From positions 1 to 52,602 of the forward strand of contig MWZA01000149.1 in the NCBI GenBank assembly GCA_002050455.1: a stretch of 52,602 bases of DNA. The letters run 5' to 3'. Below the pieces are notes generated by a model, which saw only the letters and a list, made by a program, of their open reading frames with translations, searched no databases and was not told where the DNA came from. The stretch comes from Acidobacteria bacterium 5-1. GTDB taxonomy: Bacteria; Acidobacteriota; Blastocatellia; Pyrinomonadales; Pyrinomonadaceae. A program made the position numbers and the translations under genes. Within the stretch, counting starts at the first letter, position 1. Every line of letters starts with the position of its first letter. Shown here in pieces: positions 1 through 52,602 of the stretch.

Positions 1-1146
1 GCTGTCGGAAAAGCACCGAAGGGAACTTTGAAAAATACCAGACCCGATGAAATGGGCGCGGCGGTTATCAAAGAAGCCGTCGGGCAAGTGAAAAATTTAG
101 ACGTTTCGCAGATTGATGATGTGATTATGGGCTGCGCGTTTCCTGAAGCCGAGCAAGGAATGAACGTCGCTCGGACGGCGATGATTCGCGCCGGTCTTCC
201 GGTTCAAATCAGCGCGATGACGGTCAATCGTTACTGCTCGTCGGGTTTGCAGACGATTGCAATCGCGGCGGACAGAATCAAAACCGGCGGCGCGGAAATT
301 ATCGTCGCGGGCGGTTTAGAAACGATGTCAATGATTCCGATGGGCGGAAACGTCGTGCGTCCGAATCCCGAACTCGTCGAAACTTATCCCGATTATTATT
401 TGAATATGGGTTTGACCGCCGAAAATCTGGCGCAGAAATACGAAATCTCACGCGAAGAAGCCGACGAGTTTTCGCTGAAATCGCACAGACGAGCGGCGGA
501 AGCAATCAAGTCGGGAAAGTTCAAAGATGAAATCGTTTCTTTGAATGTGCGCGTTGATGAAACCGATGAAAAGGGTCGTGTCTTGCGTAAAGAAATCGCT
601 TTCGACACGGACGAAGGCGTGCGTTACGATGCAAATATGGAAGGTTTGGCGAAACTGAAACCGGCGTTTCACGCAAAAGGCACAGTTACGGCGGGCAATG
701 CTTCGCAGATGTCGGACGGCGCGGCGGCGGTCGTGATTATGTCGGCGGAGAAAGCGGAAGAATTAGGATTAAAACCGCTTGCGCGTTTTGTCGCTTATGC
801 AACGTCGGGTTGTTTGCCCGAAGAAATGGGAATCGGTCCCGTTTATGCGATTCCGAAAGTTTTGAAAATGGCTGGCTTGACGATGGACAACATTGACATT
901 TTTGAACTCAATGAAGCGTTTGCCGCGCAATCTTTGGCGGTTATCAAAGCACTCGAAATGAATCCGGCGAAAATCAACGTCAACGGCGGCGCAATCGCAC
1001 TCGGGCATCCTTTAGGCTGCACAGGCGCGAAGTTAACAGCTTCGATTCTGCGCGAGATGGAACGGCGCGGGTCGCGTTACGGAATGGTAACGATGTGCGT
1101 CGGCGGCGGAATGGGCGCGGCGGGAATTTTTGAGAGAATCAATTAG
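1..1146 (+). CDS. acetyl-CoA acyltransferase (thiolase), 5' partial
   Basis: Catalyses the thiolytic last step of beta-oxidation, or the reverse condensation of two acyl-CoA units. The frame is open from base 1 and already matches the thiolase start region (AVGKAPKG), so the true start lies upstream of the window and only about the first 15 residues are missing. The nucleophilic Cys is in NRYCSSG (codon at 235-237). The loop NEAFAAQ, the active-site His in [14 protein letters not shown] and the second catalytic Cys in [10 protein letters not shown] are all present, so the enzyme looks active. The acyl-CoA dehydrogenase 400 bases downstream on the same strand supports a fad-type operon. Whether it is degradative (FadA) or biosynthetic cannot be decided from sequence alone. 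Confidence 0.95.
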
Positions 1147-1234
1147 TTTTATTGCCCGGATAAACAAATTTTGCGGTAAATTACCAAACGGAGCAGTTAT
1201 AGTGGAAACGGATATGAATTACATTCGGTGAGGA

Positions 1235-1510
1235 ATGAGCAAGCCACTACTTCTCATTCACGGTTTGGGCGGAAATTGGCGTTCTTGGCAGACGATTGTT
1301 GACGCTTTAGCTGCCGAGCGTGAAGTCATTGCGGTTGATTTGCCCGGTTTCGGCGAAACATCGCCATTGAACGGAGAAGTTTTAATCCGAACGCTCGCCG
1401 ATGCGGTTACTGAGTTTGTGAATAAAAACAATCTGACCGGCATTGATGCGGTCGGCAATTCGACAACAGCAATTTACAGCCTCTGGCTAACTAAGGATTT
1501 AACTATCTGA
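1235..1510 (+). pseudogene. truncated alpha/beta hydrolase
   Basis: This is the N-terminal third of an alpha/beta-hydrolase: the oxyanion-hole motif HGLGGNW, the strand DLPGFGET and the beginning of the nucleophile elbow (VGNSTTA, where G-x-S-x-G is expected) are present. The frame then stops after 91 residues; family members usually have 250-300. The acid and His of the triad and the lid are missing. The stop lies only about 50 bases before the next gene, so a deletion probably removed the rest. An in-frame TGA directly precedes the ATG, so the start is fixed, but the Shine-Dalgarno-like GAGGA runs into the ATG with no spacing. A short functional peptide is possible but unlikely. Confidence 0.7.
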
Positions 1511-1558
1511 AAAAGGCGACTGAAATTTTAGAAAATCAATATGTAGGAGATAAAATCA

Positions 1559-3334
1559 ATGGATGCACAAATGGGAAAAGAATTTATTAAAGGCGGCGCA
1601 TTTTTGATTGAAAACCGCGAGGCAAGCGAGATTTTTACGCCCGAAGATTTTACCGAGGAGCATAAAATGATTGGCGAAACCATCCGCGAGTTTGTGGACA
1701 ACGAAGTTCGCCCCGTTATTCCCGAAATGGAAAAGCACAACTGGCAGATTGCGCGTGATTTGGTGAAATCAGCCGGTGATTTAGGACTTCTCGGCGCAAC
1801 GATTCCCGAAGAATACGGCGGCGCGGCACTTGACCAAACTGCCGGCGTGATTATTGCGGAAAATGTCGGGCGCGGCGGCGGTTTCGGCACGACTTTCGGG
1901 GCGCAGACTTCAATCGGGATTTTGCCGATTTTGTATTTCGGTTCGGAAGAATTAAAACAAAATTGGATTCCGCGCATCGTTTCCGGCGAAGTCGTAACGG
2001 CTTATTGTTTGTCGGAAGCCGGAAGCGGTTCTGATGCTTTGGGCGCAAAATGCAGCGCGAAACTTTCAGAAGACGGGACTGAATACATTCTGAACGGCGA
2101 AAAAATGTGGATTTCCAACGGCGGTTTTGCCGATGTTTATATTGTCTTTGCAAAAGTTGACGGCGAGAAGGAAAAGTTTTCGGCTTTTGTTGTCGAAAGA
2201 AGCGAAAACTGCCGTCCCGGAAATGAAGAACACAAAATGGGAATTAAATCTTCTTCAACCACACCGTTGATTTTGTCGGACGCGAAAGTTCCGGTCGGAA
2301 ATCTTATCGGAAACGTCGGCGACGGCGCGAAAATCGCTTTTAATATTTTGAATGTCGGGCGTTTTAAACTCGGCGCGTCGGTTACGGGCGGCGCGAAATT
2401 GGCTTTGCACGACGCGATTCGCTACGCGAACGAGCGGCATCAATTCGGCAAACCGATTTCGAGTTTCGGCGCAATCAAACACAAACTCGCGGAAATGGCG
2501 ATTCGCACCTGGGTTGCCGAATCAATTACTTACCGCACGGTCGGAATGATTGACGCGCTCATCGGCGACGGTGCGGATAATCAAAAGAAACTGCAATCAA
2601 TCGAAGAATACGCGGTCGAATCTTCGATTAACAAAGTCGCCTGCTCGGAAGCACTCGATTATGTCGTTGACGAAATGGTGCAAATTTACGGCGGTTACGG
2701 TTATTCGGCGGATTATCCGGCGGAAAAAGCGTATCGTGATTCGCGCATTAACCGCATTTTTGAAGGCACAAACGAAATCAATCGAATGCTCATTCCGGGA
2801 ATGCTGCTGAAACGAGCGATGAAAGGTCAACTCGGACTTCTGCCGGCGGCGAAAGCGTTGCAAGAGGAAATCTTAAATCCGCAAATGTCGTCGTTTGATG
2901 AAGACGAAGGCGTTCTGCAAACCGAAATGAAACTCGCCCAAAACGCCAAAAAAATTGCGTTGATGATTCTCGGCGCGGCGGCGCAGAAATATATGTCGGA
3001 ACTGCAAAATCAACAGGAAATTCTGCTTAATGCGGCGGACATTATTATTGATGCTTACACAATGGAAACAGCGATTTTGCGGGCGCAAAAGTTGGCGGAA
3101 AAGGGCGATGCTTCGCGTTGTGTTGATATGGCTGGCGTTTATTGTAACGACGCGATTCAGCGTATTGAAGCGAAAGCGAAAAACACGATTGCGGCAATGA
3201 GCGAAGGCGATGAAATGCGGACGTTTCTTATCGCACTGAAACGCTTTACGAAAAACAATTCGCCCGTGAACACGATTGCGGCACGGCGGCGTATTGCCGA
3301 TACGCTGATTCAGGCGAACAAATACATCTTCTGA
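1559..3334 (+). CDS. acyl-CoA dehydrogenase
   Basis: FAD-dependent oxidation of acyl-CoA to trans-2-enoyl-CoA, the first step of beta-oxidation. The protein has 591 residues. It shows the three-part ACAD core: helical N-domain, the beta-domain FAD contact AYCLSEAGSGSDA (about residues 150-162), and the C-terminal helical domain with QIYGGYGYSADYPAEKAYRD and the motif IFEGTNEINR that carries the likely catalytic Glu. About 170 extra C-terminal residues form a helical extension, as in the long FadE/YngJ-like or VLCAD-type class. TAGGAG lies 12-7 bases before the ATG. Together with the upstream thiolase it makes a beta-oxidation cluster. Confidence 0.95.
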   Translation: MDAQMGKEFIKGGAFLIENREASEIFTPEDFTEEHKMIGETIREFVDNEVRPVIPEMEKHNWQIARDLVKSAGDLGLLGATIPEEYGGAALDQTAGVIIAENVGRGGGFGTTFGAQTSIGILPILYFGSEELKQNWIPRIVSGEVVTAYCLSEAGSGSDALGAKCSAKLSEDGTEYILNGEKMWISNGGFADVYIVFAKVDGEKEKFSAFVVERSENCRPGNEEHKMGIKSSSTTPLILSDAKVPVGNLIGNVGDGAKIAFNILNVGRFKLGASVTGGAKLALHDAIRYANERHQFGKPISSFGAIKHKLAEMAIRTWVAESITYRTVGMIDALIGDGADNQKKLQSIEEYAVESSINKVACSEALDYVVDEMVQIYGGYGYSADYPAEKAYRDSRINRIFEGTNEINRMLIPGMLLKRAMKGQLGLLPAAKALQEEILNPQMSSFDEDEGVLQTEMKLAQNAKKIALMILGAAAQKYMSELQNQQEILLNAADIIIDAYTMETAILRAQKLAEKGDASRCVDMAGVYCNDAIQRIEAKAKNTIAAMSEGDEMRTFLIALKRFTKNNSPVNTIAARRRIADTLIQANKYIF

Positions 3335-3364
3335 TTTTGGATTTTAGATTTTGAATTTTGGATT
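3335..3364. repeat. word repeat of the gattttggatttt type
   Basis: Directly after the acyl-CoA dehydrogenase stop is a run of imperfect copies of gattttggatttta. The same words occur before the sbcC start (10224-10250) and, as their reverse complement, inside the aminotransferase gene near 14219-14250. No hairpin partner was seen here. Confidence 0.6.
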
Positions 3365-3433
3365 GGTCCGAAGCAGGTATTTCAGACCTTTTCTTTTGGC
3401 GCGAAAGATGGAAAATGATTTAAGGTGAAAATT

Positions 3434-3967
3434 ATGAAAGTTGAACGGGAAGTTTTAGAGCCGACGGCGGGCGTGTCGCGGGAAATCGGCTTTTATCTTA
3501 GTAGTTTGGAGGAAGTTCGCGCAGAACTTCGCCAAGCGGTGGAAGACTTGTCCGATGAAGAAAATTTACGGAAAATTCTGCCAAATGTTCAACCTATCGG
3601 CGCATTGATTTTGCACATCGGCGAAGCTGAATTTTGGTGGATTCAATCCATTGTGATGGGCAGAGAGATGGACGAAGAAATGAACCGAATCGCGCATTCG
3701 GACAATTGGGAAGAAGATAATTTCGCTGAAAAAGGTTACGGCGTAAAATACTGCATCGAAGCGATTGATAAAATTTCTCGAATGACGATAGAAACTTTAG
3801 CGGATTTTACCGCCGAAGACCTCGAAAAAATTCACGTTCTTAATAAACCCGACAAACGAATAGAGTTGAGTTTGCGTTCGATTTTGCATCATTTAGTTCA
3901 GCATCAAGCAACCCACAAAGGACAAATTTTGATGCTTAAACGGTTTTTGCACGAAAGTCAAAATTAA
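3434..3967 (+). CDS. DinB family protein
   Basis: A 177-residue four-helix-bundle protein of the DinB/YfiT superfamily, whose members bind a divalent metal through three His residues and include thiol S-transferases and stress-induced proteins. Candidate ligands are the His in ILHIGEAEFWW and the two His of HHLVQHQATHKGQIL near the C-terminus. I chose ATG 3434 because AGGTG sits six bases before it; the in-frame GTG at 3425 is part of that site and is less likely. No substrate can be named. The family call is firm, the function open. Confidence 0.85.
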   Translation: MKVEREVLEPTAGVSREIGFYLSSLEEVRAELRQAVEDLSDEENLRKILPNVQPIGALILHIGEAEFWWIQSIVMGREMDEEMNRIAHSDNWEEDNFAEKGYGVKYCIEAIDKISRMTIETLADFTAEDLEKIHVLNKPDKRIELSLRSILHHLVQHQATHKGQILMLKRFLHESQN

Positions 3968-3993
3968 AATAAAGTTTAGAACAAGGGAAATTC

Positions 3994-5466
3994 ATGAATA
4001 AAGCAGTAACATTGGGCGAATTAAAAGCAAGCGGTTATACCGCGCGTTCCGTCAAAGACGAAATGCGGGCAAATTTGATTAAAAAATTACGAAACGGCGA
4101 AAAGTTGTTTCAAGGCATTTTGGGTTACGATGAAACGGTTGTGCCGCAAGTCGTCAATGCGGTTTTGGCAAAACACAATCTAATTTTATTGGGTTTGCGC
4201 GGGCAAGCCAAAAGCCGAATTATCAGGCAATTAACCGAATTGCTGGACGAAGAAATTCCGATTATTGCGGGTTCGGAAATCAACGATAATCCGTTTGCGC
4301 CTTTAAGCGCGTATGGTTGTCAGCAAATCGAACTTCATGGCGACGAAACAAAGATTGATTGGGTCAACCGTGATTCGCGGTTTGTCGAAAAACTCGCCAC
4401 GCCCGACGTTACAATTGCCGACATTATCGGCGACATTGACCCAATTAAAGCGGCAAAAGGCGGACATCTTTTGTCAGATGAGCTGACGATTCATTTCGGA
4501 CTGCTTCCGCGTGCCAATCGCGGGATTTTTGCGATGAACGAATTGCCGGATTTAGCGGGAAAAATTCAAGTCGGACTTTTTAACATAATGCAGGAAGGCG
4601 ACGTGCAGATAAAAGGTTATCCGGTGCGTCTGCCGCTCGATGTGATGTTAGTTTTCTCCGCAAATCCCGAAGATTACACGACTCGCGGGAAAATTATTAC
4701 GCCTTTAAAAGACAGAATCGGCGCGGAGATTGCGACGCATTATCCGAAGGATATCGGTTTGGGCGCAGCGATTACCAAACAAGAAGCGTGGACGGAAAGA
4801 GATTTAATTCCGGATTTCAAATTGCAAATCCCGGATTTCATTTCTGAAACAATCGAACAAATTGCCTTTGAAGCCCGCGATGACCAGCGCATTGACAAGC
4901 GTTCCGGCGTTTCGCAACGCTTTTCCATCAGCGCAACCGAAGCCGCCGTTTCCAACGCCGAAAGACGTGCTTTGATAACGAGCGAAAAAGAAATCGTGCC
5001 GCGCATTTCCGATATTTACGCCGCTTTGCCCGCGATGACCGGAAAAATGGAACTCGAATACGAAGGCGAACAAATCGGCGCGGCGCGGTTGACGAAGGAA
5101 CTTATCAAACGTGCGGCAGGTATTATTTTTGAAGGTTTCTTTCTCGGAATTGATTTTGAGCCGACGGTTCGCTGGTTTGACGAAGGCAATAAATTGCTGC
5201 TTTCCGAAACGGCTTCGGCGGAAGAATGCGTGATGCTTCTGAAAAGCGTCCCCGAACTTATCGAATCAACTTTGATACCGCTCGGCTTCGGCAAAAACGA
5301 CAGGGCAAAACTCGTTTCGGCGTGCGAATTTGTTCTCGAAGGTCTTTACGCACAGAATAAAATCTCGCGCAACGAAGAAGGCGGATTTGAAGCCACAACC
5401 AAAGCCAAACGAGACAGACGGGGTTTGATTTACGAAGATTTGACCGATTTGGATAGTTTTAATTAA
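3994..5466 (+). CDS. ChlI/BchI-like AAA+ ATPase
   Basis: A 490-residue AAA+ ATPase related to the magnesium chelatase I subunit and MoxR-type ATPases. The Walker A loop is GLRGQAKSR (about residue 69), the Walker B region is GIFAMNELPDL (about 178) and sensor 1 is VFSANPEDYTTRGK. The C-terminal half is a lid domain. Family members normally work with a VWA-domain partner carrying a MIDAS site to remodel or load metal into a target protein. No VWA gene is adjacent; the only one in the window is the NorD-like protein at 16765-19878. A short repeated element in frame (IPDFKLQIPDF, bases 4810-4840) resembles spacer words found elsewhere here. GGGAAA precedes the ATG. No chlorophyll genes are present, so a true Mg-chelatase role is unlikely. 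Confidence 0.85.
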   Translation: MNKAVTLGELKASGYTARSVKDEMRANLIKKLRNGEKLFQGILGYDETVVPQVVNAVLAKHNLILLGLRGQAKSRIIRQLTELLDEEIPIIAGSEINDNPFAPLSAYGCQQIELHGDETKIDWVNRDSRFVEKLATPDVTIADIIGDIDPIKAAKGGHLLSDELTIHFGLLPRANRGIFAMNELPDLAGKIQVGLFNIMQEGDVQIKGYPVRLPLDVMLVFSANPEDYTTRGKIITPLKDRIGAEIATHYPKDIGLGAAITKQEAWTERDLIPDFKLQIPDFISETIEQIAFEARDDQRIDKRSGVSQRFSISATEAAVSNAERRALITSEKEIVPRISDIYAALPAMTGKMELEYEGEQIGAARLTKELIKRAAGIIFEGFFLGIDFEPTVRWFDEGNKLLLSETASAEECVMLLKSVPELIESTLIPLGFGKNDRAKLVSACEFVLEGLYAQNKISRNEEGGFEATTKAKRDRRGLIYEDLTDLDSFN

Positions 5467-5510
5467 ACACAAAATTTGATAAAGGTTTCCTTATCAACAA
5501 AACAAACTTT

Positions 5511-6392
5511 ATGCGTTATTTTTTACTACTCTTATTTTCAGTTTTGCTTTTTACGGCTTGCCAAAAAGACGAAACAAAAACTACTTCGCCTGATGCTAAA
5601 CGCTATGCATTAAGAGGCAAAGTTATTGCAGTTGATAAAGCGAACAAAAAAGCGTCCATCGCGCACGACGAAATTCCGGGTTATATGGACGCGATGACGA
5701 TGGATTTTCCGATAAAAGCCGATTGGGTTTGGGACGACTTGACAAAAGACGCGGACATACGCGCCGATTTGGTAGTTGACGATGCGAAAGGCGAATTTTG
5801 GCTTGAAAATATTGCAATTGTCGCCGCGCCTAATCCGAATCAGCCCGCGCCGCCGACGCGCGAAGATGTCGCACAAGTCGGCAAGCAAGTTCCCAATTTT
5901 ACTTTGACTAACCAGGACGGCAAGCGCATTTCATTAAAAGATTTTCGCGGCAAGGCGTTGGCAATCACATTTATTTATTCACGCTGTCCGCTTCCGAATT
6001 ATTGTATTTTGATGTCGAAAAACTTTTCCGACCTTGCAAATCAATTAAAAGATTCGAATTTTAAGGACAAAATTCGCTTATTGAGCATTTCGTTTGACCC
6101 GAAAACCGACACACCAGCCAAACTTAAAGAATACGGACAAGGTTATCTCGGCAAAGGTGCAGAACCTGATTTTACAGTTTGGCAATTAGCAGTCGGCACA
6201 GACAAAGAAGTAAAAAACATCGCGGATTTTTTCGGCTTGCGTTACGAGGTTGACCAAAACGACAAAACACAATTTAATCATTCACTTCGCACAATTGTCA
6301 TCACGCCCGACGGCAATGTGCAGAAAGTTTTTTCGGGAAATGAATGGACACCGAACGATTTACTGCGGGAACTGCAAACGGCGATTAACTGA
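5511..6392 (+). CDS. SCO1/SenC lipoprotein with CusF-like N-domain
   Basis: Predicted exported lipoprotein (Cys17 after LLLFSVLLFTA). Residues about 30-95 resemble the CusF/copper-binding domain, with H..IPGYMDAMTMDF carrying the usual His and Met ligands. Residues about 130-290 are a thioredoxin-fold SCO domain with CPLPNYC (Cys159 and Cys165) and a conserved His near 257 in NHSLRT. SCO proteins deliver copper to the CuA centre of cytochrome oxidase or act as thiol-disulfide reductases; a copper-donor domain on the same chain fits the first role. The two Cys are separated by five residues, as in the CPxPxFC subgroup, rather than the three of yeast Sco1. No oxidase genes lie nearby. No clear ribosome site precedes the ATG. 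Confidence 0.85.
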   Translation: MRYFLLLLFSVLLFTACQKDETKTTSPDAKRYALRGKVIAVDKANKKASIAHDEIPGYMDAMTMDFPIKADWVWDDLTKDADIRADLVVDDAKGEFWLENIAIVAAPNPNQPAPPTREDVAQVGKQVPNFTLTNQDGKRISLKDFRGKALAITFIYSRCPLPNYCILMSKNFSDLANQLKDSNFKDKIRLLSISFDPKTDTPAKLKEYGQGYLGKGAEPDFTVWQLAVGTDKEVKNIADFFGLRYEVDQNDKTQFNHSLRTIVITPDGNVQKVFSGNEWTPNDLLRELQTAIN

Positions 6393-6571
6393 TTTTGCAG
6401 AGATGCTTTGCAAAATTAAGATACTTGCGTTTGCGCTTCGACAATTAACTTAATTTTTGACCGCAAAAATTTGAAAAATCAAGCATACAAAATTATTCAA
6501 CAACAAGTGATTTCGCCCGAATATTATGATAATGTTGAGAAATTACTTAAATACCTTAATTTATCCGGCAG

Positions 6572-7531
6572 ATGTCAGCGAAAATTAAAAAATTAGTTTG
6601 GATATTTGGTTTGGCTTTAATTGCCGCCAATGTTTTTTTGATTTTTGGGTGCAAACATCAATCTGAACGGACTTTACCGATTGTCATTACAAACATTCCG
6701 GTTAAAAAAATTCAAAAATCGGAAGAAATACCTGTCGCAAATAGTAATTTGGTTCAATCAAACCCAACAAAGAACGATTTAAATAAGTCTGAATTTTCTT
6801 CCGCCGCGCTGCGAAATACCGCACTCAAACAAAATCTCGGCTGGGCTTTCGGCGGAAAATCGCAGAAAGGCTGGTATCTTTATCATCCTTTGATTTGCCG
6901 CTTAATCGGTATTGAAACCGAAGCCGATAACAACGACTTTGCCGAAGCCTTAGCACGCTGGCAAAAGAGCGTCGGACTTCCGCCGCATGGAATTTTAGAC
7001 GAAGCGACTTTAGCGGTTATCGTTACAATGTGGCAGTCAAATCGTCTGAAAAAACGCGGCGAAGCTCAACCGAATGAATTACAAATTGGCTCAATCGCCG
7101 ACTTTTATGATGTTTCTCGTCCAGACGAACTGCGCCAAGTCGAGCGCGAAACTTATGCCGCATACAAAAAAATGATTATGGCGGCGATTGCCGATAAATC
7201 TCTAAATCTGGCAGATAACGGGAAAGATGAACTCGCGCCAGGTGAGAAATTCTTAAAAATCGTTTCGGCGTTTCGTTCCAAAAATTATCAAGCGCAGTTG
7301 CGTATTGCTTCGCCGAATTCGGGACGCGCCGGTCTTGCCGTCAACAGTCCGCATTTTACGGGACGTGCGCTTGATATTTATGTTGGCGGCGAACCGGTCA
7401 GCACACAAGACGGCAATCGTTTAGTTCAAATCAACACGCCGGTTTATCGGTGGCTGGTTAAAAATGCCGGAAAATTTGGTTTCAAGCCATATTTTTATGA
7501 GCCTTGGCATTGGGAATACGCGCCCGAATAA
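6572..7531 (+). CDS. VanY-type D-Ala-D-Ala carboxypeptidase lipoprotein
   Basis: A 319-residue protein with an N-terminal hydrophobic segment ending in IFGC, consistent with a lipoprotein. Residues about 110-155 look like a peptidoglycan-binding repeat (ARWQKSVGLPPHGILDEATL). The C-terminal domain is a VanY/D-alanyl-D-alanine carboxypeptidase fold: AFRSKNYQAQ, the zinc motif SPHFTGRALDI (HxxxxxxD) and a terminal EPWHWEY giving the third ligand. It likely trims peptide stems in the periplasm. Not linked to resistance genes. Just upstream, an unassigned open frame (6471-6599) overlaps the start in another frame; I could not recognise it. SbcC converges from the other side with a ten-base gap. 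Confidence 0.85.
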   Translation: MSAKIKKLVWIFGLALIAANVFLIFGCKHQSERTLPIVITNIPVKKIQKSEEIPVANSNLVQSNPTKNDLNKSEFSSAALRNTALKQNLGWAFGGKSQKGWYLYHPLICRLIGIETEADNNDFAEALARWQKSVGLPPHGILDEATLAVIVTMWQSNRLKKRGEAQPNELQIGSIADFYDVSRPDELRQVERETYAAYKKMIMAAIADKSLNLADNGKDELAPGEKFLKIVSAFRSKNYQAQLRIASPNSGRAGLAVNSPHFTGRALDIYVGGEPVSTQDGNRLVQINTPVYRWLVKNAGKFGFKPYFYEPWHWEYAPE

Positions 7532-7540
7532 TCATTAGAT

Positions 7541-10222
7541 TCACGCGCTTTCGTTTCCCGCTATCGAAACCACATTATCAACATAATCTTCAAACGTATC
7601 GTCGTGTGAGATAACAAAAAGTTGGTCGAAGATTTGTTTTCCATCAACCTGTTTTTTAGTAATATGACCAATTTGTTCGGCTAATTTTTCGCGTCGCACC
7701 GCGTCCATATTTGTCGTTGGTTCGTCAAAAAACGCCAGACGCACATCGGAAAGCTGTTTCAAAAGCGCAAGTCTAACTGATAAAGCCGCTGCCATTTGTT
7801 CACCGCCGGAAAGATTGATAAATGGTCGGTCGTGTCCGTTTTCTTCCAATGAAATACCGTAATCTTCCGTCCATTTCAAAGTTCTTTCAGCGTTACCGGA
7901 AATTTCGCGGAACATCTGATTAGCTTCGAGCGAAACGTGATGAACATAATTTCGTGCGACCCGCGGCGCGGCTTCTTTGAGCGTGTCGCGGATAAATTTT
8001 GTCGCCTCCGCAACTTTCTCGAGTCGTTCCTTTTCCTGAAATTCGCCCTGCATCGCCTTGCGGATTTCCGCCAAACGATTTAATTCCCGTTCGAGTTCAT
8101 CGGCGCGTTTTTTTGTATATTCCAGATTCGCCCGCGTTTCCGTCAGACGCTTTTCCGCTTCCAGAAGCCCGACCTTTTCGCTCAAATGCGTTTCGCGGTC
8201 ATAATCTTTGCTTGCCGCCGTCAAATCCGTTTCCGCTTTCGCCAAACTTTCCGTTAGTTCTCTTAATTCATTTTTTGCGGTTTCCAATTCTTTTTCGCGT
8301 TGCGGCAAAAGTTTGGCAAGCGATTCATTTGTCAAAAATTCACGATGTGCATCTGCGGTTCTATCGCGTTTATCAGAAAACTCTTTCCACTGCGCGTCTA
8401 GAAACTGATACGATTCTAATTGCTCAACCAAAATGCGCCTTTCGCTTTCCAAACGCTCCAGATTTTTCTCGACTTCCGTTATTTTTACCCGAATACTCAT
8501 TTCGAGATTCGCTTCGGTTTGCAGCATTTTGATTTTGGCTTCCGGATTGTCCAGAACTTTCAACTTAGTTTCAATTTCGGCTAAATCGGTTTCGGTTTTC
8601 GATAAATTTTCCGTCTTTTTCTCCAAACTTTCTTTTTCATCTTTGTAGCGCGTTCCTTCTTCGGCAATTTCCTTTTCGCGGTTTCGCAAAGTTTCCAAAG
8701 TCGCTAAGGACTTCTCGGCTTCATGAGAAGTCCTTAGCGCGTCCGTTAGCTGCTTTTTTTCATTTTCAAGCATCGAAATTTGCATTTTAACTTCGGAAAA
8801 CTGTGTCGTTACAAAACTTTCGAGCGTTTGACCGGGTTTTAGATTTAAACATTTTTCCGACAAAATCGGACACAAACCGTTTTGAATCTCGTTTTGAAAT
8901 TTCTCGTCCGCTTCTAATTTGGCACGAAGTTTTGCCAAATTATTTATGATTTCGTCGTCGCGTTTTTGCAGATTTTCAAACGCCGACGCTTTTTCGCTTT
9001 TCGCTTCCGCATCTTTAATGTTTGTCTGATTAGCGCGGTAACTTTTTCGCAAACGATTCATTTTATCGGTTAAACTTTTGATTTGATTGTCAACGGCTTT
9101 CGCGTCCGCCACCTGATTCCGCAAATTTTCGCGCTCTTTTTCAAACTGTTCCTGCTCTTTGACTTTTGGCTCTAAGACAGAAATTTCCTGATGCGCTCTG
9201 AGCGATTTTTCCAAATCTTCTTGAAATTTGTTTTGGTCGGCTTTGACGTTGACCTGCGCCTTTTCCACCCGCGCCATTTCCGCGTTTAATTTATCGCGCT
9301 CAATTCTTTCGCGCTCCAATTCCTTCAAACGCGCCAACGCCGCAATGTGCGTTTTGTAATCTTCTTCGACAAGTTTGATTTTCGCTTGCGCTTCAAATGC
9401 CTGATTTCGCTCGCTTTCCTTTTGTTTAGCAATAATTTCCGCTTTCGCGTCTTCCGTTTTTAATTTATCGAATAAAGTTTTTATCTCATTAACCTTGCTT
9501 TCGGCTTCGTCAAACTTTTTAACAATTTCGCTTTTTTCCGCGACATCTTTGTTTAGTTTTTCGGCTGCTACGGAAAGCTCTAAGGCTTGCGCGGTTTGAA
9601 TTTTATGTTCGGTTTCGATCTCTTCAAAACGTGCCAGTTCGCCTTCGGCGCGTCCGATGCGAATATTGACGGCGTTAATTTGATTTTCGAGATAACGCGC
9701 CGTTTCGCGCAGTTTTTCCGCGCCTTGCCGGTATTCTTCAACCTTCAAAAGTTTATCGAAAGCCTTTTTGCGTTCCGCCGGAGTTTCGAGAAAAATCGCG
9801 GTAAAAGTTCCCTGCGGAACACCGATGGCGCGGCGGAAAAGTGCTTCCAAATCTGTTCCCGCTTCGACACCGAGATGCGCCCACAAAAACCGCGCAACTT
9901 CTTCTTTCTTTTCAGCAATACGCATCTTTAACTGCGGGTCGTAGACGTAATAACCCATTCCCGTATCGCGGTGAACGAGATATTCGCGCCCGTCCAAACC
10001 GCTTTCAAAAGTTACTTTGACCATGCCTTTTTTCGCGCCGCGCCGGACAAAATCATCTCTTTTATAATCAAGCAAATCAAACAAAGTCCAAGCGACGGCT
10101 TCAATCAAAGTGGTTTTCCCCGCGCCGTTTTCACCAGTAATCGCCGTTGTGCCGCGCTGAAATTCGTGTGTGAAATTAGCGTGAGATTTTATGTCTTCGA
10201 GTTCGATTTTCGTGATGTGCAT
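7541..10222 (-). CDS. Rad50/SbcC-like SMC ATPase
   Basis: An 893-residue long coiled-coil ABC ATPase for DNA double-strand-break processing. The N-lobe has Walker A GENGAGKTT (residues 30-38). Two long heptad-rich arms follow, and the C-lobe has the signature LSGGEQMAAALSVRLALL, Walker B LAFFDEPTTNMD and the switch His in VISHDD. The hinge between the arms holds CPILSEKC (about residues 451-458), where a Rad50 zinc hook would be CxxC, so the Cys pair is unusually spaced. The nuclease partner SbcD/Mre11 is not next to it: NikR lies upstream on the other strand and VanY downstream. No Shine-Dalgarno is seen; the ATG is preceded directly by gattttggatttta words. Rad50-like and SbcC names cannot be separated here. 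Confidence 0.9.
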   Translation of the reverse strand: MHITKIELEDIKSHANFTHEFQRGTTAITGENGAGKTTLIEAVAWTLFDLLDYKRDDFVRRGAKKGMVKVTFESGLDGREYLVHRDTGMGYYVYDPQLKMRIAEKKEEVARFLWAHLGVEAGTDLEALFRRAIGVPQGTFTAIFLETPAERKKAFDKLLKVEEYRQGAEKLRETARYLENQINAVNIRIGRAEGELARFEEIETEHKIQTAQALELSVAAEKLNKDVAEKSEIVKKFDEAESKVNEIKTLFDKLKTEDAKAEIIAKQKESERNQAFEAQAKIKLVEEDYKTHIAALARLKELERERIERDKLNAEMARVEKAQVNVKADQNKFQEDLEKSLRAHQEISVLEPKVKEQEQFEKERENLRNQVADAKAVDNQIKSLTDKMNRLRKSYRANQTNIKDAEAKSEKASAFENLQKRDDEIINNLAKLRAKLEADEKFQNEIQNGLCPILSEKCLNLKPGQTLESFVTTQFSEVKMQISMLENEKKQLTDALRTSHEAEKSLATLETLRNREKEIAEEGTRYKDEKESLEKKTENLSKTETDLAEIETKLKVLDNPEAKIKMLQTEANLEMSIRVKITEVEKNLERLESERRILVEQLESYQFLDAQWKEFSDKRDRTADAHREFLTNESLAKLLPQREKELETAKNELRELTESLAKAETDLTAASKDYDRETHLSEKVGLLEAEKRLTETRANLEYTKKRADELERELNRLAEIRKAMQGEFQEKERLEKVAEATKFIRDTLKEAAPRVARNYVHHVSLEANQMFREISGNAERTLKWTEDYGISLEENGHDRPFINLSGGEQMAAALSVRLALLKQLSDVRLAFFDEPTTNMDAVRREKLAEQIGHITKKQVDGKQIFDQLFVISHDDTFEDYVDNVVSIAGNESA

Positions 10223-10223
10223 C

Positions 10224-10250
10224 TTTTGATTTTGGATTTTAGATTTATTT
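10224..10250. repeat. word repeat abutting the sbcC-like start
   Basis: The sequence cttttgattttggattttag and a further partial copy begin two bases from the start codon of the ATPase gene on the minus strand. It occupies the place where a ribosome binding site would be and matches the words at 3335-3364. Confidence 0.6.
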
Positions 10251-10433
10251 AGATTGTAGAATAATTATCGGAAAAGAAAAAATAAGGCGGAAAATTAAAA
10301 ATTATCATAATTTATATTACAAATGAAACAAGATTAAATAATCTGCAAAATTCAGTTGAAGAAAATGTTAGAATATGTGCAAAGTTAAACTGTCCAAAAC
10401 ACAATTTCAGTTATTTTTAAGAGGAGTAAACTA

Positions 10434-10859
10434 TTGAGCGAGATTGTCCGCTTCGGAGTCAGCATCGAGCAGGATTTGTTGGAGAATTATGACCGTTTAA
10501 TCGCGGAATGCGGTTATGCTACGCGCTCGGAAGCCTTGCGCGATTTGATTCGTGAAGCGTTGATTCAAAGAAAAATCGAGAGCAATTCCGACACACAGGT
10601 TCTCGGCAGTTTGACGCTCGTCTATGACCATCACGCAAGCAATCTTTCGCAGGAAATGGCGGAAATTCAGCACAATTTTCACGACCTGGTCTTGTCGGTG
10701 ATGCACCTTCACGTTAGCCACGACGATTGTATGGAAGTCATTGCTCTGCGCGGAGTTGTGGCTGATGTTGTTGAACTTGCTAACGGTCTTGTCAGCTTAA
10801 AAGGCATCAAACACGGTAAATTATTTATTACATTGCCTTCATCCGGCATAGTTTCTTAA
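10434..10859 (+). CDS. nikR: nickel-responsive regulator NikR
   Basis: A 141-residue ribbon-helix-helix repressor with a C-terminal ACT-like nickel domain. Residues 1-45 form the DNA-binding half (RFGVSIEQDLLENYD, RSEALRDLIREAL). The square-planar nickel site of E. coli NikR (His76, His87, His89, Cys95) is fully conserved as His80, His91, His93 and Cys99 in the stretch QHNFHDLVLSVMHLHVSHDDC. The start is TTG at 10434, fixed by GAGGAG about seven bases upstream; no ATG is available. The receptor gene that follows on the same strand is a natural target. Nickel binding is well supported; the DNA operator could not be located. Confidence 0.95.
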   Translation: MSEIVRFGVSIEQDLLENYDRLIAECGYATRSEALRDLIREALIQRKIESNSDTQVLGSLTLVYDHHASNLSQEMAEIQHNFHDLVLSVMHLHVSHDDCMEVIALRGVVADVVELANGLVSLKGIKHGKLFITLPSSGIVS

Positions 10860-10986
10860 ATTTTTTGCATCCGTTTTTTTCTTTTGTGCGAATTTAGTGA
10901 TTATAAGTGTTACTGATTTTAATTTCGTGCTACCTGTGCTATATTCTTATTTTCTTAAAAATTCCGGTAATACAAAAGGCAAAATT

Positions 10987-13482
10987 ATGAATATGAAGCT
11001 GAATTATAAAACTAAATTTATTCGCATCAAACTTAACCGAAATATACTGCTCAAAGCATTATTTTTGCTCATTTTTTTATTTAACTGCAACCTCCTTGCA
11101 CAGAATACAAAGAACCCACGGACATTTTCCGGCATGATTGTAACCCGGCAATTTGAACTCGTGCCGAATGTTTCGATTGAAGTTCGAACCTCTGACGGAA
11201 AATTTATGACAACCAGCGACGCGGAAGGAAATTTCAGCCTGAGCGTTCCGAACGAACCGCTTTCGGTAAAGTTTTCGGGCAGTAACATCGAACCGCAAAC
11301 GCGCATTTTCGCGCCGACCGATAAAACGGAAAATCTGCAAATCAAAATAAATTATGTTATGCCGCCGGTCAATGAAAGCGTCACGATTCAAGCCGAAACG
11401 CTTACGCCGGAAATTGAAACGCGCAACGATACAATTTATAAAAATACGCTTTTCGGGCGCGATGACCAATTGATTCAAACTCTGAACGCCGGAATCAACG
11501 CCGGACAACACGAGGGCGGCGGAAAATCTTTGGAAATTCGCCGGTTCGGTTTCAATCTTGACCACGGCGGCGTGAACGGCGGTTTGAAAATTTTGGTTGA
11601 CAATGTTCAGCAAAATCAAGCAACGCAAGGACACGGGCAAGGTTATTTGGGAAGTTTAAAATCGCTTTCGCCCGAACTGGTTGAAGGCGTTTCCATTATC
11701 AACGGACCTTTTTCTGCCGCTTACGGCGATTTTTCAGGTCTCGGAGTTATTCAAATTCGCTTGAAGGAATCTTTGCCGCAGGAATTTACCGCGCGAATTC
11801 AAGCGGGAAGTTTCAACACATATCGCGGATTTTTTGCATACAGCCCGAAAATCAAAAATGTTGACGCATTCATTGCCTATGAGCCGGGTTATACAGACGG
11901 ACCTTTTATTTCTCCGTTAAGATACAGACGCGATAACATAACGGGAAATGTTACCTGGAAATACAAGGAAAACGAAGCGATTGGATTTAAGTTTAACGCT
12001 GGACGCAACAATTTCTTTTCGTCGGGACAAATTCCGCTTGATTTAGTGAATGCGGGAGAACTTGACCGTTTCGGTTTTATTGACCCGGAAAACGGCGGAA
12101 AAGTTCAGCTTGGAATATTTGCAGCGTATTATCGCAAGGAATGGAAATCGGGCGCGACGTTCAAAGCCGATGCGTTCGTCGGACGCTCGTTGTTTGATTT
12201 ATTCTCAAATTTCACGTTCTTTTTAGCCGACCCGATTTACGGCGACGAGATTCAGCAACACGATTCGCGCTTGCAGGAAGGCGCGACCGTGCAATTTCTG
12301 AAGCCTTACAAATTTTTCGGCAAACAAGCACTTTTAACCATCGGCGGAAATTTGCATTTTAATCAAATCAATGTCGGACTTTATCCTTCAATCTCGCGAA
12401 ATCCTAACCGCAAATTTTTGCCCGAAAATATAAATAATCCAGATGTGCTTTACACTTCCGCGCACGCCAACGTCAACAATTACGCCGGTTATATTCAAAA
12501 CGGAATTGATTTTTACAACGGACACCTGCGGCTCGAAATGGGTTTGCGTTTCGATTATTTTACATTTGACGTGAATGGTTTTGAACTCGGCGGAACGGAG
12601 GAAATTAGCAGGGATGAACAGGATGGACAGGATAATTCAAGGTTTTCCTGCAATCAATTTTTTAATTTAAATTCATCTTGTCTAAACCTCAATGGCAAAG
12701 AAAGCGCGGGACGTTTTCAGCCGAAACTAGCCGTTACATTATCGCCTTTTGAAAGATTTCCGATAAGTTTTTATGCCAATTACGGACGCGGGATTTCTTC
12801 GCAAGATGCTCGCGGTGTTGTTCGCAATCCTGACGCGCCGAAAATTTCGACCACCGATTTTTATCAAACCGGAACGGCTTACAATACGCGCCGATTTTCT
12901 GCGACGGGAAGTTTCTTTTTTATTGACCGTTCAAACGAGCAGGTTTATATTCCCGACGACGGAAGCATCGAATTTGCGGGACGCTCGCGCTCTTACGGTT
13001 TTGAAATTCGCACTTCGGCAAAATTGAATAAGTTTTTGAGTTTCAACGGCAGTTTGACGCAGGTTTTGCGCTCGTTTTACCCGGGCGAATTTTCTACAAG
13101 CAACTCGCGCCGACGCATTCAAGTTGACAGTGCGCCGCACACTGTTTCTAACGCAAGCCTGATTTTATCCGAATTTCGCGGCTTTAATTCTTCTCTGAAT
13201 TGGCGGCACATTTCAAATTACCGGCTTGACGGCGAAGACGATGCGATTCGCGCTGCCGGACACGATGTTGTAGATTTCAGTGTCGCCAAACGACTCAAAA
13301 AATGGGTTGCCTTGAATTTTTCGATTGACAATCTCCTGGACAAACACTATTTTGAAACGCAGAATTACTTTGAATCGCGCACTTGCCCAGCGTGCAATGT
13401 TGCTGAAAGAATCCACGCCACGCCCGGCTATTCGAGAGCTTTTAATATCGGTCTGACATTTAGATTCGGCGCGAAAGAGTAA
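10987..13482 (+). CDS. TonB-dependent outer-membrane receptor
   Basis: An 831-residue receptor with a signal segment ending near LLAQ. It has a carboxypeptidase-regulatory-like domain (about residues 40-110), a plug domain (about 130-260, with the typical INGPFSAAYGDFSGLGVIQI) and a 22-strand beta-barrel ending in an aromatic FNIGLTFRFGAKE. I start it at ATG 10987, preceded by AAAGG, rather than at the upstream in-frame ATT/GTG codons. It lies 127 bases after nikR, and the plug has several His (DHGG, GHGQG), so nickel or another metal complex is a plausible substrate; Helicobacter FrpB4 is a known NikR-controlled parallel. Residues about 541-560 are encoded by a dispersed repeat (12607-12635) lying in an extracellular loop. 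Confidence 0.9.
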   Translation: MNMKLNYKTKFIRIKLNRNILLKALFLLIFLFNCNLLAQNTKNPRTFSGMIVTRQFELVPNVSIEVRTSDGKFMTTSDAEGNFSLSVPNEPLSVKFSGSNIEPQTRIFAPTDKTENLQIKINYVMPPVNESVTIQAETLTPEIETRNDTIYKNTLFGRDDQLIQTLNAGINAGQHEGGGKSLEIRRFGFNLDHGGVNGGLKILVDNVQQNQATQGHGQGYLGSLKSLSPELVEGVSIINGPFSAAYGDFSGLGVIQIRLKESLPQEFTARIQAGSFNTYRGFFAYSPKIKNVDAFIAYEPGYTDGPFISPLRYRRDNITGNVTWKYKENEAIGFKFNAGRNNFFSSGQIPLDLVNAGELDRFGFIDPENGGKVQLGIFAAYYRKEWKSGATFKADAFVGRSLFDLFSNFTFFLADPIYGDEIQQHDSRLQEGATVQFLKPYKFFGKQALLTIGGNLHFNQINVGLYPSISRNPNRKFLPENINNPDVLYTSAHANVNNYAGYIQNGIDFYNGHLRLEMGLRFDYFTFDVNGFELGGTEEISRDEQDGQDNSRFSCNQFFNLNSSCLNLNGKESAGRFQPKLAVTLSPFERFPISFYANYGRGISSQDARGVVRNPDAPKISTTDFYQTGTAYNTRRFSATGSFFFIDRSNEQVYIPDDGSIEFAGRSRSYGFEIRTSAKLNKFLSFNGSLTQVLRSFYPGEFSTSNSRRRIQVDSAPHTVSNASLILSEFRGFNSSLNWRHISNYRLDGEDDAIRAAGHDVVDFSVAKRLKKWVALNFSIDNLLDKHYFETQNYFESRTCPACNVAERIHATPGYSRAFNIGLTFRFGAKE
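12607..12682. repeat. in-frame dispersed repeat within the receptor gene
   Basis: The stretch agcagggatgaacaggatgg plus gacaggataa (12607-12635) shares about 23 of 30 positions with 42751-42780 (reverse complement) inside the glycosyltransferase gene. A partial inverted copy (aattcatcttgtc, about 12670-12682) closes an imperfect hairpin. It encodes the polar segment SRDEQDGQDN without breaking the frame. Confidence 0.6.
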
Positions 13483-13567
13483 AATTTAACCATAGATATA
13501 CACTCTTAATTACAGATAAGAAAATTATTTTTATCTATTTCAATATGTTTATATTTGTGGTTAAATT
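13483..13567. repeat. imperfect inverted repeat before the aminotransferase
   Basis: Arms at 13483-13519 and 13531-13567 are 37 bases each and match at roughly 27 positions when one is reversed. The outer ends (aatttaacca/tggttaaatt) match best. The words resemble the cacagataaa family at 39336-39435. The element fills almost the entire gap from the receptor stop (13482) to the aminotransferase ATG (13573). Confidence 0.65.
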
Positions 13568-13572
13568 TCCTT

Positions 13573-14796
13573 ATGACATATCCAAAATTTTCCAAAAATC
13601 GAATCTCCGAGAAAGCCGCCAGTTTCACCGAATCTGTCATCCGCGAGATGTCGCGCGAAGCGGCGAAATATAACGCTATTAATCTCGGACAGGGTTTTCC
13701 CGATTTTAATACGCCCGAAGATATTAAACAAAAAGCGATGGACGCGATTGCCGACGACCACAATCAATACGCGATAACCTGGGGAGTAAAAAGTTTTCGT
13801 GATGCGATTTCTGAAAAAACAAAATGGTTCATCGGCTTGGACGTTAATCCCGAAACCGAAATTACCGTTACGTGCGGTTCGACTGAAGGAATGATTGCGG
13901 GAATGATGGCAACGGTTGACGCGGGCGAAGAGGTTATTGTTTTTGAGCCTTTTTATGAAAACTACGCACCCGACGCGATTTTGTCGGATGCAACGCCGCG
14001 CCACGTTCCGCTTTATAAAACCGAAAACGGTTGGAATTTTGACACAGATGAACTGCGAAATGCTTTTAACGAAAAGACGAAAGCGATAATTTTATGCAAT
14101 CCGAACAATCCGACAGGCAAAGTTTTTTCGATGGAAGAGATGGAATTTATCGCGGATTTGTGCAAGGAATTTGACGCGCTTTGTTTTACTGACGAGATTT
14201 ATGAACATATTATCTACGATTCCAAATTCCAAATTCCAGATTCCAAATCAGACGAACCGAAACATATTTGTATGGCAACGCTTGACGGAATGCGCGAAAG
14301 AACGATTGTCGTCAATTCCCTTTCCAAAACTTATTCGGTAACGGGTTGGCGCGTCGGTTACTGTATCGCTCCGGCGGAAATCACAAATGCAATTCGTAAA
14401 GTTCACGACTTTTTAACCGTCGGCGCGGCAAATCCGCTGCAGCACGCGGGCGCGTATGCTTTGAGTTTGCCCGCAAGTTATTACAACGATTTGCAAAAAG
14501 AATATCAACGAAAGCGAGATTTTATTGTGCCGGTTCTGCAAAAAGCAGGTTTCAAATGCGATGCACCCGAAGGCGCGTATTATGTAATGACCGACATTTC
14601 GGATTTTGGCTTCAAAAACGACATCGAATTTACGCGGTTTTTAATTCAGGAAATCGGTGTTGCGGTTGTTCCGGGTTCGTCGTTTTATCACGACGCAAGT
14701 TTGGGAGCGCAGCAAGTCCGCTTTTGTTTCTGTAAAAAGGACGAAACGCTTGGTTCGGCGGCGGAAAGATTGCAAAAGTTAAAATCTAAAATTTAA
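13573..14796 (+). CDS. PLP-dependent aminotransferase, class I/II
   Basis: A 407-residue fold-type I aminotransferase closest in pattern to the kynurenine/methionine aminotransferase group (YbdL, MtnE-like): NLGQGFPDFNTPEDI near the N-terminus, YAITWGVKSFRDAI, NPNNPTGK, FTDEIYEHI and the PLP-lysine motif SLSKTYSVTGWRVGY. The C-terminal Arg that binds the substrate carboxylate is in QQVRFCFCK. The start is ATG 13573; TTG 13555 upstream lies inside the inverted repeat. No Shine-Dalgarno is seen. A short in-frame word repeat (bases 14219-14250, encoding YDSKFQIPDSKSDE) adds about ten residues to a surface loop. The exact amino-acid substrate is not decidable. Confidence 0.9.
   Translation: MTYPKFSKNRISEKAASFTESVIREMSREAAKYNAINLGQGFPDFNTPEDIKQKAMDAIADDHNQYAITWGVKSFRDAISEKTKWFIGLDVNPETEITVTCGSTEGMIAGMMATVDAGEEVIVFEPFYENYAPDAILSDATPRHVPLYKTENGWNFDTDELRNAFNEKTKAIILCNPNNPTGKVFSMEEMEFIADLCKEFDALCFTDEIYEHIIYDSKFQIPDSKSDEPKHICMATLDGMRERTIVVNSLSKTYSVTGWRVGYCIAPAEITNAIRKVHDFLTVGAANPLQHAGAYALSLPASYYNDLQKEYQRKRDFIVPVLQKAGFKCDAPEGAYYVMTDISDFGFKNDIEFTRFLIQEIGVAVVPGSSFYHDASLGAQQVRFCFCKKDETLGSAAERLQKLKSKI
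14219..14250. repeat. in-frame word repeat within the aminotransferase gene
   Basis: Copies of ttccaaattccaga in tandem inside the coding region. They are the reverse complement of the tttggaatttggaatct type of word related to the spacer repeats at 3335 and 10224. The frame is kept. Confidence 0.5.
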
Positions 14797-14812
14797 TTAA
14801 TTTCATTCAGAC

Positions 14813-14853
14813 AAAAAAAGACCTGTTGCTTACAAAAACGGCAGGTCTTTTTT
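14813..14853. terminator. bidirectional Rho-independent terminator
   Basis: The stem aaaaaagacctg / caggtctttttt with a 16-base loop lies between the convergent aminotransferase and BON-protein genes. A run of T on both strands allows termination of either transcript. Confidence 0.8.
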
Positions 14854-14870
14854 CAATTAATTAATAGCGT

Positions 14871-15407
14871 TTATTTTTTCATATTCGCGTTTCTGTTGTT
14901 GTCGCTTGACATATTTGTCATTGAATCTGCCGGAGCGACTTTCAACATATTGTTGACTTTCGTTACTCCGTCAATTTCATTCGCAACTTTGATAGCTTGT
15001 TGTTGCTGTTGTTTGGTTGCAACCGTTCCTCTTAATGTTACAACCGCGTTTTCAACGTCAACATCAATGGTTGAATCTCTCAAATCATTGGTTGTAGCCA
15101 ACGCTGTTTTGGTTTTCGTCCAAAGCCAGCCATCATTAATGCCCGAGCCGATAGTTGAACCGGTTCGCTCTGCATCGCTGGTGTATCTGTCTTTGTCTTT
15201 ATCGTATTCTTCTCTGGTTATGTTTGCGTTGTAATCCACCCTGTCCGTAGTCCTATTGGTATTTGCGTTCATAACATTTGCATTCATAATGTTTGCGTTG
15301 TTATTAACCACAACGGCTTTGTTTGAATTGGTTTCCCTTATTGTATCGCAACCGGCAAAAGCCAATGCTGAAGCGACGACGAAAGTTAAAAATATAATTT
15401 TTTTCAT
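14871..15407 (-). CDS. BON-domain lipoprotein
   Basis: A 178-residue exported lipoprotein: MKKIIFLTFVVASALAFAGC gives a clean lipobox. An Asn-rich linker (residues about 25-65) follows, then one BON domain (about 95-155) with the typical DSTIDVDVENAVVTLRGTV and a Gly in VTKVNNML. BON domains bind membranes or other envelope proteins and occur in osmotic-stress proteins such as OsmY. The start was moved to ATG 15407, which has AGAGGA eight bases upstream; a longer frame continues to 15512 without a ribosome site. Ends in convergence with the aminotransferase. Confidence 0.8.
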   Translation of the reverse strand: MKKIIFLTFVVASALAFAGCDTIRETNSNKAVVVNNNANIMNANVMNANTNRTTDRVDYNANITREEYDKDKDRYTSDAERTGSTIGSGINDGWLWTKTKTALATTNDLRDSTIDVDVENAVVTLRGTVATKQQQQQAIKVANEIDGVTKVNNMLKVAPADSMTNMSSDNNRNANMKK

Positions 15408-15714
15408 ACTGATTCCTCTTTTCATTAAAAATTTTAAGTTAAAGTTAAAAACTTTATGATACATCCTATTATATTCAACAGATATTTTCAAAAGTAAAGC
15501 AGCCAAAAACAATTTAACTCCCTAAATTATGCGGATAAATCCACTTAAATCTTTGAGATTTTGCTTGTCAAGCAATTTTTCACTCCTCAAACACACCGCA
15601 CACTTTGTAATTTCACCGGAAACACGAGCATCTTACCCGCCAAATTGCGAAATCAAGTTAATTTTCAAACCCGAAGCGGCACGCGGAAAATATGCTGGAA
15701 AGAATAATCCATTT
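15408..15714. other. spacer upstream of the BON gene, no gene recognised
   Basis: This stretch holds the upstream region of the BON lipoprotein gene and a 62-codon open frame (15529-15717, plus strand) that resembles nothing I know, has no ribosome site and runs into the VWA-tail remnant. I regard it as non-coding or decayed. Confidence 0.5.
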
Positions 15715-15850
15715 TAACTCGTCAATTGCTGATAGATATTCGGCGCGTTTCTCCGGTAGAGATAAAACGTCGTCAATATTCGTCTAACCGGCACACACCG
15801 TATAATCTTTCAATTCTGCTCCTGATTCGCGGTCAACGGTGATGCAGAAC
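15715..15850 (-). pseudogene. remnant of a VWA gene 3' end
   Basis: Read on the minus strand this gives FCITVDRESGAELKD, then after one [21 protein letters not shown]. It lines up without gaps to the last 44 residues of the intact NorD-like protein at 16765 ([15 protein letters not shown], then [18 protein letters not shown]). The single nonsense codon stands where the intact gene has Tyr. At DNA level the two stretches (15715-15850 and 16766-16900) are clearly homologous but well diverged, so this is the tail of an old paralogue, not a recent copy. Nothing of its upstream part remains, because the vap chimera follows at 15891. Confidence 0.8.
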
Positions 15851-15890
15851 TTTTTTTGAAAGGTGCTATAATTGGCAGCGTGGTGATTAT

Positions 15891-16097
15891 ATGACAAAAA
15901 TATTAAGTATCAACGAAGTTTCCATCCAAACCGTCATCACCTTAACGCGCAACAGCGATGAAGTCGTGCTGGAAGAAAACGGCGATCACAAAGACCCGTT
16001 TGACCGTTTGCTGATTTCACAGGCGATTGTCGAAAATATGACTTTGATTAGCGCAGACGCGAATTTTGCCGAGTATCAAGTAAATTTATTGTGGTAA
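15891..16097 (+). pseudogene. vapB-vapC chimera (antitoxin start joined to PIN toxin end)
   Basis: A 68-codon frame made of two halves. Residues 1-31 (ILSINEVSIQTVITL...VVLEENG) look like the DNA-binding start of an antitoxin. From residue 32 on, HKDPFDRLLISQAIVENMTLISADANFAEYQV is the C-terminal part of a VapC-type PIN toxin, with the conserved Asp of DPFDR and SADANF. An internal deletion that removed the antitoxin tail and the toxin start explains this. The N-terminal acidic residue of the PIN active site is missing, so no ribonuclease activity is expected. The fused frame is intact, so it may still be translated. Confidence 0.7.
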
Positions 16098-16127
16098 GAT
16101 TTCATTTCAGGAGAATTTGAAAAATCT

Positions 16128-16388
16128 ATGCCTACGATTTCCATTTTTTTCGGTATTGCTATTAAAATGTTCTTTGACGACCACAATCCGCCGCATCTTC
16201 ACGCGGAACATCAAGGAGAAATGGCGGTTTTTGATTTTCGCGGTAACATTTTGGTTGGCGACATAAGTTCGAGAACGGCTGTTCGATTGATTCGTGAATG
16301 GATTGATTTACACAATGCGGAACTTGCGGAAAACTGGGAAGATTTACAAAATGGCAGAGGTTTTCGGAAAATTCCGCCCTTGACTTGA
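16128..16388 (+). CDS. DUF4160 domain protein
   Basis: An 86-residue protein starting with the family signature MPTISIFFGIAIKMFFDDHNPPHLHAE, with its conserved FFxDHxPPHxHA core, and ending NGRGFRKIPPL. DUF4160 proteins are typically about 80-90 residues, so it is full length. It is followed after nine bases by a DUF2442 gene; this pairing recurs in many bacteria and is generally suspected to be a toxin-antitoxin-like unit, although I know of no firm biochemical role. AGGAG lies about 14 bases before the ATG. It sits inside an island of broken vapC and VWA fragments. Confidence 0.85.
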   Translation: MPTISIFFGIAIKMFFDDHNPPHLHAEHQGEMAVFDFRGNILVGDISSRTAVRLIREWIDLHNAELAENWEDLQNGRGFRKIPPLT

Positions 16389-16397
16389 GGTGAAAAA

Positions 16398-16661
16398 ATG
16401 AAAAGTTTGATTTTAGTTACATCGGCTCGTTATATTTCAGATTACACTCTCGAACTGACTTTCAGCGACGGTTTGAAAGCCGAGATAGATTTCACCTATT
16501 GGATAAAAAAATATCCATTCTTCAAACCGCTCGAAAATATTGATTACTTCAAAAACTTCTCGCTTGACGGTTGGACAGTCGTCTGGGAAAACGGCGCAGA
16601 CATCGCTCCCGAAACTCTTTACCAAATTGCGCTTCAAAATCAGCAATTGCAAGCGGCTTGA
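16398..16661 (+). CDS. DUF2442 domain protein
   Basis: An 87-residue protein of the DUF2442 family: SARYISDYTLELTFSDGLKAEIDF, then FFKPLENIDYFKNFSLDGWTVVWENGADIAPETLY. The pattern of a beta-rich body ending in W-x-NG-x-DxAPExLY is typical and complete. GAGGTG precedes the ATG at good spacing and overlaps the end of the DUF4160 gene region, so the two are very likely co-transcribed. Function unknown; inferred partner of the DUF4160 protein. Confidence 0.85.
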   Translation: MKSLILVTSARYISDYTLELTFSDGLKAEIDFTYWIKKYPFFKPLENIDYFKNFSLDGWTVVWENGADIAPETLYQIALQNQQLQAA

Positions 16662-16685
16662 GTTTGTTTTGTGAGCGAATGTCAA

Positions 16686-16750
16686 TAAATATGACTTTGG
16701 CGAAGCACGGACGGAAATTTTGCCAAGTATCAAGTGAATTTGTTGTGGTG
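16686..16750 (+). pseudogene. second vapC 3' remnant
   Basis: The stretch from aatatgactttg to tcaagtgaatttgttgtgg repeats the end of the vapC part at 16034-16097 (aatatgactttg ... tcaagtaaatttattgtgg). The middle has one extra base, which breaks the frame. It forms a direct repeat with the first copy, and the DUF4160/DUF2442 pair lies between them. Confidence 0.75.
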
Positions 16751-16764
16751 AAATTTTTCAAAAA

Positions 16765-19700
16765 TTAACTTGTCAATCTCCGATAGATATTCGGCATTCT
16801 CTCTGGCAAACTCAAAACATCGTCAATAATCGTATAGCCGACATCGCCGTATAAATCTTTTAATTCAAATTCCGAATCTTTATCAACCGTGATGCAAAAC
16901 GGCGTGATGCCGCTTATTTTCGCTTCGGTTAAGGCTTCGCGCACGTCCTCGCGGGCGTAACGCGCATCGCCGTAATCGTGGTCGTAAGGTCTGCCGTCGG
17001 TCAGGATTATCAAAAGTTTCGTGCGTGAATCTTGGCGTAAAAGTTTGGCGGAAGCGTGGCGAATTGCTGCGCCTAAACGAGTGTTATTTTGAAATGTAAT
17101 TCCGCCGATGCGTTTTTCGATTTCATCGGAATATTTTTCGTCAAAATCCTTGACGACATAAAATTTCACGTTGCGTCTGCCTTCGGACGTGAAACCGTTG
17201 ATTGAATAAACATCGCCAACGGCTTCGAGGGCTTCGCTCATCAGCACAAGACCTTCTTTTTCGATTTCAATAATTCTGCGTCCGGGATGAGTGTAAGGCT
17301 GCAGCGGATTGCGCGTGATTGTCCGCGCCGTCGAAGAAGATTGGTCGAGCAGAATGGAAACGGCAACGTCGCGTTGTTTTCTGAGGCGTTTTGTGTAAAT
17401 TCTTTCCGATTGCTGACCGTCGGCTTTGCGGTCAATCACATAATCCACGAGCGCGTTCAAATCGTAATCTTCGCCATCGAGTTCGCGGTGAATTTTGGTT
17501 AGATTTTCGGGCTTCATCAGTTGAAATTGATGGCGAATCGAAGAAATCTGCCCGCGATAACGGCTTCGCGCTAATTCGACAAAATTCCTGTCGCCTTGCC
17601 GCACTTTCTTTTCGATGACACGACACCAGCCTGTCCGAAAATCCGACAAATCTTTGTCCCATTCGTCATAAGAAAAAGCCAAATCGCCCATTTCCAAAGG
17701 CTGTTCGGGCATTTCGTTGTGCGACCAAGCCTCCGCGCCCTGCAAATCATCGGGTTCGCCGTTATCATCTAAACTGTTCCAAGCATTGAACAAATCGCGC
17801 ACATCTTGCGGTTTTTTCGGTTTTTCCTCACGCTTTATTTGGCTTTCCAAAACAGATTCGCCGTCTTTGGCTTCGTAAACGTATTCGCCTTTTTCCTCGT
17901 TTTCTTCTGATTCTTCCTGCTGAGTTTGCTCGGGCGTGATATTTTGAAAAAGTGCGTAGATGCGGCTCGTCGCCATTACAGCGTCGGCAACGGTTGCGGT
18001 TTTATCCGACAAATACGATTCGACAACCGATTCGATTTCCGAAACAACTTGTCCGTAGAATTGACGCGCGTCGACGGTTGCGCCGCCGCACAAAGTTATT
18101 TGAAACAACAGTTCAAACGGAACTTGGTTCATCGGTAAATCGAAAATAAAGGGTCGTTTTTCGCCTAAAAGATTCTGCATCAAATCCAAGTCCTTCCGCA
18201 AACCGCGATAAGTTCGCCTTAGCGAAGCGTCAATCCGCGCATTTTCCATCGTGCCGAAAATCTTTTTTGCCAGACCCGGTTCGGGAAAAACCTGCAAAAC
18301 CGTTTTATAATCGGAGTTTTCCGGCAGTTTCTTTTTCTCTTTTTTGGCTTCTTTCGCGGTTTCTTCTCCGGACAAAGCCTTTTCACCGTGTCGCACATCT
18401 TCAATGTAACCGGCGAGTGAAAATGCGTCCATCTGTTTGGCGGTCGCTTTGTAAAGCGCGGAAAGTTCGGTAAATGCCGCTTTCAAACCAACCGAATCTT
18501 TTTCGTAAGTGCCGAATTCAATTTGTCCCGCGCCGTGTGCCGCGAGAACTTTATAAAGCCGGAAATCCATCTCGTCGCTCTCAAATTCCGCAATGTTTGC
18601 CGGCAGATAAATCGTTTTCCCGTCGGAAATGCGCGATTCCTGCGGCATTGCCGTCAGCGGCGCGATTTCAACTTCCTTGCCCGTCAAACCTTCAATATAA
18701 ATCCTTAAAACAGTCTGCACATTTTCAAGCGGCAAACCAATCGAAGCGTCCTGCAAAAGCGCGTTACTGTTGCGCGTTTCGAGCGCGAAATAACTGCGCC
18801 GCGCCTTTGCGCTGTCGTCTTTCGTCTTTGCCAAACCTGTTTCAACCCATTCTTCAAACTGCGCGAGCGAAACTTTCCGCAAAGCCGATGAACTCGAACG
18901 AAATGCCGCCAGCGCACTTTCGGCATCGGTTTCAGCGATTTCCTCGACTAAATGCAAAACCTTCCGCGCAATTTGAACAACTTCCGTTTTCTTTCGCAAA
19001 GTCAGAATATTGGAAAAGAACTGCGGACTTGCCCGAACAAATGAAATCAAAATCGCGTTTCCGCTTTTCGCAATTTGAACAAGAACTTCACGCCAATCGT
19101 CAAAAACCGCATCAACACGCCGCAAAACTTCGCCGCCCGCGCTTATGAAATGAAGCGTTACGCTTCCGCCGTATTCAAGAAATCCGGCTGCTTTGCCGGT
19201 TAAAATCACGGCTTGTTCGGCGGAAAGTTTTTCGAGTGCGGCAGGCAGAATCTGCCACAAATCCGCCGTCATTCCGCCCGTCCGATTAGCGAAATGTGAA
19301 GCTAGTACACTCACGGATTTCGCAACTTTCGATTTTCCGTCGCCGAATTTCTCAAGCATTTCGGCAATTTTCGGTGTTTTCTGCAAAAAATCCGCGCTGT
19401 GTTTAGCGGAACGATTGGCGATTTCAAAAGCCAAATTCAAAATTTCGGTAAAAAGTTCATCATCGCCGACTTTTTTCGCTAAATCAGGAATTGATTCAAA
19501 AGTTTCCAGCGCAATCGAACTCGACAGCACAAGTTGGCGTGTGCAAATTTGAAAAACGAGGGCGCGTGCTTTCTTCGGAACTTTTTTAAATTCATTTACG
19601 CCGCGGGTAAAAAACTTCGCGCTCAAATCAGCATCAGCCATCGCTAGTCGTCTACCCATTTCGCCCCACGCACGCAAATCTTCGGCTTCCAAAATTTTTG

Positions 19701-19878
19701 CCGCTTTTGGCACGGCTTCGACAAATTCACGGCTGACTCTTAAGGAAACGCCCGCTAAAGCCGCGCTTATCTCCAGCGCGACAATCTTTTTTTCGTTTGG
19801 AAGTTTGCCCAATCTCCGGGCTAAACCGGTGAAGGTTTGTTTTCTGGAATTGGACGTTTCGTTTTCCGTTTCTGCCAT
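16765..19878 (-). CDS. NorD/CbbO-like VWA-domain protein
   Basis: A 1037-residue protein. The first 400 or so residues are helical repeats with no recognised domain (many SA-rich helices such as [15 protein letters not shown]). The middle has acidic, low-complexity stretches ([15 protein letters not shown]). The C-terminal 230 residues are a VWA domain with a MIDAS site DQSSST (about residue 844), [10 protein letters not shown] and [14 protein letters not shown]. This is the NorD/CbbO arrangement; such proteins serve as substrate adaptors for MoxR/CbbQ-type AAA+ ATPases that insert or remodel metal centres. A possible ATPase partner is 11 kb away at 3994-5466. No Shine-Dalgarno precedes the ATG; the upstream 40 bases are ttttcac-type words. 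A decayed paralogue tail lies at 15715-15850. Confidence 0.85.
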
Positions 19879-19922
19879 ATTTAAATTTTAGGTGAAAAAG
19901 CGGAAAAGTGAAAATGTGAAAA
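19879..19922. repeat. word run of the gtgaaaa type before the VWA gene
   Basis: On the plus strand the words ggtgaaaaag, cggaaaagtg, aaaatgtgaaaaag follow each other right behind the minus-strand ATG. They resemble the arms of the inverted repeat at 44412-44500. No matching inverted arm was found here. Confidence 0.45.
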
Positions 19923-19998
19923 AGTTTTGCCGATGAAGTCGGGCTTCTTGTTGCTTGATTTGATCAACGGACAAAGCATTCTGAGTTCGCGCCCAAAG

Positions 19999-20041
19999 AA
20001 AAAGAGCGACAAGTTAAAAATTATTCGTCGCTCTTTTTTAT
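19999..20041. terminator. Rho-independent terminator
   Basis: The stem aaaagagcgac / gtcgctctttttt with a 16-base loop follows the stop of the M16 peptidase gene on the minus strand. T runs exist on both strands; the plus-strand run is the longer, but the only transcript arriving here is on the minus strand. Confidence 0.75.
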
Positions 20042-20058
20042 TTAATTGAACCCGTAAA

Positions 20059-22845
20059 TTACTGCACAGTTTTCAGCTTTTCTTTCGCTTTCGCAAAATC
20101 ACCTGCTTTGATAATCGTGATGCTGTCCGGCGTGATGTATTTTTTCATCGCTGCGTTGACTTGCGCGGGCGTTAAATTTTTGATTCGTTCTTCAAACGCT
20201 GCGTCGAAAGCAATCGTTCGATCCAAATACAGATAACTGTTTAGTCTGCCCGCTAATTCGCGGTCTTGAGCGCGTGAAAGTTGGCGCGACTGCAAATAAC
20301 CGCTTTTTGCCGCTTCAACTTCTTCCGCCGTAAAACCTTCGGTCGTCGCTTTTCTGATTTCATCTCTAAAAGCCGCTTCGAGTTTATCCGCATTTTCCGG
20401 CGCGTAAATCGCGTTGGCGAAAAATGAACCTGTTTCGTCCAGCGAACTTGCATTAAAAGATGAACCGACACCATAACTCAAGCCTTCTTTCTGGCGAATG
20501 CGCGTTGCCAGACGCGAGTTCAAAAATCCGCCGCCAAGCATATAATTTCCCAAAGCGAGTGCGGCATAATCGGGATTATCGTCGCGGATTTTCACGTTCA
20601 GACGAGCGATAAAAAACGCATTGGCTTTATCGGGCGTTTCAAACGATTTGTTAATCGGTGCGATGGCGTGATATTCCTGCTTGATGCGCGTGAACGGACG
20701 CGGACTTTTCCAATCAGCAAAAAGTTGTTTGGTCAATGCCGAAATTTCCTTCTCGTCGAAATCGCCGACAATGGTTAATTGTCCATTTGACGCGCCGTAA
20801 AAATCTTTGTAAAACTTCTTTGCGTCGTCCAAAGTAACGGCTTTGACATCGGCGATTTCCTCGTCAATCGTTCCTGAATAATTCGGATGACCTTTCGGAT
20901 AAATATTGAAATGTCTGCCAAGTTCCGTAAAAGCAACCGAAGTCGGCTCACTTTTTTGGCTTTCGAGCTGCGTCAAAGTTTCCTGTTTAAGCAGGTCGAA
21001 TTCATTTTGCGGAAATGACGATTCGCGCAAAATTTCACTGACCAGACGCAAAACAGCCGGTAAATTCTCCCGCGTGGTTTCGATGGAAGCAACCGCATTG
21101 GTCGCGCCGCCGGCAACAAAGACTCGCGCTTTCAGCTTATTAAATTCGTCCTGAATCTGCTGGCGCGTGTGCTTTGCTGTTCCGCGCTGCAATAATCGTC
21201 CGGCAAACTGCGCCGCGTCCGAGCGATTCATCAAAGATTTTTCATCGCCGAAGCGTAAAGTTAAATTAGCTATAACCGAATCGCCGCGATTTTCTTTCGA
21301 CAACAGCGCAACATCCAAACCGCCGATTTTCATTCTTTTGACACGCGATTCAATATTGCCTGGCGACGGGTCGAACACTTCGCCCTGCGCTATCAACGCA
21401 TCGCCTTTGTAATCCTTGAGCATTGCTGCCAATTCCGCATCTTTAACCTGCGGAATTTCTGCGCGGTCGGGTTTCTCTGTCGGAATAAATAAGCCAACCG
21501 TGCGGTTCGCCGGTTTCAAATAAGCGGCGGCAGCCCGCTTGACATCTTCGGGCGTAACTTTGCGAACACGGTCCCGATACAGAAAGAACAATCGCCAATC
21601 GCCCTGCGCGGCATATTCGCTCATTGTCAGACCAACGCGGTCGGACGAGTTAAGCGTTAATTCGATATTTTTCAAAATCGAAGTTTTGGCGCGGTCAACT
21701 TCTTCTTTCGTCGGCGGATTGGCAGCGATGTTTTCAATGGTTTTGGTTAAAATTTCACGCGCTTCGTCCAGAGAATTTTCATTGCGAACCTGTGCGCCGA
21801 AAATTCCGAAGCCGGGTTCTTTCAGTTCAAAGTTAAAGCCGAAAACCGAACTCGCTTTTTTCGGTTCGACGAGTGCTTTATAAAGTCTGCCGGAAGGCGT
21901 GTCGCTCAAAACTTCGGTTAAAACCTCAACGGCGGCAAAATCTGCACTCGCGCCGGGCGGAACATGATAACCGGCAAGCACAAACTGCGTATCCCCTGTG
22001 CGCCGCACAGTTACCTGACGTTCGCCATCCTGCGTCGGTTCAATCGTATAATTCGGCGGCAGAGTTCTTTCCGGTTTCGGAATCGCGCCGAATTTTTCTT
22101 TAATTATTCCAAGCGTTTTCATCTCATCAAACTTTCCGGCGACGAGAAGAATCGCATTATCCGGTTGATAATATTTTTTGTAAAACGCCTGCAAACGGTC
22201 AATCGGCACATTTTCGATGTCGGAACGCGCTCCGATTACCGTGTTGCCGTAATTGTGCCATTGATAAGCAGTTGACAGCATTTTATCCAGCAAAACCCGC
22301 GTCGGATTATTTTCGCCGGATTCAAACTCATTGCGGACAACCGAAAATTCCGACTCCAAATCTTTTTTGGCAATGTAGGAATTAACCATTCGGTCGGCTT
22401 CTAAATCCAACGCCCAATTAAGATTTTCGTCGCTTGCCGAAAATGTTTCAAAGTAATTCGTGCGGTCAAAAGAGGTTGAACCGTTTGGACGCGCACCGCG
22501 CGAAGTCAGTTCCTGCGGAATGTTCGGATGTTTCGGCGTGCCTTTGAAAACAAGATGTTCGAGCAGATGTGCCATTCCGGTTTCGCCGTAATTTTCGTGG
22601 CGCGAACCGACTAGATACGTCATATTGACGGTGATTGTCTGTTTGGTCGGGTCAGGAAAAAGCAGGACTTTCAGTCCGTTGGAAAGACGATACTCTGTTA
22701 TTCCTTCGACCGTCGTAACTTTTTCAACGCCTGCGGGCATCTTGGCAGTTTGCGCCAAGACACTCATCGGTGCGGTCAAAAAGGCGGTAATTATAAACGC
22801 TAAAGCCAAAGAATAAAAATTCTTAGCCGAACGATTGAGATTCAT
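20059..22845 (-). CDS. M16 family zinc peptidase (two tandem domains)
   Basis: A 928-residue exported protein with a signal peptide ending near VLAQ. The first M16 domain carries the inverted zinc motif HLLEH (His93, Glu96, His97) and the downstream Glu region (ESEFSVVRNEFE), so it should be active. The second half repeats the fold without the motif, as in pitrilysin-like processing peptidases of the PqqL type. It probably degrades peptides in the periplasm. The start is ATG 22845, with GGAGGT eight bases upstream; a TTG at 22860 is part of that region. A hairpin terminator follows the gene. It is the last gene in the minus-strand series with ribF, but 160 bases separate them. Confidence 0.9.
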   Translation of the reverse strand: MNLNRSAKNFYSLALAFIITAFLTAPMSVLAQTAKMPAGVEKVTTVEGITEYRLSNGLKVLLFPDPTKQTITVNMTYLVGSRHENYGETGMAHLLEHLVFKGTPKHPNIPQELTSRGARPNGSTSFDRTNYFETFSASDENLNWALDLEADRMVNSYIAKKDLESEFSVVRNEFESGENNPTRVLLDKMLSTAYQWHNYGNTVIGARSDIENVPIDRLQAFYKKYYQPDNAILLVAGKFDEMKTLGIIKEKFGAIPKPERTLPPNYTIEPTQDGERQVTVRRTGDTQFVLAGYHVPPGASADFAAVEVLTEVLSDTPSGRLYKALVEPKKASSVFGFNFELKEPGFGIFGAQVRNENSLDEAREILTKTIENIAANPPTKEEVDRAKTSILKNIELTLNSSDRVGLTMSEYAAQGDWRLFFLYRDRVRKVTPEDVKRAAAAYLKPANRTVGLFIPTEKPDRAEIPQVKDAELAAMLKDYKGDALIAQGEVFDPSPGNIESRVKRMKIGGLDVALLSKENRGDSVIANLTLRFGDEKSLMNRSDAAQFAGRLLQRGTAKHTRQQIQDEFNKLKARVFVAGGATNAVASIETTRENLPAVLRLVSEILRESSFPQNEFDLLKQETLTQLESQKSEPTSVAFTELGRHFNIYPKGHPNYSGTIDEEIADVKAVTLDDAKKFYKDFYGASNGQLTIVGDFDEKEISALTKQLFADWKSPRPFTRIKQEYHAIAPINKSFETPDKANAFFIARLNVKIRDDNPDYAALALGNYMLGGGFLNSRLATRIRQKEGLSYGVGSSFNASSLDETGSFFANAIYAPENADKLEAAFRDEIRKATTEGFTAEEVEAAKSGYLQSRQLSRAQDRELAGRLNSYLYLDRTIAFDAAFEERIKNLTPAQVNAAMKKYITPDSITIIKAGDFAKAKEKLKTVQ

Positions 22846-23009
22846 TTGTGTTACCTCCAAAGTTTTTCAGATTGTTTAAGTTATTCAAGTGTATCAAAAA
22901 CAAAATTTATTTAACAGATATTTTTAAATTTCGGATTGAAAAGTTTAAATATTGCGAAATTTTGATTTGGGTGAATTAAAAAGTTCAAGATAACTTGAAA
23001 TTATAAACC

Positions 23010-23963
23010 TTACGCTAAATCCAACATATTCTTCGTGCCTTGCCGGGAAAAATAGCTTAATGCGCGGTGCGTATCTTTTTCAATCTGCGCTTTTAATTCG
23101 TCTATTCCGCTAAATTTTCTTTCATCGCGGATGTGGTGCAGAAAGCGGACACGCAGAACGTCGCCGTAAAGGTCGCCGTCAAAATCGAAAATATAAGTTT
23201 CGATGGAAGGTTCAACGTCTTTTTCAAAAGTCGGACGCACACCGATATTCGTGATGCTTCGCCGCCACCCGTCATCAATCAAAGTCGCCGTCGCATAGAC
23301 ACCAAATTTTGGAATCACGCGGTTTTTCGGTTTCAGATTCGCCGTCGGAAAACCGATTGTGTGTCCACGCTGGTTTCCGCGAATAATCACGCCTTCCACG
23401 CCGTAAGGACGACCTAACATTCTTCGCGCTGAATTGACTTTTCCGTCAGAAAGAAGATGACGGATTTTTGAGGAACTAATTCTTTGCCCGCGCAAACGAA
23501 TTTCGGGAACTTCAGCGGCGTAAAAACCGAGTTCCGCACTCATTTTTTTGAGAAATTCGATATTTCCGCCGCGATTTTTGCCGAATTCAAAATTTTTGCC
23601 GAGATAAACTTCCTTCGCCTGCAGCCTTTTGTGGATAATTTCGCGCAGGAATTCCGTCGCTTCCTGCTTGGCAAAATCCTTCGTAAAACGGATAACAATT
23701 GCTTGTTCGATGCCGAGAAATTCAAACGCGGCAAGCCGCTGGTCAAGCGTTTGCAGAAGCGGCGGCGCGTTTTCAGGATGCAGAACAGCGCGTGGATGCG
23801 GGTCAAAAGTCATGGCGGTAGGAACTGTGCCGGTCGCTTCGGCGCGTTCAACGACTGTTTGCATAATGCGCTGATGTCCGAGATGCAAACCATCAAAAAC
23901 GCCCAAAGTTAAAACCGTCGGGCGCGAAATGTTGGCGTTTTCGATTCCGTGAAAAATTTTCAT
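23010..23963 (-). CDS. ribF: bifunctional riboflavin kinase / FAD synthetase
   Basis: A 317-residue RibF. The N-terminal adenylyltransferase domain has GVFDGLHLGHQRI and TFDPHPRAVL, plus the late motif RISSSKIRHLL. The C-terminal flavokinase domain has GRPYGVEGVIIRGNQRGHTIGFPTANL and the conserved TNIGVRPTF, with the catalytic Glu in PSIETYIFDF. It converts riboflavin to FMN and then FAD. The start is ATG 23963, which overlaps the TAA stop of the upstream GNAT gene by one base (TAATG), so translation is probably coupled. A longer frame up to 24023 lies within that gene and is not used. Confidence 0.95.
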   Translation of the reverse strand: MKIFHGIENANISRPTVLTLGVFDGLHLGHQRIMQTVVERAEATGTVPTAMTFDPHPRAVLHPENAPPLLQTLDQRLAAFEFLGIEQAIVIRFTKDFAKQEATEFLREIIHKRLQAKEVYLGKNFEFGKNRGGNIEFLKKMSAELGFYAAEVPEIRLRGQRISSSKIRHLLSDGKVNSARRMLGRPYGVEGVIIRGNQRGHTIGFPTANLKPKNRVIPKFGVYATATLIDDGWRRSITNIGVRPTFEKDVEPSIETYIFDFDGDLYGDVLRVRFLHHIRDERKFSGIDELKAQIEKDTHRALSYFSRQGTKNMLDLA

Positions 23964-24238
23964 TAGGCAATCAAAGATTTGTATTCCGCATTTTTCTTGA
24001 TAACCTGCGCGACAAACGGACAAGCCGGATTGACGGATTTCCTGCTTTCTTTAATAAAGTCCAGTGTTCTTTTAACCAATTGTGTTCCAATGCCTTTGCC
24101 TCGAATTTCTTCCGGCACTTCTGTGTGCGTTAAATTATAAGTATTGCCGTGTATCGTGTAATCTATAAACGCCGTTTTTCCGTCGCGTTCAGTTTCAAAA
24201 CGCTTTCTTTGTTCATTGTTTTTAAGTGTTAATATCAT
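23963..24238 (-). CDS. small GNAT-like acetyltransferase (YjdJ/NATD1 type)
   Basis: A 91-residue member of the short N-acetyltransferase group. It has only the acetyl-CoA binding core: THTEVPEEIRGKGIGTQLVKRTL with the R-G-x-G-I-G loop, then NPACPFVAQVIKKN with the conserved C-P-F/Y-V. The short length is normal for this group; substrates are not known. GAGGAA stands seven bases before the ATG. It sits between the MBL hydrolase gene (17-base gap) and ribF (one-base overlap) in one transcription unit. Confidence 0.85.
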   Translation of the reverse strand: MILTLKNNEQRKRFETERDGKTAFIDYTIHGNTYNLTHTEVPEEIRGKGIGTQLVKRTLDFIKESRKSVNPACPFVAQVIKKNAEYKSLIA

Positions 24239-24255
24239 ATTTATTTTCCTCGTGT

Positions 24256-25017
24256 TTATTCGACAACTAATTCATCATAAGCAAACTGCACGTTGTCAGG
24301 CAGCAGTTTTGAATCTCGCGTATACAAAACGTCGTGATTCAGATGTGTTAAAAATGCTTTTTTGGGCTTGATTTTTTCGATGTATTCGAGAGCTTCGTTT
24401 AAGCCGAGATGCGTTGAATGCGGTTTGATTCGCACGCAGTCCAAAACCAAAACGTCCAAATCCTGAAGTCCGTCCATTGCGTCTTCGGGAATAAAATTTA
24501 AATCCGTCGCGTAGGCGAAATCGTTAAAGCGATAAGCGATAACAGGGAGTTTGCCGTGAATAACTTCAAGCGGCGTGATATGTAAATCTTTGCCGACGCA
24601 GAAAGGCGCGTTTTTTGTAACCGTGTGCGGAATCAGTTGCGGCAGTCCGCCGCCGAAATGCGTCGGCTCGAAAATATACTGAAAAATGCGGCGCAAATCT
24701 TTCCACGCGATTTCGTCAGCATAAATGCCCATCGCGCCATAGCGAAAATTGAGCGGGCGAATATCGTCAAGTCCGAAAACGTGGTCAACGTGGCAGTGCG
24801 TAATCAGAACTGCGTCGAGATGTTTGATGTTGGCGCGAAGTGCTTGCTGGCGAAAATCAATCGAAGTGTCAACAAGAATCGTTTTGCCGTTGTGTTCAAG
24901 CAAAATCGAAACCCGCAGGCGTTTGTCCTTCGGATTATCCGAAAGACAAGTTTCGCAATCGCAACCAATTGACGGCACTCCGGTTGATGTTCCCGTTCCG
25001 AGAAAAGTTAATTTCAT
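24256..25017 (-). CDS. MBL-fold phosphodiesterase, PhnP-like
   Basis: A 253-residue metallo-beta-lactamase fold enzyme starting FLGTGTSTGVPSIGC. It has the motif THCHVDH with downstream Asp and His ligands (ATDLNF, LTHLNHD). The Cys group GCDCETC near the N-terminus matches the extra zinc site of PhnP, the phosphoribosyl cyclic phosphodiesterase, and related proteins. No phn genes are near, so a general cyclic-phosphodiester hydrolase is more likely than C-P lyase work. No Shine-Dalgarno is visible: the ATG is separated by about ten bases from an inverted repeat (25027-25115). Confidence 0.85.
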   Translation of the reverse strand: MKLTFLGTGTSTGVPSIGCDCETCLSDNPKDKRLRVSILLEHNGKTILVDTSIDFRQQALRANIKHLDAVLITHCHVDHVFGLDDIRPLNFRYGAMGIYADEIAWKDLRRIFQYIFEPTHFGGGLPQLIPHTVTKNAPFCVGKDLHITPLEVIHGKLPVIAYRFNDFAYATDLNFIPEDAMDGLQDLDVLVLDCVRIKPHSTHLGLNEALEYIEKIKPKKAFLTHLNHDVLYTRDSKLLPDNVQFAYDELVVE

Positions 25018-25026
25018 AAATTAGTT

Positions 25027-25115
25027 TGCAGAAAGTTACGGATAGTTATAGGAAGTTACAGAGTTTTAAATTTTCTGCAACTCTGAAAACTTTCCGCAAC
25101 CTTTCGCAACTCTTC
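25027..25115. repeat. imperfect inverted repeat before the MBL gene
   Basis: The left part (agttacggatag, ttataggaagttacagagtt) and the right part (aactctgaaaactttccg, caacctttcgcaactctt) pair imperfectly when folded, and both consist of repeated gaaagttac/gcaactttc words. It fills the gap between the DUF1844 stop and the MBL start. Confidence 0.55.
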
Positions 25116-25118
25116 AAA

Positions 25119-25685
25119 CTATTTCTTCCCTAAAATATCCTGCGCCGAAAATTTCTGCGCGGCTTCCGCTTTGAGTTTTTCTTCCGTGGCTCGCGTCAAA
25201 GCAACGAATTGCATCTGCAAATCTGACAGCAAACCGTCAAGCAATCGTTTTTCCTGCGCGTGCAGATTGCCTTCGGTTTTTTCGCGGAGCATCGTCAAAA
25301 CATCAATCCAATACTTCCCTGTTTCCAAATCAACCGTGCGTTGTCCGGTTGCCGGATGTGGCATTGCGCCAAGCGCGGCGGCGGCTTGCGAAGCAAGCGT
25401 TGTCAAAAAATTGACAAAACTTGCCGGGTCTTCCGCGCCTGGAAAATCTTCCATTTCAAAACCTTCTTTTTCGGCTTCGGCTTGCACCTGTTTCTCGGCG
25501 GATGCGTTTTCATAAGTTTCAACCGTTTCTTGATCCGGTTCATAAATCGGAGTTTCTTCCCTTTTCGGCTTTTCCGACTCCAGCTTCACGCCTTCGCGTA
25601 CGCTTCCATCAGGATTAAATTTACGTTTGTCGGTAACTTTCAAAACTGGCTGTTCTTCATTATTCAAATCTTCTTTTCCAATCAT
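25119..25685 (-). CDS. DUF1844 domain protein
   Basis: A 188-residue cytoplasmic protein. The N-terminal half is charged and low in complexity (Glu/Lys-rich, residues about 20-85). The C-terminal half matches DUF1844: FVNFLTTLASQAAAALG, then DLETGKYWIDVLTMLREKTEGNL and a final helix QEKRLLDGLLSDLQMQF. DUF1844 genes are common in Acidobacteriota and Deltaproteobacteria and have no known function. AGGGA precedes the ATG. First gene of the minus-strand series that leads to ribF. Confidence 0.85.
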   Translation of the reverse strand: MIGKEDLNNEEQPVLKVTDKRKFNPDGSVREGVKLESEKPKREETPIYEPDQETVETYENASAEKQVQAEAEKEGFEMEDFPGAEDPASFVNFLTTLASQAAAALGAMPHPATGQRTVDLETGKYWIDVLTMLREKTEGNLHAQEKRLLDGLLSDLQMQFVALTRATEEKLKAEAAQKFSAQDILGKK

Positions 25686-25767
25686 TGTTTTTCCCTTTTT
25701 TCTCTTATATGTTTCTAAAAAATTGATACTTTGATATTAGCATTTTGGCGAAAGAAAGTTCAAAATG

Positions 25768-25851
25768 AGGAATTAGGGACAAATGATAAGGGATAAGTGA
25801 AATTTAAATCATCTACCACTTGTCCCTTGTCCCTCATCACTCGTTCCTAAT
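25768..25851. repeat. imperfect inverted repeat before mazG
   Basis: The left arm (aggaattagggacaaatg, ataagggataagtg) and the right arm (cacttgtcccttgtccctc, atcactcgttcctaat) are inverted copies with a 13-base loop. Words of the gggacaa type repeat inside each arm. The right arm ends three bases before the mazG ATG. Confidence 0.7.
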
Positions 25852-25854
25852 ATT

Positions 25855-26655
25855 ATGTCTAAAAATTTTGACGAACTTATATCGGTGATGGCGCGGCTGC
25901 ATGCGCCCGGCGGTTGTCCCTGGGATAGAGAGCAGACTTATGCGTCTCTGGCGCAATATCTTTTGGAAGAAACTTACGAAACCTTTGACGCGATTCAGGA
26001 AGCCGACCAGACAGGCGACACGGCGAATTTGCGCGAAGAATTGGGCGATGTTCTCCTGCAAGTCGTTTTTCATTCGACGATTGCGGCGGAAAAAAATGAT
26101 TTTACAATTGATGAAGTTGTCAAAGGCGTTACGCAAAAACTTGTTCTGCGCCATCCGCACGTTTTCGGCGATAGAAAACTTGAAACAGCAAACGATGTTC
26201 TGCAAAATTGGGACGAATTGAAAAAATTGGAACGCGAAACAGCGGGCAAATCGGAAAAAATAAATGATTCCTTGCTTGACGAGGTTTCGCTTAATTTTCC
26301 GGCTCTTTTAGAAGGATTAAAACTGACGAAAAAAGCCGCCAAGATTGGTTTTGATTGGGAAAATACCGAACAAATTTTTGCTAAACTCAATGAAGAGCTC
26401 GATGAACTTAAAACGGCAATCGGTGAAGACGACACCAACAATATCGCTGAAGAAATCGGCGATTTATTGTTCGTTGTGGTTAATCTGGCGCGAAAACTTG
26501 ATATTGAGCCGGAAACCGCTTTAAAAAAAACAAATCGGAAGTTTCGCAAACGGTTTGCGTTTATCGAAAAAAGGTTGAAGGAACAAAAAAAATTACCGGA
26601 AATGGCGAGTTTGGAAGAAATGGATGAACTCTGGAACCAAGCAAAAAGTTTGTAA
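25855..26655 (+). CDS. mazG: nucleoside triphosphate pyrophosphohydrolase MazG
   Basis: A 266-residue protein with two MazG domains, as in E. coli. The first has the start GGCPWDREQTYASL and the metal-binding ETYETFDAI...LREELGDVLLQVVFH. The second has ELDELKTAI...IAEEIGDLLFVVVNLAR, where the Glu-rich E-x-x-E plus ExxD metal site is complete. It hydrolyses NTPs to NMPs and pyrophosphate, for house-cleaning or for lowering (p)ppGpp under stress. No mazEF genes nearby. The ATG follows an inverted repeat directly and has no Shine-Dalgarno. Confidence 0.95.
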   Translation: MSKNFDELISVMARLHAPGGCPWDREQTYASLAQYLLEETYETFDAIQEADQTGDTANLREELGDVLLQVVFHSTIAAEKNDFTIDEVVKGVTQKLVLRHPHVFGDRKLETANDVLQNWDELKKLERETAGKSEKINDSLLDEVSLNFPALLEGLKLTKKAAKIGFDWENTEQIFAKLNEELDELKTAIGEDDTNNIAEEIGDLLFVVVNLARKLDIEPETALKKTNRKFRKRFAFIEKRLKEQKKLPEMASLEEMDELWNQAKSL

Positions 26656-26729
26656 AGCATTGAAGATATTAAAGATTTGGGCTATTTTGCGATTGTAAAA
26701 ATTTAATCTATAAAATTTCCAAAAAGCTA

Positions 26730-26758
26730 TTGACATTACTTAAATAAAGTATTAACTT
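26730..26758 (+). promoter_or_regulatory. possible sigma-70-type promoter
   Basis: TTGACA at 26730-26735 is followed after 17 bases by TAACTT, a weak -10. It lies about 30 bases before the ribosome site of the FecR-like gene. The -35 is perfect, the -10 poor. Confidence 0.3.
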
Positions 26759-26790
26759 ATAACAAATCTATTGAAAGGAGTTATCGGAAT

Positions 26791-27468
26791 ATGAAAAAAA
26801 ATACAAACGCAACTTGGCTTCGCAATTTAGTTACTTTTTGCTTGATACTTTCGGTTTTCAGCACTTATACAATGGTCGCTTCGGCAAAGCCGGACAATAA
26901 ACCTTTAATGGGCGAACTGGTTATTTCCGGTTCTAATACAAATGGCGATTCGCCATCCGCTACAATTAACGGCGAACCTGCCGAAAGCGGACGCACCTTC
27001 TTTTCATCCGGCACAGTTGCTACGTCGGAAAATTCATCCGCTACAATCAAACTAGGCAAGTTGGGTTTCATTAATCTAACCCCAAATTCAAATTTAAGTT
27101 TGAGTTTCAGCGAAAACAAAATTTCGGGAACATTGTCCGCCGGACAAATTAAAGTTTTCAACAGTGAAGGTGTTGAGGTAAATATTAAAACCGCCGACAG
27201 CCTTATCTCTAACGAAGCGCAACAAAAAGGCATCTTTACGGTTGGTGTTCAAACAGGCGCGACCAAAGCGTTTGCCGAAACCGGCGCAGTTTTTATGAAC
27301 AACGGAAATACGGTTGTTCCGCTTCAAACCGCTCAAGATGACGACGATGATGATAACAACAGTTCGGTAGCTCCACTTCTTATTTTTGCCGGAATTGTTT
27401 CCGCTGCTGTGATTTATGTTTTGGTTAACGATGATGAAGGCGACGGATTTGTCAGTCCCGTCAGGTAA
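26791..27468 (+). CDS. FecR-like exported membrane-anchored protein
   Basis: A 225-residue protein with a signal peptide ending at VASA. The body (residues about 70-150) has FecR-like beta-strand features: SATIKLGKLGFINLTPNSNLSLSF, GTLSAGQIKVFNSEGVEVNIKTADS. It ends with an Asp run (QDDDDDDNN), one transmembrane helix (APLLIFAGIVSAAVIYVLV) and a short acidic tail. Unlike true FecR it has no cytoplasmic N-terminal anti-sigma part, and no sigma-factor gene is near. AAAGGAG precedes the ATG and a strong terminator follows. Function not known; a surface- or periplasm-exposed protein. Confidence 0.7.
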   Translation: MKKNTNATWLRNLVTFCLILSVFSTYTMVASAKPDNKPLMGELVISGSNTNGDSPSATINGEPAESGRTFFSSGTVATSENSSATIKLGKLGFINLTPNSNLSLSFSENKISGTLSAGQIKVFNSEGVEVNIKTADSLISNEAQQKGIFTVGVQTGATKAFAETGAVFMNNGNTVVPLQTAQDDDDDDNNSSVAPLLIFAGIVSAAVIYVLVNDDEGDGFVSPVR

Positions 27469-27492
27469 AATTTTTCATATATAAACTTATTC

Positions 27493-27531
27493 AAAAGCAC
27501 AAGCCAATTTTGCTTGTGCTTTTTTATTTTT
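27493..27531 (+). terminator. Rho-independent terminator
   Basis: A 12-base stem aaaagcacaagc / gcttgtgctttt with a seven-base loop and a T-rich tail, right after the FecR-like gene. The next gene starts about 50 bases on. Confidence 0.85.
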
Positions 27532-27578
27532 GCTTTGTTGCAGTTGCTTACGCAAATCGCCAAATCTATGATATTTAT

Positions 27579-29180
27579 ATGCCGAAACTTTTTTCGACAC
27601 CGTCCTTAAATCTACCGGAATTTCGCCGCCAATTTCCCAAAACGGTGGAAAATTTGGCACATTTGCCCAATCGTGAAGCGTGGCTTGCCCGCATTTGGGA
27701 AATTGAACAGCGTTGGCAGATGTTTCGGGAAAATCCGCACCAGACGGAAGAAGTAATTTTGTCTGACAGTGCGCCGAAAAATTTGGAAACCGAAGCCGAA
27801 TTTGAAATTATTTATGCGGGCGGAACTCTCGGCTTGCTCCACGCGGCGGTGATGGCGAGTAAATATAATCGCAAAATTCTGGTGTTTGATGCGCACATCG
27901 TCGGCAAAACGCACCGCGATTGGAATATCTCCGATAAGGAATTGCAGGAATTTATCACCGTCGGACTTTTTACCAAAGAAGAAATTGAAACGGCGGTTGC
28001 CAACCGTTATAAAACCGGCTTTGTTAAATTTTACGACGCGAATTCCAAAATAAAAACACCGCCGCTTTTTATGGATAATGTTTTGGACGTGACACTCGAA
28101 GCCGATAAACTTTTGCATCTGGCGGTTGAAAAACTCAAAAATACAAATTCAAAAATTATTAATAATTTGCGTTTTGTTCGTGCCTACGTTCGACAGGATA
28201 AAGTTTTAATCGAATGTGAAAATACCAAAGACGGACGGCGACGGCTCTTTGCTTCTAAACTTTTTATTGATTCGACAGGAACAAATTCTTCGGTTTCGCG
28301 CCAACTAAATAACGGAAATTCAATCACGCACGTTTGTCCGACGGTCGGCACGGTGGCAAAAGGTTTTCGGCACGGAAATGGCAAAAGAGAAGTTGATTTT
28401 TCCGTCGGTGAAATTCTTGTCAGCACCGAAGATGCTTCCGACCATCGCCAGTTAATCTGGGAAGGTTTCGCCGGAAATCCGGTTAAAGACGAATATACGA
28501 CTTATCTGTTTTTCTATGATGCGGTCGAATCAAAAGCCGATAAATCATTGCTCCGGCTGTTTGAAGATTATTTTGAAAAACTTCCCGATTACAAAATGAA
28601 AAACGGCGCGTGGCGCGTCGTCAAACCGGTTTTCGGCTATATTCCGAGCATTCACCATCAAGGTTGGAGCAACATAAAAAAAACGGCAGCCGACAGAGTT
28701 TTGCTAATCGGCGATGCGGCTGGTCTTTCGAGTCCGCTGACTTTTTGCGGTTTCGGGTCGCACGTCAGAAATTTGCGAAAATTGACGAATTTAACCGAAA
28801 ACGCTTTGCGCGAAAACGTATTTGACGAAAAATCACTCTCAAACATCAACGCCTATGAACCGCGAGTCGCGCAAATGTCAAGCCTGGCTGAGTTTATGCG
28901 CCCGATGCCGAAAAGCAAAACTTCGGTCGTCAACGAAACAATGAACGCGGTGATGATGGCTTTGAGTAAACTAGACGCAAAAATCAGCCGCGAAATGTTT
29001 CAAGACCGCATTTCGTTTGCTTCATTTAAGAAAATTTTGACGAAAACAGCGGTAATTCATCCAAAAGTCTTTAAACTAATGTTTGAAAACCTGGGCGCGA
29101 AAGGCGCATTTTGGTGGATTGCCAATATCGCTGAAGCCGCCGTGAAAGAAAAACGCGAAGAAAAATCTTCGCGCTCCTGA
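27579..29180 (+). CDS. CruA/CruP-type lycopene cyclase-like flavoprotein
   Basis: A 533-residue FAD-binding protein. Residues about 10-50 (FPKTVENLAHLPNREAW...IWEIEQRWQMF) precede a Rossmann fold with EFEIIYAGGTLGLLHAAVMA and the region RDWNISDKELQEF..GLFTKEEIE, a pattern I associate with CruA and CruP, the lycopene cyclases of green sulfur bacteria and cyanobacteria. A second FAD motif (VLLIGDAAGLSSPLTFCGFGSH) follows. If correct it would cyclise lycopene ends at the membrane. No phytoene synthase or desaturase lies in the window, so another flavin-dependent role is possible. ATG 27579 is chosen; the frame continues upstream into the terminator, which is not coding. Confidence 0.7.
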   Translation: MPKLFSTPSLNLPEFRRQFPKTVENLAHLPNREAWLARIWEIEQRWQMFRENPHQTEEVILSDSAPKNLETEAEFEIIYAGGTLGLLHAAVMASKYNRKILVFDAHIVGKTHRDWNISDKELQEFITVGLFTKEEIETAVANRYKTGFVKFYDANSKIKTPPLFMDNVLDVTLEADKLLHLAVEKLKNTNSKIINNLRFVRAYVRQDKVLIECENTKDGRRRLFASKLFIDSTGTNSSVSRQLNNGNSITHVCPTVGTVAKGFRHGNGKREVDFSVGEILVSTEDASDHRQLIWEGFAGNPVKDEYTTYLFFYDAVESKADKSLLRLFEDYFEKLPDYKMKNGAWRVVKPVFGYIPSIHHQGWSNIKKTAADRVLLIGDAAGLSSPLTFCGFGSHVRNLRKLTNLTENALRENVFDEKSLSNINAYEPRVAQMSSLAEFMRPMPKSKTSVVNETMNAVMMALSKLDAKISREMFQDRISFASFKKILTKTAVIHPKVFKLMFENLGAKGAFWWIANIAEAAVKEKREEKSSRS

Positions 29181-29226
29181 ATTTTTGAGTAATTATTTAC
29201 AATCTCTTTTCAAAATTAAAGCGCAT

Positions 29227-29805
29227 TTAATTTTTATCATTCAACTCATTTACATTTTCTTTTATCACTTCAAATTCAAAATGTAATTCTTTTCCGCGAA
29301 AAATATAGCTTAAATACTGCTCCCAAAATTTTCGCGTAAAACGCAGAAACGGTGATTTTTTATCTAAATTTACAAAAAATTCGATGCCCAAACTGCGCCA
29401 CAAATTCGCCAGCGAAACGTAAGTGGTTATTGGTTTTAGTTTGACTTCCGTGTAAAAATCAAAAACCTGTCGTTCAGGCATAAAAGTATTGAAAGAATAG
29501 GAATTAAAATGATTGCGGTGTGTCGGGTCGTTTGCCCAATCGGGATTTGTGTAATGCGGCGTAACGAGTTTGATGCGCCCGCCATTTTTTGTAATGCGGT
29601 AAAGTTCGGTAATAAAAGCCATTACATCTGGAATATGTTCGACGACGTGGCGCGAAATTATCAAATCAAACTCGTTATCCTCAAATGGATAAGGAACTTC
29701 GCCAAGGTCGTGAATAACGTCAGCCGCCGTGCGCGGGTTGTTGTCCAAACCAATCGCGCCTTCGTATTTATTGCTGCCGCAGCCAACATCGAGAATTTTT
29801 TTCAT
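29227..29805 (-). CDS. SAM-dependent methyltransferase
   Basis: A 192-residue class I methyltransferase of the Methyltransf_11/25 type. Motif I is LDVGCGSNKYEGAIGLDNNP, motif II/III VPYPFEDNEFDLIISRHVVEHI, then ITKNGGRIKLVTPHYTN. The terminal 60 residues are unlike well-known enzymes. Substrate unknown; small envelope or sugar methyltransferases share this pattern. A perfect 24-bp hairpin stands nine bases before the ATG and there is no ribosome site. Confidence 0.85.
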   Translation of the reverse strand: MKKILDVGCGSNKYEGAIGLDNNPRTAADVIHDLGEVPYPFEDNEFDLIISRHVVEHIPDVMAFITELYRITKNGGRIKLVTPHYTNPDWANDPTHRNHFNSYSFNTFMPERQVFDFYTEVKLKPITTYVSLANLWRSLGIEFFVNLDKKSPFLRFTRKFWEQYLSYIFRGKELHFEFEVIKENVNELNDKN

Positions 29806-29814
29806 TTATTTGAA

Positions 29815-29876
29815 CCGCAGAGACGCAAAGACGCAGAGAAAGAATTTAGAAACTCTGCGTCTTTGCGTCTCTGCGG
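29815..29876. repeat. perfect 24-bp inverted repeat of cgcaaagacgcagag words
   Basis: Arms at 29815-29838 and 29853-29876 match perfectly, with a 14-base loop. Each arm is made of repeated cgcagaga/cgcaaaga words. Related sequence is in the glycosyltransferase gene at 42711-42734 and 42785-42808. It is placed between the zinc ribbon gene's stop and the methyltransferase ATG. Confidence 0.85.
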
Positions 29877-29886
29877 TAAAATTATA

Positions 29887-30135
29887 TCAAAATTTATCGG
29901 CAAGTTCCGTAATGCCGCAACGCGGGCAAACCAATATGCGTTGTGCTTTGTCCGCCCATTTTGCCAACGCTTGATTTGAAAGTTTCGGCTGTTTGCTTTC
30001 GGCTTCGCCTTCGCGCATCAGGCGTGAATGTTTTTGCTTCAAAACATTACTTTGCTCATTTAATTCGCGTTCACAATGTTTGCAAATCCAGCCAAAACCG
30101 TCATTATAAAAATCGTTCAACTCAATTTTTTCCAT
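29887..30135 (-). CDS. zinc ribbon protein
   Basis: An 82-residue protein with two CxxC knuckles about 45 residues apart, CKHC near residue 18 and CPRC near residue 70, typical of one zinc ribbon split by a charged helix (KQKHSRLMREGEAESKQ). It also has a tryptophan-rich start FGWICKHC. ATG 30135 starts the conserved part; the frame could begin earlier but would enter the repeat at 30158. No function can be named; a nucleic-acid or protein-binding role is usual. No Shine-Dalgarno. Confidence 0.65.
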   Translation of the reverse strand: MEKIELNDFYNDGFGWICKHCERELNEQSNVLKQKHSRLMREGEAESKQPKLSNQALAKWADKAQRILVCPRCGITELADKF

Positions 30136-30157
30136 AAAGAAAACCACAGAAAATTTC

Positions 30158-30198
30158 AAAAAGACACGAATGAAAATTATATTAAATTCGTGTCCTTT
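30158..30198. repeat. inverted repeat of acacgaat words
   Basis: Left arm aaagacacgaat (ending 30171) and right arm attcgtgtccttt (30186-30198) pair with one bulged base. The element lies between the HtrA stop and the zinc ribbon gene start, both minus strand. Confidence 0.6.
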
Positions 30199-30224
30199 CG
30201 TGTGCGTTTATGATTATTAGCGAA

Positions 30225-31427
30225 CTAAAATCTTCGCGCCGGACGACCCGGCAAATTTGTATTACCTTGTGAGTTGGGTAGAAGTTTGACAGGAACAGTC
30301 ATTGTTCTGCCATTGCGGAAAATTTCAGCCTGAATCGTATCGCCGATTTGCTTTTTGTCGAGAAAACGATAAAGATCATCTAAATTATCCATCTTGACAC
30401 CGTCGATTGACATGATTATATCGCCCAAAATAACCCCACCGTTGCTATTTTGCGAAAGTCCGTGAATTCCGGCGCGTTCCGCCGTGCCGCCCGGAACAAC
30501 GCTCCGCACGAGCAAACCGCTTTCGACCGGCAATCTGGCACCTTGCTGCTGCAATTGTTCAACGATATAAGGTCTGATACCGAGGCTGGGACGGCGCACT
30601 TCGCCAAATTGAATCAATTGCGGCACGATGCGCTTGGCGATGTTGACCGGAATTGCAAAACCGACTCCAACCGAACCACCGGCAGGCGATAAAATCTGCG
30701 AGTTAATACCAATCATCCTGCCGTATTTATCAAGCAGAGGTCCGCCGGAATTGCCCGGATTGATTGATGCATCGGTTTGAATCGCGCCTTCAATCGGACG
30801 ATTATTGCGGGCGCGAATCGGACGCTGCAAGCCCGAAATTACGCCGGTTGTCAAAGTTCTGTCCAAACCAAACGGATTGCCGATGGCTAAAACCTTTTGT
30901 CCGACGGTTAATTTATCCGAATCGCCTAATTGAATGACTGCTAAACCCGGCGGCGGCGATTCAATTTGAATCACCGCTAAATCCGTGTCCGGGTCGCCGC
31001 CGACAACTTTTGCCGAATAAGTTTTAGTGCCGCCGAAACTAACGGTTAATTTCTGCGCTCCTTCAATAACGTGATAATTCGTTAAAATACGCCCTTGCGC
31101 GTCAATCACCGAACCCGACCCCGAACCTTTTCCTTCCTGAACGCCGCCCCAATAATCTTCTTGAAAAGAAGTCGAAGTAATAAATGCCACGCCCGGCGAA
31201 AGCGTCTTATACACTTCAATGCTGTTTTGCTCGTCACTGACAACTGACGGTTCGGAAATTCCCTGCGGAACACTTTCCGCCAACGCCGTATTTGAATTGT
31301 TTCGCGGCTGCCAGAAATTTCCAAAATTGCCCAGTATGGCGACAACTCCGGCGGCGATAAATGCCGAAGCCAACGCTAAAAATAGAACTTCTCGGGTAGA
31401 TAATTGATAGATTGCTTTTTTTGACAT
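30225..31427 (-). CDS. HtrA/DegP-like serine protease with PDZ domain
   Basis: A 400-residue protein with an N-terminal transmembrane or signal-anchor segment (VLFLALASAFIAAGVVAILG). A trypsin-like domain follows with triad His119 (LTNYHVIE), Asp149 (DTDLAVI) and Ser227 (NPGNSGGPL). One C-terminal PDZ domain (about 290-390) has GDIIMSIDGVKMDNLDDLYRFL. It acts in periplasmic protein quality control as a DegS/HtrA-type enzyme; only one PDZ argues for DegS-like architecture. GGGAAA precedes the ATG. The LysM gene is divergent, and the 309-base gap between them holds both promoters. Confidence 0.95.
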   Translation of the reverse strand: MSKKAIYQLSTREVLFLALASAFIAAGVVAILGNFGNFWQPRNNSNTALAESVPQGISEPSVVSDEQNSIEVYKTLSPGVAFITSTSFQEDYWGGVQEGKGSGSGSVIDAQGRILTNYHVIEGAQKLTVSFGGTKTYSAKVVGGDPDTDLAVIQIESPPPGLAVIQLGDSDKLTVGQKVLAIGNPFGLDRTLTTGVISGLQRPIRARNNRPIEGAIQTDASINPGNSGGPLLDKYGRMIGINSQILSPAGGSVGVGFAIPVNIAKRIVPQLIQFGEVRRPSLGIRPYIVEQLQQQGARLPVESGLLVRSVVPGGTAERAGIHGLSQNSNGGVILGDIIMSIDGVKMDNLDDLYRFLDKKQIGDTIQAEIFRNGRTMTVPVKLLPNSQGNTNLPGRPARRF

Positions 31428-31736
31428 ATTATTTTTTTCCCATCCATATAAATTTAATTATTATGATGCCGGACTTTTGAAAATGCGTTGCGTATTCATT
31501 TACGAAGAAAAATAATTCCTTGTTTCAAGTATCTCGCCCGATAAACCGGCTATTCAAGTTTTCTGCAAAAAGCAGTTTTAGTTTCAAACGCGGAAAACGC
31601 TAATCCTGCGGGCGATTTACCAAAAGGCTCAAATAAATTATAGCAACGGTTAAACAATGCAAAGCGTCTTAAAAAAGCTGACATAAGGCTATTGTGAGCC
31701 TTATTAAAAATAAACGGAGAAAGTAAGGAGAGAGAT
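31428..31736. other. 309-base divergent spacer
   Basis: It separates the HtrA and LysM genes and must carry their promoters, but I see no clear consensus. A perfect short palindrome, taaggct-6-agcctta (31684-31703), lies just before the LysM ribosome site AAGGAGAG and might be an operator or small hairpin. An open frame on the minus strand (to 31930) is a shadow. Confidence 0.5.
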
Positions 31737-32639
31737 ATGAAAAGTTCATTTAATTTTAAGTTTTTGGTAGCGATTTTAGCAGTTTTTTTCGTATTCGGTT
31801 CGATTGATTCTTTTGCACAAACGCGCAGACCGACGATTCGGCAAAGATCAAGGGTTACGCGACCGACGGCTGATTTATATACTGTCCGAAGCGGCGAAAC
31901 ATTGCGTGTTCGGATGAATGAAACGCTCAATTCAAGAACGGCGCGAGTCGGCGACAGATTTACAACTACTGTAACCGAGCCGGTTTATTCGAACAACGGC
32001 GTGATTGTCATTCCGACGGGAAGCACGGTTGTCGGGCGCGTTGATTCAGTCAAACCGGCAAAAAAAGGCGGCGACCCGGGACAAATTGATGTCAGTTTTA
32101 TCGAAGTCAAACTGCCGAACGGCACGCGCCGCGCTATCAACGGTTCTTTAACCAATTTGAGCAGCGACGATGCCAAAAGCGATGCGGAAGGCACAGTTTC
32201 GGGCGACGATAGAAAAAATGACAAGATAATCTTTATTGGCGGCGGTGCCGGTGGCGGCGCGATTCTCGGCGGGTTAATCGGCGGTGGAAAAGGCGCGATT
32301 ATCGGCGGAATTCTCGGCGGACTCGGCGGACTCGCAGGTGAAAGATTAACCAAAGGTGAAGATGCCAAAGTTGAATCCGGAACACAATTCGGCGTTATCC
32401 TTAATCAATCGGTTTTACTGCCAAAATTCGGCGAAGTGAACACGAGAAATGATAATACCTATGAGCCGCGAACAAATAGCGGACAAACTTATACGGTTCG
32501 ACCGGGCGATACGCTCGCAAAAATCAGCCAGAGATTTTACGGCACGACACGCCGTTACCTAGATATTTATGAAGCTAACCGCGATGTGTTACGTAGTCCG
32601 AGTCAAATTGAAGTTGGGCAGGAATTAAGAATTCCTTAA
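31737..32639 (+). CDS. LysM domain protein with glycine-zipper segment
   Basis: A 300-residue exported protein with a signal peptide ending SFAQ. After a beta-rich region (residues about 45-140, TVRSGETLRVRMNETLNSRTARVGDRF), a glycine-rich membrane-inserting segment occurs at about 163-202 (IIGGILGGLGGLAGE). The C-terminus has one LysM repeat (about 250-298: YTVRPGDTLAKISQRFYG...EANRD...IEVGQELRIP). It likely anchors to peptidoglycan at the envelope. A strong terminator follows. AAGGAG is placed well. Confidence 0.8.
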   Translation: MKSSFNFKFLVAILAVFFVFGSIDSFAQTRRPTIRQRSRVTRPTADLYTVRSGETLRVRMNETLNSRTARVGDRFTTTVTEPVYSNNGVIVIPTGSTVVGRVDSVKPAKKGGDPGQIDVSFIEVKLPNGTRRAINGSLTNLSSDDAKSDAEGTVSGDDRKNDKIIFIGGGAGGGAILGGLIGGGKGAIIGGILGGLGGLAGERLTKGEDAKVESGTQFGVILNQSVLLPKFGEVNTRNDNTYEPRTNSGQTYTVRPGDTLAKISQRFYGTTRRYLDIYEANRDVLRSPSQIEVGQELRIP

Positions 32640-32660
32640 TTTTTAGCTGAACAAAAAGGA

Positions 32661-32694
32661 AAAGCGGAGAGAATTTTTCCTCTCCGCTTTTTTT
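32661..32694 (+). terminator. Rho-independent terminator
   Basis: Stem aaagcggagag / ctctccgcttt with an eight-base loop and seven T on the plus strand, 21 bases after the LysM gene stop. The ispH gene converges from the right, but about 100 bases further on. Confidence 0.85.
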
Positions 32695-32794
32695 GTGGTT
32701 GTCAATGTTTTTGTGGTTAATCCATATGTTCTTTCCCGCAAATAACACAAAAAAATGATTTGTTGTGTTATTCGTGATTAGTTTCTTATTTTTT

Positions 32795-33643
32795 CTAATT
32801 CTCCGCCCCGATTTCTTCAAGCCGCTTTGTAATTTTTTTAATCAACCAATTTGGCGTTGACGCGCCTGCCGTTAAACCGACTCTTTTTGCGCCTTGAAGG
32901 TCTTCTGCATTAATTTCATCTTCGGTTTCAATCAAAAAACTCTTTTCGCATTGTTCTTTGCAAACGGCGAGAAGTTTTCGGCTGTTGGAAGAATGTCTGC
33001 CGCCGATGATATAAAACGCATCAACTTCGCCCGCCAGTGCGCGTGCCGCGTCTTGACGGTCGCGGGTTGCCGAACAAATCGTATTGACAATTTGCGTTTC
33101 GCCTTCCGCTTTTTGCTTAACCGCTTCGGCAACATCAAGAAAATTTTGCAGTTTTATCGTTGTCTGCGAAACAACCAGGGGATTATTAAGTTTTGGCAAT
33201 GCGGCGACTTCTTTAACATCACTGATAACAAATGTATGTTCGGGCGCGTAGCCGAAAACGCCAATCATTTCGGGATGTTCGGGATTTCCGACAACGACAA
33301 CATGGCGGTTTTGGGCGGCGGCGCGGGAAGCTAGTTTCTGCACTTTTGTAACAAAAGGGCAAGTCGCGTCAACCACTTTTGAAGCCTTTTCGCGCAATTC
33401 CTGTTCAACTTGCGGCGTAACGCCGTGAGCGCGAATGACGGCGGTTTCGCCGCGCTTTATCTGCACGGGCGCGTTAACTGTTGAAACGCCGTGCGTTGCA
33501 AGGCGCGACATTTCTTGGTCGTTGTGAATCAGTGGACCTAAGGTGCGAACCGTGTCGCCTTCGCCCAAAGCCTCTTCGACCATTTCGACGGCGCGTTCTA
33601 CGCCAAAACAAAATCCATATTCGTCTGCTAATAAAACCTGCAT
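32795..33643 (-). CDS. ispH: 4-hydroxy-3-methylbut-2-enyl diphosphate reductase
   Basis: A 282-residue IspH, the last enzyme of the MEP isoprenoid pathway. The three [4Fe-4S] cysteines are in GFCFGVERA (Cys12), DATCPFV and TICSATRDRQ; the substrate-binding His and Thr motifs HNDQ and IRAHGV are kept. GGRHSSNSRKL and AGASTPNWLI close the pattern. It makes IPP and DMAPP. It points to the MEP rather than the mevalonate route, and would also feed any carotenoid made with the CruA/CruP-like protein. Confidence 0.97.
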   Translation of the reverse strand: MQVLLADEYGFCFGVERAVEMVEEALGEGDTVRTLGPLIHNDQEMSRLATHGVSTVNAPVQIKRGETAVIRAHGVTPQVEQELREKASKVVDATCPFVTKVQKLASRAAAQNRHVVVVGNPEHPEMIGVFGYAPEHTFVISDVKEVAALPKLNNPLVVSQTTIKLQNFLDVAEAVKQKAEGETQIVNTICSATRDRQDAARALAGEVDAFYIIGGRHSSNSRKLLAVCKEQCEKSFLIETEDEINAEDLQGAKRVGLTAGASTPNWLIKKITKRLEEIGAEN

Positions 33644-33898
33644 AATTTTAGTTTGTCATTTGAAAGCGAAAATTTCAAACTACTTTCGTAAATTTTAGCA
33701 AATATCGGCAAAAATTAACAACAAATTAAAATAGGCACTTTAGAAATTTTGCGTTTCATCGCCGAGTGTAACGACGAATTTGTAAGCAGGCGAAAACAAT
33801 TTAACGGAATAAGGCGGGTTACCGTAAAAGTTATTTGATTTTTGCATTTACGCAAGAGAAAATATAAATTATAAGTAACATTTGGAAGGAGAAAATAA

Positions 33899-34105
33899 AT
33901 GGCAAAAGAGGTCATAAATGTTGACGGCGAGGAAAAAGTTGTGCGGGAAGACACGGCAAAATCTTATCGCGGAATAATCTGGGCTTTAATTAGTGTCGGG
34001 GCTTTTATTATTATTGCGGCGATTTTGTTTTTCGGTTTTGGATTGGGTTCGCTACTCAACAATGATATTAAAAGTCCGGCGGAAATTGAACAAAAAAGAC
34101 AATAA
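33899..34105 (+). CDS. small single-pass membrane protein
   Basis: A 68-residue protein: a charged N-terminal part (MAKEVINVDGEEKVVREDTAK), a transmembrane helix about 27-48 (IWALISVGAFIIIAAILFF) and a short cytoplasmic or periplasmic tail. GGAAGGAG at good spacing makes the start convincing. No homologue is recognised. It precedes tsaD on the same strand, separated by an inverted repeat. Confidence 0.65.
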   Translation: MAKEVINVDGEEKVVREDTAKSYRGIIWALISVGAFIIIAAILFFGFGLGSLLNNDIKSPAEIEQKRQ

Positions 34106-34116
34106 AATCAGTGGTA

Positions 34117-34180
34117 AATGGTAAATGGTAAGTGGTAAATCAAAGAGTTTTCTTACATTTACCACTTACCATTTACCATT
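34117..34180. repeat. perfect 24-bp inverted repeat of tggtaaa words
   Basis: The arms at 34117-34140 and 34157-34180 match exactly and consist of repeated aatggtaa/gtggtaaat words; the loop is 16 bases. The right arm ends eight bases before the tsaD ATG, and there is no ribosome site between. Confidence 0.85.
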
Positions 34181-34188
34181 AGTAAAAA

Positions 34189-35265
34189 ATGTTGATTTTA
34201 GGCATCGAAAGTTCGTGTGATGAAACGGCGGCGGCGATTGTGCGCGACGGACGGGAGATTTTGTCGTCCGTTATTTCCTCGCAAATCGAACTGCACAAAC
34301 CTTTCGGCGGTGTTGTACCGGAACTGGCTTCGCGCGAACATCTCGAAAAAATTGAACCGGTAGTTGACGAAGCACTAGAGAAAGCCGGTGTTTTGCTCAA
34401 AGAAATTGATGCTGTCGCTGTTACGCAAGGTCCCGGACTGGTCGGTTCGCTTCTCGTCGGAGTTTGTTTTGCAAAGGCACTGGCGTTTGGTTTGGACATT
34501 CCCTTTATTGGTGTAAATCATATCGAAGGTCACGTTTTTTCAGTCGTGTTTGAAAATCCGCCGGTTGAATATCCCGCGTTGGCGTTAATTGTTTCGGGCG
34601 GACATACAAATTTATTTTTTATTCCCGAAGCAGGCAAATATAAGGTTGTTTCGCGCACGCGCGACGACGCGGCGGGCGAAGCGTTTGATAAGGTGGCAAA
34701 AATGCTCGGACTCGAATATCCGGGCGGACCTGTCATCGAAAAATTATCCTTGACGGGCGACGCGCATAAAATAAAATTCCCGATTGCGAAAATCAGCGAC
34801 GGCAGACCTGATTTTAGCTTTAGCGGTTTAAAAACGGCGGTTTCGCGTTACGTGCGCGAAAATGAAATTGAGCCGGTTGCGGAAAATCAAACGCCGTCGC
34901 AGGAAATAAAAGACGTTGCGGCAAGTTTTCAGACAGCAGTTGTAAAATCTCTGGTCGGCACAATGGAAAAACTCGCGCTTGAACTAAATCCAAAAACCTT
35001 AATTGTTGCGGGCGGCGTGGCTTGCAACCAATCGTTACAAAATGCAGCCCGAATAGCAGCAAAAAAATTAAATCTGCCCGTTTATTTTCCTTCCAAACAT
35101 CTTTCCACCGACAACGCGGCGATGATTGCGGCAGCGGGTTATTTTCATCTGCAGCGCGGCGAACAATCTGATTTGCGAATGACGGCGGATGTTTCGATGC
35201 GGCTGCAAAACTTTGAAAATGAAGACGCGGAACTGAAAAAGAAAAAAGTGCGCTATCGATTATAA
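34189..35265 (+). CDS. tsaD: tRNA N6-threonylcarbamoyladenosine synthase TsaD
   Basis: A 358-residue member of the ASKHA superfamily (formerly Gcp). Motifs are [10 protein letters not shown] at the N-terminus, the metal-binding NHIEGH (His111 and His115), [23 protein letters not shown], and the C-terminal [12 protein letters not shown] and DNAAMIA. It transfers threonylcarbamoyl to A37 of ANN-decoding tRNAs, with TsaB and TsaE, which are not in the window. No Shine-Dalgarno: a perfect hairpin repeat precedes the ATG. The kinase homologue converges downstream. Confidence 0.97.
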
Positions 35266-35541
35266 AGTTATACGAAAAATATTAGGACTTTCTTAAAATG
35301 CAGAAAAAAGAGCAAAACTATTAACTGTCCACTCTACACTTTTAACTGATTTGCAAAGGAAAACCCCTTTTATGGAAGATAGTTTATAGTCAATAGTGAA
35401 CAGCTAATAGTTTGCTGCCGAATCTTTAATTTTTGAGATAATCCTGTATATAAAAGCTGATAACCGATAGATTTTTGTTTTATCTCTCATTTATTATCTA
35501 TCAATTGTCAGTTATCACGAATGAATATACACTTTTCAAAA
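35266..35541. repeat. convergent spacer with two hairpin repeats
   Basis: Between the tsaD and kinase stops. The first pair is 35315-35347 (aaactattaactgtccact...) with 35381-35413 (...agtgaacagctaatagttt), 33 bases each and largely complementary. The second pair is 35457-35472 (ctgataaccgatagat) with 35496-35517, where one arm has seven extra bases. No gene is seen. Confidence 0.65.
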
Positions 35542-37107
35542 CTACTTCCGGATAACTTGCGAATCCTGCTCTTTTCTGCTTTGGGTTTGTTTTCCTGACG
35601 AAGCGGGCGGCGTAGGTTTTGGTTTTTCCGTCGGTTTTGCCGGTGTTTTTTCCGTTTTCGGAGCCGGTGTAGGTTTTGTTTCCGGCGTAGGTTGCGGACT
35701 TTCCGCCGGTGTCGGTGAAGTCTGCGTATTTGCTGGCGGCGTTCCTTTTCCCTTCGGTGTTGGCGAAGGCTTTACACTGACGTTGGCGTTAGTGTTGGCG
35801 GGAACAAGAATATATGCGCCGCTGCCATCAGGCGGCATAAATTGGCTGCCTGTCTCTCCCGGAATCGTGATAATCTGTCCGCCCGGCGGAACATACATCG
35901 GCGGCGCACCCGGCGGAGGCTGCCCGCCACGCGCCCATGGGTCGTAACCGTCGCCGCCCGGCATAGTTTGCGGTATCGGCATTCCTGCCGCATTTGAATT
36001 TGCCATCATCTCCGGTGAATAAGGCATTAAACTCCATGCGCCTTGCTCGTTCATTCCGGTTGCCGGATTGAGCGGTTGAACAGGTTGTCCGTTGGTGTCG
36101 GTTTGCAGCTGCGTTGTCGGATTGGTCTGCTTACTCTGCGTGAAATAAATCATCGCCGCACTCAAACCGACAATTCCTACCAATATGACAAACGCCGTTT
36201 TCCATAAATTATTTGTTGTATTGCCCTCTGTATTCGGCATAACAATTGTTTTCACTTCATCAAAATTTTTTGTTACGCGGCTTAATTCTTCGGCAAATTC
36301 ATTGGCGGTTTGATAGCGCATTTCAGGATTTTTCGCCAGTGCTTTAATGACAATCGGCTCAATGTAGACGGGCAAATCATTGCGGAAAGCAGAAAGCGGC
36401 GCGGGCGGATTTTCCGCTTGCTTGTTCATCAAATCAGCCGGATTTTCTGCCGTGAACGGCACTTCGCCCGCCAACATTTCATACAAAATTACGCCGAGCG
36501 AATAAATATCCGAGCGTTCATCGGCTTCGGAAACCGACGAATTTTGTTCGGGCGAAAGATATGCCAAATCCTTCAAATCCGTTTCTTCGCCAAACACATC
36601 GGCTCCGTTTGAAATATCCGAGCCGAAATCTAGAACTTTAACGGTTTCAGGTTCTCCAGCCGTGTGTGCGAGCAAAACATTTTTGCTATTTAAACGATAG
36701 TGAATAATGCCGTTAGCGTGTGCGGCGGAAAGCGCGGCGGCAATCTGTCGGGCAATTCTGACGGCGCGTTCAACCGGAAATTTGCCTTCGCGCCAGATTG
36801 CTTCTTCGAGCATTTCGCCACTCGCATCTTCCATCACGATATAAATCGTGCCGTTTTCGTCCGCGCCAAAATCCGTAACATTTAAGATATTCGGGTGAGA
36901 AATATGCGAAACCGTCCGCGCTTCGGCGGAAAACCGTTTCACAATTCTTTCATCAACTGCTAAAGCCGGCGGAAGAATTTTGACGCTAACACTCTTTTCC
37001 ATCAGAAGATGAGTGGCGCGATAAGTTTTTCCCAAACCACCGTCGCGCAATTCTCCTTCAATTTGATATTTATCTGCTAAATTTTGTCCGGTAAATTGGT
37101 CTGACAT
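35542..37107 (-). CDS. protein kinase homologue, probably catalytically impaired
   Basis: A 521-residue membrane protein. Residues about 13-270 are a eukaryotic-type Ser/Thr kinase fold: Gly loop DGGLGKTY, Lys43 in SVKIL, DFG at 160-162, SPEQ at about 185-188 and the GVILYEMLAGEVPF helix. The catalytic loop HRDLKPxN is changed to HYRLNSKN (136-143), so the catalytic Asp and the Lys are lost. A transmembrane helix (TAFVILVGIVGLSAAMIY, about 305) and a long Pro/Thr/Lys-rich tail follow, perhaps spanning the periplasm. Acidobacteria have many such kinases; this one is more likely a pseudokinase scaffold or sensor. AGAGAA precedes the ATG. Confidence 0.85.
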   Translation of the reverse strand: MSDQFTGQNLADKYQIEGELRDGGLGKTYRATHLLMEKSVSVKILPPALAVDERIVKRFSAEARTVSHISHPNILNVTDFGADENGTIYIVMEDASGEMLEEAIWREGKFPVERAVRIARQIAAALSAAHANGIIHYRLNSKNVLLAHTAGEPETVKVLDFGSDISNGADVFGEETDLKDLAYLSPEQNSSVSEADERSDIYSLGVILYEMLAGEVPFTAENPADLMNKQAENPPAPLSAFRNDLPVYIEPIVIKALAKNPEMRYQTANEFAEELSRVTKNFDEVKTIVMPNTEGNTTNNLWKTAFVILVGIVGLSAAMIYFTQSKQTNPTTQLQTDTNGQPVQPLNPATGMNEQGAWSLMPYSPEMMANSNAAGMPIPQTMPGGDGYDPWARGGQPPPGAPPMYVPPGGQIITIPGETGSQFMPPDGSGAYILVPANTNANVSVKPSPTPKGKGTPPANTQTSPTPAESPQPTPETKPTPAPKTEKTPAKPTEKPKPTPPASSGKQTQSRKEQDSQVIRK

Positions 37108-37272
37108 TTTTCTCTATAAAATTTTTCTTACAATTATTATACACGCTTTAAGAAACGGTTCGATTCAAAAATCTTGCATTAAGTTGTAACACACAATAGT
37201 TTGGAAACCGAAACAAAGAAAATGCGGACAAAGCCCGAAGACTCAGCCGCAAAATTTGGTTTTCGTTTAATT

Positions 37273-37590
37273 TTAAAGTTTGACGAAAACGATAAGCAGC
37301 GCAAACAGCACGAGCGACTCAATCAGAGCCAACGCAATAATCATCAGCGTTTGGACGGTTCCTGCCGCGCCCGGATTACGAGCCGCGCCTTCCGCCGCCC
37401 GTGAACCGACCAGACCTTGACCGATACCAGCCAAGCCCGCCGCCAAACCAAAACCGATGCCCGCGCCGATAGCCTTCGCCGCGTTGACAGTTGATTCATT
37501 GTCCGCCGCGCCCGCGCCTTGCGCGAGAGCCGGAATTGCCATTACAAAAAGCGCAAGGGCGGAAAAGAAAATATATTTAAATTTATTCAT
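37273..37590 (-). CDS. atpE: ATP synthase Fo subunit c
   Basis: A 105-residue c subunit with a cleavable-looking N-terminal signal (FKYIFFSALALFVMAIPALAQ), then the two-helix hairpin. The loop has the family's R-x-P motif (ARNP, where most have ARQP). The ion-binding carboxylate is Glu91 in ALALIESLVLF. Gln58 and Ser92 stand where Na+-type c subunits have Gln32 and Ser66, but Thr67 is replaced by Leu, so the coupling ion is unclear. CAGGAG precedes the ATG. It is the last Fo gene here; the next gene is the kinase homologue, so the F1 genes and subunit b are elsewhere. Confidence 0.95.
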   Translation of the reverse strand: MNKFKYIFFSALALFVMAIPALAQGAGAADNESTVNAAKAIGAGIGFGLAAGLAGIGQGLVGSRAAEGAARNPGAAGTVQTLMIIALALIESLVLFALLIVFVKL

Positions 37591-37850
37591 TTTTAGTCTC
37601 CTGTATTTTTATTTAATTGGCGAAGACCTCGAAAAATCTTTTTTGCAAACTTGCGGGGTTTATAATTTCGCCTTACTTCCGGTATGCGCTCGTTTTCTAC
37701 TCCTTGGAGACGAGGCTCCTGTTGCGTGCGGGCATTTTCGCGTATGAAATGCAAGTTTTTTATTTAATTTAATCTTAGTCTTCTAATTACGATTGAACTT
37801 AAATTATTTAAAGCATTGCGACCAATCGCCAATCGCAAATCTAAAACCTT
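37591..37850. other. 260-base spacer between atpB and atpE
   Basis: A GC-rich stretch (37681-37740) contains nested short stems (ctcgt...acgag; ggag-6-ctcc) and stands out from its AT-rich surroundings; its end gtgcgggc recurs in 40085-40150. Near the atpB stop (about 37824-37846) there are aatcgc-type words (gcgaccaatcgccaatcgc). No gene is seen. It is unusually long for a gap inside an atp operon. Confidence 0.45.
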
Positions 37851-38765
37851 TTAAACGTGTGCCGTTGCAACCGCCTCGCCGGTTACTTCCGAATGTTCTC
37901 CGCCATGCTTATGTTCGTGCGGCTCGTGGGTAACTTCGCTGATGTAAATCATTGAAAGCAAAGTGAATACAAGCGTTTGCACAAACGCAACAAAAACCGC
38001 CAACGGCATCAACACCACCGGCAGTAGAAATTGTGTGAACGGCGGAGCTAAACCAGAAATCTGTGATGAAATCTGCTCGTCGGCAAACATATTAGCAAAA
38101 AGTCGAACGGCGAGCGTCAACGGACGAATCATATTACTGATAAGTTCAATGCCGAAAATCAACGGTGTGATGATTATCGCCAATAGTAAAGGCAATCTTG
38201 GACCGGCAAAATGCTTTAAGTGATTGACAATTCCGTTTTCGCTAATCCCGACGTAGTTGTAATAAACAAACGACGAAATACCGAGCGCGAAGGTTACGTT
38301 GACCGAAGCCGTCGGAGCCATAAACATCGGGAAAAGTCCCATCAAATTGGAAATCAAAACCAAAATGGCAAATGTGGCGACCACTGGAAAATATTGATAG
38401 CCGTGATTGCCGACAACGCTGATAATCAAATCTTTTAACGCGACGAATCCGGCTTCGAGCGTCAGTTGTCCATGCTGCGGATCGTCTTCGGAAAGTTTCC
38501 CCTTGAAAATCCAAATGACAACCAAAGTCAAAATACACGCAATCACGAACATCACCGTATACCACGGAATCGCGTTTTCCGCCGTGTAAGGTCCAAAAAC
38601 ATCGGCGGGCGTTGCTTTAACTCCAATTTTATTAAAAAACCACTCCCAAGCCGGATAAGTATAAGCCATCTCAAATCTATAGAGAGGCTCGCCCAAATAA
38701 TGATTGATAAATTCGACAATCAACGGCGTATGATGCTCGCCGCCGCCTTCTGCAAATAGAAACAT
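37851..38765 (-). CDS. atpB: ATP synthase Fo subunit a
   Basis: A 304-residue a subunit. It has several transmembrane helices, with the conserved helix carrying the essential Arg (ISNMIRPLTLAVRLFANMFADEQI) and the C-terminal FVAFVQTLVFTLLSMIYI. The last 20 residues form a His-rich tail (HEPHEHKHGGEHS). It forms the ion path with the c-ring. ATG 38765 is chosen because AAGGAAG lies seven to thirteen bases upstream; a longer frame reaches 38855 within the preceding gene. It starts three bases after the atpI-like gene stop, so they are co-translated. Confidence 0.95.
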   Translation of the reverse strand: MFLFAEGGGEHHTPLIVEFINHYLGEPLYRFEMAYTYPAWEWFFNKIGVKATPADVFGPYTAENAIPWYTVMFVIACILTLVVIWIFKGKLSEDDPQHGQLTLEAGFVALKDLIISVVGNHGYQYFPVVATFAILVLISNLMGLFPMFMAPTASVNVTFALGISSFVYYNYVGISENGIVNHLKHFAGPRLPLLLAIIITPLIFGIELISNMIRPLTLAVRLFANMFADEQISSQISGLAPPFTQFLLPVVLMPLAVFVAFVQTLVFTLLSMIYISEVTHEPHEHKHGGEHSEVTGEAVATAHV

Positions 38766-38767
38766 TC

Positions 38768-39196
38768 TTAAACTTCCTTTCGTTTCGAGATATGAATAAA
38801 TATCAAAATAAAAGATTCTATCAAAATCGCCGCCGCAAAAGCCAAAAGACCGCAAATTACTGCTGCAACCGAAATAATTTTAGTTAAAAAAACCAATACG
38901 ATAACCGCGCCGATGGCAAAATAACGCAGGATATATTTCCCAACCAAAAACTTCGGCTTTGCGCCTTCGACCGCCTTTTCAAAAACACTTTTGAGCGCGA
39001 ATTTCAGCCAATAATAATTAATAAACGACAAAATTCCGCCGAGTATTAAACCTGCCGTAACGCGCCACGTTGCAAAAATCAAACTTCCGATTATCGCGGC
39101 GACCAAGACAATTACCATAATCCACAAAACTCTCGAATGGGAAATTGGAACAGCCGCGTCTGCTTCGTCGGTTGTAGTTTTGAAATTGTCGCTCAT
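38768..39196 (-). CDS. ATP synthase subunit I-like protein
   Basis: A 142-residue membrane protein with four predicted helices. The central part (WRVTAGLILGGILSFINYYWLKFALKSVFE) matches the AtpI / ATP_synt_I family, which helps assemble the c-ring. It is directly followed by atpB. No Shine-Dalgarno precedes the ATG. Naming is by family and position. Confidence 0.8.
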   Translation of the reverse strand: MSDNFKTTTDEADAAVPISHSRVLWIMVIVLVAAIIGSLIFATWRVTAGLILGGILSFINYYWLKFALKSVFEKAVEGAKPKFLVGKYILRYFAIGAVIVLVFLTKIISVAAVICGLLAFAAAILIESFILIFIHISKRKEV

Positions 39197-39335
39197 GGCG
39201 AAACAAGCATTTTATAAGGTTCGGGCGGAAAATTCAAAGCAGGAAAGCGGTTTGAAAATAATATTGTGCAATTTTTCTCAAATTAAGTAATCGGACAGAA
39301 TTATTTTATAAGACTTTTTAACCGTCCCGCTTCGC

Positions 39336-39435
39336 GTTGACACAGATAAACTCAGATATTTTTTTTGATGAAACCAAATCTGTATTTTCCATTATTTCTT
39401 ATCTCGTGTTTATCTGTGTCTATCTGTGGTTAAAT
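39336..39435. repeat. inverted repeat of cacagataaac words
   Basis: The left part gacacagataaactcagat and the right part atctcgtgtttatctgtgtc pair; the right arm continues with a further word, tatctgtggttaaat. It lies between the atpZ-like stop and the atpI-like start. A more decayed member is at 13483-13567. Confidence 0.7.
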
Positions 39436-39457
39436 ATGCTTTTATTTTGTCTAGCTG

Positions 39458-39955
39458 TTAGTCTTTATTTTTCAGAATTTGCGAAGTCATTCTAAAAAAT
39501 TGAAAGAAGCCAATAACCGAGCCTAAGATAATTCCGCCGATAACTCCCCACGGCGACGTTCCCAAAAGCAAATCGGCAAACCAACCGATAACTAACAAGA
39601 AGACAACCGAACCGAATAGAGCAATTGCCGCCGACATCGCAAGTCCACTTTTTCGGGCTGTTTCGGCGATTGATTCGGGTTTGGCTGGCATTTGAAAAGG
39701 CATTGGTCTACCTTTTTCCGGCGTTTTGACGGCGAATATCGGCTCGCTTGAATTTGATATGGCGGATTGAGTCGCCGGTTCTTCAATCGTTTCAACGTCG
39801 TGCGAAATTGATATTTCCCTGTCGTTGAAAGCAGGTTTTTCAAACAACACTTCTTCGGGCAAAATTATCGGCTCGGTTTGCGCTTCGGGCTGATTTGTTT
39901 CCTCAATATTGACTGGCAGCTTTTCTTCACTTTCGTCGAATAAACTCTTTATCAT
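39458..39955 (-). CDS. AtpZ-like Fo-associated membrane protein
   Basis: A 165-residue protein whose C-terminal 70 residues (SGLAMSAAIALFGSVVFLLVIGWFADLLLGTSPWGVIGGIILGSVIGFFQFFRM) match the AtpZ / ATPase gene-1 family of two-helix proteins at the head of atp operons. The N-terminal 90 residues are a long acidic, Pro-rich extension that the family usually lacks. GGGAGA precedes the ATG. About 260 bases with an inverted repeat part it from the atpI-like gene. Confidence 0.75.
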   Translation of the reverse strand: MIKSLFDESEEKLPVNIEETNQPEAQTEPIILPEEVLFEKPAFNDREISISHDVETIEEPATQSAISNSSEPIFAVKTPEKGRPMPFQMPAKPESIAETARKSGLAMSAAIALFGSVVFLLVIGWFADLLLGTSPWGVIGGIILGSVIGFFQFFRMTSQILKNKD

Positions 39956-40183
39956 CCCAATTCTCCCGCGTCAAATAATCTTTCAGCAACTTCTATTAAA
40001 AGCGATTTGCGCGAATGGCGCAAGGAATCATAAATATTGGACACTGATTGGTTAAGATTATTTAACAAGACTTTCGCTTGAAGTGAATAACTCTGCCGTG
40101 CCGCAAGCCCGCACAGAAGTCAAGGGCGCAAACACACTCGACTTTCGTGCGTGTTTCTGCATTTCAATATCCGGCAGCTTGGT
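39956..40183. other. spacer upstream of the atp genes
   Basis: It must hold the promoter of the Fo genes, but no clear -10/-35 is seen. A GC-rich patch at 40096-40150 (gccgcaagcccgcacagaag and gactttcgtgcgtgtttctg) has two partly inverted halves. Confidence 0.4.
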
Positions 40184-41719
40184 TTAATTAGTTCGCCTTT
40201 TAGACTTGATTAATTTAACAGCCTTGCCAGGCGGCGGCTTGATTGGCAGATTCAAAAGGTTCAAAACAGTTTTGTCAATAATTTCATCGCCCACCAGACG
40301 GTTATGTTCGCCGCAAGCTACCGTTAAATCTTTTAAAACGTCTGACTCCAGGTTGGCGGATTTACCGATATTCAACAAGGAAGAAATTAAAGAGCGTTTA
40401 GGCACAACGCCGTCGCCGGGCGAATACAAAACTTTTCCTAATTCTTCTTTAGAAACCTTTGTGCCGTCGCTCTTTGTAAATGAATCAGTCTCAAATTCCG
40501 TCTTCCAAGTGTTATCTTTTGAATTTTTGTGAATAATCATTCCGTCAACCGTCGGTCTGCATTCCGAGCCGAAATAATAAATCGGAATCGGATTTTTTGT
40601 CGTCGGTTTTGCGCCCAACGCGGCTTGAAACAGTTTGGCGCGAAGTAGAACGGCTTGGAAATACGCTTTTGCCTGCCCTTGAGTGGCGTTTTCGATTTTC
40701 TTGGAAAAAACTTCGTCGGTGTAAGCCGTCCAACCGTATTTTTCCCACGTCACCGGATTATAAATATCAATTTTGAGCGGCTTTAGGTTTTCGTCAAAGG
40801 CGCGAACCATTCTGTCGTGCGGCAAAAGTTGGTAAATCGAAGGAATTGTGAACAAATCGTATTTTGATAAATTTTGCAAAAACGGAAGGTTTACTTTGCC
40901 GCCGCCGAAAAGCGAAAATCCGTTGAGCAAAGAGTTAAGTGCGGATAGTGAACCTCCGTTCGGTGTGGCAACCAGCAAGATGCTGTTGATATAGGACGCG
41001 CCTTTCCACGTTGGTCTGAAATTTCGCGCTGTTAAATCTGCTTTGCCATACATCGCGGCGTAACGCGCAATGAGTCCGCCCATTGAGTGCGCGACGATAT
41101 TAAATTTTAAATCGGGACGCTTGAGTTTAGCGCGGAGCGCATCCATTTTTTGTAGTAAAATATGCGCGTTTTCGACATTGTCAAGCCGCCAGTCGTATGG
41201 AAAAAGGTAGACAGTATCGGCGTATCCGTTTTCGTCCGGCGCGTCTATTTTGCTTTCCTTGTAGCCGTCGGCTGCGAGTGAGTCAATCAATTTCTGATAA
41301 ATTTCAATTTCAGGCGTGAGCCGGATTATCTGGACTTTCCGCAAAACATCACCCGGCACTAAATTGTCCCGATTCGCCGCAATATCGGGCGAAATCGGAA
41401 GCCGCAAATCATCATCTTTTGACCGCGCCAGGTCAAACCAAACTTTTTCGTTCGAATTTTTATTAACCAGTTCCGAGCCGATTAAACCCGGAATAATAAT
41501 AACCGGCAATCTGCCTTTCGGAGTCGGTTTGGTTTCTGTCGCGGCAGCTTTTGCTGATTCATCTTTTGGCGCGTCGCCCTTTTTTCCGTCAACCTTGCTA
41601 ATTATTTTCTTTAAAACATTTGTCTTTTTCGTTGTTTTTTCCTGTGCTTCGACGGCGTGAACAAAAAACAAAACAACGAGCAAAAAGGCGAAAAACTTAG
41701 TAAGTGAAAACCCTGACAT
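40184..41719 (-). CDS. LCAT-type alpha/beta hydrolase
   Basis: A 511-residue exported protein with a signal peptide ending AVEAQ and a Lys/Ala-rich linker. From residue 70 it is a lecithin:cholesterol acyltransferase-like hydrolase: IIIPGLIGSEL (oxyanion region), LFPYDWR, and the nucleophile elbow AHSMGG (Ser212). Likely acid and base are Asp in PGDGVVP and His in GEHNRLVGD. Such enzymes cleave or transfer acyl groups of phospholipids or sterols; the substrate here is unknown. Downstream minus-strand genes are the atp set. Confidence 0.85.
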   Translation of the reverse strand: MSGFSLTKFFAFLLVVLFFVHAVEAQEKTTKKTNVLKKIISKVDGKKGDAPKDESAKAAATETKPTPKGRLPVIIIPGLIGSELVNKNSNEKVWFDLARSKDDDLRLPISPDIAANRDNLVPGDVLRKVQIIRLTPEIEIYQKLIDSLAADGYKESKIDAPDENGYADTVYLFPYDWRLDNVENAHILLQKMDALRAKLKRPDLKFNIVAHSMGGLIARYAAMYGKADLTARNFRPTWKGASYINSILLVATPNGGSLSALNSLLNGFSLFGGGKVNLPFLQNLSKYDLFTIPSIYQLLPHDRMVRAFDENLKPLKIDIYNPVTWEKYGWTAYTDEVFSKKIENATQGQAKAYFQAVLLRAKLFQAALGAKPTTKNPIPIYYFGSECRPTVDGMIIHKNSKDNTWKTEFETDSFTKSDGTKVSKEELGKVLYSPGDGVVPKRSLISSLLNIGKSANLESDVLKDLTVACGEHNRLVGDEIIDKTVLNLLNLPIKPPPGKAVKLIKSKRRTN

Positions 41720-41788
41720 AAATGATTTTTAACCTCTGATTATTTTAGAATAAATTAAAACTTAACTTGTCAGTTCGCCTAAAAACAA

Positions 41789-43090
41789 TTATTTTTTTCT
41801 CGTATTACTTTGCAAAATAACGGTTTCGTTTGGCGATTTCAATTTGTATGTGATGCCGCGCCAGCAAATTTGGTTTGAGAAAAAAGCGCATAAACAATTA
41901 TAAAAATAAATTACAGGCGTAATCGTCCAAAGCGTAAGATGCGGCAAAAGACTTTTGTTCAATTGACTTTCGTAATTTTTCAAAACTAATTTAACCGCCG
42001 TCAATCTTAACCGAGCCTTGCCGACACCAAGCGCAAAAATCGCTGACAAAAAAGCCAGCGTCAGCCAAAAATGCCAACCCGCAAGCAGAAATAAAAGAAT
42101 AAAGTCCGTCCAAAAAATTGCGGTAAAAAAAAATGAACCAATAAAAGAGGCTTTCCACAGATTTGGCGCATAGACGCACGTGATTTTCATTTGGCGCGTT
42201 GTGAATTCGAGAAGTTCGCCAAAAGTGCAATCTTCAATCGAAGCAGTCAAACATTGCGGGACAAAATAAATCGGCAAACGCGCTTCTTTTAATGCGCGTG
42301 TAACGGCGAAATCGTCGGAAAGCGTTCCTTTCAGACGTTCACGCATATCAAGTTTTTCAAAAACATCGCGCCGAATCGCCGTCGAACCGCCCCAACAAAA
42401 ATTATTATTTGTTTTTGCGCCCAAAGCCGATGCAATCGAAGCATTCCAAACCGAGCGCAGTTCGGTTGAAAATCCGCCCTTTTTACTAATAAACCAGCGA
42501 TAACCGGTCGCCGCGCCGACATTTTCATCTTGCAAAGGCGCGATTAAATTTCCCAGCCAATTTTTGTTTGGTCGCACGTCCGAATCTACCAAAACAAAAA
42601 CTTCACTTTTGCCGGAAACTTCTAAAACCGCTTGGCGCAGATTATGAACTTTTTGACCTTCGTCTTTCGCCATTCCTGCGATGACGAGTTTTGTTGAAAC
42701 AGAATTGCTCCCGCCAAGGCGCAGAGGCGCAAAGTTTTTTTCAGATTTTGTATCCTGTAAATCCTGTTCATCCCGATTAATTTTCCTTTGCACCTTTGCG
42801 TCTTTACGGGAAACTTCTTCAATAATTTTTATTGCTTCATCGCGTTCATCATCAACCACAAACAAAATTTCATAACTTGGAAAATCCTGCCGAAAAAGCG
42901 CGAAAAGATTTTCCCGCAAACCTTCGTCAAGCCCACGACAAGGCACAATTATCGAACAAAAAGGCGTGTAATTAGATTTTGGTTTGGCTAATTCTTTTTT
43001 GAAAAATGCGAGATAATTAATTCCGCCGCGCAGAGATTTGTAGCCGAGAAAAACTGAACCGGCGGCAAAAAAGTAGAAAACGAAAATCAT
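41789..43090 (-). CDS. GT21-like glycosyltransferase (ceramide glucosyltransferase/HpnI type)
   Basis: A 433-residue membrane glycosyltransferase: one N-terminal helix, a GT-A domain and three or more C-terminal helices. Motifs follow the GT21 order: FVVDDERDEA (first Asp), KVHNLRQAV, FVLVDSDVRP (DxD-like), GTLSDDFAVTRAL, and RQMK in place of the (Q/R)xxRW. It may glucosylate a ceramide or hopanoid-type lipid. ATGA overlap with the upstream waaA gene indicates translational coupling. Residues about 95-127 come from a nested repeat (42711-42808) in the loop between the first Asp and KVHNL. Confidence 0.85.
   Translation of the reverse strand: MIFVFYFFAAGSVFLGYKSLRGGINYLAFFKKELAKPKSNYTPFCSIIVPCRGLDEGLRENLFALFRQDFPSYEILFVVDDERDEAIKIIEEVSRKDAKVQRKINRDEQDLQDTKSEKNFAPLRLGGSNSVSTKLVIAGMAKDEGQKVHNLRQAVLEVSGKSEVFVLVDSDVRPNKNWLGNLIAPLQDENVGAATGYRWFISKKGGFSTELRSVWNASIASALGAKTNNNFCWGGSTAIRRDVFEKLDMRERLKGTLSDDFAVTRALKEARLPIYFVPQCLTASIEDCTFGELLEFTTRQMKITCVYAPNLWKASFIGSFFFTAIFWTDFILLFLLAGWHFWLTLAFLSAIFALGVGKARLRLTAVKLVLKNYESQLNKSLLPHLTLWTITPVIYFYNCLCAFFSNQICWRGITYKLKSPNETVILQSNTRKK
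42711..42808. repeat. nested repeat element translated inside the glycosyltransferase
   Basis: Outer arms 42711-42734 (ccgccaaggcgcagaggcgc...) and 42785-42808 (cctttgcacctttgcgtctt...) are inverted copies of the family seen at 29815-29876. Between them, 42751-42780 (tatcctgtaaatcctgttca...) belongs to the aacaggat family seen in the receptor gene at 12607. All of it is read through in frame. Confidence 0.75.
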
Positions 43091-44409
43091 AATTTATTTT
43101 GAACTTGCAGAAAAGGCTTAAGTTGTTTGATTGTTTCAGATGTTGCGCCGCAGCTTTTTTGCATTATCATAAAAGCGTTTCTGCCCAGCTTCTGCCGCCG
43201 TTCGGCGTTTTGTAGTAATTCGGAAAAAACTTCGGTGAGTTGTTTGGAAATTTCTCTTTCGTCCAATTTCGGCAGTTGAACGAGCGCGTCTTGGGCGAGA
43301 AATTCTCTGACAATTTCCGCAAAATTCGTTGTGTAGAAACCTGTTGCAATGGCTTTTCGCGCAATCGCCGGTTCAAGGATATTTTGTCCGCCGTGCGGAA
43401 TCAGGCTTCCGCCGACAAAAACGATTTCTGCTAACGGGAAAACGGTGCGAAGCTCGCCGATGCTGTCGAGCAGAATTATTTCCGCGATTTTATCTTTATC
43501 GGATGGTTTTGCGGAACGCCTTGACCACTTAAAACCCGCGTTTTTTATCAGTTCGGCGACTTCCGCAAATCTTTCGGGATGACGCGGCGCAATCAGAAGA
43601 CGCGGCAGCAACTTTCCTTCCGATTTTTCCCGAACCTCCGCGAAAGCCTCTAAAATCCATACTTCTTCGGGCGCGTGAGTGCTTGCCGCAACGATTAACG
43701 GCGCGTTTTCCGAAATGGCAAATCTTTCCCGAAATTCTTGGGTTAATTGATTTTCGGTTTCCTCAAAACCTTGGTCAAACTTGATATTTCCGGTAACTTT
43801 TACTTTGTCGGCGCGGATTCCGAGTTGAATAATTCGTTGCGCGTCTTTATTTCCCTGCATTAAAGCCAAATCAACAAACTGCAAAACTCTCTGCATAAAA
43901 TTTTTGACATAAAGATAACGATTAACCGATTTTTCCGATAATCTGCCATTGACGATGACGATTTTTGCTCCGCTTTTGTGTGTTTCGCGCAGAAAATTAA
44001 ACCACAGTTCGGTTTCTATTATCAAAACAACGCTCGGCTTGATTTTCCGCAGTGCGCGGCGCACCGTAAAACGCCAATCAAGAGGAAAATAAAAGACAAG
44101 CGCGGCTGAATCGGCAAAAACTTCGCGGGCGAGTTCCTGACCTGTTTTTGTAGTGGTCGAAACGACAAGACAAAAATCAGGATATTTTTCGAGCAGTTCT
44201 TTGACCAGCGGACGAGCGGCATTGATTTCGCCAACCGAAACACAGTGAAGCCAGAGGACAGGTTTTTCATCCTGCTGAAAATTGGGCAAATATCCGAGAC
44301 GCTGCCAAAATCCCGCCGCGTATTTCCCTTTTCTCAATCCGTCAAAAAGAAATCGCGGCAGCAAAACGATAAAACCAATTGTCAAAAGAACACTGTATAA
44401 GAAAAACAT
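43087..44409 (-). CDS. waaA: Kdo transferase
   Basis: A 440-residue 3-deoxy-D-manno-octulosonic acid transferase (KdtA/WaaA). It has an N-terminal membrane helix, then a GT-B fold: HCVSVGEINAARPLV with the catalytic Glu, STTTKTGQELA, VLIIETELWFNFL, and the C-half with NIKFDQGF, VAASTHAPEE, LIAPRHPERF and EIVFVGGSLIPHGGQNILEPA. It adds Kdo to lipid A precursor at the inner membrane and so points to LPS. The ATG directly follows the words aggtgaaaggtgaaaagtg (read on the other strand), without a ribosome site. Confidence 0.95.
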   Translation of the reverse strand: MFFLYSVLLTIGFIVLLPRFLFDGLRKGKYAAGFWQRLGYLPNFQQDEKPVLWLHCVSVGEINAARPLVKELLEKYPDFCLVVSTTTKTGQELAREVFADSAALVFYFPLDWRFTVRRALRKIKPSVVLIIETELWFNFLRETHKSGAKIVIVNGRLSEKSVNRYLYVKNFMQRVLQFVDLALMQGNKDAQRIIQLGIRADKVKVTGNIKFDQGFEETENQLTQEFRERFAISENAPLIVAASTHAPEEVWILEAFAEVREKSEGKLLPRLLIAPRHPERFAEVAELIKNAGFKWSRRSAKPSDKDKIAEIILLDSIGELRTVFPLAEIVFVGGSLIPHGGQNILEPAIARKAIATGFYTTNFAEIVREFLAQDALVQLPKLDEREISKQLTEVFSELLQNAERRQKLGRNAFMIMQKSCGATSETIKQLKPFLQVQNKL

Positions 44410-44411
44410 AT

Positions 44412-44500
44412 TGATAGGTGAAAGGTGAAAAGTGATAACTAATAGGTGATAGGTAAGAATTTATCTTATTTTTCATTTCTTTTCACTTTTCACTTCACTC
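44412..44500. repeat. inverted repeat of gtgaaaagtg words between efp and waaA
   Basis: The left part (aggtgaaaggtgaaaagtg, plus aggtgataggtaag) and the right part (ttttcacttttcacttcac) are inverted. The right arm covers the efp stop codon, and the left arm ends three bases from the waaA ATG. Confidence 0.7.
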
Positions 44501-45053
44501 TCTCGATATATTTCGCTTCGGTTGGATTGACTCGAATGCGCTCGCCTTCGGTGATAAACGGTGGGACTGTTATAGTTACGCCGTTTTCCAGCGTTGCCGG
44601 TTTGTTGGAATTGGAAACGGTTGCGCTTTTTAATATCGGGTCGGTTTTTGTAACCGTCAGTTCGAGCGAGCTTGGCAATTCAATGCCAATCGGCGTGTCG
44701 TCGTAAAACTCGACCTGAAGTTTCAAACCCGGCATCAGCCACTGCGTCGTGTCGCCGAGTTCGTCTTCGGTCAACGATATTTGTTCGTAATTTTCCGAAT
44801 TCATAAAATGATGATGCGAGCCGTCAGAATAAAGATATTCCATTTCGTGCTGTTCGAGCGGGGCGCGTTCAATCGTATCATTTGCCCGAAACCGATGTTC
44901 AAACGAACTGCCCGTTATCAAGTTTCTTAGGCGCGACTGCACCATTGCGCGAAGGTTACCGGGCGTGTGATGGCGAAATTCCATCACCTTGCACGGCACG
45001 CCTTCAAAAAGAATAACCATACCTTTGCGAATGTCGCTTGCCGAAAGTGCCAT
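44490..45053 (-). CDS. efp: elongation factor P
   Basis: A 187-residue EF-P with its three beta-barrel domains: KOW-like (residues about 1-65), OB (70-130, EYLYSDGSHHHFMNSENYEQI) and the C-terminal OB fold ending NPTEAKYIERVK. It relieves ribosome stalling at polyproline. The tip of the first loop reads PGNLRA (Asn33), where E. coli has the modified Lys34 in PGKGQA and EarP-type factors have Arg. So neither lysylation nor rhamnosylation can occur at this position. GGAG lies about 14 bases before the ATG, rather far. Confidence 0.95.
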   Translation of the reverse strand: MALSASDIRKGMVILFEGVPCKVMEFRHHTPGNLRAMVQSRLRNLITGSSFEHRFRANDTIERAPLEQHEMEYLYSDGSHHHFMNSENYEQISLTEDELGDTTQWLMPGLKLQVEFYDDTPIGIELPSSLELTVTKTDPILKSATVSNSNKPATLENGVTITVPPFITEGERIRVNPTEAKYIERVK

Positions 45054-45155
45054 AAAATTTTATTATCTCCGTTTATTAAAAATTGCTTGGTTTTATAAAA
45101 TTCCTAGTTTATTTTTGACTTGGAGTTTTGTCTAGTCAACAGGCAAAATACAAAG

Positions 45156-45872
45156 ATGAATTTTTCCGTCATCATTCCCGCTTTCAACGAAGAAAATTAT
45201 TTGCCGAAAACGCTCGCGGCAATCAAAACCGCATTGGCGACAATTGACTTTCTGGCGGAAATAATTGTGGTTGACAACGAAAGCACCGATAAAACCGCGC
45301 AAACCGCCAAAGATTTCGGCGCAAAAGTCGTTTCGGAAAGCGAACACAACATTGCCAAAGTCAGAAACACAGGCGCGAAGAACGCCAGCGGCGATGTTTT
45401 GATATTTATTGATGCGGATACAATTGTTCCCGAAACGCTTTTTCAAAAAATTGCCGAAGCGATGAAAAATGAAAAATGTTTCGGCGGCGCGGTTGCCGTC
45501 AGTTACGAACCGTTTCAAAGAAAATGGATGAAATTCTATCTGCTCGGCTGGAAGTTTTGGGGAAAACTTTTCAATATGAAACAAGGCGCGACGCAATTTT
45601 GCCGAAAAGCGGTTTTTGACAAACTGAACGGCTATGACGAAAGCATTTTTATTGGCGAAGACATTGAGTTTTACTGGAAACTTTCCAAATTCGCCAAACA
45701 AAACGGCGGTTTTCTGCATTTCATCGAAAATCCGAAAGCCATTACTTCTTCGAGACGTTTCGATAAAATGAGTCTTTGGAAAACTTTTCTGCTGACACAT
45801 CCGGCATTTATTTTTCTGACTTCGCGGAAAAAATCCTTTTGGAAAGATTGGTATGAAAAAGCGATTCGCTAA
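45156..45872 (+). CDS. glycosyltransferase family 2
   Basis: A 238-residue GT-A enzyme starting FSVIIPAFNEENYLPKTL. It has VVDNESTDKT, a DAD metal site (FIDADTIVP) and the acceptor region GEDIEFYWKL. C-terminal transmembrane helices are absent, so it is a soluble or peripheral protein. Substrates cannot be predicted. ATG 45156 fits the family start; upstream codons in frame have no ribosome site. Divergent from efp and convergent with the SIMPL gene. Confidence 0.85.
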   Translation: MNFSVIIPAFNEENYLPKTLAAIKTALATIDFLAEIIVVDNESTDKTAQTAKDFGAKVVSESEHNIAKVRNTGAKNASGDVLIFIDADTIVPETLFQKIAEAMKNEKCFGGAVAVSYEPFQRKWMKFYLLGWKFWGKLFNMKQGATQFCRKAVFDKLNGYDESIFIGEDIEFYWKLSKFAKQNGGFLHFIENPKAITSSRRFDKMSLWKTFLLTHPAFIFLTSRKKSFWKDWYEKAIR

Positions 45873-45910
45873 CGGAATGTATTTGCTTTCTCCAATGAAT
45901 AAATGTTTTC

Positions 45911-46786
45911 TTACTTCTTCAAATCATATTGAAGGCGCAGATAGAGCGTAAATTGCACCATCGGCTCAATGCCCATCTGATTGATAACCGAATCAAAACT
46001 ACTCGCATCAAGCGGCTCGTAGAAAAAAGTGCTGGTTTTACGCTGCCGCACGACAACGCGGTTATAATCGCCCGAAGTAGCACCGGCTTCAAAGGCTTGA
46101 TAACCCGTATACAACTCGCTCGGATAAAAAGCGTCGTATTTTTCACTTGCCAAGTTTGTCGGTAACAGCTTAATGCCGAACGAATTGGCATAACTCGCTT
46201 CTTTTTGTTTAATAATTCTGACTGCTTCTTCAAACAACTTAGCGTGAACACCGCTCCTATCGCCGATGACATAATCAACTTCAATCAAATCAAAAATTGA
46301 GCCTTTGGCGGCGGCGGACAAAATCTTTTCCAGCAATTGACGGTCTTTGTAACGCACGGCGATATTTTTCTTGGTTTCAAAGCCGGAAAACTTTTCCGTT
46401 ACCATGCTGCCGCTCGTCGTATAATCATAAATTTTATTTAGCGTGATAAAGTCAACAAAAATGTCGCCGCGCCTTATTCCCAAACCTTCTAAATCCTTAA
46501 TAAATCCGGCAACTTGCGCGTTGATTTTACTGTTGCTCTCGGCAGAAGTTGCGGCTTCCTGCACCAAGCCAAAAACCGCGACAAAAGTATCAGCCTTCAT
46601 ATTCATCAAAACATTGGCTTCGACAAAATAAACTTGCGCTTTTCCGTCGGTGCTTCCGGTCAAAATGCCGGAATTTATCTGCGGTTTGCGCCGCTGCGTG
46701 CCGTAAGCGCGATTTCCACTTTCTTGCGCGAAAGCAAAAATCGGGCAAAACAAAACTAAAACAAACAGCCATAGTATTTTTCTCAT
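45911..46786 (-). CDS. SIMPL-domain (DUF541) exported protein
   Basis: A 291-residue protein with signal peptide ending FAFAQ. The central part (GKAQVYFVEANVLMNMKADTFVAVFGL, then INAQVAGFIKDLEGLGIRRGDIFVDFITLNKIYDY) follows the SIMPL pattern, including the repeated use of short helices pairing with beta-strands. SIMPL proteins are periplasmic or surface proteins with stress-related roles. ATG 46786 has AAGGAAG eight bases upstream; a GTG at 46795 is a weaker option. Confidence 0.75.
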   Translation of the reverse strand: MRKILWLFVLVLFCPIFAFAQESGNRAYGTQRRKPQINSGILTGSTDGKAQVYFVEANVLMNMKADTFVAVFGLVQEAATSAESNSKINAQVAGFIKDLEGLGIRRGDIFVDFITLNKIYDYTTSGSMVTEKFSGFETKKNIAVRYKDRQLLEKILSAAAKGSIFDLIEVDYVIGDRSGVHAKLFEEAVRIIKQKEASYANSFGIKLLPTNLASEKYDAFYPSELYTGYQAFEAGATSGDYNRVVVRQRKTSTFFYEPLDASSFDSVINQMGIEPMVQFTLYLRLQYDLKK

Positions 46787-46854
46787 TCGATTCACTTCCT
46801 TATTTCTATTTCACTGATAGGACTTGGTAATAAACTTTTAGAATCACCAAATCA

Positions 46855-48912
46855 TTATTCAACCTTAGGATTTCGCAAAGGTGAAATCTGTTCAAGCGGT
46901 TCTGCTTCTACGCGCTCAATCTGGCGGGTGAGCAATTCGCTGATGGCGTCGGATGCCGGGGCGTTTTCTTTGGCAATCTGGTAAGCCCGCAGCGCATCTT
47001 CGCGCTTGCCGAGTTTGAGATACTGATTTCCGAGTTCCACGGCGTTATGATACTTTTTCGGGTCAAGTGCAACGGCTTCGGACAGCAGTTTTATTGCCCC
47101 TTCGATGTCCGGCTCGGCGGAATAAATTTTGTTATTTGCACGATTGGCAAGCCTTAATACCTTTGTGTCAGGGTCATGAAACACGCCGCGAAAGACGAAC
47201 AAGTTTCCGAAACGCGCTATCGGAGTCGCTTCCCGGAAAGCCGGTTTGCTGCGGACTTGCCTCGCCCCCATAATAACCGTGCCGCTGAGCATTTCGCTGT
47301 CAAGTTTTTCCGCGTCGCGTTCGAGATTTTTGCCGACCCAATCAAGTCCCCGACCTTTCCTTTCCGCTTGCCTCATAGGATAGAGGATGAAAGGAATTTC
47401 GCCTGCGGTTCTCAAGTTCTCGTTATAATATTCTGTCAATTCCTTAGCCCGCAAACTTATATCAATTCCCTCATCGCTAAAATAAAGATAGGCGTTTGGC
47501 GTGCCGCCGACAGTTTCGTTGTAATACTCCCACGGGCGCAGAACGGGAATTGCCGAAATTAAAGCGGCGATTAAGGCAGCAGCGACCGCGCCGCGCAAAA
47601 GATAAGATTTGGATTCAACCGCCTTGTAAATTGCCAGCGATGCCAATAAAGCTAATGGCGGAATGATGGGCAGCGCGTGTCTGATTCCCGCGTAACTCGA
47701 ACCTGTGGAAAGCACAATCAAAAAAAGCACAGCTAAACCGATCACGCCACACAGAGGCGCAATAAATTCTCGCGGAATTTTGCGGGCAATCAGTAAAACC
47801 GCGCCGATTACAGTCAGCAGAAGCAAACCAAGCGGGAGTTTGACGGCAATCACACCCGGAAAAAAATAGAAAGGTGCTTTCTTGTAACGATTGCCGAAAG
47901 CAAAAACGGAGCGGGCGCGTCCTTCCGCACCGGCGCGAATCGTGTCCGCCATTCCCCAAGTGTAGGCGCGGGGAAACAGATGTCCGCGCGCCATCATATT
48001 CAAACCGGCTCGGTAACGCGGCGAATTAACATCGCTGATTTTCTCCGCCAAAGAGCGATTGAATTGTTCTTCAGAAGTTACCGGACTTTCGCTAAAGCGG
48101 AACAGATAAAAACTCCACAAGACAATCATCGCCCCGATTAAAACCGCCGCCACCAATCCGACACGACGCAGGCGAACGACAATGCCAGCATTCCTTGCCA
48201 AAAAAATCGCCATCACGATTCCAATAATGGCAATCGCCGCCATGGTGATAACGGCTGAATGTTTCGCGCTCAAAGCCAATCCGAGGGCGAGTGCGGCAAA
48301 AATCAAATCAATTGTGCGCCACGAGCGAAACGCCGCGAGAGCAAACAAAACGGCGGTGGTCGAAAGCAGTGCGACGGGCAAATCCGTCATGACCACGGGA
48401 AGATGCGCGGCAACCGTCGGGTCAATCACCAAAAAAGCAGTCGCCGCTAAAGCAATCACATCTCCGAAAACACGCCGTGTTGCCACCGCGAACAAAAACA
48501 GCAGCAAGCCGTTCAAAGCAAACATCGCCGTTCGCGCACGGCTTTGAATCAAGTCTGGATCGTTGTTGAGATAAATGTCTTCTTCGACAAACTTGCGCTC
48601 ATCCGCTTTGTCCTGAAGAGTGCGGTAAGGAGAAAGCTGATAGCCGAAACTTGAAACAAAAGCTCCCGTCCACAATTTGACGAGCGGCGGATGTTCGGGA
48701 TTGAGCCGGAAGTCTCCGGTTTGAACGTAAGCCGCGCCCGCGCCGATGTGATAAGCCTCGTCAATCGTAAAACTGTCGAGCCGCGTCGCAATGCTTGAGC
48801 GAACAACGGCAAAGACGATCAATCCGAATAACACCAGAAAGAAAATTAAATGCCGCTTTGACAAAGAAAACTTTGCGGTCTTTTCAGTCTTCATTTCATT
48901 TTCGATTTTCAT
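46855..48912 (-). CDS. ArnT/PMT-like glycosyltransferase with C-terminal TPRs
   Basis: A membrane protein of about 685 residues with about ten helices. The first periplasmic loop has FTIDEAYHIGAGAAYVQTGDFRLNPEHPPLVKL, the D-E and EHPP pattern of GT39/GT83 polyprenol-sugar transferases such as ArnT. After the last helix (about 440-480) a soluble domain follows, then a TPR-like stretch (about 620-665: AVELGNQYLKLGKREDALRAYQIAKENA). It would move a lipid-linked sugar to a lipid or protein outside the inner membrane. Start is uncertain: 48912 has a weak GATAAG upstream; 48936 and 48894 are alternatives. The longer frame to 49029 crosses the next gene. Confidence 0.8.
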   Translation of the reverse strand: MKIENEMKTEKTAKFSLSKRHLIFFLVLFGLIVFAVVRSSIATRLDSFTIDEAYHIGAGAAYVQTGDFRLNPEHPPLVKLWTGAFVSSFGYQLSPYRTLQDKADERKFVEEDIYLNNDPDLIQSRARTAMFALNGLLLFLFAVATRRVFGDVIALAATAFLVIDPTVAAHLPVVMTDLPVALLSTTAVLFALAAFRSWRTIDLIFAALALGLALSAKHSAVITMAAIAIIGIVMAIFLARNAGIVVRLRRVGLVAAVLIGAMIVLWSFYLFRFSESPVTSEEQFNRSLAEKISDVNSPRYRAGLNMMARGHLFPRAYTWGMADTIRAGAEGRARSVFAFGNRYKKAPFYFFPGVIAVKLPLGLLLLTVIGAVLLIARKIPREFIAPLCGVIGLAVLFLIVLSTGSSYAGIRHALPIIPPLALLASLAIYKAVESKSYLLRGAVAAALIAALISAIPVLRPWEYYNETVGGTPNAYLYFSDEGIDISLRAKELTEYYNENLRTAGEIPFILYPMRQAERKGRGLDWVGKNLERDAEKLDSEMLSGTVIMGARQVRSKPAFREATPIARFGNLFVFRGVFHDPDTKVLRLANRANNKIYSAEPDIEGAIKLLSEAVALDPKKYHNAVELGNQYLKLGKREDALRAYQIAKENAPASDAISELLTRQIERVEAEPLEQISPLRNPKVE

Positions 48913-48939
48913 ATTGAACTTATCTTTTAGATTCATTCG

Positions 48940-48975
48940 CGTAAGCAGGCTAAAGCCTAAATTAGGCTCGGCATA
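48940..48975. repeat. short palindromic element
   Basis: The sequence cgcgtaagcaggctaaagcc contains the palindrome aggctaaagcct and is followed by taaattaggct, a partial copy. It sits between the ABM gene stop and the ArnT-like start. Confidence 0.4.
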
Positions 48976-48985
48976 AAATGAATCA

Positions 48986-49306
48986 CTAACCTTTTTTGAC
49001 GAAACTCTGTGCCTGTAGAAGATCATCAATGACGTTCATATAAATATCCGGATAGGACTCTTCAATACTCTCTCGAAACATCATTCGCGCTTTTGCATCA
49101 ATCACCGGAATATTTTGTGCCGCGTCATAAGTTTGTCTGTCAGTCCACTGCGCATAAGCCACCCATAATCTCTCTTCTGCCTGATGCAGACGCGAACCGA
49201 GACTGCCACAGTTTTGATAAATCTCCTCCGTCCTCCTATGCCATCCTTCCAAAAAATTCTTCTCGTGTCCTTCTTTTACTTTCCATCGGTACAAGGCAAT
49301 AAACAT
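48986..49306 (-). CDS. antibiotic biosynthesis monooxygenase-like (ABM) protein
   Basis: A 106-residue dimeric alpha-beta barrel: MFIALYRWKVKEGHEKNFLEGW is the typical first strand and helix, and WVAYAQWTDRQTYDAA the second part. The family includes quinol monooxygenases, heme-degrading proteins and many of unknown role. GGAGG lies at good spacing before the ATG. Its neighbour downstream is the ArnT-like gene. Confidence 0.8.
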   Translation of the reverse strand: MFIALYRWKVKEGHEKNFLEGWHRRTEEIYQNCGSLGSRLHQAEERLWVAYAQWTDRQTYDAAQNIPVIDAKARMMFRESIEESYPDIYMNVIDDLLQAQSFVKKG

Positions 49307-49357
49307 TATTTCCTCCAGAATATTCGTAGAAATTTAGCGGACTATGTAACGAAGCAT

Positions 49358-50422
49358 CTAACGCGCTTTACTCGGGGCGCGGAGTTCGCCCCAGTTCGGA
49401 AATCCATTAAGACCGGGCGTGTCGGTTATTTGTACCTCGCCCGTGCCGTCGCTGTTTATCAACCAGAGTTGGAATCTGCCTGTTCCTTGACCCATTGTTC
49501 TGTGGAAGATAATTTTCTTGCCGTCGGGTGACCACGAGGAAGTTAAGTCGCCCAGCGTGTTGTCGGTCAGTTGAACTTGACCCGTGCCATCGGCGTTCAT
49601 TACGCAAATCTCAAAATCAGCACCGCCTTTCCGACACGCATAGACAATACGCTTGCCGTCCGGCGACCAAGCAGGAGCGCGTTCCTCTTCAGAATTATTG
49701 GTCAGCCGCACTCGCTTACCCTTCCCGTTCGTATTCATAACGTAGATTTCGGCGGTTGCGGAATCAAGTTTATCATCGGCGACTAAATGGCTCGTAAATA
49801 GAATTTTCTTACCGTCTGGCGACCAGTCCGGGTCTTCGTCAATCGCTTCAGGACTGTTCGTGATGTTCTTGGGTTTGGCAGTTTTTTTGAGGACATCATT
49901 GACGTTTAACGTAAAGATGTCGTTGTCAATAGTGGCAGCACCCGGATATGGTTTAGTCGGGTGACCCGTGCCTGATGCCGAAGCGTGAAAGGCGATTTTC
50001 TTACCGTCCGGCGACCATGTTGCGGAACTGCCGCGCGTCAACAGCGTCTGTTCCGTTCCATCCGCGTTCATCAGAAACAGGTGTGAAGTGTTAAGCGGTT
50101 CTTTCTCAGTCCGGAGACGGCTACTCTCAAAAAGAATTTTTCTCCCGTCGGGCGACAGTGACGGGAAATTGTCGGCGTATTTGTTATCGGTTATGCGCCG
50201 CACGTTCGTGCCGTCACCGTTCATCAGGTAAATCTGGGTATCGAACAAGAGTTTGCCCGCAGGATTGTGGCGCGTACTGGCAAACGCGATGGTAGAAGTC
50301 ATCACGGTCTTCTTTTCCTGCCGTTCTCGAACCTGCGCCCGCGCTCCGACAAAAACCGCAACGGAAACTACAATAATTATCAACGCGGTAAGCACCGCAT
50401 TCTGGATACTTTTGTTTTGCAT
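49358..50422 (-). CDS. TolB-like beta-propeller exported protein
   Basis: A 354-residue protein with an N-terminal hydrophobic segment (VLTALIIIVVSVAVFVGA). It has at least six PD40-type repeats, each with a variant of FPSLSPDGRKILF or PAWSPDGKRIVYA, often followed by IYVMN-DG. This is the C-terminal part of TolB-like proteins without the TolB N-terminal domain. It could bind other periplasmic proteins. GAAAGGA precedes the ATG. It lies at the start of a set of exported proteins with strong ribosome sites. Confidence 0.8.
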   Translation of the reverse strand: MQNKSIQNAVLTALIIIVVSVAVFVGARAQVRERQEKKTVMTSTIAFASTRHNPAGKLLFDTQIYLMNGDGTNVRRITDNKYADNFPSLSPDGRKILFESSRLRTEKEPLNTSHLFLMNADGTEQTLLTRGSSATWSPDGKKIAFHASASGTGHPTKPYPGAATIDNDIFTLNVNDVLKKTAKPKNITNSPEAIDEDPDWSPDGKKILFTSHLVADDKLDSATAEIYVMNTNGKGKRVRLTNNSEEERAPAWSPDGKRIVYACRKGGADFEICVMNADGTGQVQLTDNTLGDLTSSWSPDGKKIIFHRTMGQGTGRFQLWLINSDGTGEVQITDTPGLNGFPNWGELRAPSKAR

Positions 50423-50621
50423 CTTTATTTTCCTTTCACAATAGACTTGATTTTTTTATTTTTCCTTTTCTAAAACGTAATCTTGAGGGTTTAGCCGTCT
50501 AACAACCGAGTTATCGTGGGCGGAAACCGCCAAATGCGAACTAACGGACAAAAGATAACGCGATAATAAAGTCGCTGTGCGCCACCTCACGTCCAATGAT
50601 TTGTTCGGGCGTGTTACAGAA
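50423..50621. other. 199-base spacer
   Basis: It contains the upstream region of the TolB-like gene, with words such as gtctaacaac and gaactaacgg that superficially resemble integron recombination sites. I could not complete a site, and see no gene. Confidence 0.35.
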
Positions 50622-51092
50622 TTATTTTGAGCGTTTATTCCAAATAACGTGCGTTTGCTTCCACACGTCATTTTCATTTCTTCTGCTAATCCATAAATAA
50701 TTTGCCGTATTCTCCGTGATTTCGCCGGTTTTCTTATTCTTTAAAATTTCTTTTGCCCAGCCCCGGTCAATGGCTGTATCTCCGGTAATCTTTACTTCCT
50801 CGCTGTGATATTCCGTTTTTACCTCAAATATCACCCACAATTGCCGCATCAGATTAAGCGCATTTTCTAGTCCTGAGACGGGCGGCAGACCGTCGGGAAT
50901 TAAAACAATGTCCGGGGCGGAATGTCGTCTGAGCGGTTCAATGTCATTCAGCGAATTTTCCGCCTTCTGAACTTCGCTTCTCATCCGGTTGATATATTTG
51001 ACGTCCTCTGTTTCGGAAGATTTGGATTTCGTTTGCGAAACGGCGGATGCCGCTACAATCAGAATCAAAATTATTAAAATTGAAAGTTTCAT
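50622..51092 (-). CDS. SnoaL/DUF4440-like exported protein
   Basis: A 156-residue protein with a signal segment (MKLSILIILILIVAASAVSQ). The mature part has NTF2-like features: INRMRSEVQKAENSLNDIEPLRRHSAPDIVLIPDG, a short central helix, VKITGDTAIDRGWAKEIL and a final strand VWKQTHVIW. Such folds are either enzymes or small-molecule binding proteins. ATG 51092 has AGAGAAG upstream; the in-frame GTG at 51098 is less likely. About 200 bases without a gene follow it. Confidence 0.65.
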   Translation of the reverse strand: MKLSILIILILIVAASAVSQTKSKSSETEDVKYINRMRSEVQKAENSLNDIEPLRRHSAPDIVLIPDGLPPVSGLENALNLMRQLWVIFEVKTEYHSEEVKITGDTAIDRGWAKEILKNKKTGEITENTANYLWISRRNENDVWKQTHVIWNKRSK

Positions 51093-51177
51093 ATTCACTT
51101 CTCTATTTGTTTTTACGATGCGGATTCATAATCAAAGAAAATCGAACAACTACCTTTGTCAGGCGTGAATGCCTCTG

Positions 51178-51261
51178 CTAGAGCCACGTCAAAATCATCA
51201 TTACAATAACTCCGATAACTCCGACAAGAAAGCCGGCGGCGCGGTCAAACCAACGCGCCAC
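51178..51261 (-). CDS. possible 27-residue membrane peptide
   Basis: A short frame with GTG start gives VARWFDRAAGFLVG then VIGVIVMMILTWL. That is one clean hydrophobic helix with a positively charged, Trp-containing start, as in many small membrane proteins. AGAAG is four bases from the GTG, which is close. A TAG precedes the start in frame. It follows the 51289 gene on the same strand by about 30 bases. It may equally be the decayed end of a larger gene. Confidence 0.35.
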   Translation of the reverse strand: MARWFDRAAGFLVGVIGVIVMMILTWL

Positions 51262-51288
51262 CTGCTTCTAAATGACAGACTTGATTAT

Positions 51289-51807
51289 TTAATTCTGTCC
51301 CGGCGGGTCGGGCTGCGGATTAAAACCTTCTGCCAATCCGGGATACATAAACAAAGTTCCGCCGGTTTGTTTGCTGAAGACTTCCATGGTCGGAACGACG
51401 GTGCAGCGATTTCGCGTTGCGTCTTCCGGGTCAATGCCGACCTCTGCGCGAAATTGGAATCCGCCTTCGATTGCCGTTCCGCCCTGCGGAATGACAATGC
51501 GGCTGATGGCAACGCCCGGTCGTAAATTAAATGTATCGGGCGTTCCGTAGGTTCGTCCGTTCGCGTCGTAAAACTTGATTTGAACGCGGCACGGTCTGAT
51601 GTTCGGGTCGTCAATCGAACCATCAACTCTGACTAAATTGAGCCGGGCGTTTTGCGATGCCGGAAGCAAGGTGACAATCCCGAATTGGACTTTGTCAACC
51701 TCTTTGATTGCGCTCACCCGATTGACATTCCACACGGCGAACCCGATGAGAACGCCGATGACGACACCCAAGGCGAGTGTTTTTACTAATGTTTGTTTTG
51801 TTTTCAT
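51289..51807 (-). CDS. exported protein of unknown function with NPQPDPP tail
   Basis: A 172-residue protein. An N-terminal hydrophobic stretch (TLALGVVIGVLIGFAVWNV) suggests a signal or anchor. The body has beta-type sequence (FGIVTLLPASQNARLNLVRV, ISRIVIPQGGTAIEGGFQF). Two Cys (in RPCRV and NRCTV) could form a disulfide. It ends GFNPQPDPPGQN, a Pro-rich motif I have seen at the ends of various exported proteins but whose role is unknown. GAGAGGA precedes the ATG. Not assigned to a family. Confidence 0.6.
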   Translation of the reverse strand: MKTKQTLVKTLALGVVIGVLIGFAVWNVNRVSAIKEVDKVQFGIVTLLPASQNARLNLVRVDGSIDDPNIRPCRVQIKFYDANGRTYGTPDTFNLRPGVAISRIVIPQGGTAIEGGFQFRAEVGIDPEDATRNRCTVVPTMEVFSKQTGGTLFMYPGLAEGFNPQPDPPGQN

Positions 51808-51882
51808 AATTTTTTCCTCTCTTATTTTTATGGTTTTTCCTTTGTTTTTACTTTCTAAATTGCAAATGAGTCGTCCACCCGG

Positions 51883-52584
51883 CTAAGGCACGTTCACAAG
51901 ATAGCCTGATAACGTCACTGAAACGTCGGCATCAAATTGTGAGTTGATTACCGCATTCGGTAAGAAAACACGCCGGGCAGTCACTCTTAGGTCTTCAAGA
52001 AAGACCGAACTCGTCGGCACTTCTGTTGACTCGAACGCCGAATAGACATCAAAATTACCCCCAACTTCACTTCCTATTTTTGTTAGCGAAAGGTAATGCC
52101 CAACCGAAACAAGAGTATCGGGGTCAACGACCGACTTGTTTGGTGTATTGAAGCTAATGTATGGCACATGACCGGCGGGCATTCGTGCGAACACTGACAC
52201 ATGCTTAATGACAAATCGTTTGTTAGTAGGTATATCGAGGGTTTTGGTGTCTACCGGGTCGCCCGGAGGCATGGTTAGCTGCACCGAAATTTCGGCGAAT
52301 TGCCTTGCGGAATTGTCAACATCGCGCACGAGCGCGGGATTGGCTTCAGTGTTGGCAAGTCGGACGCTGCTGTTATTCGCCAGATTAACGGTCGGCGTGC
52401 CGGTGATGCCGACATTCCACGCACCCGACTGCTGCGCCTGCACCGTCGGCGTGTTGACGACGTTGACATCTTTCGAGTTCACGCCGCCTTGCCCCTGAGT
52501 AGTTGTCGGGATAACCGCGCCGACCAATCCGATGAGTGCCGTTATCCCAAATAAGACGATAATCAAGTTCTTAATTTTATCCAT
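51883..52584 (-). CDS. exported protein of unknown function
   Basis: A 233-residue protein with a signal segment (NLIIVLFGITALIGLVGAV). Residues about 38-80 have short repeated beta-type phrases (VNVVNTPTVQAQQSG, VGITGTPTVNLAN), and the remainder is predicted beta-rich (ISVQLTMPPGDPVDTKTLDIP). Nothing points to an enzyme. AAGGAG is well placed before the ATG, near the window end. It forms a series with the 51289 and 50622 genes, all on the minus strand. Confidence 0.6.
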   Translation of the reverse strand: MDKIKNLIIVLFGITALIGLVGAVIPTTTQGQGGVNSKDVNVVNTPTVQAQQSGAWNVGITGTPTVNLANNSSVRLANTEANPALVRDVDNSARQFAEISVQLTMPPGDPVDTKTLDIPTNKRFVIKHVSVFARMPAGHVPYISFNTPNKSVVDPDTLVSVGHYLSLTKIGSEVGGNFDVYSAFESTEVPTSSVFLEDLRVTARRVFLPNAVINSQFDADVSVTLSGYLVNVP

Positions 52585-52602
52585 TGTTTTTCTCCTTTTT
52601 CG

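Follow-up and report, generated by a model that had tools for sequence, protein, structure and literature searches.

Two dispersed repeat families very probably built an expanded in-frame loop in a Pyrinomonadaceae glycosyltransferase

A gene for a GT21/GT2-type glycosyltransferase (41789–43090, minus strand, 433 aa) in the 52,602-nt stretch of DNA analysed here (the window) carries a repeat-derived segment that is predicted to be read as protein. How did such a segment arise, and how does an enzyme come to accommodate it? At its core lies an imperfect inverted repeat (42709–42811) with 26-nt arms, 81% complementary, and an interior of 51 nt. Both arms match one repeat family, A. On the coding strand the 5′ arm (42786–42811, minus) reads SRKDAKVQ, and the 3′ arm (42709–42734, plus) reads FAPLRLGG. 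Between them is a half element of a second family, B (the aacaggat type; 42752–42777, minus, 2 mismatches to the pattern), which reads RDEQDLQD and is 85% like a copy at 12602–12634 of the window over 33 nt and 88% like another at G000:C223:28073–28112. The coding (minus) strand, with EEVSRKDAKVQRKINRDEQDLQDTKSEKNFAPLRLGGSNSVST, lies inside the open 433-aa ORF, and the composite would translate as SRKDAKVQRK-IN-RDEQDLQD-TKSEKN-FAPLRLGG. The sequence-only reading had described an inverted repeat with 24-base arms that encloses a copy of another family and is read in frame within a glycosyltransferase. This description is borne out: the 24-nt arms fall within the 26-nt arms, both families are dispersed, and the open ORF matches glycosyltransferase Pfam profiles on the flanks of the segment. 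The in-frame reading of a 98-base composite also stands but its length does not, as 98 is not a multiple of three and the loop exceeds that of the closest relative by a net 96 bp. Similarly, of the proposal that a repeat entered a repeat, the position of B inside A arms holds, but B probably came in with the second arm and not necessarily into a complete A palindrome.

The host protein belongs to GT21/GT2 by its GT-A motifs and by flanks that score above the Pfam cut-off for Glyco_transf_21 (PF13506), Glyco_tranf_2_3 (PF13641) and Glycos_transf_2 (PF00535); its nearest solved relative is ceramide glucosyltransferase (E 5e-9). In a scan of named genomes with the protein, all matches came from Acidobacteria/Pyrinomonadaceae MAGs, JACCYR01 being the nearest, and the host is accordingly taken to be an uncultured member of this family. 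Purifying selection acts on the gene outside the loop (dN/dS 0.19, dS 0.24, dN 0.046, relative to the closest relative, G007). The loop lies in the GT-A core after helix alpha-2 (DEAIKIIEEV) and before beta-3 (KLVIAG). A predicted structure places the insert between a helix (85–109) and a strand (131–137), with the lowest pLDDT at 103–130; since this model is of low confidence (mean pLDDT 53, only 5 sequences), the loop position leans chiefly on GT-A topology and the alignment.

Family A (CGCAAAGRCGCAAAG; also written CGCAAAGRCGCAAAGRCGCAAAG) has 58 arm matches in the window's own genome (G000, a 3.21-Mb assembly), searched with a 23-mer at up to 3 mismatches, and family B (ACAGGATNNACAGGAT; also written AACAGGATNNACAGGATNNACAGGAT) has 35, searched with a 26-mer at the same limit. 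Controls with reversed patterns gave 0 for each, so neither set of matches is due to chance. The ends of A are TTTCCCGC...GCGGGAAA and those of B are AACAGGAT...ATCCTGTT. Across the phylum, A is patchy, being present in 28 of 297 sampled genomes, with a maximum of 64 arms in one and zero in most. Oligonucleotides of A, B and a further family, C, were not found in the bacterial literature searched, the sole match (PMC11183047) being satellite DNA at human centromeres. No reading frame of the six is closed by the A arm and only one by the B arm (five of six open), which means that insertions with a length that is a multiple of three rarely bring stops, and selection can retain those that land in surface loops.

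Comparison with G007, in which the syntenic contigs are 89–91% identical to the window, gives a loop that is 96 bp (32 codons) longer in the window, and the 3′ arm is missing in this relative. Pairwise alignment with its contig C49 puts the net insertion at 42695–42790 (minus strand), the exact position of these borders being dependent on the alignment. More remote congeners (G003, G004, G005 and G008) are likewise short-looped; both flanks align throughout the more remote congeners and other genera, where loops are mostly short, and outgroups have a plain short loop. The residues of the insert are not conserved, and its content and length vary among relatives. It had been anticipated from the sequence that flanks would align while the segment would be absent or of different length in orthologues, and this is what is seen across the Pyrinomonadaceae, where the segment is missing or of other length or content; its conservation in all orthologues, named in advance as the refuting case, is excluded.

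The short loops do carry a vestige of the repeat. One A-like arm is present at the same codons in five congeners (G003, G004, G005, G007 and G008), reading SR[KQ]G[AV]K and matching the 42786–42811 arm in position; that of G007 is TCACGCCAAGGCGCAAAGAACGCAAAG. Shuffled loops gave 0 matches in 3000 trials in the three congeners tested. Presence in five congeners, together with shuffles that never match, suggests that the loop probably held a lone arm ancestrally. None of the relatives compared has a trace of B combined with the second arm, and the two are probably a later gain in the window's lineage. The likely order of events is thus one arm first, with B plus the second, inverted arm afterwards. 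A single-gene tree is compatible with one origin of the A arm among its carriers and equally with several.

Other repeats occupy this loop elsewhere in the family. In a genome of another genus (G015, with 37 B arms), the orthologous loop holds a B copy, AACAGGATGTACAGGATGAACTGGAT, with 1 mismatch, read as KQDVQDELDG and matched in 0 of 3000 shuffles. In the congener G001 it holds an array of AATGGAA heptamers (AATGGAAAATGGAAAATGG, read as NGKWKMENGK), a family that is dispersed in other congeners and, at a strict threshold, confined to this gene in G001. A further Pyrinomonadaceae genome (JALHNX01, L082) has a complete A palindrome there, CGCAAAGACCCAGAGGCGCAG...TCTTTGCGTCTTTGCG, read as QRKDPEAQR...ASLRLCV. 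Judged from these alignments, the glycosyltransferase loop is a repeatedly used site and not the scene of a single event.

Nor is the glycosyltransferase the only protein concerned. Copies of A and B, examined in the stretches around their matches, are mostly intergenic, and several are in frame in long ORFs, most of these with a known protein family. The same phrases, which the sequence-only reading had suggested looking for in unrelated proteins, occur in the hinge of an SMC protein (SAKTQRRK; C154:451, L086:451-517), in a PMT-like mannosyltransferase with two A copies (SRQDAKAQ; C142:27687-29276, L093) and in a TonB-dependent receptor, where the B copy at 12602–12634 (plus strand, gene within 10852–13479) reads SRDEQDGQDN. 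A membrane protein without a Pfam match has another in-frame copy (C163:14018). Orthologues were compared for the GT21, SMC and PMT-like proteins, and the TonB receptor and others were assessed by reading frame only. Depending on the species, the SMC hinge loop carries A arms or arrays of GGACAAA, GACCAAA, ACGAATT, CAAATCG, TTCAAAG or GAGAGTT (orthologues L145-L151), with 8 tandem arrays per 1,155 nt in the hinge loop vs 1 per 34,029 nt outside it. In the PMT-like protein, all 8 of 8 congeners have arrays of 7–9-mer repeats in one or both of two loops (orthologues L163-L169). Several families occur there at the same site, and G000 and G007, which are sister species, share none of the families found at these places. 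The two loops have 10 arrays per 1,812 nt vs 9 per 11,511 nt for the rest of the gene, where some of the arrays are located near the 5′ end or in a third loop.

As a separate observation, four exported proteins have a putative signal peptide, judged by eye, that is made in part of the A arm read in its hydrophobic frame (LCVFAPLR / ASLRLCV): L088 (C162:20984), L092 (C40:2989-3114), L104 (C142:22065) and L109 (C27:1670). Such N-terminal cases should be read with care, since the start codon may have been wrongly placed, as has also been pointed out for REPs (PMC3733652). In the protein at C162:20984, no ATG separates the repeat from the region where the PIG-L domain starts.

The explanation that we consider very probable is that two dispersed repeat families make up the segment, accumulated in an insertion-tolerant loop of a housekeeping enzyme through dispersal, replacement or nesting, and purifying selection. 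An A-type arm would have entered the glycosyltransferase loop early in the genus; a copy of B and another A arm, in inverted orientation, would have been added in the window's lineage, jointly a multiple of three bases. The protein would have stayed in frame, with its active-site motifs kept, because neither family has stops in more than one of its reading frames. Loops of the glycosyltransferase, the SMC hinge and the PMT-like mannosyltransferase would have been entered repeatedly by other families as well. Three processes are envisaged: (i) short, hairpin-forming, non-autonomous elements would be dispersed by some activity; (ii) sites that hold repeats would undergo frequent loss, replacement and nesting; and (iii) purifying selection would remove all copies but those that are in frame and in permissive loops. 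When orthologues are compared, the result of the second process is evident, in that related species fill one site with different families, and so is the intact, conserved frame of the third; the dispersal itself and the way in which replacement happens are what we infer.

Nesting itself recurs, with at least six cases of one known family inside the palindrome of another: B lies within A at C147 and C223, an AATGGAA palindrome within A at C40, family C within A at C142, and B within C at C165 and C177. The A interiors found total ∼1.25 kb, and a hand estimate with ∼26 B loci placed at random gives ∼0.01 expected nestings of A with B, or roughly 0.1 if only intergenic DNA is counted. The two cases seen, set against ∼0.01–0.1 expected, suggest a preference of the repeats for resident repeats as targets, small as the numbers are. 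A stronger version of events, which we hold to be less likely than not, would make certain loops of core proteins in this genus into docking sites, with active in-frame exchange of palindromic families between closely related species and a mobiliser of small elements that is not a RAYT. Nesting would then occur because the hairpin loops of resident repeats are preferred targets. If true, this would amount to a new system of small elements that is not RAYT-based.

An unlikely alternative to stepwise accumulation is that the ancestor of the genus already had the full composite, of which deletion between units left one arm in the other species, so that no recent insertion took place. The A-like arms that remain at one site in five congeners would fit such trimming, tandem and inverted repeats are easily deleted, and the loop of L082 holds a full A palindrome. 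However, several independent trimmings would be required, including one in the sister species G007, and there is neither a trace of B plus the second arm in relatives nor anything but a plain, short loop in the outgroup.

That the arrays were instead made in place by replication slippage in low-constraint loops, with family likeness due to convergence, is improbable. It would agree with the tandem units of 7–10 nt and with the variation of unit number between loops, but the same units recur dispersed across the genome and the genus, often as inverted pairs. In addition, four A elements (L095, L097, L107 and L142) have in common an inner non-repetitive sequence (AAATAAACTTAAAGAGCGTGTTTTGAC type, in either orientation), which shows that whole A elements have been copied.

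Copying raises the matter of how the elements move. The genus has RAYT genes, with matches to PF01797 (Y1 tyrosine transposase) in 7 of 8 searched genomes, and one A-like arm lies ∼96 bp from the RAYT of G007. Movement of A and B by these transposases, which would make the two families REP/REPIN, is nevertheless very doubtful: that arm is the only one among 20 PF01797 loci, B is at 0 of 20, several RAYTs are flanked by a different repeat of the CCGTCAGCTTGCTGCGG type, and the sole RAYT found in G000, whose assembly is 79% complete, is broken (two matches with a stop, C213:28032-28392, L143). The CCGTCAGCTTGCTGCGG-type repeats near L143 are themselves likely to be the true REP of the genus. Carriage by phages or plasmids was also rejected, family A being rare in both: matches were few and scattered (61 and 24 stretches among 2.9 million viral contigs), and plasmids gave only 1 and 2 weak matches. 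Dispersal of the A[B]A composite as one unit was rejected as well, as BLAST over 60 genomes of the family gave no second full copy, only single-arm or B matches. Inverted arms are present at the glycosyltransferase site, the alignment of G000 with G007 gives no clear target-site duplication there, and no mobilising enzyme was found.

Elsewhere in the window, G000 and G007 have intergenic palindromes of different family or variant at three matching syntenic positions (29799–29892, 34110–34180 and 44446–44463). Two further differences from G007 were noted. A 175-bp element with CACAGAT inverted arms (39283–39457) is cleanly missing in that species, with a possible 3-bp TTA duplication. A 185-bp insertion (39979–40163) ends in what is another dispersed repeat (about 40099–40164), with matches of 83–97% to several other places in G007.

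The least credible proposal, that the insertion is a functional (regulatory or binding) loop under positive selection, could appeal to the maintained frame and to a strong predicted hairpin in the mRNA (coding-strand fold −36.5 kcal/mol vs a shuffled mean of −23.4, z = −3.8), but the varying content and length, the unconserved residues and the several relatives that do well without the segment speak against it, and a useful role for the inserted peptide is not indicated.

The case has a wider bearing. Rickettsia offers the best-known instances of selfish repeats that invade proteins in frame, and here such invasion occurs in a probably free-living lineage and in several core genes. Orthologues at graded distances document one and the same codon position without the repeat, with it and with another in its place, so it becomes testable whether such inserts are new protein segments or tolerated clutter, and what moves short repeats that lack a transposase. 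Loop length variation in these proteins is repeat-driven, which calls for caution in its interpretation.

Several known systems resemble A and B in part. The two families behave in the manner of Rickettsia palindromic elements (RPE) and intragenic REPs but are assigned to neither, given their other sequences and the different repeat found beside the RAYTs of the genus. The STRRs of cyanobacteria are dispersed arrays of 7-nt units. Heptameric dispersed repeats of Xanthomonas and Nostoc are arrays of 7-nt units too, sometimes as inverted pairs and mostly intergenic (PMC4692102). Unlike these, the present repeats are not G-rich quadruplex units, comprise many different units in one genus and are used inside protein loops. 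Enterobacterial ERIC and RU are small repeats that can be in frame in ORFs, one of them as part of a signal peptide (Delihas 2007, PMC2759123); in-frame reading is common to both, but those elements are longer (103–168 bp), MITE-like and of other sequence. REPINs (Bertels and Rainey 2011, PMC3116915) occur as inverted doublets and singlets with hairpin potential, and have been seen inserted inside or beside elements already present. A and B likewise form inverted doublets with hairpin potential plus singlets, whereas an association with RAYTs was not found for either and the single arm is not itself a palindrome.

The intragenic GTAG/CGTC REPs, known from many bacteria, are dispersed, single or as inverted dimers, and lie within ORFs that include DNA-repair genes; two Xanthomonas species carry different ones at nearly the same position of recB (Di Nocera et al. 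2013, PMC3733652). A and B are similarly short, dispersed, single or inverted, and within ORFs. Their arms, however, are tandem 8–9-mers and not tagged hairpins, their ends when read directly have no GTAG or CGTC tag, no linked transposase was found, and one and the same loop is occupied in many species by unrelated families. RPE, as described in the review PMC10969869 after Ogata et al. (2000, 2002), are short palindromic repeats of several families, in frame in unrelated housekeeping genes and translated. A and B are also several palindromic families in frame in unrelated genes, here known from reading frames, and the in-frame repeats are missing from orthologues of the GT21, SMC and PMT-like proteins. 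RPE are ∼150 bp with a conserved peptide, whereas A and B have arms of ∼26–30 nt made of 8- to 10-nt units, their insert peptides vary by frame and family, and their elements are nested; the sequences also appear to differ, as far as this can be judged from published descriptions. A further difference from RPE is that related species have different families at one site. Relative to all of these systems, what is added is other families, a transposase linkage that was not found, nesting within one coding segment, and varied families at the same codon position.
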